Below, piece after piece: positions 1-40,422 of a DNA stretch of 40,422 nt. This DNA is from an uncultured Azospirillum sp. (GTDB lineage: Bacteria > Pseudomonadota > Alphaproteobacteria > Azospirillales > Azospirillaceae). Numbering within the stretch: the stretch's first letter is position 1; the number at the start of each line of letters is the position of its first letter. The notes under the pieces were generated by a model, which saw only the letters and a program-made list of their open reading frames with translations, had not been told where the DNA came from and ran no database searches. The position numbers and the translations under genes were made by a program. The stretch spans positions 1 through 40,422 of the forward strand of contig NZ_CAMLJP010000052.1 in NCBI RefSeq assembly GCF_946480385.1. Reading direction: 5' to 3'.

Positions 1-3000
1 TGGCGGCCTCTTCCCAATCCTTCGCCTTGGTCGCCTTCAGCGCGGCGATGGTGTTGACCCCACCGTCCTTCAGGCCACCCTGTTCAAGCAGCGTGTAGCG
101 CAGCAGATCGCCTATGGCGTTATCGCCCTTGCCGAACTCCTTGTAGGGCACCGAGCCGCCGACATAGAGGCCCTTGGCCGCGGTCTGGCCGATGCCGAAG
201 TCCTTGGTCAGCTTTCCGCCACCCGTGGCGGCAATCGAGAAGATGCCGGACAGGGCGGTGCCGAGCGCCTTGCCGGTTTCCGGGTCTCCTTCATTGTCGG
301 TGAGGATGTTGCCGAAAGTCGCCGATTTGCCGCCCGCATTGATCGTCACGTCTGCCGACGCCGTCTTACCGACAGTGGCCTTCTGCGTGCTGAGCAGTCC
401 CGTGATGAGGCCGACAGCCGCCGCGATGGCCAGACCAATGCCGCCGGTCATCGCGCCGATGCCCAAGAGCGAACCGCCAAGGTACGACGCCCCGGCTCCA
501 AGGGCCGCGCCGGACAGGCCGCCAACCGCCTTGCTGTTGGTTGCCGTGCCGAGTGCGCCACCCAGCATGCCGCCACCAAGACCAGCGGCGCCCGCTCCCA
601 AAAGGCCGGAAAGACCAGTCCCCGCCGCCACCTCGCCGGGGATTACCGAAGTGGCCCCGCCGCCGGTCAACATCCCGTTCGCCCCGGTCAGCACCGTGGT
701 GGGCATCTGAGATGCCGTACCGATGCCAAGGTAAGTAGCGCCGAACGTGTCAATGGCCGAACTGATGCCGCCGGACAGGCCCAGCTTGTCCATGGCCCAA
801 CCGCCGGCCTTTGACAGGGCGGTGTTGGTCAGGCTGCCGGTCAGGCCGTTGGTGGCGGCCCCCGCCGCACCGGCGGGCGCCTGGATGCCGAACAGCGACG
901 GCATCGCCCCAACCACCTGCGTAACGATGGGCAGGACGATATTGGCTTCCAGCGCCGCCACGGCGATCCGCTTGAAGATGGACTTGAAGACATCCACCAC
1001 GCTGGTGGCCTTGCCGGGGTCCATCAGTCGGTCGTACAGCGCTTCCGAAATGTCGCCGCTGATCTCCTTCGCCGTCGCCTGGACTTCTTTCTGGAAATTG
1101 ACGAGGGCCTGCGTGTCGGCGATCTGTTCCTGAAGGCGCACCCACTCCGCGATCTGTTCGGTCGTGGCGGACTTCGCCATCTGCGCGGCTTGCTGCTGGA
1201 TCTGGAGCGACCGGAGCGCGCGATCCCGATAGGGTTCAGCCTGCGCCATCAGCCCGAGTTCGGTGCGCACCATGTCCAATTCGGCACGGGCGGTGCGCAA
1301 CGCCTCTTCACCCTGCCGCGCCTTGCGGGCTTCGTCCGACCGCTTCGACAGGTGATCGTAATCGGCGGCCAGCTCGCGCAGCAGCTGGCCCAGCTCCGCC
1401 GCCCCTTCGGCTTCGGCCGCCTGTGCGGCACCCAGCAGCGCAGAGGTCTGAGCGGCAACCTCCGCCTGACGTTCCGCCTCCGCCTGCGCCGCCACCCCAT
1501 CGCGGGCGGCGTCGGCAACCTTCTCTTCCCACTCCACACGAGTCTGGAGGTCGGAAACGGACTTGGCCCCATCGGCGGCGGCCTGCGCGGCGGCCTGCAA
1601 AACCAGCTGGCTGGTCATCGCCTCGACGCTGACCGCGGCATTGCTGGCGGCGGCGGCCTGCGCTTCCATGGCCGCCTTGTGGCGGATGGTGTACTCCACC
1701 GCATCGGCGGCCGACGAGGTGAAGCGCAGGAGTTCCTGCGTGTACTGGGTGTTGAGAGAGGTTTCCCGTTCAACGGCGGAACTGCGGTCATTTTCAGCCG
1801 CAGTCATCTCCAGCAAGGCTTCCTTGCGGCGCGTTTCAACCAGCTTCAGCCGAGCGGTGGAGTCCAGGTTCCGCCGATCCGCCTCGCGGTTTGCCTCCAA
1901 TTCCGCGCGATTGAGGGCACGCTGTGCCGCGGTGCCCTTCATTGCGACGGACAGATCCTCATAGGCCTGACGCTCGTCGTTCAGCCACTTCTGGTTCGCC
2001 GCGCTCTGACCGATCTCCGGCGAAATGTCGTTGGCCGACCGGGTCAGCGGCGGGACGGTAGCCCTTCCGCCTGCCGGCCCGGTTTGCCGCTGGAGGTCGT
2101 AGTACCGCTGCTGGAGCGCCTGGAGCTGCTGACGGAGACTGTTCGCCACCGGCATGTCGCCATGCCCGCGCTCCACCATGCCAGCCAACTCGTCGCGCGT
2201 CCGATCCAACAACGCGCTGGTCTCCGCCAGATCGCGCGCCTTCTGGATTTCCTGCGGCATGCCGGCAACCCACCAGCTCATGCCCTTGAGCGCCTGCCCC
2301 AGACCGCGCATCAACGCTTGCGCCAGATCGCTGGAACCCAGCTTCTCAATGAGGTTGTCCCACTCCCGTTCCAGTTCGTGAAATGCATCCTTGGTATCGG
2401 ATCGCATTTGCTTTGCCGCGTCGCCGAATTGCCGCTGAAGCGCGCTCATGGCAGTGGCAAGCACTCCGGCTTGATCCCCATGACGCCCCATCAGGGCGAC
2501 ACTCTTCGCCTCTTCGACAAAGAGGAAACCCAATTCCTCGTCCAGCTTCCGCACACCAGCGGCACCGCCAGCAAAGGCGTCGGCCAACTTCGCCGCCCAC
2601 TCCTCCACGGCCCCACCTTTAACGGCCTGGACGTCCTGCGCAAGAGCGGCAAGCGACCGTACCAGGGCGGCATCGTTGATGCGGGAATTAAGGGAAACGG
2701 TGTGGACGGCCGACGTGGCATTCTCACGGCTAACGCCGCGGTCGTTGGCAATGTCCTGCGCCATCGACCGCAGGGCGGCGCCGGTGGCGTTGAGGTTGGG
2801 ATTGAGGGCGCGGAGACGGATGTCCATCTCCCGCACTTCCGCCGAGATCTGCGCCGCGCGGTTCAGCGCCACCGCGGCACCGACAGCCAGGGCACCGAAC
2901 CCCAGCGTCACCGCCGTCACCGGCGTCATCAGCAGCGACATGGCGCGCGACAGGCCGCCCACGGCCATCACCGCCTGCGGTCCCTGCTGGATGATCGGAT

Positions 3001-4168
3001 AGAACAGCCCTTGTCCCGACGCGACCTGAACGACGAAGTCCTGCGCCTGATAGGACAGGTTCGCCATCTCGTGCGCGGCCAGACCGGACATCCGGCCCAT
3101 CGTCGCGGCGCCGCTGTTGGTGGCGACCATCTCGGCACGCACGCGAGCCAACGCACGCTCCAGCGCCATCGTCTCTTCGCCGGTGCGGGCGAAGGGGCGC
3201 AGCGCTTCCAGCCGCAGCAACTCGGCTTCCAGCCTTTCGCCTTCGGTCCTCGTCCGGGCGATGATCTGCGCCAGTTGCCCCTGCGCCGCCACCGCGGCGC
3301 GGGCCGCATCGGTGGACTGCGCGATCTCGGTTTCGGTCGCCTCGATGGCGCGGGTGAGTGCCTGTGCTTCCGGGATCGACTGCGCGAAGGGGCGCAGGGC
3401 ACGCAACTCCTCCAGGCGGGCGCGCAGCCGCTCCGCCGGCGTCGCCGTTTCCACCATGAGGGCAGCCAGCCGGGACTGCGCCGCCGCCGCGTCGCGGGCG
3501 GCTTCGCTGTGGCCCTCAAGGGCAGTCTCGGTGGACGTGATCGCGCGGGTCAGCGCGTCGGCCTCCGCCTCGGTGGTGGCGAAGGGGCGGAGGGCGGCCA
3601 GTTCGGTCAGCCGTCCCTGAAGGCGTTCCACCGGAGTGCGGGTTTCGTCGATCAGCGCCGCCAGCCGGGCCTGCGCGGATGCGGCCTGCCGGGCGGCTTC
3701 GCTGTGGCCCTCCAGGGCGGCTTCGGCCGCCGTGATGGCGTGGAACAGCGCATTGGCCTCTTCGGCCGACGTGGCGAAGGGGCGGAGACGCTCCAGCTCC
3801 GCCAGCGTCGCCTGAAGGCGTTCCACCGGCGTCCGGGTCTTCTCGACCAGATCGGCCAGCCGCTCCTGCGCCGCTGCCGCCGTGCGCGCCTCGTCCGAAT
3901 GAGAGGCGATGGCGCGATCCAGTTCGGCCGTGGCGCGGGCAAGCGCGCGGGCTTGTTCGGCCGTGCTGGCGAACGGCGCCAGCGTCGCCAGCTCCGCCAA
4001 CCGGGCCTGCAACCGCTCCACCGGCGTGGCAGTCTGGGTGACGAGTTGGGCAAGCCGGCGCTGGGCATCGCCCATCTCATCCAGATTGTCGCTCACCCGC
4101 CGGATGGAATTGACCAGTTCGGCCGTACCATCCGCCCGGAGCCGGAGAACCAGGGTCATGTCGGTCAT
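1..4168 (-). CDS. Phage tail tape measure protein (C-terminus beyond window)
   Basis: An open frame of 1389 codons reads without a stop to the window edge, which fits a tape measure protein that sets tail length and is later ejected. The start ATG (4166-4168) overlaps the upstream stop in an ATGA. Roughly residues 20-350 are built from 65-residue repeats with a conserved L-R-P-F-A core and alanine/glutamate-rich helical surroundings. After this come hydrophobic stretches around residues 380-440, then a long Ala/Gln/Glu-rich coiled-coil region. A Gly/Ala-rich segment (about residues 1110-1280) resembles the membrane-active part of tape measures. Position between the tail chaperones and the window edge supports the call. 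The C-terminal end and total length cannot be seen. Confidence 0.88.
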   Translation of the reverse strand, partial: MTDMTLVLRLRADGTAELVNSIRRVSDNLDEMGDAQRRLAQLVTQTATPVERLQARLAELATLAPFASTAEQARALARATAELDRAIASHSDEARTAAAAQERLADLVEKTRTPVERLQATLAELERLRPFATSAEEANALFHAITAAEAALEGHSEAARQAASAQARLAALIDETRTPVERLQGRLTELAALRPFATTEAEADALTRAITSTETALEGHSEAARDAAAAQSRLAALMVETATPAERLRARLEELRALRPFAQSIPEAQALTRAIEATETEIAQSTDAARAAVAAQGQLAQIIARTRTEGERLEAELLRLEALRPFARTGEETMALERALARVRAEMVATNSGAATMGRMSGLAAHEMANLSYQAQDFVVQVASGQGLFYPIIQQGPQAVMAVGGLSRAMSLLMTPVTAVTLGFGALAVGAAVALNRAAQISAEVREMDIRLRALNPNLNATGAALRSMAQDIANDRGVSRENATSAVHTVSLNSRINDAALVRSLAALAQDVQAVKGGAVEEWAAKLADAFAGGAAGVRKLDEELGFLFVEEAKSVALMGRHGDQAGVLATAMSALQRQFGDAAKQMRSDTKDAFHELEREWDNLIEKLGSSDLAQALMRGLGQALKGMSWWVAGMPQEIQKARDLAETSALLDRTRDELAGMVERGHGDMPVANSLRQQLQALQQRYYDLQRQTGPAGGRATVPPLTRSANDISPEIGQSAANQKWLNDERQAYEDLSVAMKGTAAQRALNRAELEANREADRRNLDSTARLKLVETRRKEALLEMTAAENDRSSAVERETSLNTQYTQELLRFTSSAADAVEYTIRHKAAMEAQAAAASNAAVSVEAMTSQLVLQAAAQAAADGAKSVSDLQTRVEWEEKVADAARDGVAAQAEAERQAEVAAQTSALLGAAQAAEAEGAAELGQLLRELAADYDHLSKRSDEARKARQGEEALRTARAELDMVRTELGLMAQAEPYRDRALRSLQIQQQAAQMAKSATTEQIAEWVRLQEQIADTQALVNFQKEVQATAKEISGDISEALYDRLMDPGKATSVVDVFKSIFKRIAVAALEANIVLPIVTQVVGAMPSLFGIQAPAGAAGAATNGLTGSLTNTALSKAGGWAMDKLGLSGGISSAIDTFGATYLGIGTASQMPTTVLTGANGMLTGGGATSVIPGEVAAGTGLSGLLGAGAAGLGGGMLGGALGTATNSKAVGGLSGAALGAGASYLGGSLLGIGAMTGGIGLAIAAAVGLITGLLSTQKATVGKTASADVTINAGGKSATFGNILTDNEGDPETGKALGTALSGIFSIAATGGGKLTKDFGIGQTAAKGLYVGGSVPYKEFGKGDNAIGDLLRYTLLEQGGLKDGGVNTIAALKATKAKDWEEAA
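3189..3980 (-). repeat. Five in-frame 195-bp (65-residue) repeats in the tape measure gene
   Basis: On the plus strand the core GCGAAGGGGCG, or a close variant, starts at 3189, 3384, 3579, 3774 and 3969, exactly 195 nt apart each time. On the coding strand each encodes the L-R-P-F-A core, or L-A-P-F-A in the first copy, preceded by E-R-L-Q/E and a run of leucine/alanine heptads. The repeats are diverged at the DNA level but constant in length, as expected for helical repeats under selection for spacing. Confidence 0.85.
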
Positions 4169-4886
4169 TGCGGCCGTTCCCTCTCCAGGCGTTCCTGCCA
4201 GACTTCAAGCGCGACCCGTTCCATGTCGCGGATGTCGCCGAACAGCTCGGGGGTGGTGGTGATGCCCATCAGGGCGGCGGTCGGGGCGATGGCGCCGTAG
4301 TCCAGGCCGGTGGCCTGACCGTCCAGGCCGGCGCGGCGCCACTGGGTGCCCAGCGCCAGGAAGAGGTCCAGCGCCGGGCGGTTCTCCGGCCAGACGACAT
4401 AGGGCGCGTCGTCGGCCGGGTCCTCGTCACCGACGACGCCGAAGAAGCCTTCCGCGTCGTCCCGGTTGTCCTCACCCCGCCCGGCGCCGCCCGATGCCCA
4501 CAGCCGGACGGCGCCTTTCAGTTTCCCTTGCGGGCCTTGCCGTTGACGCCTTCGAAATAGGCGTCGATGAAGGCGGAGCGCACATAGGGGATGGCGATCA
4601 GCTTCAACAGGTTCTCGTCGGTGAACTCGAAATCCGGGCCGTTCTTGTCCCCCGTTTTGATGCCCTTCCAGCCGACCACCACCTGTTCCAGGACGAGGCG
4701 GGTGTCGTCGCAAATCTCTCCGGCGGAGCGGGCCGACAGGGCGCGGGCGGTGACCTCCGTCACGAACTCCGGCGGCATGACCTTGAACTCCACCTCCACC
4801 TCCTTGGCGACCTTGCGGAAGCCTTCGGTCGGGTCGTAGATGCGGGCCTTGTTCCAGAAGGTGTTTTCCTCGTTGAAGACGAACAT
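4165..4886 (-). CDS. Tail assembly chaperone fusion (G-T type), made by -1 frameshift; DUF1799-like C-terminus
   Basis: The upstream chaperone frame and the following frame appear joined by -1 ribosomal slippage at GGGAAAC (4521-4527). The fusion would be 122 residues from the first frame plus 118 from the second, 240 in all, ending at 4165 in an ATGA overlap with the tape measure. The second part contains W-P-E-N-R-P-A-L, an F-L-A-L-x-T-Q-W motif and G-L-D-Y, typical of DUF1799 proteins that sit just before the tape measure in Mu-like siphophages. No well-placed start with a ribosome binding site is evident for an independent second gene. In lambda the equivalent GT protein recruits tail tube subunits onto the tape measure. 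Frameshifting is inferred from the signal, not measured. Confidence 0.8.
4483..4527 (-). promoter_or_regulatory. Programmed -1 frameshift signal: slippery heptamer plus hairpin
   Basis: On the minus strand the heptamer G GGA AAC (4527-4521) is in the X XXY YYZ register and directly precedes the TGA stop. After a 5-nt spacer (TGAAA) comes a 10-bp stem: arm 4515-4506 (GGCGCCGTCC) pairs with 4492-4483 (GGGCGGCGCC) with a single G-U wobble and a 13-nt loop. Heptamer class, register, spacer length and a strong downstream stem all fit known bacterial and phage -1 frameshift cassettes. Confidence 0.85.
4518..4886 (-). CDS. Tail assembly chaperone (G-type, unshifted product)
   Basis: A 122-residue acidic protein is encoded between the tail tube and the tape measure, where siphophages carry the chaperone gene. 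It starts M-F-V-F-N-E and ends with K-A-R-K-G-N just before TGA. The last two sense codons and the preceding G form the slippery heptamer GGGAAAC. Most ribosomes should stop here and give the short form, while a minority make the longer fusion. I recognise the position and the frameshift architecture rather than a named family. It should coat or fold the tape measure during tail assembly and be absent from the virion. Confidence 0.8.
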   Translation of the reverse strand: MFVFNEENTFWNKARIYDPTEGFRKVAKEVEVEFKVMPPEFVTEVTARALSARSAGEICDDTRLVLEQVVVGWKGIKTGDKNGPDFEFTDENLLKLIAIPYVRSAFIDAYFEGVNGKARKGN

Positions 4887-4915
4887 GGGCGGCGTTCCTT
4901 ACGGTTCGGGGGAAA

Positions 4916-6163
4916 TCAGCGGGCGGTGAGGGTGAAATCGTCGTTGCCGGCGTCGGACGGCAGCAAGGTCAGGGTGGCGGAGCACGCCACTTCCTCGCCG
5001 TCCCGTTCCTGTTTCGGCTCGGTGATCTGGACGCGCAGGGCGGACAGGTCGACGACGTTGCCGGCGGCGGTGCCATGGACGATGCGCAGGGCGCCGGTCA
5101 GGTCGTCGTGAGCGGCCATCTCCACGTCCCAGTCGGCCAGCTTCGGATAGCGGAACTTGATGCTGGCCGTCGTGCCCGGCCGCGCCAGGATCACTTCGGC
5201 CTGATTGGGCCGGTCCTTGTACTCGAAGCTGTTCCCCAGATTGACCTCCAGGGACGTCAGCACGATGTCGACGCCGAACAGCGAAGCGACCGGGGTGTTG
5301 TCCTTCGACAGCACGAGACCCTTGGTGAAGCCGGCCGGCGCCGGGGTCGGCGGCGACTGGTCCAGCGGGCGTTCCCACAGCCCCTTGGTGTCGAAACTGA
5401 TCTTCGGCACGTCCTTCTCCGTGAAGGACAGGGTGGCGTTGCCGCGCGTGCCCCGCTGGCGATAGAGGATGCCGTCCTTGAAGAAGTAGATGCTGCCCGC
5501 CTCGAAATCGTCCGAAACGGGGGTGTAGCGGGTCAGCGCCGCCCCCAGCGCGATTGTCCAGCTGTCGCCGACCGCCAGAGCCGTACCCACGGTCGGCACG
5601 ATGGCGGCTCCGCCCGGCAGAGCCAGCGGCGTCGCGTCCGTCACCGTGACGTCGGTGACATTGTAGGCGGCGACGCCGTCCACCGCCGGGGCGGCGACGG
5701 TCACCTTGGCGGCGCCGCTGGCACCGGCGGTGGTGCAGGTGATGGTGACGACGCGGTCGACCGTGCCGGCATAGGCGGTGCCCATGGTGTAGGTCAGCGT
5801 CCCGACATTGCCGGCGGCCGGCGTGCCCGGCGACGCCTGCACCGTCGACGCGGCCGGGCGGATCGCCTCCCCCAGACCGACGCAACGCAGCAACGGGCTG
5901 TAGCCGGGGACGATGCCGGCGGTGCCCGATCCGGACAGTTCGCAGGCGAACTTGGACGAGCGGTGGACACCGACGTGGGTCTTCTCGCTGGCGCCCATGA
6001 AGCCGCGGACATAGCCGCGGTCGATCACCTGTCCGTCCAGCGGCACGCAGCTGGCGTCCTTGATCCGGATGGCATGGGCGCCGGTCGGGGCGGCATCGGT
6101 GCCATAGGTGGTCTCCACCTCAGCCAGAACGGTGGTCTTGCGCCAGAACAACGGGCCGGACAT
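4916..6163 (-). CDS. Phage tail tube protein
   Basis: This 415-residue protein lies directly upstream of the tail chaperones, the usual place of the tube subunit. The N-terminus (W-R-K-T-T-V-L-A-E-V-E-T-T-Y-G-T-D) is typical of phage tube proteins of Mu-like siphophages. Residues of about 110-210 are rich in Thr, Ala, Gly and Val and look like an inserted beta-sandwich domain exposed on the tail. The rest alternates short beta segments. The length exceeds simple tube proteins of about 200-250 residues, in line with an insertion. A GGAG lies 8 nt before the ATG. The single tube gene without a sheath partner supports a non-contractile tail. Confidence 0.8.
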   Translation of the reverse strand: MSGPLFWRKTTVLAEVETTYGTDAAPTGAHAIRIKDASCVPLDGQVIDRGYVRGFMGASEKTHVGVHRSSKFACELSGSGTAGIVPGYSPLLRCVGLGEAIRPAASTVQASPGTPAAGNVGTLTYTMGTAYAGTVDRVVTITCTTAGASGAAKVTVAAPAVDGVAAYNVTDVTVTDATPLALPGGAAIVPTVGTALAVGDSWTIALGAALTRYTPVSDDFEAGSIYFFKDGILYRQRGTRGNATLSFTEKDVPKISFDTKGLWERPLDQSPPTPAPAGFTKGLVLSKDNTPVASLFGVDIVLTSLEVNLGNSFEYKDRPNQAEVILARPGTTASIKFRYPKLADWDVEMAAHDDLTGALRIVHGTAAGNVVDLSALRVQITEPKQERDGEEVACSATLTLLPSDAGNDDFTLTAR

Positions 6164-6166
6164 GGG

Positions 6167-6346
6167 TCACTCCTGAGTGTCGGTGGTGGAAACGGAGGCG
6201 GACGGGCGGCGCCGGTTGGGCGGGCGCTTGGGCTGGGGAGCCGGCGGTGCCGGCGCGTCGGCGACGGGCACGGTGCCGGCGCGGACGACGGCGCCGGTGG
6301 CGTCCAGGTGGTATCGGCCGCCCCGGCCGGTGTCGGTGGGGTCCAT
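6167..6346 (-). CDS. Small proline-rich phage protein
   Basis: A 59-residue frame fits between the stop of the upstream tail gene at 6350 and the tail tube start at 6163. It begins M-D-P-T-D-T-G-R and includes a basic proline-rich stretch (roughly residues 28-52). Its coding sequence contains the ribosome binding site of the tail tube gene, so the two are probably translationally coupled. I do not recognise the family. Short proteins of this kind often lie between the tail terminator and the tube genes in Mu-like phages. Tight packing is the main argument that it is real. Confidence 0.6.
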   Translation of the reverse strand: MDPTDTGRGGRYHLDATGAVVRAGTVPVADAPAPPAPQPKRPPNRRRPSASVSTTDTQE

Positions 6347-6349
6347 GGG

Positions 6350-6760
6350 TCAGCTCCAGATGCGGAAGGCGTTCCGGTAGCGCAGCAGCCACCACACGCT
6401 GTCGTCGACGATGTCGACCAGCGCGCCGCCGGCATATTCGATGGGCGTCTCCGCCTCCGGCGGCTGCCAGCCGGCCAGAAGCCCGTTGACGGTATTGCGC
6501 CAGTCGCCGATGACGTCGGCCGCCTTCACCCCTTTGAGGTCGCCGGCAGACCGCAGGATCAGCAGCACGCCGAAGGTCTGCGACACGGACTGATCGGTCG
6601 CGAGATAGGTGGCGGACGGCGCCGCGCTCTCCGCCTGGGGGAAGACGAAGGCGCAGGGCGTGGCGGGCGGGACACCCTTGACGGCCGACAGGCCGATGAT
6701 GCCCTCCACCGCGCGCAGTTCGCGGCAGTCCTTCAGACGGGTGACGACAGCGGCCAGCAT
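6350..6760 (-). CDS. Probable tail terminator / tail completion protein
   Basis: A 136-residue protein starts at the ATG of a TGATG overlap with the gpG-like gene. A GTG one codon earlier is possible but less likely. It begins M-L-A-A-V-V-T-R-L-K, then has beta-rich segments including F-V-F-P-Q and S-V-S-Q-T-F-G-V-L-L. It ends with a tryptophan-rich tail (W-W-L-L-R-Y-R-N-A-F-R-I-W-S). Size, position after gpG and before the tube gene, and this N-terminal helix pattern fit tail terminators that cap the tube and join it to the head. The assignment rests on gene order and general pattern. Confidence 0.6.
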   Translation of the reverse strand: MLAAVVTRLKDCRELRAVEGIIGLSAVKGVPPATPCAFVFPQAESAAPSATYLATDQSVSQTFGVLLILRSAGDLKGVKAADVIGDWRNTVNGLLAGWQPPEAETPIEYAGGALVDIVDDSVWWLLRYRNAFRIWS

Positions 6761-7293
6761 CACGCCACCCCGTCGCCAAGGGCGCGGCCGATGTGGGCGC
6801 GCAGGATGCCCAGCAGCATCGCCTCGTCGTCCCGGTCGATGCCGAGGAAGGGGCGCGGCGGGATGGTGACTTTCCTGCCCCTGCCGGCCATGCCGCCGAA
6901 CTGATGGATGCGGGCATAGATGCGGTCGGAGCCGACCTCCACCCCGTCGCGCGTGGCGCGGTGGTGAATGCCGCCCTTCAGATGGCCGCGATGCTGAAGG
7001 ATCTTCAGCGCCGCGACATAGCGGGCCGCCGGCTTGCGCAGGTCGCCCTTCATCGTGAAGGTCTTGGCCCGGCTGCCGATGCGACCGATGATCGTCTCAA
7101 TCGACAGGGGCCGCCAGGGCCGGCCAGTCGGATCGGTTTCGGTTTCGAACCGCCGCATGGTGAAGGTCACCAGACCGGAACCGATGTCGTCGAAGGCCGC
7201 CGTCATGTCGCCGGCCGCCGCCGCCAGCCTGCCCAACGCCGCCTGGATGCGGTCGTCGGACAGCGAGACGGAAACGCTGAAGCCATTGGTCAT
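6760..7293 (-). CDS. Phage virion morphogenesis protein, Mu gpG-like
   Basis: This 177-residue protein matches the gpG/tail completion family (Phage_tail_S). It has an early F-D-D-I-G-S-G-L segment and R-R-F-E-T-E-T-D-P-T-G-R-P-W, meaning 'treated with the correct specimen of W-x-P-L' as in the family. These are followed by L-K-x-x-G-D-L-R-K and the signature V-G-S-D-R-I-Y-A-R-I-H-Q-F-G-G near residue 125. It ends with P-P-R-P-F-L-G-I. In Mu-like phages it acts at the head-tail junction or in tail completion. It overlaps DUF1320 upstream (ATGA) and the terminator candidate downstream (TGATG), so the genes are co-translated. Confidence 0.9.
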   Translation of the reverse strand: MTNGFSVSVSLSDDRIQAALGRLAAAAGDMTAAFDDIGSGLVTFTMRRFETETDPTGRPWRPLSIETIIGRIGSRAKTFTMKGDLRKPAARYVAALKILQHRGHLKGGIHHRATRDGVEVGSDRIYARIHQFGGMAGRGRKVTIPPRPFLGIDRDDEAMLLGILRAHIGRALGDGVA

Positions 7294-7724
7294 CGGAAGC
7301 CCTCCAACGCGCGGGCGTCAAAAATGCGGGGCGGGATCACGCCTTTGACGCCACCACCGGGTGCGCCCGCCGCCGCGACACCGGCGACGGCCAGCGTCAG
7401 GCGTCCGTCGGCCGCGTCGCGCATCTGGCGCAGGGTGTCGTCATACGCCTTCTGCACCGGTTCGGTCGGGCCGCCCCGGTTCAGGTACAGGCGATGGCGG
7501 GCGATGTCGCAGGCCCAGCGCCGGACGATGTCGGGCACCGTCGCCAGCGGCGTTGCGTAGCGGGACGCCAGATAGCCGTCGATCAGCGACTGCGCGCCGG
7601 CAAGAGCGGCGGCCACCGCCACCTCGTCGATAGCGTCGGCCGGCGGGTCGGCCCGGTCGGTCAGCGCGATCAGGTCGTCGGTGCCGAAGGCGGCGATCAG
7701 GTCGGACAGGCCGGCATAGCTCAT
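7290..7724 (-). CDS. DUF1320 protein (Mu gp36-like head completion)
   Basis: A 144-residue protein begins M-S-Y-A-G-L-S-D-L-I-A-A-F-G, followed by L-I-A-L-T-D-R and a central A-Q-S-L-I-D-G-Y-L-A-S-R-Y-A-T-P-L. These are hallmarks of DUF1320, the family of Mu gp36. Such proteins are thought to act as adaptors between portal and tail in head completion. The C-terminus is Gly/Ala-rich. It shares 4-bp ATGA overlaps with both neighbours. The family assignment is firm; the exact role is by analogy with other connector proteins. Confidence 0.9.
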   Translation of the reverse strand: MSYAGLSDLIAAFGTDDLIALTDRADPPADAIDEVAVAAALAGAQSLIDGYLASRYATPLATVPDIVRRWACDIARHRLYLNRGGPTEPVQKAYDDTLRQMRDAADGRLTLAVAGVAAAGAPGGGVKGVIPPRIFDARALEGFR

Positions 7725-8083
7725 GACGCGCTCCTGCCGCGACCGGCCCGGCCGGCCGGCTTGGCCGCCGGCTTATCGGCGGTGGGGGGAATGGGGGTGG
7801 GAGCGGCGGCGGCCGCAACGCCGCCGCTCCCGTCCGCACCGGCCTGATGCCCAGTCGGGCCGGCGGCGGTCTCGTTGGGGGTGTCGGCGGACAGGAACAG
7901 CGGGGGCGTGTCGCCATCGCCGAAGTCCCGGTCTTCCGCCGGCCCGATCACGGCGCGCGTCACCAGCTCGTCCACGTCATCGTCGGACAGGACGTGGCCG
8001 GCGGCGATCAGGTCGCCCGGCATGAGCTTCCGGCCGGCGACCTTGACGGGCGACAGGACGGGATGGATGAGCACGCGCGCCAT
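7721..8083 (-). CDS. Mu gp35-like small head protein
   Basis: A 120-residue protein begins M-A-R-V-L-I-H-P-V-L-S-P-V, then has a V-A-G-R-K-L-M-P-G-D segment. A low-complexity tail rich in Ala, Pro and Gly runs from about residue 60 to the basic end. It lies between the major capsid protein and DUF1320, the place of gp35 in Mu-like phages. The N-terminal segment probably folds. The tail looks disordered. I assign it by position and general pattern, and a specific function is not known. Confidence 0.6.
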   Translation of the reverse strand: MARVLIHPVLSPVKVAGRKLMPGDLIAAGHVLSDDDVDELVTRAVIGPAEDRDFGDGDTPPLFLSADTPNETAAGPTGHQAGADGSGGVAAAAAPTPIPPTADKPAAKPAGRAGRGRSAS

Positions 8084-8093
8084 GGCCGCCCCC

Positions 8094-9020
8094 TTACTTG
8101 CAGTTCTGGATCAGGAAGCCGGCCGCCTCGCCGGTCAGGACCGGAGCGCGCTCGAAGGTGGTCGGGTAGAACCACGATGCCGGGTTGTTCTCGTAGTAGG
8201 GCTGTTCGACGAGCGGGTTGCCGTCCATCGTGTAGGTGTAGCCGTAGCTCGGCTCCTCCATGCCGCTGGGCACCTGCGGTGCGTAAGCCAGCACGCAGTC
8301 GTTGCCCCACACGTCCTGGAACTGCTCACCGTCGTGATAGACGGCCTCTCCGACCACGACGCGCTCCACTTCGATCATCCGGGCGAACTCGTCCAGGGTG
8401 ACCGGCCCCTTCTCGACATACTTGCGCCGCTCCAGCACCTGCGGGTTTTCCGACGCCGCGCTCCAGGCGGAGGGCGACAGAAGGCAGACGTTCGGCCTGA
8501 CGCCGGTGGAGGCGCGCACCGCCTCCTTGCCGTCCTTGATGTCGGTGACGGGCTTGCCGGTGTCGGCCGACCACTTGTCTCCGGCCGACAGCGCCAGCTT
8601 GTGGTTGACGTCATAGCGGGCCGCGTTGCGGGCGAGCTGCGACTGCTGGTGCTCCAGCGCCAGCATCAGGATCTTCATCACCCCGTTGATGGCCCGCTGA
8701 CCGAGGTCGATGCCCGGCACCGCCGACGCATCGCGCATCCATTCGCGCGGCACCTTGCCTTCCAGGCGCTCCTGCTCCAGCGCGTAGGGCAGGCCCTCAT
8801 AGCCGAACTGGACGCGCTTGGTGGCGCCGCCCGGCGCGCGGGCGGCGTTGTAGAGCATGAACGCCTCCTTGCCGAACTGGATGGTCTTGCCGCCGCTGAC
8901 GGCCACCGGCACGCGGGGGAACAGCAGTTCGCCCACCAACTGCTGCTGGCGGTAGCCCTGCGCGTGGGTGGTGAGGATCGGGTCGACGACGCGGGCCGAC
9001 CGGGTGTTGATGTCGGGCAT
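8094..9020 (-). CDS. Major capsid protein
   Basis: This 308-residue protein lies between the DUF2190 cement protein and the gp35-like gene, where transposable siphophages carry the major head subunit. It begins M-P-D-I-N-T-R-S-A-R-V-V-D-P-I-L-T. Features include V-G-E-L-L-F-P-R-V-P-V near residue 30, a helical segment around L-G-Q-R-A-I-N-G-V, and a late G-Y-T-Y-T-M-D-G-N-P motif with aromatic residues. This is the layout of HK97-fold capsid proteins of this phage group. An AAGGAG lies 6 nt before the ATG, suitable for a highly expressed protein. No separate maturation prodomain is obvious; the upstream protease gene would act on scaffold. Confidence 0.85.
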   Translation of the reverse strand: MPDINTRSARVVDPILTTHAQGYRQQQLVGELLFPRVPVAVSGGKTIQFGKEAFMLYNAARAPGGATKRVQFGYEGLPYALEQERLEGKVPREWMRDASAVPGIDLGQRAINGVMKILMLALEHQQSQLARNAARYDVNHKLALSAGDKWSADTGKPVTDIKDGKEAVRASTGVRPNVCLLSPSAWSAASENPQVLERRKYVEKGPVTLDEFARMIEVERVVVGEAVYHDGEQFQDVWGNDCVLAYAPQVPSGMEEPSYGYTYTMDGNPLVEQPYYENNPASWFYPTTFERAPVLTGEAAGFLIQNCK

Positions 9021-9029
9021 GGAGGCTCC

Positions 9030-9446
9030 TTACCGGCGGAAGAGGACTTCGACGCGCTGACCGGGGCCGGTCGCGGCCTCCAGCGCATCGGCGAACACGA
9101 ACTCGGGCAGATCGGCCCCCTCCAGCACGGCGCCGTTGGCAGCCGTGGAGGTGACGGCGGTGGCGCCGGCCTTGACGGACAGCGGGCCGGTGGCGGGGAT
9201 CGCCCGGCCCTGCGCATCGGCGATCAGGCTGTCGCCGACATCGAAGGCGGCGCCCGCCTCCACCATGGCGGTGCCGACACAGGTGGCGGCGAACATCTCG
9301 CCTTCGGCCGCACTGTAGTCGGAGACGCCAGCGACCTTGGCGCCCTGGACGCCGATCTGCGCGCCGTCGAAGCCGACACACCGGCAAGCGGCGACGGACG
9401 CCGAAGCACGCCAGGACAGGGACATGAGGGATAGGGCCTGTGACAT
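9030..9446 (-). CDS. DUF2190 capsid cement/decoration protein
   Basis: A 138-residue protein shows the DUF2190 pattern: F-V-G-F-D-type strand (here C-V-G-F-D-G-A-Q), G-V-S-D-Y-S-A-A-E-G-E-M, and a later G-D-S-L-I-A-D-A-Q-G-R-A-I-P-A. It ends with G-P-G-Q-R-V-E-V-L-F. Such small beta-barrel proteins stabilise capsids. A GAAGGAG precedes the ATG by about 6 nt. It lies between the protease/scaffold and the major capsid gene, as is common in phages of this group. The N-terminal S-L-M-S-L-S stretch is hydrophobic but is probably not a signal peptide. Confidence 0.8.
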   Translation of the reverse strand: MSQALSLMSLSWRASASVAACRCVGFDGAQIGVQGAKVAGVSDYSAAEGEMFAATCVGTAMVEAGAAFDVGDSLIADAQGRAIPATGPLSVKAGATAVTSTAANGAVLEGADLPEFVFADALEAATGPGQRVEVLFRR

Positions 9447-9459
9447 CCTGCGCTCCTTC

Positions 9460-9939
9460 TCAGACGCCGCCGACCGCGCGAACCGCGGTGGTGTAATCGG
9501 TGCCGGGGTTCTTGCTCTGGTGGTCCAGCGCCTTCAGGTGGATGGCGAGACGATCCGGATCGACGCTGTAGCCGGACGGCGCCGCGAAGGCGGCGGCGGG
9601 GACGTCCTTCCGGTCGGCCGGGGCACGCTCGCCGAAATCGACCGTCTGGGGCAGCTTGCCGAGAAGATCGCGGAACGCCTGCGACGGCGTCTTTTTGACG
9701 GCGGTGCCATCGGCGGCGGCGAAGGCGACCGTGTCACCGGCGACCGGCAGAGCCGCCATGAAGGCCAGCGTCTCGTCCTTCAGGCCGGCCGGCAGGCGCG
9801 CGTCCTTCACCAGCTCGTCAACGAAGGCGGCGTTGTCGGCGGCCTGTCGCCGGGCCAGATCGGCGGCGAAGGCCGCCTCGCGCTGGGCAAGGTCGGCCTC
9901 GCGCCGCGCCAGTTCGGCCGCGTCGGGGGTCTTGGTCAT
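9460..9939 (-). CDS. Probable nested scaffold protein from internal start (gpZ-like)
   Basis: Within the protease gene an in-frame ATG (9937-9939) is preceded by GAAGAGGACCCG, which puts AGAGGA about 4 nt upstream. Starting there gives 159 residues beginning M-T-K-T-P-D-A-A-E-L-A-R-R-E, nearly all predicted coiled coil followed by a capsid-interacting tail. This mirrors gpZ within gpI of Mu. The start is inferred from the internal ribosome binding site and the domain change at this exact point. Confidence 0.5.
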   Translation of the reverse strand: MTKTPDAAELARREADLAQREAAFAADLARRQAADNAAFVDELVKDARLPAGLKDETLAFMAALPVAGDTVAFAAADGTAVKKTPSQAFRDLLGKLPQTVDFGERAPADRKDVPAAAFAAPSGYSVDPDRLAIHLKALDHQSKNPGTDYTTAVRAVGGV

Positions 9940-10602
9940 CGGGTCCTCTTCGGGGGCGGGAACGGGAGTGGCGAAGGCCGGGCTGTCCTCTTCCAGCCGG
10001 GCGGCATCGCCGATCAGATCGTCGACGCGCCAAGCCGGAATGACGGCGTCGGCCTTCTCCGCGCCGTCACGTTCGATCAGGTACTCGCGGAAACCGCGGA
10101 AGACGGTCGCAATGCCGCGGAGCGACCATGCCAGTCGGCCGGGTTCGACGGCGCCGAAGGCCACCACGCCGTCATCGTCGGCGCTGAAGGCGATGGGCTT
10201 CAGCCCGGCCACCGCCGGCACGGCGGCGCCAAGGAAGGCGACGTGGCGCAGATACCACGTGCCGGGCACCGGGTTGTTCGGCGCGTCCGGATGGAAGAAG
10301 GCGGCGGAGCGGGCCTTGAAGCGGCCGGCCTCGATGGCGGCGGCGAAGGCGGCGTCGACCTGTTCGGTCTCGGCGACCAGCCGGCCATTTTCCACAGACA
10401 GCGACTTGACCCAACCATAGGCCGGCAGGTCGTGCTTGGGATGGCCGACGCACAGCGGCGCCTGCACCAGAGCGGGATCGTAGGCGGTCGCGGTCTGCGC
10501 CAGATCACCGGCGGCGAACGACAGCGTTTCGCCGTTCATGGCCGTGTGGCGGCCGGGGGCGAAGATCTCGAAACGGGGAAGAGCGGCGGGCGTCGTCGTC
10601 AC
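9460..10602 (-). CDS. Mu gpI-like prohead protease with C-terminal scaffold region
   Basis: A 380-residue protein starts with GTG at 10602, preceded by GGAGG 8 nt away. The first half has the Mu-like protease pattern: F-E-I-F-A-P-G-R-H-T, then P-L-C-V-G-H-P-K-H-D-L-P-A-Y-G-W-V, and R-S-A-A-F-F-H-P-D. The second half, from about residue 222, turns into a charged helical region with A-R-R-E-A-D-L-A-Q-R-E-A-A-F, as in scaffolds. In Mu, gpI is the protease that removes scaffold and itself, and gpZ is the C-terminal part made from an internal start. The same arrangement is likely here. Confidence 0.88.
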   Translation of the reverse strand: MTTTPAALPRFEIFAPGRHTAMNGETLSFAAGDLAQTATAYDPALVQAPLCVGHPKHDLPAYGWVKSLSVENGRLVAETEQVDAAFAAAIEAGRFKARSAAFFHPDAPNNPVPGTWYLRHVAFLGAAVPAVAGLKPIAFSADDDGVVAFGAVEPGRLAWSLRGIATVFRGFREYLIERDGAEKADAVIPAWRVDDLIGDAARLEEDSPAFATPVPAPEEDPMTKTPDAAELARREADLAQREAAFAADLARRQAADNAAFVDELVKDARLPAGLKDETLAFMAALPVAGDTVAFAAADGTAVKKTPSQAFRDLLGKLPQTVDFGERAPADRKDVPAAAFAAPSGYSVDPDRLAIHLKALDHQSKNPGTDYTTAVRAVGGV

Positions 10603-10650
10603 GGGTTGGGCCTCCGGGATGCGGAGGGCACCATGACGGGATTACCGCCA

Positions 10651-10731
10651 TCAGTCGGCGCGGAACGACTTCCGTGTAGCGGGCGGCTCGATGGGATTGG
10701 CCGGCATCATGCCCCGGTTTCCCTTCCGCAT
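10651..10731 (-). CDS. Possible 26-residue small protein upstream of the protease
   Basis: A short frame with ATG (10729-10731) is preceded by AGAGGGGG about 6 nt upstream. It encodes a basic, proline-containing peptide starting M-R-K-G-N-R-G-M-M-P. It could be a leader peptide, or chance in GC-rich DNA. Only the ribosome binding site and its location in the late operon support it. Confidence 0.25.
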   Translation of the reverse strand: MRKGNRGMMPANPIEPPATRKSFRAD

Positions 10732-10787
10732 GCAAACCCCCTCTTCCGGATAGCCCCATACGGCCTTTTTGACGGGGGTTTAACGGG

Positions 10788-10810
10788 GGGTGCGGGGGCA
10801 AGCCGCACCC
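10788..10810. terminator. Stable hairpin between MuF and the protease genes
   Basis: Arms GGGTGCGG (10788-10795) and CCGCACCC (10803-10810) form a perfect 8-bp stem with a 7-nt loop. On the minus strand it is followed by C-rich DNA, not a T tract, so full intrinsic termination is doubtful. It may instead protect or attenuate the late transcript. Confidence 0.4.
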
Positions 10811-10969
10811 ATCGGGGCGGACGACGGCTCACGCGCATCAGCGGGCAATCTGCGGGCAAATCTGGAACCCGCCGCCGGAAGGGCTTATAATGAAGGGGTG
10901 ACGGTACCGGCCTGCCCGCCAGGATCAGAAGGACCGTCACCGGCGCGGGCCGGCGGCGACCCGCGCCCT

Positions 10970-12193
10970 CTACCCCTCTCCGCGGCGGAACAGCAGCGCA
11001 CCGGTGCGTTGACGATCCAGGTAGCCGGCGCGTTCCGGCGCAAAGCTGGTGACGCCGATCCAGCCCTTCCGCGACCATTCGAACACGGTGTAGAGACCGG
11101 CGCCATCGGGCAGCTCCACCCGCTTGATGTAGCGGCGGCGCAGCACCGGCTCCCCTTCGACCTTCGCCCATGTCGCCCAGACCTCGTCGGGATCGCGCAA
11201 CGCATCGGCCGCCAGCAGCAGATAGCGCTCACGCCCCCACTTGGTGACCTTCAGCTTGCCCGCGCCCGTTTCGAAGAGTGTACGGCCGACCGCCAGCAAC
11301 GTGCCAGTGACGTCGCGGAAGGGAGCGGGCCAATCGGGCGTCGCGCCGAACTCGTCCAGGAAGCGGTTGACGTATTCCTCCGGCTCCAGGTCGTCGGGCA
11401 ACAAACGGTCGGCCGGCACCGGCGCCGGGTCGGGCAGCGGCGGCAGATCGGCCGGGCGGGACTGGACGTCCGGTTCATAGTCCGGCAGAGGCTCCTGCAA
11501 TTCGGGCGGCACCGCCCCGCGCAACCAAGCCCGGCCGACGTTGTAGCCGAAGCCGGTGTCGATGCCCTCCGGCGTCGGCCACACCTCCTTGGAGCCGTCC
11601 GCCAGTGTCACCAGCCGGTTCTCCAAGGCGGTGGCGGGCGCCTGTTCGGACACGCTCCAGCCATAGCGCTCCAGATCGGCGGCCGACACGGACTGGACGG
11701 TGCAGCGGCAGTTCCAGCCGTTGGGCGGGTTGTGGGTGTCCCACCACGGGTCGTCGGCCGGCAGGATGGTGCCATGCCACTCCCGGTGCAGCGGCCGGGT
11801 ACGGCTGTCCAGGATGGCGGAATAGCGGACATAGGGCCGGTCGGCCTTGACCCGGTCGATCTGCGCCCATTTCCCGGCGGCGCGGGCGGTGCGCAGGTTG
11901 GTGTTGTAGATCACCGCCGACCGCCAGCCGCGGGTGCCGTTGTAGCTCCAGCCATGGGTGGCGACGATGCGGTCGAAGTCCTTGCGGAAGTCGGTCAGCG
12001 TCGTCCCATCGGCAATCGCGCGGTCGACCGCCTTGCGGAAGTCCTCCAGCAGCGCGGCAGACGTGGCACCGGCGACGGCGAAGGCGCGGGCGTGTGCGCC
12101 TTCCTTCAGGTCGGTCCAGGCCCGGCTGGGCAGCTTGACCTTGCGGCGGAAGAAGGTGATTGCTTCGTCGAAGGGCAAGGGACCGTCAGACAC
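10970..12193 (-). CDS. MuF head morphogenesis protein (gp30-like) with C-terminal PBECR2-type nuclease domain
   Basis: The N-terminal part (about residues 1-200) is a MuF domain: F-F-R-R-K-V-K-L-P, then Y-N-T-N-L-R-T-A-R-A-A-G, D-S-R-T-R-P-L-H, H-G-T and the closing N-P-P-N-G-W-N-C-R-C. After a proline-rich linker (residues 230-270) the last 110 residues match PBECR2, a nuclease-like toxin domain known as a MuF fusion: K-W-G-R-E-R-Y-L, D-P-D-E-V-W, L-R-R-R-Y-I, G-W-I-G-V-T-S-F and Y-L-D-R-Q-R-T-G-A-L-L. The chosen GTG start (12191-12193) has GGAGG 5 nt upstream. An ATG at 12208 and a TTG at 12214 are alternatives. MuF proteins are minor capsid proteins that can be ejected with DNA. No obvious immunity gene follows. 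Confidence 0.87.
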   Translation of the reverse strand: MSDGPLPFDEAITFFRRKVKLPSRAWTDLKEGAHARAFAVAGATSAALLEDFRKAVDRAIADGTTLTDFRKDFDRIVATHGWSYNGTRGWRSAVIYNTNLRTARAAGKWAQIDRVKADRPYVRYSAILDSRTRPLHREWHGTILPADDPWWDTHNPPNGWNCRCTVQSVSAADLERYGWSVSEQAPATALENRLVTLADGSKEVWPTPEGIDTGFGYNVGRAWLRGAVPPELQEPLPDYEPDVQSRPADLPPLPDPAPVPADRLLPDDLEPEEYVNRFLDEFGATPDWPAPFRDVTGTLLAVGRTLFETGAGKLKVTKWGRERYLLLAADALRDPDEVWATWAKVEGEPVLRRRYIKRVELPDGAGLYTVFEWSRKGWIGVTSFAPERAGYLDRQRTGALLFRRGEG

Positions 12194-12276
12194 GGACGCC
12201 TCCGGCATTGCCAATCACCGATGAAAAGGGTTGATTTATTCTTTGATGAGACCAACCAAAAGGATGCTTCCCAGCA

Positions 12277-12786
12277 ATGGACAAGTCATTAAAGCCGTAT
12301 TTTGAAAAGGCTAACCAGCGCCTTGGATTGCTTGACCCTGCTGCCATTGATTGGATCGTGGAAATCGCGGAGCCACTGGAAGAGCAAGGGCAGTCCTTTG
12401 AAGCCATCGCACGCATGGTAAGAGGGGCAGGCGAACCTGTCGACAAGGCGGTCAAGATCGCAGCCGGTCTGAACGTGCGGCTCGTTCTGGGGACGCGCTT
12501 CTGGTCTGCGTTGTCGGACAAGGGGCGGCCGGATCCAGATGCCGCGATACTGCGGACGCTGCACCGCGCTGTTTTCGACCGACGCCAAGATGCGCACATA
12601 GCCGATGCAGAAAGGCGCGGCTGGCCTTTAAGAGTGTCGGTGGTCGACGATGGCCGCACTTGCGCAGCGGCAGTCAAGCTCCATGGACAAGCGTTCCCTG
12701 CGGAGAAGGCGCCGCGATTTCCACTGGCAAGGTGCAGAAAGCCGCTTTGCCGCTGCATGCATATCGCTATGCCGTCACTAAAATAG
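12277..12786 (+). CDS. Moron-like gene with a MuF-type Cys motif, opposite to the late operon
   Basis: This 169-residue protein is the only rightward gene inside the leftward block. Its stop (12784-12786) lies 1 bp from the stop of the portal gene, and its start is about 80 bp from the MuF start. The first 90 residues are helical (L-D-P-A-A-I-D-W-I-V, then A-I-A-R-M-V-R-G-A-G). The C-terminus has D-D-G-R-T-C, L-H-G-Q-A-F-P, A-P-R-F-P-L-A-R-C and C-R-C, which resembles the Cys/His end motif of MuF domains. Upstream DNA is markedly AT-richer. A weak promoter is possible (TTGCCA 12208-12213, 17 nt, TTGATT), and AAGGA lies 12 nt before the ATG. I do not recognise a named family. Its setting suggests expression from the lysogen. 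Confidence 0.75.
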   Translation: MDKSLKPYFEKANQRLGLLDPAAIDWIVEIAEPLEEQGQSFEAIARMVRGAGEPVDKAVKIAAGLNVRLVLGTRFWSALSDKGRPDPDAAILRTLHRAVFDRRQDAHIADAERRGWPLRVSVVDDGRTCAAAVKLHGQAFPAEKAPRFPLARCRKPLCRCMHIAMPSLK

Positions 12787-12787
12787 A

Positions 12788-14326
12788 TCACGGCACCCCC
12801 TCCATGATCTCCGCCCTTCCGGTCAGCTCCGCCACCATCATGGCCTGCGCCATCAACTCGGCGAGCGGTGCGGCCGGAAGGGTCGGATGCAGCGCGGCCA
12901 ACCGGCGCGCCACCTCGTCCAGGCCGCCGCCGGCTGCCTCCACCTCGTCGATCAGCGCGCGGATGCCGTCCACCATCGCGTCCATGACCGGAGCGGCGGC
13001 AACGTCCAGCTGGTCCGCCAGATCGTCCACCCCGTCGCGCGGAGCGGCCGGCGCGGCGAAGGATGGAGACGGCACCGGCGGCTGGGGCGCCAACACCCAC
13101 CGGCCGTCGATCTGATCGGCCAGCGGTGCGGCCGGGTCCTCCGGCTGATACCCCGCGTTCCGCGCCGCCGTCGCCGCGCTGATCTGCACCGTCAGGCGCT
13201 CCGCCCGCTTCCGGGCCAACTCCTCGATGTCGGCCTCCTGCGTCGGGCGCGGGCGCCAGACGGTCGGATAGGGCGAGCCCGGCATGTTGATGTCGACGAT
13301 CCAGCGGATCAGCGAAGCATTCAGCGTCCCGGACAGCAGATCGCAATCAGCGTCGGTCAGCTCCGCCCGCACCTCGTTGTGGACACCGGCGGCGGCCTTG
13401 CTGCCGACGCTGCCGATGTTGGTGGTCAGCGTCTCCCCCAGCACGGCCTCGCTGATCTGCTCGTCCATGTACCGCACCAGATCGTCGTAGGTGACGGCGC
13501 CGGAGCGGGCGGCCTCCAGCAACGAGACCTCTGTCCCGCTGGGGGCGATGAAGGCGGTCTGGCCGGACAGGCCGGAGAGGATACCCAGCAGCTTGTCCTG
13601 ATCGACCTCCGACGTTCCAGGCGGGAACAGGCCCTTCACGGTGGGGGTGCCGAACTTCTCCGCGAACACCAGCCACAGGCCGATGCCCTGACGCTTGAAC
13701 CACACCGGCCAGAACAGCTTGTGCCCCAGCCCCAGACCGTAGGGATCGCCGACCGGCGACCCGAACTGGTGGACGACGAACTTCCGGTCCGGCAGCTCCA
13801 CCCCGTTGACCATGGCCTCCCAGGTCAACAGCCGCAGTTGCCCGTCCTCGTCGAAGACGAAACGGCGCTGATCGCGCGGGCGCAGCTCCGCCGGCAGCAC
13901 GAAGCCGGCCTCATGGCGCCACATCACCTCGCCGACCGCGAAGCCCTTCAGGATGGCGCCGGCCAAGTCCAGGCACGCCTTGTCGAAGGGGAAGGCGTCC
14001 AGCGCCGTCTGCACCAGCTCCGCCGCCTTGGCGCCGGCCCGGCCGGGCGCCCCCGGCCGCACCTCCCAGTCGCGGGCGACGATGGCGAGCTTGCGCTTTT
14101 GCAGAACCGCATAGGCGTGGGCGTCGCGCTCGATCTCGTCATAGAGCCGCAGGCCCTTGCCGCCGCCCCGCGCCAACAGCACGTCGTCCTGCGGACGCAG
14201 GACACCGGCGAACAGCGGCATGGTGATGTCGTTGCGGGCGGAGGCGACCTCCACCCTCAGATCGGCCGGGACCGGCGACCGGCTGGCAGACGGAGCGGGC
14301 AAAGTCTGGCGGCGCTTGCGGGCCAT
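12788..14326 (-). CDS. Portal protein, DUF935 (Mu gp29-like)
   Basis: A 512-residue protein, the same length as Mu gp29, matches DUF935. Visible elements include D-E-I-E-R-D-A-H-A-Y-A-V-L-Q-K-R-K-L-A-I near residue 65, the domain centre L-R-P-R-D-Q-R-R-F-V-F-D-E-D-G, and G-S-P-V-G-D-P-Y-G-L-G-L. W-x-x-W-F-K-R follows, then S-E-A-V-L-G-E-T-L-T-T. The portal forms the dodecameric DNA gate at one head vertex and docks terminase. The C-terminal 100 residues are Ala/Pro-rich. It follows the large terminase closely; in related phages it would directly precede MuF, but here a rightward gene intervenes. Confidence 0.92.
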   Translation of the reverse strand: MARKRRQTLPAPSASRSPVPADLRVEVASARNDITMPLFAGVLRPQDDVLLARGGGKGLRLYDEIERDAHAYAVLQKRKLAIVARDWEVRPGAPGRAGAKAAELVQTALDAFPFDKACLDLAGAILKGFAVGEVMWRHEAGFVLPAELRPRDQRRFVFDEDGQLRLLTWEAMVNGVELPDRKFVVHQFGSPVGDPYGLGLGHKLFWPVWFKRQGIGLWLVFAEKFGTPTVKGLFPPGTSEVDQDKLLGILSGLSGQTAFIAPSGTEVSLLEAARSGAVTYDDLVRYMDEQISEAVLGETLTTNIGSVGSKAAAGVHNEVRAELTDADCDLLSGTLNASLIRWIVDINMPGSPYPTVWRPRPTQEADIEELARKRAERLTVQISAATAARNAGYQPEDPAAPLADQIDGRWVLAPQPPVPSPSFAAPAAPRDGVDDLADQLDVAAAPVMDAMVDGIRALIDEVEAAGGGLDEVARRLAALHPTLPAAPLAELMAQAMMVAELTGRAEIMEGVP

Positions 14327-14330
14327 GGAA

Positions 14331-15962
14331 TCAACCTCCGTAGAAATCGGACAGGCCGCCGGCCCGGCCGGCGATCATCCGGGGGCCGGCCGTGCGTGGA
14401 ATGCCGCTGGCGGAATGCAGGAAGGCGACGCGCCACAGCATCTCCAGCGCGTCGGGGCCGTCGTCGTGGTCGGCGTTCGGATAGTGGCGCAGCTGCTCCA
14501 GCAGCACCGACTGGTTGGAGGCGAAGCGGATCAGGCCGTTGCGAACGTGAGGTTCCAGGCTCTCGATCCGCAGTTCCTTGGGATACTGGTGGGTGATGGC
14601 AATCGCCGGCACCGGGATCTTCCTGATGCCCGACGTCTTCACCAGCTCGTCCATCAGGAACGCCTGGAACTGGACGGTCTCAATGCCCCAGCGCAGACAG
14701 CTGAACTCCTCCTGCGCCGCGATCACGTCCTCAATGATGAGGCTGGGCACCCGGCGGCGGACGGCGGCATGGACGATGTCCAGGATGCCGGTCTCCCGGT
14801 CCAGCGCGCCGACCAGGATGGCACTCGGATCGTTGCGCTTGCTTTCCTTTCCCAGGCTGGGGTCCAGCGCGCCGAAATGAACCCAGAAGCGGGACGGCTG
14901 AACCCAGAAGATGACCTGTCCGAAAAGCGAATTGGTGTCGCTGACGGTGTTCTGATACTCGCTGTTGAAGGCGCTTTCGCCGATGCGGACCTTGATCTTC
15001 ATCAGCCGGACGAACGGCTGGACGGAGGGCCACAGCACTTCGGCGCCGGCTTCCATCTCGTCCCTGTGCATGTCGTGGAAGGCGTCGGCCGCTGCCTCCC
15101 CCTCGTTCCTCAGCGTCTCTTCCCAGCGCTCCCACAGGTCCAACCTGTCCGGCTGGCGCAGGATCGCCCGGAAGATCTTGTGCCGCCACATCGGGTTCTT
15201 CAGCTTGCGCGCCAGCACCGCGTCGTGATGGAGGATGGTGCCGACATAGATCAGGTCCATGGAGCCGTCCGGCGGCCCCAGCGGTTCCACCGTGCGGTCG
15301 ATCCAGCCCTCCAGCTTGTCGCGCAGTTCCGGGTTGCGGACATTCTCGTCATTCTCCAGGTCGTCGCAGACAACCAGGTCGGGACGCTGGGCACCGTGGC
15401 GGAAGCCGCGCAGGCGCTTGCCCGATCCCCGCGCCTGCAACTTCGCGCCGTTCCGGGTGACGATCTCACCGACCTGCCATGTCGGCCCCTGCCCGGCCAG
15501 CTCCGGAAAGTCGGCGGCCAGACGGGGGTTGACCTCGATCTCCGCCTTGATGCCCTCCAGCACCACGGCGGCCAGATCGGTGGCGTCGGACAGGATGACG
15601 GGGTAGGACTTCCGCCCGGTCGCCACACACCATAGGACGAAGATCTGGGAGACGTGGGTGGTCTTGGCGTTGCCGCGCGGCGCGGCGATGGCATAGCGGA
15701 TGCCCTCCGGCCGCGCCACGATCCAGGGCAGCGTCTCGAACAGCCATTCGTGGAAGCTGGACGCCACGCCGCGGCAATGGTGAGGGAAATAGGTCTCGGC
15801 GAAGAAGCGGTAATCGTCCTGAGCGCGCTTGCGCCGGGCGGCCGACGCGGCCGGGTCCTGATCGAAGCCGTCCACCTGCGCTTCGATGGTGCGGCGCAGT
15901 TCCGCGCCAACTTCCGCCATGCGCTTGAGGAAGTCGGCCGCCTTGACATCCGGCTTCGCCAT
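14331..15962 (-). CDS. Terminase large subunit (Mu gp28-like)
   Basis: A 543-residue packaging motor begins M-A-K-P-D-V-K-A-A-D-F. Its ATG overlaps the small terminase stop (TGATG), so longer readings upstream are out. A Walker A-like A-P-R-G-N-A-K-T-T lies at about residues 94-102, with Lys near 100. Walker B is P-D-L-V-V-C-D-D-L-E near residue 195. Later acidic positions, including F-G-A-L-D-P-S-L-G and S-L-I-I-E-D-V, fit the RNase H-like nuclease. ATP hydrolysis drives DNA into the prohead. In Mu-like phages it cuts by headful after recognising the phage end, packaging host flanks too. Confidence 0.93.
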   Translation of the reverse strand: MAKPDVKAADFLKRMAEVGAELRRTIEAQVDGFDQDPAASAARRKRAQDDYRFFAETYFPHHCRGVASSFHEWLFETLPWIVARPEGIRYAIAAPRGNAKTTHVSQIFVLWCVATGRKSYPVILSDATDLAAVVLEGIKAEIEVNPRLAADFPELAGQGPTWQVGEIVTRNGAKLQARGSGKRLRGFRHGAQRPDLVVCDDLENDENVRNPELRDKLEGWIDRTVEPLGPPDGSMDLIYVGTILHHDAVLARKLKNPMWRHKIFRAILRQPDRLDLWERWEETLRNEGEAAADAFHDMHRDEMEAGAEVLWPSVQPFVRLMKIKVRIGESAFNSEYQNTVSDTNSLFGQVIFWVQPSRFWVHFGALDPSLGKESKRNDPSAILVGALDRETGILDIVHAAVRRRVPSLIIEDVIAAQEEFSCLRWGIETVQFQAFLMDELVKTSGIRKIPVPAIAITHQYPKELRIESLEPHVRNGLIRFASNQSVLLEQLRHYPNADHDDGPDALEMLWRVAFLHSASGIPRTAGPRMIAGRAGGLSDFYGG

Positions 15963-16462
15963 CAGCCGTACCGCTGCGCCGTTTCGAGCGCGAAGGGTTC
16001 GAGCACCTCCGCCAGGGCGGCGGCATGCTGGGGATAGCGCTGGGAGACGAAGGCGGCCAGCTCTTGCAGCAACTCCGACGCGACGGCGAAGCGGTGCAGG
16101 TCCGGGGCGGCCTTGGCGACCGAATTCATCGTCTTGGTGAAGGCATCGGCAAGCCGGCTCATGGCTTCCGCCTTCGCCAGGGCGCTTTCCTTCGGCAGGT
16201 CCATGACCTCGCTGGTGACGCTCTGGTGCAGGGTCAAGAAGTCCTGCAACACGATCTGGGCCACCGCCCCGGCGCCGGCCGACGACAGGCTGGCGGCGGA
16301 GCGGGCGCGCTCCCAATCGTCGCCTTCCCCTTCGGCCTGCGTCTTCCAGCGCCGGGCGGTGCCGAGCGGCACGCCGACACGGTCGGCCGCCGCCTCCAGC
16401 GACAGGCGGTCATAGACGTAGGCTTGGCGCAGCCGTTGGCGAGTTTCGGGCGGATGGGCCAT
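15962..16462 (-). CDS. Small terminase / DUF1804 DNA-binding protein (Mu gp27-like)
   Basis: A 166-residue protein shows the DUF1804 pattern: R-Q-R-L-R-Q-A-Y-V-Y-D-R-L-S-L-E-A-A-A, then V-G-V-P-L-G-T-A-R-R-W-K as a helix-turn-helix. A helical body follows with F-L-T-L-H-Q-S-V-T and E-A-M-S-R-L-A-D-A-F. DUF1804 is found next to the large terminase in Mu-like phages and is the likely small terminase, which recognises the phage end during packaging. The stop overlaps the large subunit start, so translation of the two is coupled. Confidence 0.9.
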   Translation of the reverse strand: MAHPPETRQRLRQAYVYDRLSLEAAADRVGVPLGTARRWKTQAEGEGDDWERARSAASLSSAGAGAVAQIVLQDFLTLHQSVTSEVMDLPKESALAKAEAMSRLADAFTKTMNSVAKAAPDLHRFAVASELLQELAAFVSQRYPQHAAALAEVLEPFALETAQRYG

Positions 16463-16465
16463 GGC

Positions 16466-17056
16466 TCACCCCAGCGTGGCGCGGGCGGAGCGGGCGGCGG
16501 CGCCCATCATCTCGGACGGCGACGGAACCTTGATGCCGTCGACCACGTCCCGGCCGGCGGCGACGTCGGCGGCGCGCGGCAGAAGGCGCACCAGACCGTC
16601 AGCGGTCGGGGACACCAGCTTTTCGGCGAACAGCCACGTGATCGCTTCGTCGACCGCGGAGCGAGGCACCTCCAGGCAGAGCGCCAGGGCGCGGGCATGC
16701 AGCCACGCCGCGGTGGGCGGCGGGGCAACGCCGAAGGTTTCGACGGTGCCGACCGACACCTCCAGCCCGCGTTGGGTCAGCCGCAGGCCGGGCACGGTGT
16801 CGGTGCCGGCCGGGGTGCAGAGGGTCTGTTCGGTCAGCCACGCGGCCAGCGTGCGCATCTGATCGCGGGTGACGGGGCAGCCGGCCGCCGTCAGCTCGTC
16901 CTGGATCAGCGACAGGTTGGCCGTGCGGCCGGGCGCCTGCCACAGGGCGTGGAGTGCCCAGAAGCGCCGCGCCTCGTCCGCCGGTGTCTCCGTCAGGCAG
17001 CGCAGGATGACGAGGCGCAGATGCTCGGTCAGACGTTCGGCGAAACTCTTGTTCAT
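16466..17056 (-). CDS. VpaChn25_0724-family phage protein (winged-helix-like)
   Basis: A 196-residue protein starts at the ATG of a TGATG overlap. It holds R-F-W-A-L-H-A-L-W-Q-A-P, D-E-L-T-A-A-G-C-P-V-T-R-D-Q-M-R-T-L-A-A-W-L and a late A-A-G-R-D-V-V-D-G-I-K, as in the VpaChn25_0724 family found beside terminase genes of Mu-like phages. It is longer than the usual 100 residues because a second, similar helical unit (A-W-L-H-A-R-A-L-A-L-C-L) sits before the C-terminal motif, perhaps an internal duplication. The function is not established; DNA binding is plausible from the fold. Confidence 0.75.
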   Translation of the reverse strand: MNKSFAERLTEHLRLVILRCLTETPADEARRFWALHALWQAPGRTANLSLIQDELTAAGCPVTRDQMRTLAAWLTEQTLCTPAGTDTVPGLRLTQRGLEVSVGTVETFGVAPPPTAAWLHARALALCLEVPRSAVDEAITWLFAEKLVSPTADGLVRLLPRAADVAAGRDVVDGIKVPSPSEMMGAAARSARATLG

Positions 17057-17397
17057 CACGTGCGCTCCATGTGATGGGCCATCAGCAGAGCGAGCTGGTC
17101 GCGGATGCCCCGCATGCCGGTTTCAATCGTGGCGTCCAGCGCCTTGACGTCGCCACTTACGTCGGAAATCGCAGCACGGACTGCAGCCAGATCGGCATGG
17201 GTCGGGACCTGATCGACACGCGCCGCCAGCCCGACCTGATCGCGCTCCAACTGCTCGATGCGCGACACCAGCGATTTGATGTCGCCCTTACTCGCGAACT
17301 CGCCTTTGAGGCGCCAGAGCACTCCGGCGGCAGCGAGCGCGCCCAAGGCCATCACCAATGAAAGGCCGAACTGCAATTGGCTTGTCGTGATGTCCAT
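17056..17397 (-). CDS. DUF2730 membrane-anchored coiled-coil protein (Mu gp25-like)
   Basis: A 113-residue protein has one N-terminal membrane helix (about residues 9-28, F-G-L-S-L-V-M-A-L-G-A-L-A-A-A-G-V-L). The rest is a heptad-rich coiled coil with S-L-V-S-R-I-E-Q-L-E-R-D. This is the DUF2730 layout, found between lysis and terminase genes of Mu-like phages. The role is unknown. The anchored coiled coil is reminiscent of spanin-like lysis proteins, but no lipobox or periplasmic partner is seen. Confidence 0.8.
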   Translation of the reverse strand: MDITTSQLQFGLSLVMALGALAAAGVLWRLKGEFASKGDIKSLVSRIEQLERDQVGLAARVDQVPTHADLAAVRAAISDVSGDVKALDATIETGMRGIRDQLALLMAHHMERT

Positions 17398-17422
17398 GGA
17401 CGCGCCCTCTCCCCGCCGCCGG

Positions 17423-17656
17423 TCAGCGGGTGATGGCGGTGGTCGCCTTCAGGCGACCCCAGACGGCGACGGCGCCGCCCACGACGCTGCCCGCCGTGAC
17501 GACGATGTCGGTCATCTGCCCCTGAAGCTCCACGGGAATGTGGAAGCCGGCCAGACTGGCGATGCCCGACCCCATGGCGATGCCGGCACCGATCATGGTG
17601 CGGGACTGCCACCACGGCTTGGCGGTCGTCTCGATGCTTGTCTCGATGTTGCTCAC
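17423..17656 (-). CDS. Putative holin (small two-helix membrane protein)
   Basis: A 77-residue protein starts at GTG (17654-17656) with GGAG 7 nt upstream. Longer readings would overlap the endolysin end without a ribosome binding site. It has two hydrophobic segments: residues 22-36 around M-I-G-A-G-I-A-M-G-S-G-I-A and residues 48-64 around T-D-I-V-V-T-A-G-S-V-V-G-G-A-V-A-V-W-G. A short polar loop separates them, and the tail is basic. Such proteins beside an endolysin usually act as holins that time lysis. The family is inferred from size, topology and position. Confidence 0.65.
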   Translation of the reverse strand: MSNIETSIETTAKPWWQSRTMIGAGIAMGSGIASLAGFHIPVELQGQMTDIVVTAGSVVGGAVAVWGRLKATTAITR

Positions 17657-17712
17657 GATGCTTCTCCGGTTTGGTGTGTGCCGGCCCTCGTCCGGGCGCC
17701 GCCGGCAGGGCG

Positions 17713-18240
17713 TTACAGGCTTCCGGCCACCAGCCGGTCCCAATTCCGGACGAAGTCTTCAGGCGCGCCCTTGCCGAGCCGGGTGTTGTACGCCTGTTTC
17801 CAGATCCAGGCGTGGCCGGCCACGTCGCCGGTTGCCGCCAGCCGGTAGGGGCTGCGGTAATAGACCAGCCGGGCGATGGCGGTGGCGTAGGCAAGGTTGG
17901 TCGCCAGTTGATGATCGGGCGACGGATCGGCGGCCAGCAGACGGCAGACGCGCTCGTTCAGCGCCGGGCGGTGGCGCAGGAAATTGGCGTGGATGTCGGC
18001 GCGGGTGGCAGGCTCGATCTGAAAGAGCCCATAGGCGGGACCGAGGCGGGTGTCGTTCGGCCCGGTGATCTGGTCCAGGGCTCGGAAGCCGCTTTCCTGC
18101 GCGGCGGTGCCAACCAGCAGTTCCACGGCGCTGGGGCTGTCGATGCCCGGAGCGTCCGGGCCGGCCAGACGGGCCAGCGTGTCACGGACGACATAGAGCG
18201 CGAAATGACGGGGCGAAATGCCCGACAGACTGGAGACCAT
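17713..18240 (-). CDS. Endolysin, lytic transglycosylase-like
   Basis: A 175-residue protein contains the lytic transglycosylase signature: catalytic Glu at residue 49 in T-A-A-Q-E-S-G-F, and G-P-A-Y-G-L-F-Q-I-E-P-A-T around residue 68-80. It cleaves peptidoglycan glycan strands during lysis or, as in Mu-like phages, at the end of the lytic cycle. No signal peptide is evident, so it should depend on the adjacent holin candidate. It follows the Mor-like gene across a short intergenic region that holds a dyad (18241-18275), and may be the first late gene. Confidence 0.85.
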   Translation of the reverse strand: MVSSLSGISPRHFALYVVRDTLARLAGPDAPGIDSPSAVELLVGTAAQESGFRALDQITGPNDTRLGPAYGLFQIEPATRADIHANFLRHRPALNERVCRLLAADPSPDHQLATNLAYATAIARLVYYRSPYRLAATGDVAGHAWIWKQAYNTRLGKGAPEDFVRNWDRLVAGSL

Positions 18241-18275
18241 GGTCCACCCGTCGCGGTTGTTGCAACGGTTGGACC
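18241..18275. promoter_or_regulatory. Imperfect inverted repeat between the Mor-like gene and the endolysin
   Basis: Arms GGTCCACCCGT (18241-18251) and ACGGTTGGACC (18265-18275) are complementary at 10 of 11 positions around a 13-nt centre. Mor and C activators bind dyads just upstream of their target promoters. This site lies between the Mor-like gene and the first lysis gene, but one arm touches the endolysin start codon, so an RNA hairpin acting on translation is also possible. Confidence 0.4.
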
Positions 18276-18292
18276 GTGCCCGTGTGCGGGCG

Positions 18293-18742
18293 TTATTTCG
18301 ACGCGGAAGGGGTTCCGCTCAGCCAGTCGACCAAGTCGGTCTGGCGTTCGTCCTTGGGCTTGGCTCGCCGCGGACGGGTCCAGGTCGCCGGCATGCCGGC
18401 GTTGCGGGTCATGCGAACGTACCGTTCCGTCGCTCCGGTCGCCACCGCGATTTCGCGGGTAGTCCCTTCGGCAAGGAGAACCTTCGCCTTCAGGGTATCT
18501 TCCAGGCAGGCCCGAGACGGGATGTCCAGGCGGCAGGGACCGCAGATGTCGATCAGCGCGGCGGCGGCCTCCGCGCCGATCAGCTCCACCAGCGGCGACG
18601 GCTCGCGCAGCCGGCCGGGCACGCTGCGCTTGGTCCCGCCCCATTCCCGGACGAGGTGCAGCGCCGCGCCGCCATGGCCGCACCGGGCAAGTTCTCCCAG
18701 CGGGCCGGGCAGACGGGCGGAAAGTGAGCGGTCGTCCGTCAT
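18293..18742 (-). CDS. Mor/C-like transcriptional activator
   Basis: A 149-residue protein starts M-T-D-D-R-S-L-S just after the GemA-like stop. It shows the Mor family pattern: H-L-V-R-E-W-G-G-T-K-R-S-V-P, then P-L-V-E-L-I-G-A-E-A-A-A-A-L-I-D-I-C-G-P-C-R-L-D-I-P as the dimerisation core. A helix-turn-helix follows around T-T-R-E-I-A-V-A-T-G-A-T-E-R-Y-V-R. In Mu, Mor activates middle transcription and C activates late transcription. Its place just before the lysis genes suggests it turns on late genes. The C-terminal 35 residues are basic. Confidence 0.8.
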   Translation of the reverse strand: MTDDRSLSARLPGPLGELARCGHGGAALHLVREWGGTKRSVPGRLREPSPLVELIGAEAAAALIDICGPCRLDIPSRACLEDTLKAKVLLAEGTTREIAVATGATERYVRMTRNAGMPATWTRPRRAKPKDERQTDLVDWLSGTPSASK

Positions 18743-18744
18743 GG

Positions 18745-19218
18745 TCAAGACTCCGGAACCACGCCCTTGCGCCGCGCCATCGCCTTCAGCGCCTCGATGG
18801 CGCGGCCGGCAGCAGCGGCGTCCAGCCGGCCGACCTCCTGTCCGGTGCGGTTGCGCACGAAGGCTTCCAGTGCGGCATCGGAGCGGTCGCGGACGACACC
18901 CGCATCGGCCAGCGTGATCCACAGCGCGCGGATCTTGCCGAGCTGGGGCGACGCGGCATAGCGGGACTTGGCCGGAGCGGCGCCGGCCCGGCCGGTGCGG
19001 GCGGCGGTGCGCGGGGCGCCGGCCTTGTGCAGCCCGTCCACCACGGCCTTCAGCTGCCGCTCCGTCATGGCGCGTGTGCTGGTGACGCCATCGGCGGCAA
19101 GGCCCAGGAAGGCGCGCCACGTGTCCTCGTCGGCCATGGCCGGAACCTGACGGCGCAAGGTCTGGACTTTGACGCGCAAGGGCTGGAGCGGGTCGTTTTT
19201 GACGGGTGCGGTGGTCAT
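18745..19218 (-). CDS. GemA/gp16-family regulatory protein
   Basis: A 157-residue protein starts at the ATG of an ATGA overlap with the preceding gene. It has W-R-A-F-L-G-L-A-A-D-G-V-T-S-T-R-A-M-T-E-R-Q-L and the clear gp16/DUF1018 signature Q-L-G-K-I-R-A-L-W-I-T-L-A-D-A-G-V-V-R-D, followed by A-F-V-R-N-R-T-G. In Mu, GemA is an early protein reported to alter host gene expression and DNA supercoiling. The position before the Mor-like gene is the usual one. Confidence 0.88.
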   Translation of the reverse strand: MTTAPVKNDPLQPLRVKVQTLRRQVPAMADEDTWRAFLGLAADGVTSTRAMTERQLKAVVDGLHKAGAPRTAARTGRAGAAPAKSRYAASPQLGKIRALWITLADAGVVRDRSDAALEAFVRNRTGQEVGRLDAAAAGRAIEALKAMARRKGVVPES

Positions 19219-19490
19219 GATCTGGTCTTCCATTCCTTGCGCCACTGGCGGCGCTCCGCCGCCTGGATGGCGCGCTGTTCCTTCATGCCGGAGGCGTAGG
19301 ACAGGGCGCGGGACAGAACGTCGAAGCCGATGGGGCCGACGCGGCTCCCCACCGCGCCGAAGGCGACGGCAAGGTCATCCGTGCTGATGCCCTTCACCAG
19401 TTCGGCCAAACGGCGGCCCTTTCCGGCCATGGCAGCGTCAATGGCCGCGCAGATGGCGTCCGTGCTGGGGGCGGGTTGGCGCTTCGCCAT
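19215..19490 (-). CDS. Small phage protein of unknown function
   Basis: A 91-residue protein begins M-A-K-R-Q-P-A-P-S-T-D and ends in a basic tail R-R-Q-W-R-K-E-W-K-T-R-S. The centre (D-D-L-A-V-A-F-G-A-V-G-S-R-V-G) is likely helical. I do not recognise it. It shares a 4-bp overlap with the GemA-like gene and a TGATG with the gene before it, so it belongs to the middle operon. Confidence 0.7.
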   Translation of the reverse strand: MAKRQPAPSTDAICAAIDAAMAGKGRRLAELVKGISTDDLAVAFGAVGSRVGPIGFDVLSRALSYASGMKEQRAIQAAERRQWRKEWKTRS

Positions 19491-19753
19491 CAGTCCCTCC
19501 GTTCAACGGCATCGTTGAAGCGCGACACCATCTCCGGCCCGGACATGCCCGCCGCACGGCACAGGCTGACCAGCAGACGGATCAGTTCGCCGGGATCGGT
19601 GGCGCCGGTCGCCGGTCGTCCGGCCCCCACCGTGACGATGCCCAGCAGCAGCCCGACCAGTTCGCTCCGGAAGGTGCCCACCACAGCTTCTCCCCGCCGG
19701 AGCCGGCGGACTGCGGCGGCGGCGGCAATCGCCAACTTGACGGCGTCCGTCAT
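19490..19753 (-). CDS. Small phage protein of unknown function
   Basis: An 87-residue frame starts at M-T-D-A-V-K-L-A-I (19751-19753), overlapping the upstream stop in an ATGA; the longer reading is a shadow of that upstream gene. It contains a hydrophobic stretch (about residues 32-44, L-V-G-L-L-L-G-I-V-T-V-G-A) that may be a membrane or core segment. No family is recognised. Confidence 0.65.
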   Translation of the reverse strand: MTDAVKLAIAAAAAVRRLRRGEAVVGTFRSELVGLLLGIVTVGAGRPATGATDPGELIRLLVSLCRAAGMSGPEMVSRFNDAVERRD

Positions 19754-19992
19754 GGGGCACCTGCCGACAGGAGCGCGTCGCGCAGGACGGCAGCGAGACA
19801 CGGCAGGCCGCGCCCCATCGCGCGCTCGGGCAGACATGCGGGAATGCCCCGCACCGGCCGGAGTGCCCGGACGTGCGGTCCATCCACCAGAAACGCGACC
19901 TCTTCAGGATGGCCGGGGATGCCGGCCACCAGAAGGACGGGGACCACGCCATCATCGTACAGGTCGATGGACAGGGCGATGCCGGCGCTCAT
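19750..19992 (-). CDS. Small phage protein of unknown function
   Basis: An 80-residue frame begins M-S-A-G-I-A-L-S-I-D-L-Y-D-D-G and has alternating hydrophobic beta-like segments (V-V-P-V-L-L-V-A-G). It overlaps both neighbours by 4 bp. No named family is recognised. The tight coupling argues that it is real. Confidence 0.6.
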   Translation of the reverse strand: MSAGIALSIDLYDDGVVPVLLVAGIPGHPEEVAFLVDGPHVRALRPVRGIPACLPERAMGRGLPCLAAVLRDALLSAGAP

Positions 19993-20747
19993 GGCATCAG
20001 TCCTTTCGCGGCTTCGGCCAGACGGTCCAGGCGGTCGCTGCCGATCTGCGCCACCGCCGCTCCACCCACCCCCACACCGGTGTTCAGTTCGGCGGACTGC
20101 CCGTCGCGGCGGCCGGACTGCCAGTCCCGATGCTCATATTCCCGCAGGTTGCGGGTGGCGTTCCGGTCGCGTGGCGACATCTCTGCCAGCGACGGGTAGG
20201 TGAGTGCCGTATACGCCTTGACGGCGTCACCATCTTCCGGTCGCCGCGCCATTCGGCTGACCTTCTTCGCAACCCCGGAAACCCAACCGTCACAGAACAG
20301 GTCGGCGCGGCGGACCTTGTTGGCCCGCACGGTGACGCGCTTCAGCTTTTCGGCGATGTAGGTTCGGCGGGCACGGCTCAGTTGGCGGTGCAGCACGTCG
20401 AAGGCATACGCCGCCACTTCCGGCAGCGGGTCGATGCCGATGAAGGACCATCTGCCGGCCGTGTGGAAGATCAGGTCACAGGCAAATGCCCGCCCGATCA
20501 GTTCGGCAAGGCTGCTTTCCCATCGCGGTGGATCGTTGGCCCGCGTGCCACGATCCGTCTTGTTCTCGCAAGCATCCCGCGCCCGGCATTCCTGATCGGA
20601 GATGCCGTCTTCCTCCATCAGCCTTTGGGCCATTGCCAGGGCGGTGGCGGCTTCATGCTCCGTGGCGCCGGGGTCGCGTGCCACTGCCAGCAGCTTGCGC
20701 ACCCGGTCGATGCGTTTGGCACGCTCCGACGAATCATCGCTGCTCAT
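19989..20747 (-). CDS. DUF2786 domain protein
   Basis: A 252-residue protein shows the DUF2786 N-terminal pattern: R-I-D-R-V-R-K-L-L-A-V-A-R-D-P-G-A-T-E-H-E-A-A, then A-L-A-M-A-Q-R-L-M. A longer C-terminal domain follows with A-F-A-C-D-L-I-F and I-D-P-L-P-E-V-A-A-Y-A-F-D-V-L, as in phage DUF2786/DUF7168 proteins. Their role is unknown. In Mu-like phages they occur among the middle genes. It overlaps both neighbours by 4 bp. Confidence 0.85.
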   Translation of the reverse strand: MSSDDSSERAKRIDRVRKLLAVARDPGATEHEAATALAMAQRLMEEDGISDQECRARDACENKTDRGTRANDPPRWESSLAELIGRAFACDLIFHTAGRWSFIGIDPLPEVAAYAFDVLHRQLSRARRTYIAEKLKRVTVRANKVRRADLFCDGWVSGVAKKVSRMARRPEDGDAVKAYTALTYPSLAEMSPRDRNATRNLREYEHRDWQSGRRDGQSAELNTGVGVGGAAVAQIGSDRLDRLAEAAKGLMP

Positions 20748-21100
20748 GCCCGCCCCTCCGTCAGAGGCACGCCCCAGGCGACCGCTTCATCCACGCCGAC
20801 AGGCGCCTGGACGGTCCCCGTGTCAGGCAAGGGCTGCCCCGCCGCCATGGCATCGCGGACGGCGGTCAGGTGTTTCTGGGCATCGCTCAACTCCTGGATC
20901 GCGTCGTCCAGGGAGTGGGCATGGTTGGCGGCAAGCGTCGAGACGAGGGAGGTGTAAGCCGTCACCAGCGCGTAGATGGTGTCGGACAGGCCGAAGTCCC
21001 GCTCCACCACGGAAACCTGCGCCAGGACGGCCAGCATAACGGGAGAGGTGGGCGGCGATGTCTCCGCGCCATGATGTGCAAGGAGATAACAGAGGCTCAT
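20744..21100 (-). CDS. Phage protein of unknown function
   Basis: A 118-residue frame starts at ATG 21098-21100, overlapping the upstream stop (ATGA). It begins M-S-L-C-Y-L-L-A-H-H and has a helical middle (L-S-D-T-I-Y-A-L-V-T-A-Y-T-S-L-V). I recognise no family. The longer reading that starts further upstream is a shadow of the preceding gene. Confidence 0.65.
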   Translation of the reverse strand: MSLCYLLAHHGAETSPPTSPVMLAVLAQVSVVERDFGLSDTIYALVTAYTSLVSTLAANHAHSLDDAIQELSDAQKHLTAVRDAMAAGQPLPDTGTVQAPVGVDEAVAWGVPLTEGRA

Positions 21101-21765
21101 GTCGCAGACCCTCCCTGTGTGGCGACGGTGATGCGGGCGGCGATGTCGGCGACGGTGGCGGCACTGAGGATGCGCAACGACACGCCCCAGCGGGCTTTGA
21201 TGGCGGCCTCCACCGCCTCCAGATCGGAGGCGGCCGGGGTCAAAAGGACCACGCGCATCCGGCCCGTGACAGCCGACAGGGCCGCATCGCCGGTTCGGCC
21301 CATCCGCTCGCCGATGGCTTGGCACAACCAGCGAGTGACCTCCTGCTGCTCCTGCCGGACAGCCCGCTCGCCGGCCGCGCTCTCCGGCGCCAGCCGGCCG
21401 CGCGTGATGGACGGCCAGTCGATACCCTGAGGCGGCGGCGCAGGCCGGTCCCAACGCTCGACGGCGGCGACCGCCAGCGCCGCCACGTCGATCAGGCGGT
21501 CGCGGTAGTCGGCATCTGTGCTGGCACGGGCGGCCAGCTGGAGATACGACCGGATGTGCGCCTCCATATCCTCCGCGTCGTGGGCGTCATCGTGGGCGTG
21601 GTCATAGCCACGCCCGATCTGGTGAACGCGGCGGGATGCGATGTCGGACAGCACGCGCGCCAGGGCATTGCCGGCCGGCCCGTCATAGACGGCCGGGTAC
21701 TGGACCAGCTCCACTTCGACCGCGCGGTCGTCGAAGGGTGTGGCGGTATGAATGCGTTCACGCAT
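21097..21765 (-). CDS. Phage protein with His/Asp-rich motif, unknown function
   Basis: A 222-residue protein is read from ATG 21763-21765, with GAGG 6 nt upstream; a GTG four codons earlier (21777) overlaps the DUF3164 stop and is less likely. It has a striking G-Y-D-H-A-H-D-D-A-H-D-A-E-D-M motif near residue 55, followed by helices with Y-L-Q-L-A-A-R-A. Similar H-D-D-x-H motifs occur in small proteins of transposable phages of unknown role. The C-terminal 60 residues look like an alpha/beta unit. Confidence 0.6.
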   Translation of the reverse strand: MRERIHTATPFDDRAVEVELVQYPAVYDGPAGNALARVLSDIASRRVHQIGRGYDHAHDDAHDAEDMEAHIRSYLQLAARASTDADYRDRLIDVAALAVAAVERWDRPAPPPQGIDWPSITRGRLAPESAAGERAVRQEQQEVTRWLCQAIGERMGRTGDAALSAVTGRMRVVLLTPAASDLEAVEAAIKARWGVSLRILSAATVADIAARITVATQGGSAT

Positions 21766-21773
21766 CGGCCGCC

Positions 21774-22700
21774 TCACACGCTCGCCAGATCAAGCGGGAT
21801 CTGGACGTACTTGCCGGCCGGATCGCGGCGGTAGACGCGCAGGTATTGAGCCTTTCCGGCCGTCTCCAGGGCGTCGTCAATCGCGGCCATGGCCGCCTTC
21901 CACATCGGATGGTCGATGTTCAGCCGCTTCAGCCGTACCAGCTCGGCGACGCGGACGCCGTCCTGATCGCCAAGGCCGAAGGCGGCGTTGACCAGCGCCC
22001 GCACCTCGTCGCCGGCATCCGCCTCCTTCAGCCACTCGTTCAGGGCCGATTTGGCCGTCTCAATGTTGGCGTTGACCGCCAGCCGTTCCTGTACCGAGAT
22101 CTGGACCTTCCAGGCGCGGTCGTAGGAATGGAAGCTGACGTTGCCGGCCTTGCCGCCGGCCTTCACGCCGTGGACGCTGGCGAGGGTGTCGATCAGGGCT
22201 TGTGCCTCGCTGAAGGACAGGGCCTTCAGACGCTCCAGGGTGCCGCTGGTCGCGAGCGCCGCCGTCGCCACCGTGCGGACATAGGCGTCCTCCAAGAAGC
22301 GATAGGGCTTGATGACGGTTTCCGGCACCAGGGCGCCGTCCTCGTCCCGCCAGTAGGTCTTGCCCTCCAGGGAGATGGAGGACGGCGCGGCGGACGGCAG
22401 GGCGGACAGCACGGAGCGGGCGGCGTCGATGGCCGCCAGCTCGTCACCGGTCAGCGGGGCGACCAGCGGGGCATGACGCTGGACGATGGACAGCACGGCG
22501 TGCAGATGACGGGCCAGCGTCGGCGACCCGTCCGGCAGGGCCGGCATGGTCGGGACGGTGGGGAGGGTGGCGGTTTCCATGGAAGCGTCCTCGGATTGGA
22601 AGATGGTCGGAAAGCGTTCCGGCCCGGCCGGGATCGGCGGGACGGCGGGGGGAGAAAGGTCGAAGGCGCGGTAGAGCGCGGCGGCGATGGCGGCAGTCAT
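21774..22700 (-). CDS. DUF3164 protein
   Basis: A 308-residue protein contains the DUF3164 signature E-G-K-T-Y-W-R-D-E-D-G-A-L-V-P-E-T-V-I-K (about residues 110-130), then D-A-Y-V-R-T-V-A and later A-W-K-V-Q-I-S-V-Q-E. DUF3164 is common in the early/middle region of Mu-like phages. Its role is not established. The first 60 residues are proline-rich and an internal methionine (M-E-T-A-T-L-P) could be an alternative start. It overlaps the upstream stop in TGATG. Confidence 0.85.
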   Translation of the reverse strand: MTAAIAAALYRAFDLSPPAVPPIPAGPERFPTIFQSEDASMETATLPTVPTMPALPDGSPTLARHLHAVLSIVQRHAPLVAPLTGDELAAIDAARSVLSALPSAAPSSISLEGKTYWRDEDGALVPETVIKPYRFLEDAYVRTVATAALATSGTLERLKALSFSEAQALIDTLASVHGVKAGGKAGNVSFHSYDRAWKVQISVQERLAVNANIETAKSALNEWLKEADAGDEVRALVNAAFGLGDQDGVRVAELVRLKRLNIDHPMWKAAMAAIDDALETAGKAQYLRVYRRDPAGKYVQIPLDLASV

Positions 22701-22945
22701 CAGCGAACCCGTGGCGGCGGCGTGCTGACGGCGGCCGGATCGGAGACACAGGACCAGCGACCGGCGCCGGCCGGCGCGATGCTTGCGAGCGCCAGACCGC
22801 CGTCCTGATCCGACAGGACGCAGTCGACGCGGTCGCCCTTCTGGCGCCAGACCAGGACGCGACGGGAGACGGTGTGGGCGACCGATCCGCCTTGCCCCGG
22901 CACCGTCAGGGCGATGGTGTCGCCAGCGTGGAACGGCACAGCCAT
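22700..22945 (-). CDS. Small beta-rich phage protein
   Basis: An 81-residue frame starts at ATG 22943-22945 in a TGATG overlap with the zinc-ribbon protein gene. It begins M-A-V-P-F-H-A-G-D-T-I-A-L-T-V-P-G-Q-G-G and looks like an all-beta barrel (V-A-H-T-V-S-R-R-V-L-V-W). No family is recognised. Confidence 0.65.
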   Translation of the reverse strand: MAVPFHAGDTIALTVPGQGGSVAHTVSRRVLVWRQKGDRVDCVLSDQDGGLALASIAPAGAGRWSCVSDPAAVSTPPPRVR

Positions 22946-23454
22946 CACAGCCTCAAGGAGAAGGTGGGAGGAGTGGAGCGGAACTCTTCCGTGCCGCGAC
23001 ACCGGGGGCAGATGCGGTTGTGCGGCCCGGCGGAGTCGAAGGGCTGACTGCAACACAGGCAGCGGCGACGGGCTTCCTTGCCCGCTCCGGCAGTCGGCGC
23101 GCCGGTATCCGGCGCCGGCTGGGGTTGCCTGCGCTGTGGCGGTCGCGGCGGGTGGTTGCGGTCGATGTGCAGCATCCCTGCCGGTTCGGACGGCGGTTCG
23201 CACAGCTTCGCCACGACCCGGCCGGCCGCGGTCAGCGCCAGTTCGCCCGGCCAAGCCCCTTTGGGCGGAGTGACGATCACCATCCAGCCCAACTGGACGC
23301 AGGCACGGCGCAAGATGATGGACTTGCTCTCGCTGAAGCCCAGCCGGCGCCCCATCCCCACCGACGACGGGGTCTCTCCCCCGGCGGCCAAGGCATCACG
23401 GTAGCCGCACAGCATCCGCCACGCTTCAGCGATGGTGTAGGCGTAATCGGCCAT
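22945..23454 (-). CDS. Winged-helix-like protein with C-terminal zinc ribbon
   Basis: A 169-residue protein starts at the ATG of a TGATG overlap. Residues 1-85 contain a helical segment followed by L-A-L-T-A-A-G-R-V-V-A, which fits a winged helix. After a proline-rich linker, a C-x-x-C ... C-x-x-C pair (C-L-C-C and C-P-R-C) forms a zinc ribbon around residues 132-153. Such proteins may bind DNA in the control of middle genes. The family name is not known to me. Confidence 0.7.
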   Translation of the reverse strand: MADYAYTIAEAWRMLCGYRDALAAGGETPSSVGMGRRLGFSESKSIILRRACVQLGWMVIVTPPKGAWPGELALTAAGRVVAKLCEPPSEPAGMLHIDRNHPPRPPQRRQPQPAPDTGAPTAGAGKEARRRCLCCSQPFDSAGPHNRICPRCRGTEEFRSTPPTFSLRL

Positions 23455-23714
23455 CACGCGCCCCCTTCCGGGATCGCGGCCTGACGGATCGGCAGGCGCA
23501 GGATGGTGGCGTTCAGCAACAGCACGTGTTCCGGCACCTGCGGCACCTGCCCCAGCAGCGCCTCCATCGACTGGGCACGGCCGATCACGCCATCCAGCAG
23601 TTCCAGAAAGGCTTCCGTCTGGTCCGGTCCGAAGTGGATGTGTCCGTTCAACGGCTCAGCCTGCCGCGCGATGACCCCGCGCAGGGATCGCAGATCGTCG
23701 CTCAAATTCTTCAT
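23454..23714 (-). CDS. Small phage protein of unknown function
   Basis: An 86-residue frame starts M-K-N-L-S-D-D-L-R-S-L-R at ATG 23712-23714, overlapping the upstream stop by 4 bp. It is mostly helical, with a leucine-rich end (E-H-V-L-L-L-N-A-T-I-L-R-L). No family is recognised. Confidence 0.65.
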   Translation of the reverse strand: MKNLSDDLRSLRGVIARQAEPLNGHIHFGPDQTEAFLELLDGVIGRAQSMEALLGQVPQVPEHVLLLNATILRLPIRQAAIPEGGA

Positions 23715-24076
23715 GAGGCATCTCCCCGGTGCGGGCAGGACTGGCACGCCTCCCAGTGACGGAAGGCGGCGGGGGAACCGGTCGGCATCGCCCGGCCGGC
23801 ATGGGTGCGGCACTCCGGCCGCGACAGCGGGCGGTCGAGGTGGGGGCAGTCGACGGTGTCGGCGTCGAACACCTCCAGCACGCGGGCCAGCGGGGCGTCG
23901 GGCCGGCCGGCATAGGTGCCGGCCGCCACCATCGACACGGTGACGCGGCCATAGGTGCCGAGCCGCCGCGCCACTGCGGCGACCGAGGTGGCGGCGATCT
24001 CGCGCTCCAGCAGCGCCATGGCGCGGTCGCGGTCGGCAGGGTCCAAGGTGACGCGGGGACGTCTGTTGCCGCTCAT
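23711..24076 (-). CDS. HTH protein with Cys-rich C-terminus
   Basis: A 121-residue protein has a helix-turn-helix (A-A-V-A-R-R-L-G-T-Y-G-R-V-T-V-S-M-V, about residues 30-50). A D-C-P-H-L motif and a later C-x-x-C near the end (A-C-Q-S-C-P-H) suggest metal binding. Proteins of this type recur in the early region of Mu-like phages, probably as DNA-binding regulators. It overlaps both neighbours by 4 bp. Confidence 0.7.
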   Translation of the reverse strand: MSGNRRPRVTLDPADRDRAMALLEREIAATSVAAVARRLGTYGRVTVSMVAAGTYAGRPDAPLARVLEVFDADTVDCPHLDRPLSRPECRTHAGRAMPTGSPAAFRHWEACQSCPHRGDAS

Positions 24077-24648
24077 GCGCCATCCTCCCCGTCGATGCGG
24101 AAGGTCTCCCCGGTGTTGCGGTCGCGAACCACCCTCGTGCCGGCCTTGTAAGCCGGCGGCAGGGGACCGGTGTCGCGGATCAGCGAATAGCGTGCCTCCA
24201 CGCCGCCCGGCCGGCGGAGGTCGATCAGGTAACCCGCCTTAGCCAGCACACGCAGATAGCTGGCGGCGGTGGAGCGCACGCTGTCGGCCCGTTCGTCGTC
24301 GCGCAGCACCAGACGGACGATCTCCGCCACGGACCCTTTGCGGGTGATCCGCATGGCCCGCCACAGGCGGGCGCGCAGGCCATTGGCCGTCCGTCCGGTC
24401 GGCGCGCGGGGCGGACGAGAGGGTGCGGGCGGACGGGGAGGACGCTGGTCCGGCGGCACGAACCGGTATTTGCCCTTGCCGACCCACACCATCAGACCCG
24501 CGTCGATTGCAAGATGCACCGACTCGTAGATCTGGCGGCGCGGGATGCCCGTGGCATCCTCCAAGTCTTCGGCGCTCATCACCTGGGGCGGTTGCCCTTC
24601 CGGCGGCGTTATCGCCTTCAGAATGGCCTTGCGGATGGGATCACGCAT
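24073..24648 (-). CDS. Winged-helix phage regulator candidate
   Basis: A 191-residue protein starts M-R-D-P-I-R-K-A-I-L just 2 bp after the MuB-like stop. It has two winged-helix-like units: L-E-D-A-T-G-I-P-R-R-Q-I-Y-E-S-V-H near residue 30, and a second around S-V-A-E-I-V-R-L-V-L and A-S-Y-L-R-V-L-A-K-A-G-Y. A basic proline-rich linker (residues 67-90) joins them. It is likely a DNA-binding protein for early or middle control. The first eight bases, ATGCGTGA, are identical to those of the two genes before it. Confidence 0.6.
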   Translation of the reverse strand: MRDPIRKAILKAITPPEGQPPQVMSAEDLEDATGIPRRQIYESVHLAIDAGLMVWVGKGKYRFVPPDQRPPRPPAPSRPPRAPTGRTANGLRARLWRAMRITRKGSVAEIVRLVLRDDERADSVRSTAASYLRVLAKAGYLIDLRRPGGVEARYSLIRDTGPLPPAYKAGTRVVRDRNTGETFRIDGEDGA

Positions 24649-24650
24649 GG

Positions 24651-25427
24651 TCAGCGCACATGCAGGGGTTTGCCGGTCGCCCGGTCGTTCAGCAGCAGCT
24701 GGCCGGTCATCGCGGCCCGCGTCACCGGCTTGTCGGGGCTGGCACCATTGCGCGTGCCGAAGCGCTCGATGCGGGCGATGCCCTCCTTGATCTCGCGCAG
24801 CAGTCCGCCGGACAGCTCCAGCAGACAGCCGATCAGGCAGTCGGCCACCGGCACGTCGCAGAGGTCGCGCACCATGGCGGCGGCGTCGGCCTGATCGGCC
24901 GGCAGGAACTCGACATAGGCGCCGACCCGGCTGGTGATCTGCGGATGCTTGGACAGCGCCGGGCGGACGCGGTCCATGCCGACCAGGATCGTCGGGATCT
25001 CCAGGATGTCGGACAGGTCGCGCAGGGTCTCCAGGATCTCTTCGGCCCGGCGGCGCTCCGACAGCACATGGTCGATTTCGTCGACCGCGACGCCGAACAT
25101 ACGGCCGGACTTGACGGCCTGTTGCTTGCGGACCGCCAAGGCCTGGACGACGCGGCGGTACATGTCCTCCGTCTTGCGCGCCTCGTCCTTGATGCCCAGC
25201 GCCTCCATCAGGTCGCGCAGCAGCCACGCGGCGGTGTATTTGGTCTTGGCGCGGATCAGGATCGCGTCCTCCTGCACCGCCCACCACTGGACGACGGTGG
25301 ATTTGGAGACGCCGGGCACGCCGTCCACCACCATCAGGCAGGCTTCACCGGCGCCGCGCTGCTGGATGGCCGTCAGGCCGGCCATGAAGCGGGTGACGTT
25401 GCTGGTCTTGACGAAACGGTCACGCAT
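24651..25427 (-). CDS. MuB-like transposition target/AAA ATPase
   Basis: A 258-residue protein follows the transposase with an 8-bp overlap (start ATG 25425-25427). Walker A is G-V-P-G-V-S-K-S-T and Walker B is V-A-V-D-E-I-D, with a sensor-like I-P-T-I-L-V-G-M-D. This is the MuB/ExeA-type AAA ATPase that binds DNA as filaments, chooses target sites and stimulates the transposase. Compared with MuB (312 residues) the N-terminal DNA-binding appendage is short. A longer start (25454) is disfavoured because the ATG overlap is typical for this operon. Confidence 0.92.
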   Translation of the reverse strand: MRDRFVKTSNVTRFMAGLTAIQQRGAGEACLMVVDGVPGVSKSTVVQWWAVQEDAILIRAKTKYTAAWLLRDLMEALGIKDEARKTEDMYRRVVQALAVRKQQAVKSGRMFGVAVDEIDHVLSERRRAEEILETLRDLSDILEIPTILVGMDRVRPALSKHPQITSRVGAYVEFLPADQADAAAMVRDLCDVPVADCLIGCLLELSGGLLREIKEGIARIERFGTRNGASPDKPVTRAAMTGQLLLNDRATGKPLHVR

Positions 25428-27603
25428 AGGCTTGGGCTTTCGTGTCGGCGGCAATCGACGTCAGTGCGGCGACGTCGATGCCGGCAAGGTTCAGGAGGGC
25501 GCGGAACTCGTTCCGGCGCAGTTCGGTGGTCAGAAGGGCGCGGTCCTGATCGGTCGCGGCGTCGGGGTGTTCGATCAGCCAGCGTGCCCAGCTCTCGTCG
25601 TCGGCGAAGATCGGCCGGACATCGTCCGGCACCGGCAGGGCGGCCGGGGCGGTCTCACCGGAGAGGCGGGCGAACATGGCGTCGGCGTCAGCCGCCAGTT
25701 CCGCCGGGATGGGGGCGGGCGCATGGTCGATGACGCGCGGACCAAGCTCCGCCAGGGCGGTGTCGGCATGGGCGGCGAGGCGCTTGACCGCGGCCTTGCT
25801 GCGCCGTTCCGCCGCCTGATCCAGAACCGACTTTGGAAAGTAGTCGCGCTTGTGGGCGTCCCACTGCGCCTTGCAGATCAGCCGGCCGTCCAGATCGCGG
25901 ACCCAGACCCATTCGGCATCGTGGATGTCGTAGGCAACCAGGACGTCGCCGTCGACATGCTCCAGGGCGCGGTTGTGGTACTGGTTGCCGAACAGCTCCA
26001 CCAGACCACGGCGCGGGGTGCGCTTCACCATCGGCCGGAACAGGTCTTCCGCTTCCGCGGCGCTGGGAATGTCGATCTCGACGCCGGGGGCGGCGACGCC
26101 GGCCTCCCAGGCTTCCGCCGGAGTCTGGTGACGGGTGCGGCCGGTCTGCGGATCGCGCAGCTTCGGCAGGCTGGAATGGGGCCGCGCGTTGTAGGCGTCG
26201 ACCACGCCCTGTGCCCACTCCAGGAACGCCGCCCATGACATCAGCAGCGGCGACGGCACGCCGTTTTTGACGGCGGCGCGGGTCGCTTTGAAGGCTTTTT
26301 GACGGGCCTCCATGTCCATCGGCGCGCCCATGTAGGTCGGCAGCGCCTTGGCCGCCCGCACCCACACGGTGCCCTGCACCCGCTCCATGGCGCCGCGCGC
26401 CTGGGAGTTGCGGGCGATGGAGTTCAGCTTGGTGATGCCGAGGCGGCCAAGGAACCCCAGCGTCGCCGGATCGTCTTCCTCGTCGTCGGTCGCCGCGCCC
26501 ATGGCGTCGTTGTTGAAGCCCTTGCCGCGGTCGACGTACCAGATGCAGGGCACGCCGTGGCTGGTACAGGCATTGCGAAGCGCGTCCAGCACGCCCCAGG
26601 TGTTTTCCGACAGGGCGGCCGACCAACCGACGATCTTGCGGGTCTTGATGTCGATGACGGCGGTCAGTTCCGGGCGGAACGGCCGGCCGTGGATGGGGTG
26701 TTGCACCTCCGCGTCGAAGGTGTGACCGTCCGCCGAATAAGCACCCGTGGGCCACAGGGAGCCGGTGTCGCGGGCGACATAGGATTTCAGCGCCTTCAGC
26801 GCCAGCGGTCCCATCCGCCCGCGGTTGCGCTCGATGGGCGACAGGGTCTTCACGAAGCGCCGCGCCTGATCGTAGGACGGGGCCGGGATGGTCGGATAGC
26901 GCTTGGACATTTCCTCCAGGCACCACGCCAACGAGGGCTTCTGCGGCTGGCGGTAGAGGGTCAGCAGCGCGGCGGCCCATGGCTGCACCAGGATCGGCCG
27001 GGCGGCTTCCCTGGGTGCCAGAGCGGCGGCGCCGGCCGTGCCGGCGACCTCGCGGGCTTCGGCCCAGCGGTAGAGGGTGCGGAGGGACAGGGTGCGGGCG
27101 CCAGCCTTGCCGCCGGACTTCGCATTGGCGACCGGCACCAGCGCCGCCAGCTCGGGGCGGAGCGTGCGGGCTTGGGCGGAGGCGGCGACGGCTTCGGCCG
27201 CCTTGCGCCAGCTGCCGCTGACCGCGGTCATCCGGTCGATTTCAGTCAGGATCGCGGCGCGGGCTTCCAGGGTGCGGCGTTGCCAATCGGCCAGGGCCGA
27301 TGCCGCCGGGATCGGGCGGGGTGGTGCCGGCAGGACAGCGGGAACGGTGTCGGCCGGCACCGGCGCGGACAGGACGGCGCAGACGGCCGGAACACCTTCC
27401 GTCACCGCGCGAGTGATGGCATCGCGGATTGGAGTGGGCAGAGCGGCGACCGGATACTCGCGACCACCTCCCTGCCCCTCACGGAGGCGAAACCTCCAGC
27501 CACCGCGGCGGGCAAGGAGTTGGACGCCACGCTCAGTTTTGGGCGTATCTGGGAGATGCGGCGCTATCAACGCCATCTCTCTCGCGGACAGCGCATCACG
27601 CAT
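25420..27603 (-). CDS. MuA-like DDE transposase
   Basis: A 727-residue transposase carries the catalytic triad: Asp 292 in S-A-D-G-H-T-F-D, Asp 358 in W-Y-V-D-R-G-K-G-F and Glu 407 in G-A-M-E-R-V-Q-G-T. The spacing (66 and 49) is close to MuA. N-terminal helices (about residues 1-60 and 130-260) form the end-binding domains. After the core comes a beta-barrel-type region (P-R-R-G-L-V-E-L-F-G-N-Q-Y). The C-terminal part should contact MuB. It drives integration and replicative transposition. The ATG (27601-27603) overlaps the upstream stop in ATGCGTGA; a TTG 7 codons earlier is less likely. Confidence 0.95.
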   Translation of the reverse strand: MRDALSAREMALIAPHLPDTPKTERGVQLLARRGGWRFRLREGQGGGREYPVAALPTPIRDAITRAVTEGVPAVCAVLSAPVPADTVPAVLPAPPRPIPAASALADWQRRTLEARAAILTEIDRMTAVSGSWRKAAEAVAASAQARTLRPELAALVPVANAKSGGKAGARTLSLRTLYRWAEAREVAGTAGAAALAPREAARPILVQPWAAALLTLYRQPQKPSLAWCLEEMSKRYPTIPAPSYDQARRFVKTLSPIERNRGRMGPLALKALKSYVARDTGSLWPTGAYSADGHTFDAEVQHPIHGRPFRPELTAVIDIKTRKIVGWSAALSENTWGVLDALRNACTSHGVPCIWYVDRGKGFNNDAMGAATDDEEDDPATLGFLGRLGITKLNSIARNSQARGAMERVQGTVWVRAAKALPTYMGAPMDMEARQKAFKATRAAVKNGVPSPLLMSWAAFLEWAQGVVDAYNARPHSSLPKLRDPQTGRTRHQTPAEAWEAGVAAPGVEIDIPSAAEAEDLFRPMVKRTPRRGLVELFGNQYHNRALEHVDGDVLVAYDIHDAEWVWVRDLDGRLICKAQWDAHKRDYFPKSVLDQAAERRSKAAVKRLAAHADTALAELGPRVIDHAPAPIPAELAADADAMFARLSGETAPAALPVPDDVRPIFADDESWARWLIEHPDAATDQDRALLTTELRRNEFRALLNLAGIDVAALTSIAADTKAQAYA

Positions 27604-28081
27604 CGCGGCCTGCCATCCGGGCAAGCCGGCGCTTTTCTGCCTGAGCTTGTGCGGCGATCCGATCCTGTTCGGCCATCTTGGCGCGGATCACATCATCGCC
27701 AATGAGCACCATTGCGCCGATCAACTCGGCGATCTGCGTCATCAGCTCGTAGCAGCCGGTGGCTTCCACGAAGGCGGGAAGCCACTGCAAAGGGAAGCGG
27801 TGCCCCTGATGGCTGTCCGCGGTCATGGCGTTCAGCATCGGGACCGTGATGCGTTCACCCGTCAGTTCGGACATGCGGGTGGCGACAGCCTCCCGACCAC
27901 GACTACGCTCGATGCGGGCTTGGTCGAGGCCATAGGCGACAAGCCCGGCAACCCGAGTCGCGCATCCCAGACTTCCCGGCAGGGCGGCCGGGGCTTTGGG
28001 AAGCGCGTGGAACGCATCCGGCAGCAGAGAGAACTGCGAAGGATGCGGGTTCGTTGGGGCAAAACGACGACGGCGGGTCAT
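27596..28081 (-). CDS. Early phage protein upstream of the transposase
   Basis: A 161-residue protein starts M-T-R-R-R-R-F-A with GGGAG before the ATG (28079-28081). The tail region contains E-R-I-T-V-P-M-L-N-A-M-T-A-D-S and G-H-R-F-P-L-Q-W-L-P-A-F-V-E-A-T-G-C. This pattern recurs in Mu-like phages between the Ner-like gene and the transposase and resembles CII-type helix-turn-helix regulators. The C-terminus is a charged helix. A regulatory role in early transcription is inferred. It overlaps the transposase start by 8 bp. Confidence 0.65.
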   Translation of the reverse strand: MTRRRRFAPTNPHPSQFSLLPDAFHALPKAPAALPGSLGCATRVAGLVAYGLDQARIERSRGREAVATRMSELTGERITVPMLNAMTADSHQGHRFPLQWLPAFVEATGCYELMTQIAELIGAMVLIGDDVIRAKMAEQDRIAAQAQAEKRRLARMAGRDA

Positions 28082-28250
28082 GAAGATCTCCCGAGGCGGC
28101 CTTGCCGTGAGCGGCATCGCATGAAGCGACGTACGGTCGGCAAAGCCTCTCCCTTCACCGCCGCTGCGGCGCGGCGGATGTGGGAAAGAATTCGTGATGG
28201 AGGGTTGGGCTGGATGCTCTAGACGGGGTTTCCAGGCCGACTGTTCATGC

Positions 28251-28571
28251 CTATGCAGCCTCCTGAGCTTTGACATTGCGAGGGGTGGAGGGCGTGGTAC
28301 GTTTGCGCTTGGCACGCAGGCGGCAGCCGGCGGCGTCGTAGCGCTCGGCGAAGAGTTTCTGGACAGGCAGGTGGAGCTTCTCGGCAACCGCCCTTTCCAG
28401 ACGCTCGGACGATCCGTTCACGATGGCGTCGCTGACCGCTGCCTTCGTCACCCCCAGTTCGGCGGCTAGAGCCGCTACGCTGGAGCCGACGACACGCAGT
28501 CGGAACACGATCCATGGCCCGCGGATGCGGGCTTTCTTTGGGATGTCTGAGCTTGACGGGTAAAGTTCCAT
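28251..28571 (-). CDS. Ner-like DNA-binding protein
   Basis: A 106-residue protein is read from M-E-L-Y-P-S-S-S-D-I-P-K-K (ATG 28569-28571). It holds the Ner/Nlp-type winged HTH: V-A-A-L-A-A-E-L-G-V-T-K-A-A-V-S-D-A-I, then V-A-E-K-L-H-L-P-V-Q-K-L-F-A-E-R-Y. In Mu, Ner shuts down early and repressor promoters during lytic growth. The gene is divergent from the repressor across about 190 bp that carries several copies of a TTCGGAGTT repeat. The ribosome binding site is weak, and longer starts would run into the operator region. Confidence 0.8.
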   Translation of the reverse strand: MELYPSSSDIPKKARIRGPWIVFRLRVVGSSVAALAAELGVTKAAVSDAIVNGSSERLERAVAEKLHLPVQKLFAERYDAAGCRLRAKRKRTTPSTPRNVKAQEAA

Positions 28572-28642
28572 GAACCGATTTATGCCATGTATCAGCGATG
28601 AAACAAAGCCATTTTCGGCGTTGATCGCGCCAAATTTGCGAT

Positions 28643-28772
28643 TTCGGAGTTCCCCGGGCCGTCGCATAACGCTGCTTTTGGCTATGTCATTGATTTTAAT
28701 GCCGCATTCTAAACTCAGAAATTTCGGACTTCGGTCATCGCGCTGTTCGGAGTTTGCAGCATGAACTCCGAA
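28643..28772. promoter_or_regulatory. Operator repeats between the Ner-like gene and the repressor
   Basis: TTCGGAGTT occurs at 28643-28651 and 28746-28754, TTCGGACTT at 28723-28731, and the exact inverse AACTCCGAA at 28764-28772. The last two exact copies form a perfect 9-bp inverted repeat with a 9-bp centre that spans the repressor ATG (28761-28763). This is the expected location for repressor and Ner binding sites. A candidate leftward -10 (TAAAAT on the minus strand near 28698-28693) lacks a good -35, so promoters are not firmly placed. Confidence 0.7.
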
Positions 28773-29312
28773 GCGGATAAGGACGAAATCGACATCGGGC
28801 TTACGGCCCGTCTCCGCCAATGCGTTGAAATGGTTGGCAGTGGGGATGAGCTATCTCGCCGAACAGGCATCCCACGGCGCAGCCTAGAAAACTATCTGAG
28901 CGGAAAGACAACGCCAAAACTCAAACCTATAATTGCTATAGCCAAAATCGCGGGTGTTCAGCTGGAATGGCTAGCAACAGGCGACGGTCCAATGCGGCCA
29001 GAGGGCGCCAAGCATTGTGCATTACCTACAGACTCGAACACCGAACAGCCGCTGCCTTTACTGCGTCCGATTTTAGAAGGAACCATTGAAGGGCTGGAAC
29101 TAGCGTTGCAGCGCCTAGGGAAGCAATTAACGGCCAAGGAAAAGGCTCGGGTGGTCAGCGCACTTTACAGCATTCACCACCGACGCCACATGATCCGCGC
29201 TTCCGGAGGCACGCCAACCGACGTGGAGAGAGAGTTTGATCCTGACAGCATGTCGTCTGATGTCGCCGATCTGCTGAACCTGATATCCAGCAGCGTCAGA
29301 AAATCGAACTAA
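28761..29312 (+). CDS. Prophage repressor, Cro/CI-type HTH
   Basis: A 183-residue protein has an HTH (about residues 25-55: S-G-D-E-L-S-R-R-T-G-I-P-R-R-S-L-E-N-Y-L-S-G-K-T-T-P) followed by I-A-I-A-K-I-A-G-V-Q-L-E-W-L-A-T-G-D-G-P-M, the pattern of phage repressors. The C-terminal part is helical, with no S24 peptidase motif, so relief by RecA-driven self-cleavage is unlikely. It is transcribed away from the early operon, and an operator dyad overlaps its start codon, suggesting autoregulation. It should keep the prophage silent. The DNA is richer in A and T than the rest of the phage. Confidence 0.88.
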   Translation: MNSEADKDEIDIGLTARLRQCVEMVGSGDELSRRTGIPRRSLENYLSGKTTPKLKPIIAIAKIAGVQLEWLATGDGPMRPEGAKHCALPTDSNTEQPLPLLRPILEGTIEGLELALQRLGKQLTAKEKARVVSALYSIHHRRHMIRASGGTPTDVEREFDPDSMSSDVADLLNLISSSVRKSN

Positions 29313-29777
29313 TCTTTCCGCTTAAGTTTCTGTTAATTCCTCGTTAGGATTTCGTCCCTTACTTTTGTATGCGCCCTCAGGTTGCATATCCAAGTATGCA
29401 CAGGGCGGCGCGCCGGGGGATGTCGGCCCCCGGCTGCCTGATCGTCGATACTGGCTCGACGACCATTGCCCCGTTCGCCATGGGCGACATCGGGCAATTT
29501 AGCATGGAGCGTGCCAGAGGTGGTTACTGCGGATCGAAGTATTTTAGTTGCTGAAACCTTCAGCTTTATCGCGTGGTGCTATGACAAGATGGAGGCAGAG
29601 AGACGGGAGCATGATGAAAAGACGGAGTCTATCTCGTTAAAGACGAGTGTTCAGTTTGGTGCCGACGACAACATGCATCGCAATTCGCGAGCGAGGCGAT
29701 ATCGGATTGCAAATTGCTTTGCCAACTCCGGCATCAGGACTGAAGGCTGAACAAATTGTGAATATCGGGTGAAGAAA
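29313..29777 (+). other. Accessory stretch without a confident gene
   Basis: Between the repressor and the immunity protein no gene has convincing support. A frame ending at 29750 (start about 29466 or 29510, TTG or GTG) could encode a charged protein with F-I-A-W-C-Y-D-K-M-E-A-E-R-R-E-H-D, but it lacks a ribosome binding site. A perfect 8-bp hairpin (29412-29419 with 29427-29434, GCCGGGGG/CCCCCGGC) has no T tract. Confidence 0.4.
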
Positions 29778-29987
29778 ATGGATCTCATTGGAGCAATTCT
29801 CGGCTTCGGAATAGCCTTAGTTCTATATCTAATTCCAACATGGATTGCCGCCACTCGGAACCATTCCAGCGCTGCCGGCGTTTTTGTTATTAACCTATTT
29901 CTGGGATGGACATTCCTCGGGTGGGTGGTTGCGCTGGCATGGTCAGTAAGTGGCCAGCATCCCGCCTCGAATATTCCAAAAAGCTAA
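29778..29987 (+). CDS. Superinfection immunity protein (membrane)
   Basis: A 69-residue protein begins M-D-L-I-G-A-I-L-G-F (ATG 29778, after GGTGAAGAAA). It has two membrane helices: residues 4-20 (G-A-I-L-G-F-G-I-A-L-V-L-Y-L-I-P) and 36-54, with an N-L-F-L-G-W-T-F-L-G-W-V-V-A-L-A-W motif. The P-T-W-I-A-A-T-R-N-H motif and the G-W-T-x-x-G-W end identify the superinfection immunity family (Imm_superinfect), related to T4 Imm. Such proteins block DNA entry by related phages. Located next to the phage end, it is probably expressed from the lysogen. A GTG three codons earlier is an alternative start. Confidence 0.85.
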   Translation: MDLIGAILGFGIALVLYLIPTWIAATRNHSSAAGVFVINLFLGWTFLGWVVALAWSVSGQHPASNIPKS

Positions 29988-30014
29988 CCGATCACTCCGA
30001 AAGGAGTGCGATTT

Positions 30015-30165
30015 GTGTCAAAATCGCCGCCGAATTAGATCATTCCTACCCAGTTTGTGCCAAATCGGCGTTCCCAGTGAGACAGCCGGAACGCCGATAC
30101 AGATCAATGCCTTAGACGCATTTTGACCCCTTCCACTACCGTGCCAAAATGATCACCTCCCTACA
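30015..30165 (-). repeat. Putative phage left end with repeated transposase-binding sites
   Basis: A GTGyCAAAATCG-type motif occurs at 30015-30028 (GTGTCAAAATCGCC), 30057-30070 (GTGCCAAATCGGCG) and 30141-30155 (GTGCCAAAATGATCA); an inverted copy, GCATTTTGACCC, lies at 30118-30129. Starts of direct copies are 42 and 84 bp apart. The outermost copy ends 10 bp before TACA (30162-30165), which reads TGTA inward on the minus strand, the usual Mu-family terminus. The next 5 bases (ACCAG) would be the duplicated target. Confidence 0.6.
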
Positions 30166-30341
30166 ACCAGCGAACCTTCCGACGGCACAGGCGGCTCTTC
30201 GGCCCAGAGGGGGAAATGGTCGTTTGCAAGAGTACGGCTGTCGAGGGGCATGGCTTCGCTCCGCAGCGATGAGGGATCTCTTGCGGAGATTATAGGAATT
30301 ATTTCTTCTGCCGGTGAGCTTTTGCAAAAAGCGGAATGCGG
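30166..30341. other. Host flank beside the prophage end, no gene seen
   Basis: This stretch lies between the proposed phage end and the 3' end of the first leftward host gene. No gene or clear terminator is seen. It is AT-richer around 30285-30330. It may be an insertion in an intergenic region, leaving no host gene visibly broken on this side. Confidence 0.5.
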
Positions 30342-30875
30342 TCAGGGCACCGGCGCGTGGAAGAAGACCTTGAAGCCGGCCTTGTGCGGAAAGACGTGCT
30401 CCGCCTCGCGCCGGGCGGATTGCAGATCCAGCGCATGGACCACCACCCGGTTGTTGTCATAGCGCCAGACGGGGTTCACCGGCTTACCGGCGGCACGGGC
30501 GGCGGTGGCGACGGCGGTGTCGTACTGCACCTCCGCCCGGAAGGCGCGGCGGTTGCCGCCGGGCGTGCCGAGGATGTGCAGGAAGACCGGCGGTTCCTTG
30601 TCCACCGCATCGATCTGGCGCTGAAGATGGCCGACCCGCTGTTCGGCGGCCGACAACCGGCCCCTCGCCTCCTCCAGCCGGCAGGTCAGGTCGGCCAGCG
30701 CCTCCGTCTCCGCGCGCTGGCGTTCCTTCAGCGGCAGCACCGACTGGCGCAGCCGGTCCAGCCCGGCCACCCGGTCCCAGCTGCGCCGGATGCCGACCCA
30801 GCACAGGTGGAACAGCACCGCCAGGGCCGCCACCAGCGGAACCGCCGAGTCGAGGATCGTCCGCACCGCCTCCAT
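30342..30875 (-). CDS. Membrane-anchored coiled-coil protein of unknown function
   Basis: A 177-residue protein starts at ATG 30873-30875 with GGAG 5 nt upstream. One N-terminal membrane helix (about residues 9-28, A-V-P-L-V-A-A-L-A-V-L-F-H-L-C-W-V) is followed by a coiled coil (residues 40-90). A C-terminal domain holds P-V-F-L-H-I-L-G-T-P-G-G-N and W-R-Y-D-N-N-R-V-V-V-H-A. I do not recognise it. It faces away from a similar anchored coiled-coil gene at 30979, with a nested dyad between them, so the two may work as a pair. Confidence 0.75.
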   Translation of the reverse strand: MEAVRTILDSAVPLVAALAVLFHLCWVGIRRSWDRVAGLDRLRQSVLPLKERQRAETEALADLTCRLEEARGRLSAAEQRVGHLQRQIDAVDKEPPVFLHILGTPGGNRRAFRAEVQYDTAVATAARAAGKPVNPVWRYDNNRVVVHALDLQSARREAEHVFPHKAGFKVFFHAPVP

Positions 30876-30913
30876 CACCACTCCATCGTCCCGATACTCG
30901 CGCAGCCGCTCTT

Positions 30914-30961
30914 GGCACGCCCGTTGCTGACGTACCGCTGCAGGTACGCAAAGAGCGTGCC
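30914..30961. promoter_or_regulatory. Nested inverted repeat in the divergent intergenic region
   Basis: GGCACGC (30914-30920) pairs with GCGTGCC (30955-30961), and CGTACC (30931-30936) pairs with GGTACG (30943-30948), all centred near 30938. The gap between two outward-facing genes is about 100 bp, so this is a plausible operator controlling both. Confidence 0.4.
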
Positions 30962-30978
30962 GCGGATGCGGAGGGACG

Positions 30979-31458
30979 ATGGGCGTGCAGACGCCGCTGC
31001 TGCTCGTGCTGGAGATGGTGATCCTGATGGCCTGCCTCAGCTGGATCACCGTGTCGATCCTGCGGATCGGCAACCGGATCGCCGCGGTGCAGCGCCGCCG
31101 GGCACAGCTGCACCAGGGCCGGGCGGAGCTGACCCAGACGACCGATTCCCTGCGCCGCGACATCCGCCGGCTGGAGACCGAGCTGCGACAGGCAGAGGAG
31201 GCCGTCACCGTGCGCAACGCCCAGGCCACGGAGTTGCAAAGCCGGCTGAACGAGCTGCGCCGCCTGGGGCCGCGGGAATACACGTTGCTGAATGAGCGAT
31301 TCGGCGAGAAGGACCGGCTGTGGCTGCTGACCGTGCCGCGGCCCGAGCGGCCGGAGCGCTGGGCGGTGGCCGCGCCCGACAGCGGGACGGCGATGGCGCT
31401 GCTCAGCGCCAGGCTCACGGCGCCGGAACGTCCCGTGGTGGACGACCAGCTGAACTGA
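30979..31458 (+). CDS. Membrane-anchored coiled-coil protein of unknown function
   Basis: A 159-residue protein has one N-terminal membrane helix (about residues 5-26: P-L-L-L-V-L-E-M-V-I-L-M-A-C-L-S-W-I). A long coiled coil follows (residues 40-95, with E-L-T-Q-T-T-D-S-L-R-R-D). A small C-terminal domain has L-W-L-L-T-V-P-R-P-E-R-P-E-R-W-A-V. The architecture matches the divergent gene at 30342-30875, including a domain with a V/L-W/F-L-x-x-x-P core after the coiled coil, but sequence identity is low by eye. GGAGG is close to the ATG. No family is recognised. Confidence 0.75.
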   Translation: MGVQTPLLLVLEMVILMACLSWITVSILRIGNRIAAVQRRRAQLHQGRAELTQTTDSLRRDIRRLETELRQAEEAVTVRNAQATELQSRLNELRRLGPREYTLLNERFGEKDRLWLLTVPRPERPERWAVAAPDSGTAMALLSARLTAPERPVVDDQLN

Positions 31459-31472
31459 TCCGGAAAATGGAA

Positions 31473-31503
31473 CCGGCCGCGTCGCAGAATGCAACGCGGC
31501 CGG
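31473..31503. terminator. Bidirectional hairpin between convergent genes
   Basis: CCGGCCGCGT (31473-31482) and ACGCGGCCGG (31494-31503) form a perfect 10-bp stem around an 11-nt loop. It lies between the convergent ends of the coiled-coil gene and the kinase gene. The T tracts are short and interrupted on both sides. Confidence 0.65.
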
Positions 31504-31536
31504 CACCATATTCGCGATGTGACACGCAAATCGCGG

Positions 31537-32532
31537 TCAGACGATACCCTTGGCGGTGATCAGCTCGCGCAGGTTCACTTCCGGCCGGGCACCGACATGG
31601 CTGATGATCTCCGCCGCGGCGATGGCGCCCAGACGGCCGCAGACCGCCGGGGACAGGCCACGGGTGTGGCCGAACAGGAAACCGGCGGCATAGAGGTCGC
31701 CAGCGCCGGTGGTGTCGACCACCCGCTCCACCGGCTCGGCCGCCACCTCGACCACCTCGCCGCCGGAAACGATGACGGCGCCCTTCTCGCTGCGGGTCAG
31801 CGCCGCGGTCTTGCCCAGCCGCTTCACCGCCGCCAGCGCGTCCTCGAACTTGTCGGTGCCGTAGAGGGCGCCGATCTCATGCTCGTTGGCGAACAGGATG
31901 TCGACGTGGCGCTCCACCAGATCGACGAACTCGGCATGATGGCGATGGACGCAGAAGCTGTCGGACAGCGACAGCGACACCTTGCGGCCGGCGGCATGCG
32001 CGATCTCCGCCGCCTTGCGGAAGGCCTCCTTGGCGCGGGGCGGATCCCACAGATAGCCTTCCAGGTAGGTCACCTGCGAGCCGGCGATCAGCGCCTCGTC
32101 GATGTCCTCCGGCCCCAGTTCGACGCAGGCGCCGAGATAGGTGTTCATGGAGCGCTGGGCGTCCGGCGTGACCAGGATCAGGCAGCGCGCGGTCGGCGCC
32201 CCGCCCAGCAGCGGCGCGCTGTCGAAGGCGACGCCGGCCGCGCGGATGTCGTGGCGGAACACGTCGCCCAACTGGTCCTTGGCGACCTTGCCGATGTAGG
32301 CGCCGCGCCCGCCGAGCATGGCGATGCCCGCCATGGTGTTGCCGGCCGAGCCGCCGGAGACCTCGACGCCCGGTCCCATCCGGCCGTACAGCTCCTCCGC
32401 CCGAGCGGCGTCGATCAGCGTCATCGCCCCCTTCTCGATGGTGTTGGCGGCGAGGAAGGCGTCGTCGGCGTGGGCGATCACGTCCACGATGGCGTTGCCG
32501 ATGCCGGTGACGTCGTAGGCAGACGTGGCCAT
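31537..32532 (-). CDS. Adenosine kinase-type PfkB carbohydrate kinase
   Basis: A 331-residue cytosolic kinase of the PfkB/ribokinase family. It shows the N-terminal G-N-A-I-V-D-V-I, the substrate motif G-G-S-A-G-N-T-M-A near residue 60, A-N-E-H-E-I-G-A-L near 216, and the PfkB signature D-T-T-G-A-G-D-L-Y-A-A-G-F with catalytic Asp at 279. The closest pattern is adenosine kinase, which phosphorylates adenosine to AMP, but other nucleosides or sugars cannot be excluded. The length is standard. It is divergent from the HxlR regulator gene, with about 165 bp between them, including the regulator's operator. Confidence 0.88.
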   Translation of the reverse strand: MATSAYDVTGIGNAIVDVIAHADDAFLAANTIEKGAMTLIDAARAEELYGRMGPGVEVSGGSAGNTMAGIAMLGGRGAYIGKVAKDQLGDVFRHDIRAAGVAFDSAPLLGGAPTARCLILVTPDAQRSMNTYLGACVELGPEDIDEALIAGSQVTYLEGYLWDPPRAKEAFRKAAEIAHAAGRKVSLSLSDSFCVHRHHAEFVDLVERHVDILFANEHEIGALYGTDKFEDALAAVKRLGKTAALTRSEKGAVIVSGGEVVEVAAEPVERVVDTTGAGDLYAAGFLFGHTRGLSPAVCGRLGAIAAAEIISHVGARPEVNLRELITAKGIV

Positions 32533-32655
32533 TGGCTCTCCTGAGGGGTCTTGCGGTAAGGGCGGAATTGCGGCGCGAGTATAGCCGCCGCCGCCCGCAT
32601 CACAAGTGCGGCTCCTGGAAGCACTCCCGATACTCCCGCGGGTTGGAGCCGCCGT

Positions 32656-32682
32656 CAGTCACTTGCATGATGAAAGTGACTG
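32656..32682. promoter_or_regulatory. Perfect dyad upstream of the HxlR gene (likely operator)
   Basis: CAGTCACTT (32656-32664) and AAGTGACTG (32674-32682) form a perfect 9-bp inverted repeat around a 9-bp centre, 16 bp before the HxlR start codon. HxlR dimers bind such dyads, often at their own promoters. The site also lies upstream of the divergent kinase gene. Confidence 0.75.
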
Positions 32683-32698
32683 TGAGACAGTCGCCGCC

Positions 32699-33153
32699 AT
32701 GCGACGCACCCGGCTGACCGACTTCCCCTGCCCCATCGCCCGCGGCCTCGACGATGTCGGGGAATGGTGGTCCCTGCTGATCCTGCGCGATGCCATGCTG
32801 GGCGTTACCCGCTTCGACGAGTTCCAGCGCAGCATCGGACTGGCCACCAACATGCTGACCCGCCGCCTGCAGGCCCTGGTCCAGGCCGGGCTGCTGGAAA
32901 GGCGGCCTTACCAGGAACGCCCGCTGCGCCACGGCTACCACCTGACCGACAAGGGACGGGATTTCCTGCCTGTGCTGATCGCCATGGCCGATTGGGGCGG
33001 ACGCTGGCTGCTGCCGGACGGAGCGTTCCGGCTGGTCGACCGCGAGACCGGCCTTCCGGTCGAACCGGTGCTGGTCGACCGCAACAGCGGCGAACCGATC
33101 CGGCCGGAGCGGCTGCGCCCGGAATTGACGATCCCTGAAAAGGACGAAACCGA

Positions 33154-33157
<4 letters not shown>
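32699..33157 (+). CDS. HxlR-family transcriptional regulator
   Basis: A 152-residue protein shows the HxlR winged helix: C-P-I-A-R-G-L-D-D-V-G-E-W-W-S-L-L-I-L-R-D-A, then R-F-D-E-F-Q-R-S-I-G-L-A-T-N-M-L-T-R-R-L-Q-A-L and the wing L-R-H-G-Y-H-L-T-D-K-G. The N-terminal Cys common to redox-sensing members is present (in F-P-C-P). The ATG at 32699 is preferred because it follows the operator dyad; a frame open from 32606 would include the dyad in coding sequence. It overlaps the ketoacyl synthase by ATGA, so the two are co-transcribed and the regulator probably controls that synthase. Confidence 0.87.
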
Positions 33158-34434
<1,277 letters not shown>

Positions 34435-34532
34435 TGGGATGACGGAAGGAGGGACTGGAACCCGGCGCCCGGCCACCGTAGATATGCGGGCGTCCGTTCC
34501 CCCCTCCTCCTCAACCGATCCACGGACCGCCG

Positions 34533-35228
34533 ATGATCCGCGCCCTCGTGCTTGCCTTCGCCCAGCTGTCCGACCCGCGCGTGCGCCGGGTGGTGTGGAC
34601 CGGGGTGCTCGTCTCGGTGATCGCCTATGCCTTACTGGCCGGTGGCGCATGGTGGGCGCTGTCGGTGACGCCGCTGACCGGTTACGGCTGGGTCGACGCC
34701 ACCATCGACGTGCTGGGCGGGCTGGGGGTGCTGGTGCTGGCGTGGCTGCTGTTCCCGGCCACCGTCGGCACGGTGTCGAGCTTCTTCCTGGACGAGGTGG
34801 TGGAGCGGGTGGAGGCACGGCATTACCCCGCCCTGCCCGCCCCGCGCCAGGCCGGCTGGCTGGAGGAACTGGCGACGGCGCTGCGCTTCCTGCTGCTGGT
34901 GCTGGCGATCAACCTGCTGGCGCTGCCGGTCTACATCTTCGCGCCCGGCCTGAACCTGATCGTCTTCTACACCGTCAACGGCTATCTGCTGGGACGGGAG
35001 TATTTCGAGATGGTGGCCCACCGCCGGATGGACCGCGCCACGGCGCGGGCGATGCGGCGGGCCCGGCCGCTGAAACCTTTTTTGGCCGGGACCGTCATTG
35101 CCTTCCTTTCGACAATCCCCTTCGTCAATTTGCTGGTCCCGGTCGTCGCCAGCGCCTTCATGGTTCATGTCCTACAGTCCATGTCGGCTCCCCTTGCGGC
35201 GGGCCGGACGACCGTGATACGCCGCTAG
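34533..35228 (+). CDS. EI24-domain (CysZ-like) inner-membrane protein
   Basis: A 231-residue membrane protein with four or more hydrophobic segments, at about residues 22-44, 62-84, 122-150 and 190-212. It fits the EI24/CysZ family: L-S-D-P-R-V-R-R-V-V near the start, F-L-D-E-V-V-E-R-V-E-A-R-H-Y-P, and G-Y-L-L-G-R-E-Y-F-E-M-V-A-H-R-R. CysZ members transport sulfate, but alphaproteobacterial EI24 proteins are often of unknown substrate, and no cysteine genes are nearby. It is probably monocistronic, between the ketoacyl synthase and the bactofilin. Confidence 0.85.
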   Translation: MIRALVLAFAQLSDPRVRRVVWTGVLVSVIAYALLAGGAWWALSVTPLTGYGWVDATIDVLGGLGVLVLAWLLFPATVGTVSSFFLDEVVERVEARHYPALPAPRQAGWLEELATALRFLLLVLAINLLALPVYIFAPGLNLIVFYTVNGYLLGREYFEMVAHRRMDRATARAMRRARPLKPFLAGTVIAFLSTIPFVNLLVPVVASAFMVHVLQSMSAPLAAGRTTVIRR

Positions 35229-35364
35229 GCGGCACGGCCGCACGCCGTCGCCTGCCCGGAAACCGGCCGCGGCGTCCGCCTTCCCGGCGGCGCGCTTCCG
35301 GCACCGGGCCTTTCGACTTCCAGGCCATCCCGCCACCCGCATGTCCAGATTGGGGGAACCGCTC

Positions 35365-36258
35365 ATGCTGTTCGGACGAAAGACACCGCCCGCCGCTCCC
35401 AAGGCCGACAGCCCCGTCCCGCCGCAGCCGGGTGTCCGTCCGTACACCCCGGGCGAGCCCGGCGCCGTCTCGTCGCCGCTCGCCTCCCTCAACACTCCGG
35501 CGCAGGCTCCTGGACACCATCCGGCATCCGCCCCGGCGCCCGCGATTGCGGCCGGAGCCGCCGCACCCAGCATGGCCCACGCCCTGACCGACCCGCAGAA
35601 CGCCTCTCCGGCCTATCCCGACATGCCTTCCGCCCCGAAGGGACCCGACATGAACAGCATCCCCAAGCCCCCGTCCGCGCCGTCCATGCCGGGTGCCGGC
35701 TTCAAGCCCGACGTGCCGCGCCGGGTCGTCGACATGCCGGGCTCCGCCCCGCGCCAGCCGTCGATCCCCGTCGCCACCCCGGCGGCCGCGCCCGCTGCCC
35801 AGGCGCCCGTCCAGGCTCCGGTCGCCCAGGCCCCGATGGCTCCCGCCATGCCGGAGCAGCGCCGCCTGACCGTCGGCCGCGACATCTCCCTGACCGGCGA
35901 GATCGGCTCCTGCGACGTGCTGGTGGTCGAAGGCACGGTCGAGGCCAAGCTGCGCGAAGGCCGTTCGGTCGAGATCGCCGAGAGCGGCCTGTTCAAGGGC
36001 TCCGTCGAGATCGAGGAGGCCGACATCGCCGGCCGCTTCGAAGGTGACATCTCCGTCCGCGGCCGTCTGACCGTCCGCTCCACCGGCAAGATCACCGGCT
36101 CGATCCGCTTCGGCGAGCTGGCGGTCGATGCCGGCGGCCAGCTGATCGGCGACATCCAGCTGTACAGCGCGCGGCCCGCCGCCGCCCCGGCCCCGGCCGC
36201 GGTTCAGGCGCCGGCCCAGGCGCCGGTTGGGCAGGTCCCGGCGGCCGAGGCCGTCTGA
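35365..36258 (+). CDS. Bactofilin (polymer-forming cytoskeletal protein)
   Basis: A 297-residue protein with a long disordered Pro/Ala-rich N-terminal part (to about residue 165). A bactofilin core follows: L-T-V-G-R-D-I-S-L-T-G-E-I, V-L-V-V-E-G-T-V-E-A, S-G-L-F-K-G-S-V-E-I, A-D-I-A-G-R-F-E-G-D-I-S-V-R-G-R-L and G-K-I-T-G-S-I-R. This is the right-handed beta-helix that polymerises without nucleotides, and the tail is Ala/Pro-rich. Bactofilins organise cell-wall or polarity functions. The start (35365) is chosen for GGGGGA about 7 nt upstream; ATG 35341 is an alternative. It is followed by a strong terminator. Confidence 0.9.
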   Translation: MLFGRKTPPAAPKADSPVPPQPGVRPYTPGEPGAVSSPLASLNTPAQAPGHHPASAPAPAIAAGAAAPSMAHALTDPQNASPAYPDMPSAPKGPDMNSIPKPPSAPSMPGAGFKPDVPRRVVDMPGSAPRQPSIPVATPAAAPAAQAPVQAPVAQAPMAPAMPEQRRLTVGRDISLTGEIGSCDVLVVEGTVEAKLREGRSVEIAESGLFKGSVEIEEADIAGRFEGDISVRGRLTVRSTGKITGSIRFGELAVDAGGQLIGDIQLYSARPAAAPAPAAVQAPAQAPVGQVPAAEAV

Positions 36259-36291
36259 CCCGCTTTCCGAAGCGAAAGGCACGCAAAGCAA

Positions 36292-36330
36292 CGCCCGGCT
36301 GGCTCCCGCCATGCCGGGCGTTTTGCGTTT
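36292..36330 (+). terminator. Intrinsic terminator after the bactofilin gene
   Basis: CGCCCGGC (36292-36299) and GCCGGGCG (36313-36320) form an 8-bp stem with a 13-nt loop, followed by TTTTGCGTTT. A GTTTTGCGTTTCCCGTC unit is then repeated in tandem (about 36320-36353). Confidence 0.85.
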
Positions 36331-36358
36331 CCCGTCGTTTTGCGTTTCCCGTCAGGGA

Positions 36359-37048
36359 TCAGGCGATGATCTTGTCCTTGAAGCCGCAGAGGTCGGCGAC
36401 CGGGCAGATCGGGCAGTCGGGCTTGCGCGCCTTGCAGACATAGCGGCCGTGCAGGATCAGCCAGTGATGGGCGTGGCGGCGGTAGAGCTTCGGCACCGCC
36501 TTCAGCAGCTTCGCCTCCACCGCGTCCGGCGTCTTGCCGGGGGCGAGGCCGGTGCGGTTGCCGACGCGGAAGATGTGGGTGTCGACCGCGATGGTCTCCT
36601 CCCCGAAGGCGACGTTCAGGACGACGTTGGCCGTCTTGCGGCCGACTCCGGGAAGCTGTTCCAGCGCCTCGCGGTCGCGCGGCACCTCGCCGCCATGGCG
36701 TTCGATCAGCAGTTCCGACAGGCGGATGACGTTCTTGGCCTTGGTGTTGAACAGGCCGATGGTCTTGATGTACTGCCGCAGCCCCTCTTCCCCCAGCGCC
36801 ACCATCTGCTGGGGCGTGGTGACGACCTTGAACAGCGGACCGGTCGCCTTGTTCACGCCGACGTCGGTTGCCTGGGCCGACAGCACCACGGCGACCAGCA
36901 GCGTGTAAGGATTGACGTATTCCAGCTCGCTCCGGGGTTCCGGGTTGGCGGCGGACAGGCGGCGGAAGAATTCCTGGACGGCGGCGGGCTTCATGGCCGC
37001 CACCATAGCCGCAACCGCCGGGCTTGCGCCAGAGGCGTGCCGTGCCAT
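36359..37048 (-). CDS. nth: Endonuclease III (DNA glycosylase/AP lyase)
   Basis: A base-excision repair enzyme that removes oxidised pyrimidines. The helix-hairpin-helix L-P-G-V-G-R-K-T-A-N-V-V holds the catalytic Lys, and V-D-T-H-I-F-R-V-G-N-R holds the catalytic Asp. The 4Fe-4S loop is C-x6-C-x2-C-x5-C (C-K-A-R-K-P-D-C-P-I-C ... C). The core from M-K-P-A-A-V-Q (36994) is 211 residues, like the E. coli enzyme. I chose 37048 (M-A-R-H-A-S-G), but no start has a good ribosome binding site, and a frame open to 37129 allows a longer form. Confidence 0.93.
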   Translation of the reverse strand: MARHASGASPAVAAMVAAMKPAAVQEFFRRLSAANPEPRSELEYVNPYTLLVAVVLSAQATDVGVNKATGPLFKVVTTPQQMVALGEEGLRQYIKTIGLFNTKAKNVIRLSELLIERHGGEVPRDREALEQLPGVGRKTANVVLNVAFGEETIAVDTHIFRVGNRTGLAPGKTPDAVEAKLLKAVPKLYRRHAHHWLILHGRYVCKARKPDCPICPVADLCGFKDKIIA

Positions 37049-37129
37049 CACGACAGGAGGGCGGCCGGTCTTGAGCCCCTGTCTTGAGCCCATGTCCAAA
37101 CTGCAGCGTTGCGTCGCAATTTGCGACAA

Positions 37130-37301
37130 AATTCGGAGTAATTGACGTCAATCCAACAGATTTGGTCGCAGGAATCCCGCTTTCCTGCTCCTTCTGCAGT
37201 GGCGTATGATTTGCTGACTGCCAAGACACCGTTTGAACGCTATCAATCAAACCAGGGACCATCCTGGTTGTGGCGTTCGGATCGGATAAGGGTATTTCGA
37301 A
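37130..37301. other. Divergent intergenic region, no gene seen
   Basis: Short region between endonuclease III and a rightward gene. It is AT-richer than its flanks. No convincing promoter boxes, terminator or repeat could be placed; the rightward promoter probably lies within it. Confidence 0.4.
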
Positions 37302-37808
37302 ATGAGCGCGTCTTATCTTGTGGAAGTAAAGGACTGGGGCCTGCATGTCCGGTTGCAGGGTACCCTGTCGATGGAGCAGCGCGACGCCGTCGCGCGGCAG
37401 GTCGAGGCGCAATGCGCCAACCTGGGTGCCCGCGGCACGCCATGGAGCAGCCTCGTGGAGTTCGACCATTTCGAGGCCGATGGCTTCCGGCCGGAGATCC
37501 TCGTTGCCCTGATGAGGCTGGCGCGACGTTGCGGGCACAAGCGTTGCGCGGTGGTGATGACCGACTGGCACTGGGCCTCGGTGATGGCCGATGCGATGAT
37601 CGCGGCCGGTACCGACGACCAGGCACGGATTTTCGTCCAGGCCAGGGCGACCCCGACCGACGGCGACCTTGCCGGGGAGCTCGACGGCGGACCGGCTGCC
37701 AATTTCTCCTCTACCGATCACTCAGAGGCCGATTTCACCGGAATGGACAGCGCCATGGCCTGGGTGCTGAACGGCAGCGCGGTGCCGATGGTGTCGAAGG
37801 CGGCATAA
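37302..37808 (+). CDS. Hypothetical protein, possibly STAS/SpoIIAA-like
   Basis: A 168-residue soluble protein begins M-S-A-S-Y-L-V-E-V-K-D-W-G-L-H-V-R-L-Q-G-T-L-S, then alternates strands and helices (S-S-L-V-E-F-D-H-F; A-V-V-M-T-D-W-H-W). This resembles the SpoIIAA/STAS-like fold that binds hydrophobic or regulatory partners. The last 40 residues are Asp/Gly/Ser-rich. I do not recognise a specific family, and the fold call is tentative. It is independent of its neighbours. Confidence 0.65.
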   Translation: MSASYLVEVKDWGLHVRLQGTLSMEQRDAVARQVEAQCANLGARGTPWSSLVEFDHFEADGFRPEILVALMRLARRCGHKRCAVVMTDWHWASVMADAMIAAGTDDQARIFVQARATPTDGDLAGELDGGPAANFSSTDHSEADFTGMDSAMAWVLNGSAVPMVSKAA

Positions 37809-37861
37809 CCCCGTCTTCCTCACGGTTTTCTGCCGGCCTGCGCTGGGGTAGGATGGCGGCC

Positions 37862-38449
37862 ATGCCCATCGACATCAGCGGCTCCCAGCCTGATGGCAAG
37901 CCCGGTGACGGCCCCGCCCCTGCGGAGAGCGGCGGCGGAAGCGGTGCCGTGCGCGTGTTCTTCGACGCCATCCTCCATCCGCACCGCAGCCTGGGCCGCA
38001 ATGGCTTTCGGGTGCTGATGGGCGTGGTGGTGGTGATGAACCTGATCGTCGCCGGCATTTTCGTCTCCCACGGCGCCTGGCCGGTGGTGCCCTTCTGCGG
38101 GGTGGACGTGCTGGCGCTGTGGCTGGCCTTCCGCGTCAGCTACCGCTCCGCCCGCCAGTATGAGCGGGTGCAGCTGACGGAGCGCGCGCTGACGGTGCAG
38201 CGCGTCCACTGGAAGGCGCCGGAGCGCCGCTGGTCCTTCCATCCCTATTGGCTGCGGATCACCCACAACGAGCGCGCCGACCACGACCGCCGTGGTCCGG
38301 CCGGGCAGGTCACGCTGAGTTCGCATGGCCAGTCGGTGGGGGTCGGGTCCTTCCTGTCGCCGGCCGAACGCTCCACCTTCGCCCGCGCGCTGGACGACGC
38401 GCTGCGCGCCTGGCGCCGTCCGCCCTGCCCGCCGGCCCCTGCGGGGTAA
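37862..38449 (+). CDS. DUF2244 membrane protein
   Basis: A 195-residue protein starts M-P-I-D-I-S-G, with AGGA 8 nt upstream (ATG 37853 is an alternative). Two membrane helices lie near residues 60-76 (V-L-M-G-V-V-V-V-M-N-L-I-V-A-G-I) and 80-100. The family pattern includes L-H-P-H-R-S-L-G-R-N-G-F and L-T-E-R-A-L-T-V-Q-R-V, and S-F-L-S-P-A-E-R. DUF2244 is common in alphaproteobacteria and its role is unknown. A longer frame from 37142 is overlapped by the gene before it and is not used. Confidence 0.85.
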   Translation: MPIDISGSQPDGKPGDGPAPAESGGGSGAVRVFFDAILHPHRSLGRNGFRVLMGVVVVMNLIVAGIFVSHGAWPVVPFCGVDVLALWLAFRVSYRSARQYERVQLTERALTVQRVHWKAPERRWSFHPYWLRITHNERADHDRRGPAGQVTLSSHGQSVGVGSFLSPAERSTFARALDDALRAWRRPPCPPAPAG

Positions 38450-38482
38450 AGTCCTTCTATCGCCGATCCGGCGGAATGCTTT

Positions 38483-38947
38483 TTAATGCCGACCCGAAGG
38501 ATCGGGCACCCCGCGTTCGCCAAGCTCCTCGTCCACCTCGCGTTCGACCGCGCGCTCCACCTTCTCGTCGATGCGGTGGTCCAGGCAATCGGCGGTCCTG
38601 GCGAGGCGTTCGAAGCTGCTCTTCACCTTCGCCAGCTCGGCCTCCGACATCTCTTCCAAGTCGATCATGCCGTTGCGGGCGGAATGGGTGACGCGGATCA
38701 GCTCGTCCAGCTTCAGGTGGATGGCCTGGGTGTCGCGGTTCTGGGCGTTCTGGATGATGAACACCATCAGGAAGGTGACGATGGTGGTGCCGGTGTTGAT
38801 CACCAGCTGCCACGTGTCGGAAAAGTGGAACAGCGGTCCGGTCACCCCCCAGATCAGCACGACCACGAAGGCGGTGACGAAGGCACCCGGCCGCCCGGAC
38901 TGACGCTCCATCCAGCGGGCGAAACGGGAGAAGGCATCGCTCAGCAT
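38483..38947 (-). CDS. Low-affinity iron permease-family protein
   Basis: A 154-residue membrane protein has two helices (about residues 22-40, A-F-V-T-A-F-V-V-V-L-I-W-G-V-T-G-P and 52-70, I-N-T-G-T-T-I-V-T-F-L-M-V-F-I-I-Q-N). Between and after them are the family motifs W-Q-L-V-I-N-T-G-T and Q-N-A-Q-N-R-D-T-Q-A-I-H-L-K-L-D-E-L-I. This is the bacterial small form related to fungal Fet4. A transport role is not proven for the bacterial form. The charged C-terminus is cytosolic. Confidence 0.85.
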   Translation of the reverse strand: MLSDAFSRFARWMERQSGRPGAFVTAFVVVLIWGVTGPLFHFSDTWQLVINTGTTIVTFLMVFIIQNAQNRDTQAIHLKLDELIRVTHSARNGMIDLEEMSEAELAKVKSSFERLARTADCLDHRIDEKVERAVEREVDEELGERGVPDPSGRH

Positions 38948-38974
38948 TCTGCGGCGGGCTCCGGTTCATCGGAC

Positions 38975-39006
38975 GGAAAAAGAAAACGCCCGGCAATGCC
39001 GGGCGG
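38975..39006 (-). terminator. Intrinsic terminator of the MscS-type gene
   Basis: On the minus strand CCGCCCGGCA/TGCCGGGCG form a strong stem with almost no loop (39005-38987), followed directly by TTTTCTTTTTC. It lies about 45 bp after the channel stop codon. Confidence 0.9.
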
Positions 39007-39049
39007 TTCCCTTTCCGTGGCGACGGAGCAGACCTGCGATCCCCGCCGA

Positions 39050-40422
39050 TCACGACCCCTGGCTGAGCGCTTCGGCCAGCGCGCGGTCCTGCGGCCGGCT
39101 GCCGGCGACCACCTGCATATGCGGGAACGGGATCTCGATCCCCAGCTCGTCGAAGCGCTTCTTCATCCGCTTGTTGAAGGCGCGCTGGACGCCCCACTGC
39201 TTGATCGGCCGCGTCTTGAAGCGGGCGAGGATGACGATGGCGGAATCGGCGAACTTGTCGACGCCCATCACCTCCAGCGGGGCCAGGATGTCGGCGGCGA
39301 ATTCGGCGTCTGCCTGCATCTCCTTGCCCAGCGCCACCAGCGTGTCGATCACATGGTCGGGGTCCTCGTGGTAGGCGACGCTGACGTTGAAGACGGCGAA
39401 GGAGAAGTCCTTGGTCAGGTTCTTGACCGTCGTCACCGAGCTGAAGGGGATGGAATGCACCGCCCCCGCCGAGTCGCGCAGCCGGATCGAGCGGATGGAA
39501 ATCGCCTCGCACACGCCGGAATGGCCGCCGCCGACATCGACCACGTCGCCGACCGAGATGGAATCCTCGAACAGGATGAACAGGCCGGTGATGATGTCCT
39601 TGACCAGCGTCTGCGATCCGAAACCGATGGCCAGACCGACGACACCGGCACCGGCCAGCAGCGGCGCGATGTTCACGCCCAGTTCCGACAGGGTGATCAG
39701 CGACACCATCGTCACCAGCAGGATCAGAAAGGCGTTGCGCAGCAGCGGCAGCAGCGTGCGCATGCGGGCGCTGCGTTCGATCTTGGTGCCGTTGCTGTCG
39801 GTGCTGGTCAGGAAATGCTCGATCAGCGCACTCACCACCTCCCAGGCGACGATGGCGCCGGCCAGCAGCAGGCCGATGGAGATGATGCTGCCGACCACGC
39901 GGCGGCCGATCGTCGATTCCACCAGGCTGAGCGTGTCGATGCCCCAGCCGTTCAGCGCGACGCCCAGCGCGACCAGCCAGATGATGGCCTTGCCGATGCG
40001 CTGGACGACGGGAAGGTAATGGAAGGCGCGGGTGTGGAGCTGCGGCAGGTTGCCGGCCAGTTCGCGGTTCATCGTCAGGCCGCGGCGCAGCGACCGGTTC
40101 AGTCCGGTCACCAGCAGCCGCGCCACCACCACCGACAGCACGGTCACGGCGGTGCCGCGGGCCAGATATTCGAACCCGCCATAGACGTTCAGCACCCAAA
40201 CGCCAAGCGTCACCACGACATAGAGGATGGCCAGCACGTGCCAGATCTCGGCGAAGCGGCGGCGTGCGGTGCGCAGGACCGCCCCCTGCCCTTCCGCCTC
40301 GCGCCGGGCGGTCGCCAGCGGGTCGCCGTCGCCCGACAGCGGGTTGCCGCGCATCCACTCGGCGACGCCGATGCGGTTCTGCAGGATCAGCGCGATCAGC
40401 ATGCCGGCGATCACCACGCCCA
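39050..40422 (-). CDS. MscS-type mechanosensitive channel (N-terminus beyond window)
   Basis: At least 455 residues of an MscS-family channel. Several membrane helices precede the pore helix, here L-G-V-N-I-A-P-L-L-A-G-A-G-V-V-G-L-A-I-G-F, followed by G-S-Q-T-L-V-K-D-I-I-T-G-L-F-I-L-F-E-D. A beta domain comes next (V-G-D-V-V-D-V-G-G, S-I-R-L-R-D, I-P-F-S-S-V-T-T-V-K-N-L-T-K-D), then the cytoplasmic vestibule. It relieves osmotic pressure during down-shock. The extra N-terminal helices put it with the larger MscS variants. The frame runs off the end of the window, so the start and full length are not known. A strong terminator follows. Confidence 0.9.
   Translation of the reverse strand, partial: GVVIAGMLIALILQNRIGVAEWMRGNPLSGDGDPLATARREAEGQGAVLRTARRRFAEIWHVLAILYVVVTLGVWVLNVYGGFEYLARGTAVTVLSVVVARLLVTGLNRSLRRGLTMNRELAGNLPQLHTRAFHYLPVVQRIGKAIIWLVALGVALNGWGIDTLSLVESTIGRRVVGSIISIGLLLAGAIVAWEVVSALIEHFLTSTDSNGTKIERSARMRTLLPLLRNAFLILLVTMVSLITLSELGVNIAPLLAGAGVVGLAIGFGSQTLVKDIITGLFILFEDSISVGDVVDVGGGHSGVCEAISIRSIRLRDSAGAVHSIPFSSVTTVKNLTKDFSFAVFNVSVAYHEDPDHVIDTLVALGKEMQADAEFAADILAPLEVMGVDKFADSAIVILARFKTRPIKQWGVQRAFNKRMKKRFDELGIEIPFPHMQVVAGSRPQDRALAEALSQGS

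Follow-up and report, generated by a model that had tools for sequence, protein, structure and literature searches.

Organisation of the tail gene junction

The window analysed here, a stretch of 40,422 nucleotides from an uncultured Azospirillum sp., belongs to a Mu-like phage or prophage whose tail genes are of siphovirus type. Read leftwards on the minus strand, genes for Portal_Mu, Phage_Mu_F, the Phage_cap_E major head protein, Mu Gp36 and Phage_tail_S are followed by a tail terminator, a probable tail tube gene, the gene G, a DUF1799 frame and the tape measure gene. A PBECR2 nuclease-like domain was observed at the C-terminus of a Phage_Mu_F-like protein (10970-12214, minus strand; E 4e-29). 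Two overlapping frames are located just upstream of the tape measure gene, and the ATG of this gene overlaps the stop codon of the second frame, which is hereafter called T. The elements of the region are as follows.

4916..6163, minus strand: probable tail tube gene, named by position; phrog_290 'minor tail protein', E 4e-15
4518..4886, minus strand: G, first-frame tail assembly chaperone, an ORF of 122 aa with ATG start and TGA stop; phrog_569, E 6e-11
4521..4527, minus strand: slippery heptamer G_GGA_AAC, in register and abutting the G stop
4516..4520, minus strand: spacer TGAAA, 5 nt, which includes the G stop codon
4506..4515, minus strand: 5´ arm of the putative stimulatory hairpin
4483..4492, minus strand: 3´ arm of the hairpin, completing a 10-bp stem with one G-U pair
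4165..4521, minus strand: T frame (-1), 118 aa plus stop, translated from the CTG that would follow the slip
4498..4521, minus strand: LKGAVRLW, the window copy of the L-x-x-A-A-R-x-W motif that opens T
4204..4422, minus strand: DUF1799 domain (PF08809), T residues 34-106; 61.6 bits against a curated cut-off of 26, E 8.5e-17
1..4168, minus strand: tape measure gene, which exceeds the window edge (open ORF of 1389 aa; TMP_2, E 2e-21)

A Pfam search with the product of 4916..6163 returned nothing above cut-off. G has an AAGGA upstream of its ATG and terminates with AAG GGA AAC TGA, the stop codon occupying 4520..4518. The hairpin loop spans 13 nt, and three further pairs form inside the loop in the computed fold. 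The original prediction had placed GGGAAAC in register at the end of the first frame, with a spacer of 5 nt and then a stem of 10 bp containing one G-U pair, and each of these elements was found where it had been described; the DUF1799-like frame likewise lies in -1, as its PF08809 match attests.

Within the 12 minus-strand genes, an in-register XXXYYYZ heptamer (Y = A or T) occurs at 2 of 4232 codon steps, the second being a GGGTTTC within the tape measure gene. A 10-bp stem 3-9 nt downstream occurs at 48 of 4027 in-register positions. Chance is ruled out for the combination of heptamer and stem at a gene end beside a -1 frame with a known domain. The 38 nt of spacer and hairpin fold with -24.9 kcal/mol, compared with -15.5 ± 2.5 for 500 dinucleotide shuffles (z -3.8). 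Against shuffles that preserve the T protein and its codons, the stem of the window is not significant (z -1.2; 12 of 100 were equally stable).

Identity of the two frames

The assignment of the first frame as a tail assembly chaperone comes from relatives of G. The G protein of the window matches PF08748 (Phage_TAC_4) weakly, at 17 bits and below the curated cut-off of 21.1, and PF08748 matches 28 of 49 aligned G relatives at E ≤ 0.01. A similar proportion (27 of 49) is matched by phrog_313, 'Tail assembly chaperone', at the same threshold. The families phrog_569 (G) and phrog_680 (DUF1799) are both titled 'tail length tape measure protein', despite adjoining the tape measure gene, and many RefSeq phage records give the small G and DUF1799 proteins this title.

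In the predicted structure of T, residues 2-9 form a helix (pLDDT 94 over residues 1-10), followed by a less certain linker and then a well-predicted core. The best named structural matches of this model are 'tape measure chaperone' proteins, from E 0.002. A function assigned from the fold was rejected, as no convincing PDB match was obtained for T (best E 1.9) or G (best E 1.8); PDB sequence searches also gave weak matches only.

Collection of related loci

The named close homologues of G are Azospirillum proteins, and the close homologues were recovered as protein sequences only. A G profile found no close-relative DNA in genome contigs, no match in plasmids, three loci in viral contigs (54, 35 and 32% identity) and remote matches in 3 of 82 genomes of one family; one of the latter (L192) carries GGGAAAC-TGA and stands outside the counts below.

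In total, 189 loci (L001-L189; 190 with the window) were collected. Viral contigs contributed 3 + 80, the 80 being the best 80 of 280, and genome contigs contributed 22. Among 385 alphaproteobacterial genomes, the G-profile search yielded 11 loci, and a PF08809 search, which matched 18 genomes, yielded 20. The PF08809 search of 398 Pseudomonadota genomes matched 39 places in 30 genomes; 30 of these places became loci, 29 of them new and one a duplicate of an earlier locus. Finally, 24 annotated phage or plasmid stretches were added. A DUF1799 profile match is present in 189 of the 190, including the window. The exception (L127) has a G that ends A AAA AAC TAA. Two loci with weak DUF1799 scores (L177 and L122) were retained. 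Dereplication at 80% nucleotide identity gave 116 clusters, which are not fully independent because loci were chosen by DUF1799 or G similarity and those from viral contigs include only the best 80 of 280.

In three loci, non-tail genes follow DUF1799 (L112, phage PS-1; L182, YMC11/02/R656; L188, an Arsenophonus plasmid), namely genes for partition or anti-repressor functions, superinfection immunity and DNA-binding regulators. They sit between DUF1799 and the tape measure gene in L182 and L188, and L112 has no tape measure gene within the stretch examined.

An in-register heptamer at the end of G in nearly all loci examined

A locus was scored positive when an upstream ORF of 80 codons or more was followed by DUF1799 in -1, with an in-register XXXYYYZ at most 120 nt from the stop. 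This arrangement, seen in the window, was found in 113 of 116 clusters, with AAAAAAC in 77, GGGAAAC in 34 and AAAAAAG in 2. The same scan yielded 4 and 29 matches in the two remaining registers, over similar numbers of positions. Loss of the heptamer in relatives, which the original prediction had raised as a challenge to itself, is not the pattern observed. Three clusters failed the filter. L022 has AAAAAAC, its G being interrupted by the contig end, and was restored. In L118 (with L133), an AAAAAAT abutting TGA was read by eye; it was missed because a repeat-rich linker placed the heptamer out of range. In L118 and L133, most of the T-frame linker that separates the slip from the DUF1799 core is made up of short tandem repeats with ENCLQ-type units. 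Only L116 (Klebsiella phage JVSB2) has no XXXYYYZ heptamer, carrying C_CAA_AAG alone. It may slip at this site; PMC5009743 mentions C_CA(A) as a shift site for IS3.

Exclusion of L116 and L118 left a set of 114 clusters for the folding, motif, start codon and anchoring counts. In this set, AAAAAAC is present in 78 loci and GGGAAAC in 34, the window included. The heptamer abuts the G stop in 93 of the 114; in 16 of the other 21, a Leu codon still follows the heptamer directly. Among close G proteins aligned with that of the window, 10 of 11, the window included, end in ...KGN.

Runs of A can cause RNA polymerase slippage, and the AAAAAAC of 78 of 114 loci would offer such a run, in which case G and DUF1799 would be joined in the transcript rather than by the ribosome. 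This explanation appears extremely unlikely, as 34 of 114 loci, including the window, use GGGAAAC and contain no long homopolymer, and the strict codon register together with a downstream hairpin fits tandem tRNA slippage.

RNA folding downstream of the heptamer

A stimulatory structure is a frequent rather than an obligatory companion of such sites, and one is supported here on the set of loci. The stem arms lie at varying distances among relatives, and the stem was assessed by a folding profile and by synonymous shuffles. Across the 114 loci, folding peaks just 3´ of the heptamer: the mean energy of 45-nt segments has minima of -19.4 at 0 and -20.0 at +5 after the heptamer, and lies at about -10 to -13 more than 60 nt away. 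Compared with synonymous-codon shuffles, the set has a mean z of -1.11, with 41 of 114 loci at p ≤ 0.05 (Wilcoxon 7e-11), versus a mean z of -0.19 for a control segment. In 36 of 114 loci, the stem did not exceed the synonymous shuffles in stability (z above -0.5).

T is conserved directly from the slip site

The -1 frame directly after the slip opens with L-x-x-A-A-R-x-W in the 114 loci, with Leu in 109, the two Ala at positions 4 and 5 in 90 and 80, Arg6 in 69 and Trp8 in 67. The information in the Leu codon and the two Ala codons lies mainly at codon positions 1 and 2. In 58 of 114 loci, no ATG, GTG or TTG is present between the preceding stop of the DUF1799 frame and T codon 9; ordinary initiation cannot reach the conserved stretch in these loci because start codons are absent there. 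CTG is also absent from this interval in 20 of 114.

These counts bear on the possibility that DUF1799 is an independent gene, which is translated from its own start or by re-initiation past the G stop (at the CTG in C-TGA, for instance), with an incidental heptamer. Annotation favours such a gene, DUF1799 being a separate CDS in 23 of 24 opened records, as the original prediction had anticipated; in Rhodobacter phage RC1 (L111), the annotated start is the CTG at the slip (position 2492). Potential starts are also available further downstream. An ATG, GTG or TTG lies between the slip and the core in 89 of 114 loci, and in 21 of 114 a start with an SD-like tetramer lies in this interval, from which T would lose its first helix. 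However, 58 of 114 loci have no ATG, GTG or TTG ahead of the end of the motif, and 20 of 114 lack CTG there as well. Re-initiation at CTG is further opposed by the stop codons: TAA or TAG is used in 34 of the 93 loci in which the heptamer abuts the stop, and therefore no CTG is formed at the slip. An independent gene also leaves the in-register heptamer of 113 of 116 clusters unexplained. When the interval from the preceding stop to T codon 9 was scanned for starts with an SD-like tetramer, 5 of 114 loci had one, at unrelated places; the test is not very sensitive, recovering the ATG and SD of G itself in only 63 of 114. The conserved independent start and ribosome binding site that the original prediction had named as a counter-indication was not encountered. 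In the window, the first ATG, GTG or TTG after the slip is codon 85 of 119, within the domain. Within G, the DUF1799 frame does contain a TTG (position 4713) that is preceded by GGAG at a distance of four bases; the original description of this frame as having no good start holds after the slip and is not absolute upstream of it. Taken together, an independently initiated DUF1799 gene is considered very unlikely.

In the RC1 record, the CTG resembles a start codon only through the heptamer and the stop. A 118-aa protein that matches the window T frame (P0001) begins with M at the same slip CTG codon.

Proposed frameshift

The preferred interpretation, which we hold to be very probably correct, is a programmed -1 ribosomal frameshift through which a single start gives rise to two tail assembly chaperones. 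The majority of ribosomes would halt at the TGA and release G. On G_GGA_AAC, a minority, aided by the hairpin, would move back by one base, decode CTG instead of the TGA and continue through DUF1799 to give GT, the minor product. If lambda is a guide, the tape measure protein would be coated by many copies of G and few of GT, the T domain would recruit tail tube subunits, and both chaperones would depart before the tail matures. The layout, the register, the conservation, the folding signal and the coding conservation ahead of start codons are observed, whereas the slippage, its rate and these protein contacts are inferred. Counted against slippage is a report in PMC5009743 that, in E. coli, A_AAA_AAC shifts far less readily than A_AAA_AAG.

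Comparison with known systems

Frameshifting of G/GT type is already established, and the novelty of the present observations is modest. In lambda, whose mechanism is summarised in PMC5009743, a -1 slip also occurs on a heptamer that is in register and close to the end of G, between the major tail and tape measure genes. In contrast to the AAC-ended heptamer of the window, which abuts the stop, the lambda heptamer is GGGAAAG and lies 22 nt upstream of the stop. Sequence similarity to lambda G and T was not detected: profile scores for DUF1799 versus lambda T and for the window G versus lambda G are about 0 bits or below, with an hhalign probability of 0.1%. The pair of the window would work like lambda G/GT, a functional analogy that the sequences do not extend to homology.

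Closer parallels are found in other phages. In Citrobacter phage Stevie, the T1-like 'tape measure chaperone', for which a frameshift is stated in PMC4319613, has a DUF1799 match (i-E 5e-17) in the -1 part of its joined CDS. Stevie has AAAAAAC followed by TAA rather than the GGGAAAC of the window, and is a lytic enterobacterial phage that is not Mu-like. The 'pre-tape measure frameshift protein' of Serratia phage Smarc2, also a phage of another type with AAAAAAC, is a GenBank join of G and the DUF1799 part. A translational frameshift in tape measure chaperones is also mentioned in the genome announcement of Solomon, and the U136B announcement mentions one that is made via a slippery sequence. 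Because the Stevie and Smarc2 records join the two frames, the reading of DUF1799 with G is not new in annotation practice, and the premise that DUF1799 is annotated separately requires this qualification.

In Burkholderia phage KL1, GGGAAAC directly before TGA and a predicted stem-loop are described for gp18/gp19 (PMC3483164). This junction (L191, near 4459) is shared with the window and its CDS is joined. Unlike the window, KL1 gave no DUF1799 profile match in a 14-kb stretch and has an extra gene ahead of the tape measure gene. The GGGAAAC-TGA layout is not confined to DUF1799 phages. The head genes of the window (Portal_Mu, Phage_Mu_F and Mu Gp36) are of Mu type; for Mu gp41/gp42, a -2 frameshift is reported instead (PMC4378225, PMC2628397). 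For phages KS10 and RcZahn, the published accounts report that no such frameshift was found (PMC2628397, PMC8601537).

The separate DUF1799 CDSs are named 'hypothetical protein', 'tail length tape measure protein', 'tape measure chaperone' or 'DUF1799 domain-containing protein', and 13 of 60 phage rows among the matches listed have no annotated feature beneath the DUF1799 match. Among the papers searched, DUF1799 occurs in one, which lists it as its own gene and does not use the word 'frameshift' in its main text, and PF08809 occurs in none. Within this search, no printed statement was found that equates the PF08809 family as a whole with the T domain. The original prediction that DUF1799 is the T half of a G/GT pair is supported, and the rule reaches far beyond the single phage group to which it had been applied.

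A multiply coded junction

AAC followed by TGA, TAA or TAG reads as CTG or CTA in the T frame. Heptamers that end in AAC (A_AAA_AAC or G_GGA_AAC) account for 112 of 114 sites. Elsewhere in the same loci, AAG-ended heptamers are at least as common (AAAAAAG and GGGAAAG 78, AAAAAAC and GGGAAAC 62); the enrichment of AAC at the junction has a Fisher p of 1e-23, computed with counts of 111 versus 2. The last base of the heptamer may be fixed by the T frame, since T nearly always starts with Leu.

A broader proposal, which we offer tentatively and rate somewhat short of probable, is that DUF1799 never stands as a free gene and that all members of the family supply the -1-frame half of a tail chaperone. 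The junction would be multiply coded, with the same bases serving as the end of the heptamer, as the beginning of the G stop and as the Leu codon with which T almost always opens. If this is true, the Leu of the T frame excludes G at the heptamer end, which would explain AAC-ended over AAG-ended sites, and slippage would stay low at these sites. Published descriptions place AAC-ended sites touching or near the stop in KL1, Loki and phiCbK, and an AAC-ended site is published for Colossus. The Leu of DUF1799 is not the whole reason for AAC because KL1 is AAC-ended and had no DUF1799 match in the stretch searched.

Implications

No new mechanism is added by these observations. They assign a likely function to a Pfam family labelled 'unknown function' and correct its gene model. 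If the model is right, many phage and prophage records divide one protein in two or begin its second part too late, dropping a conserved helix. More than 100 junctions that follow one site rule would also form a resource on how stop adjacency and hairpins tune low-level frameshifting.
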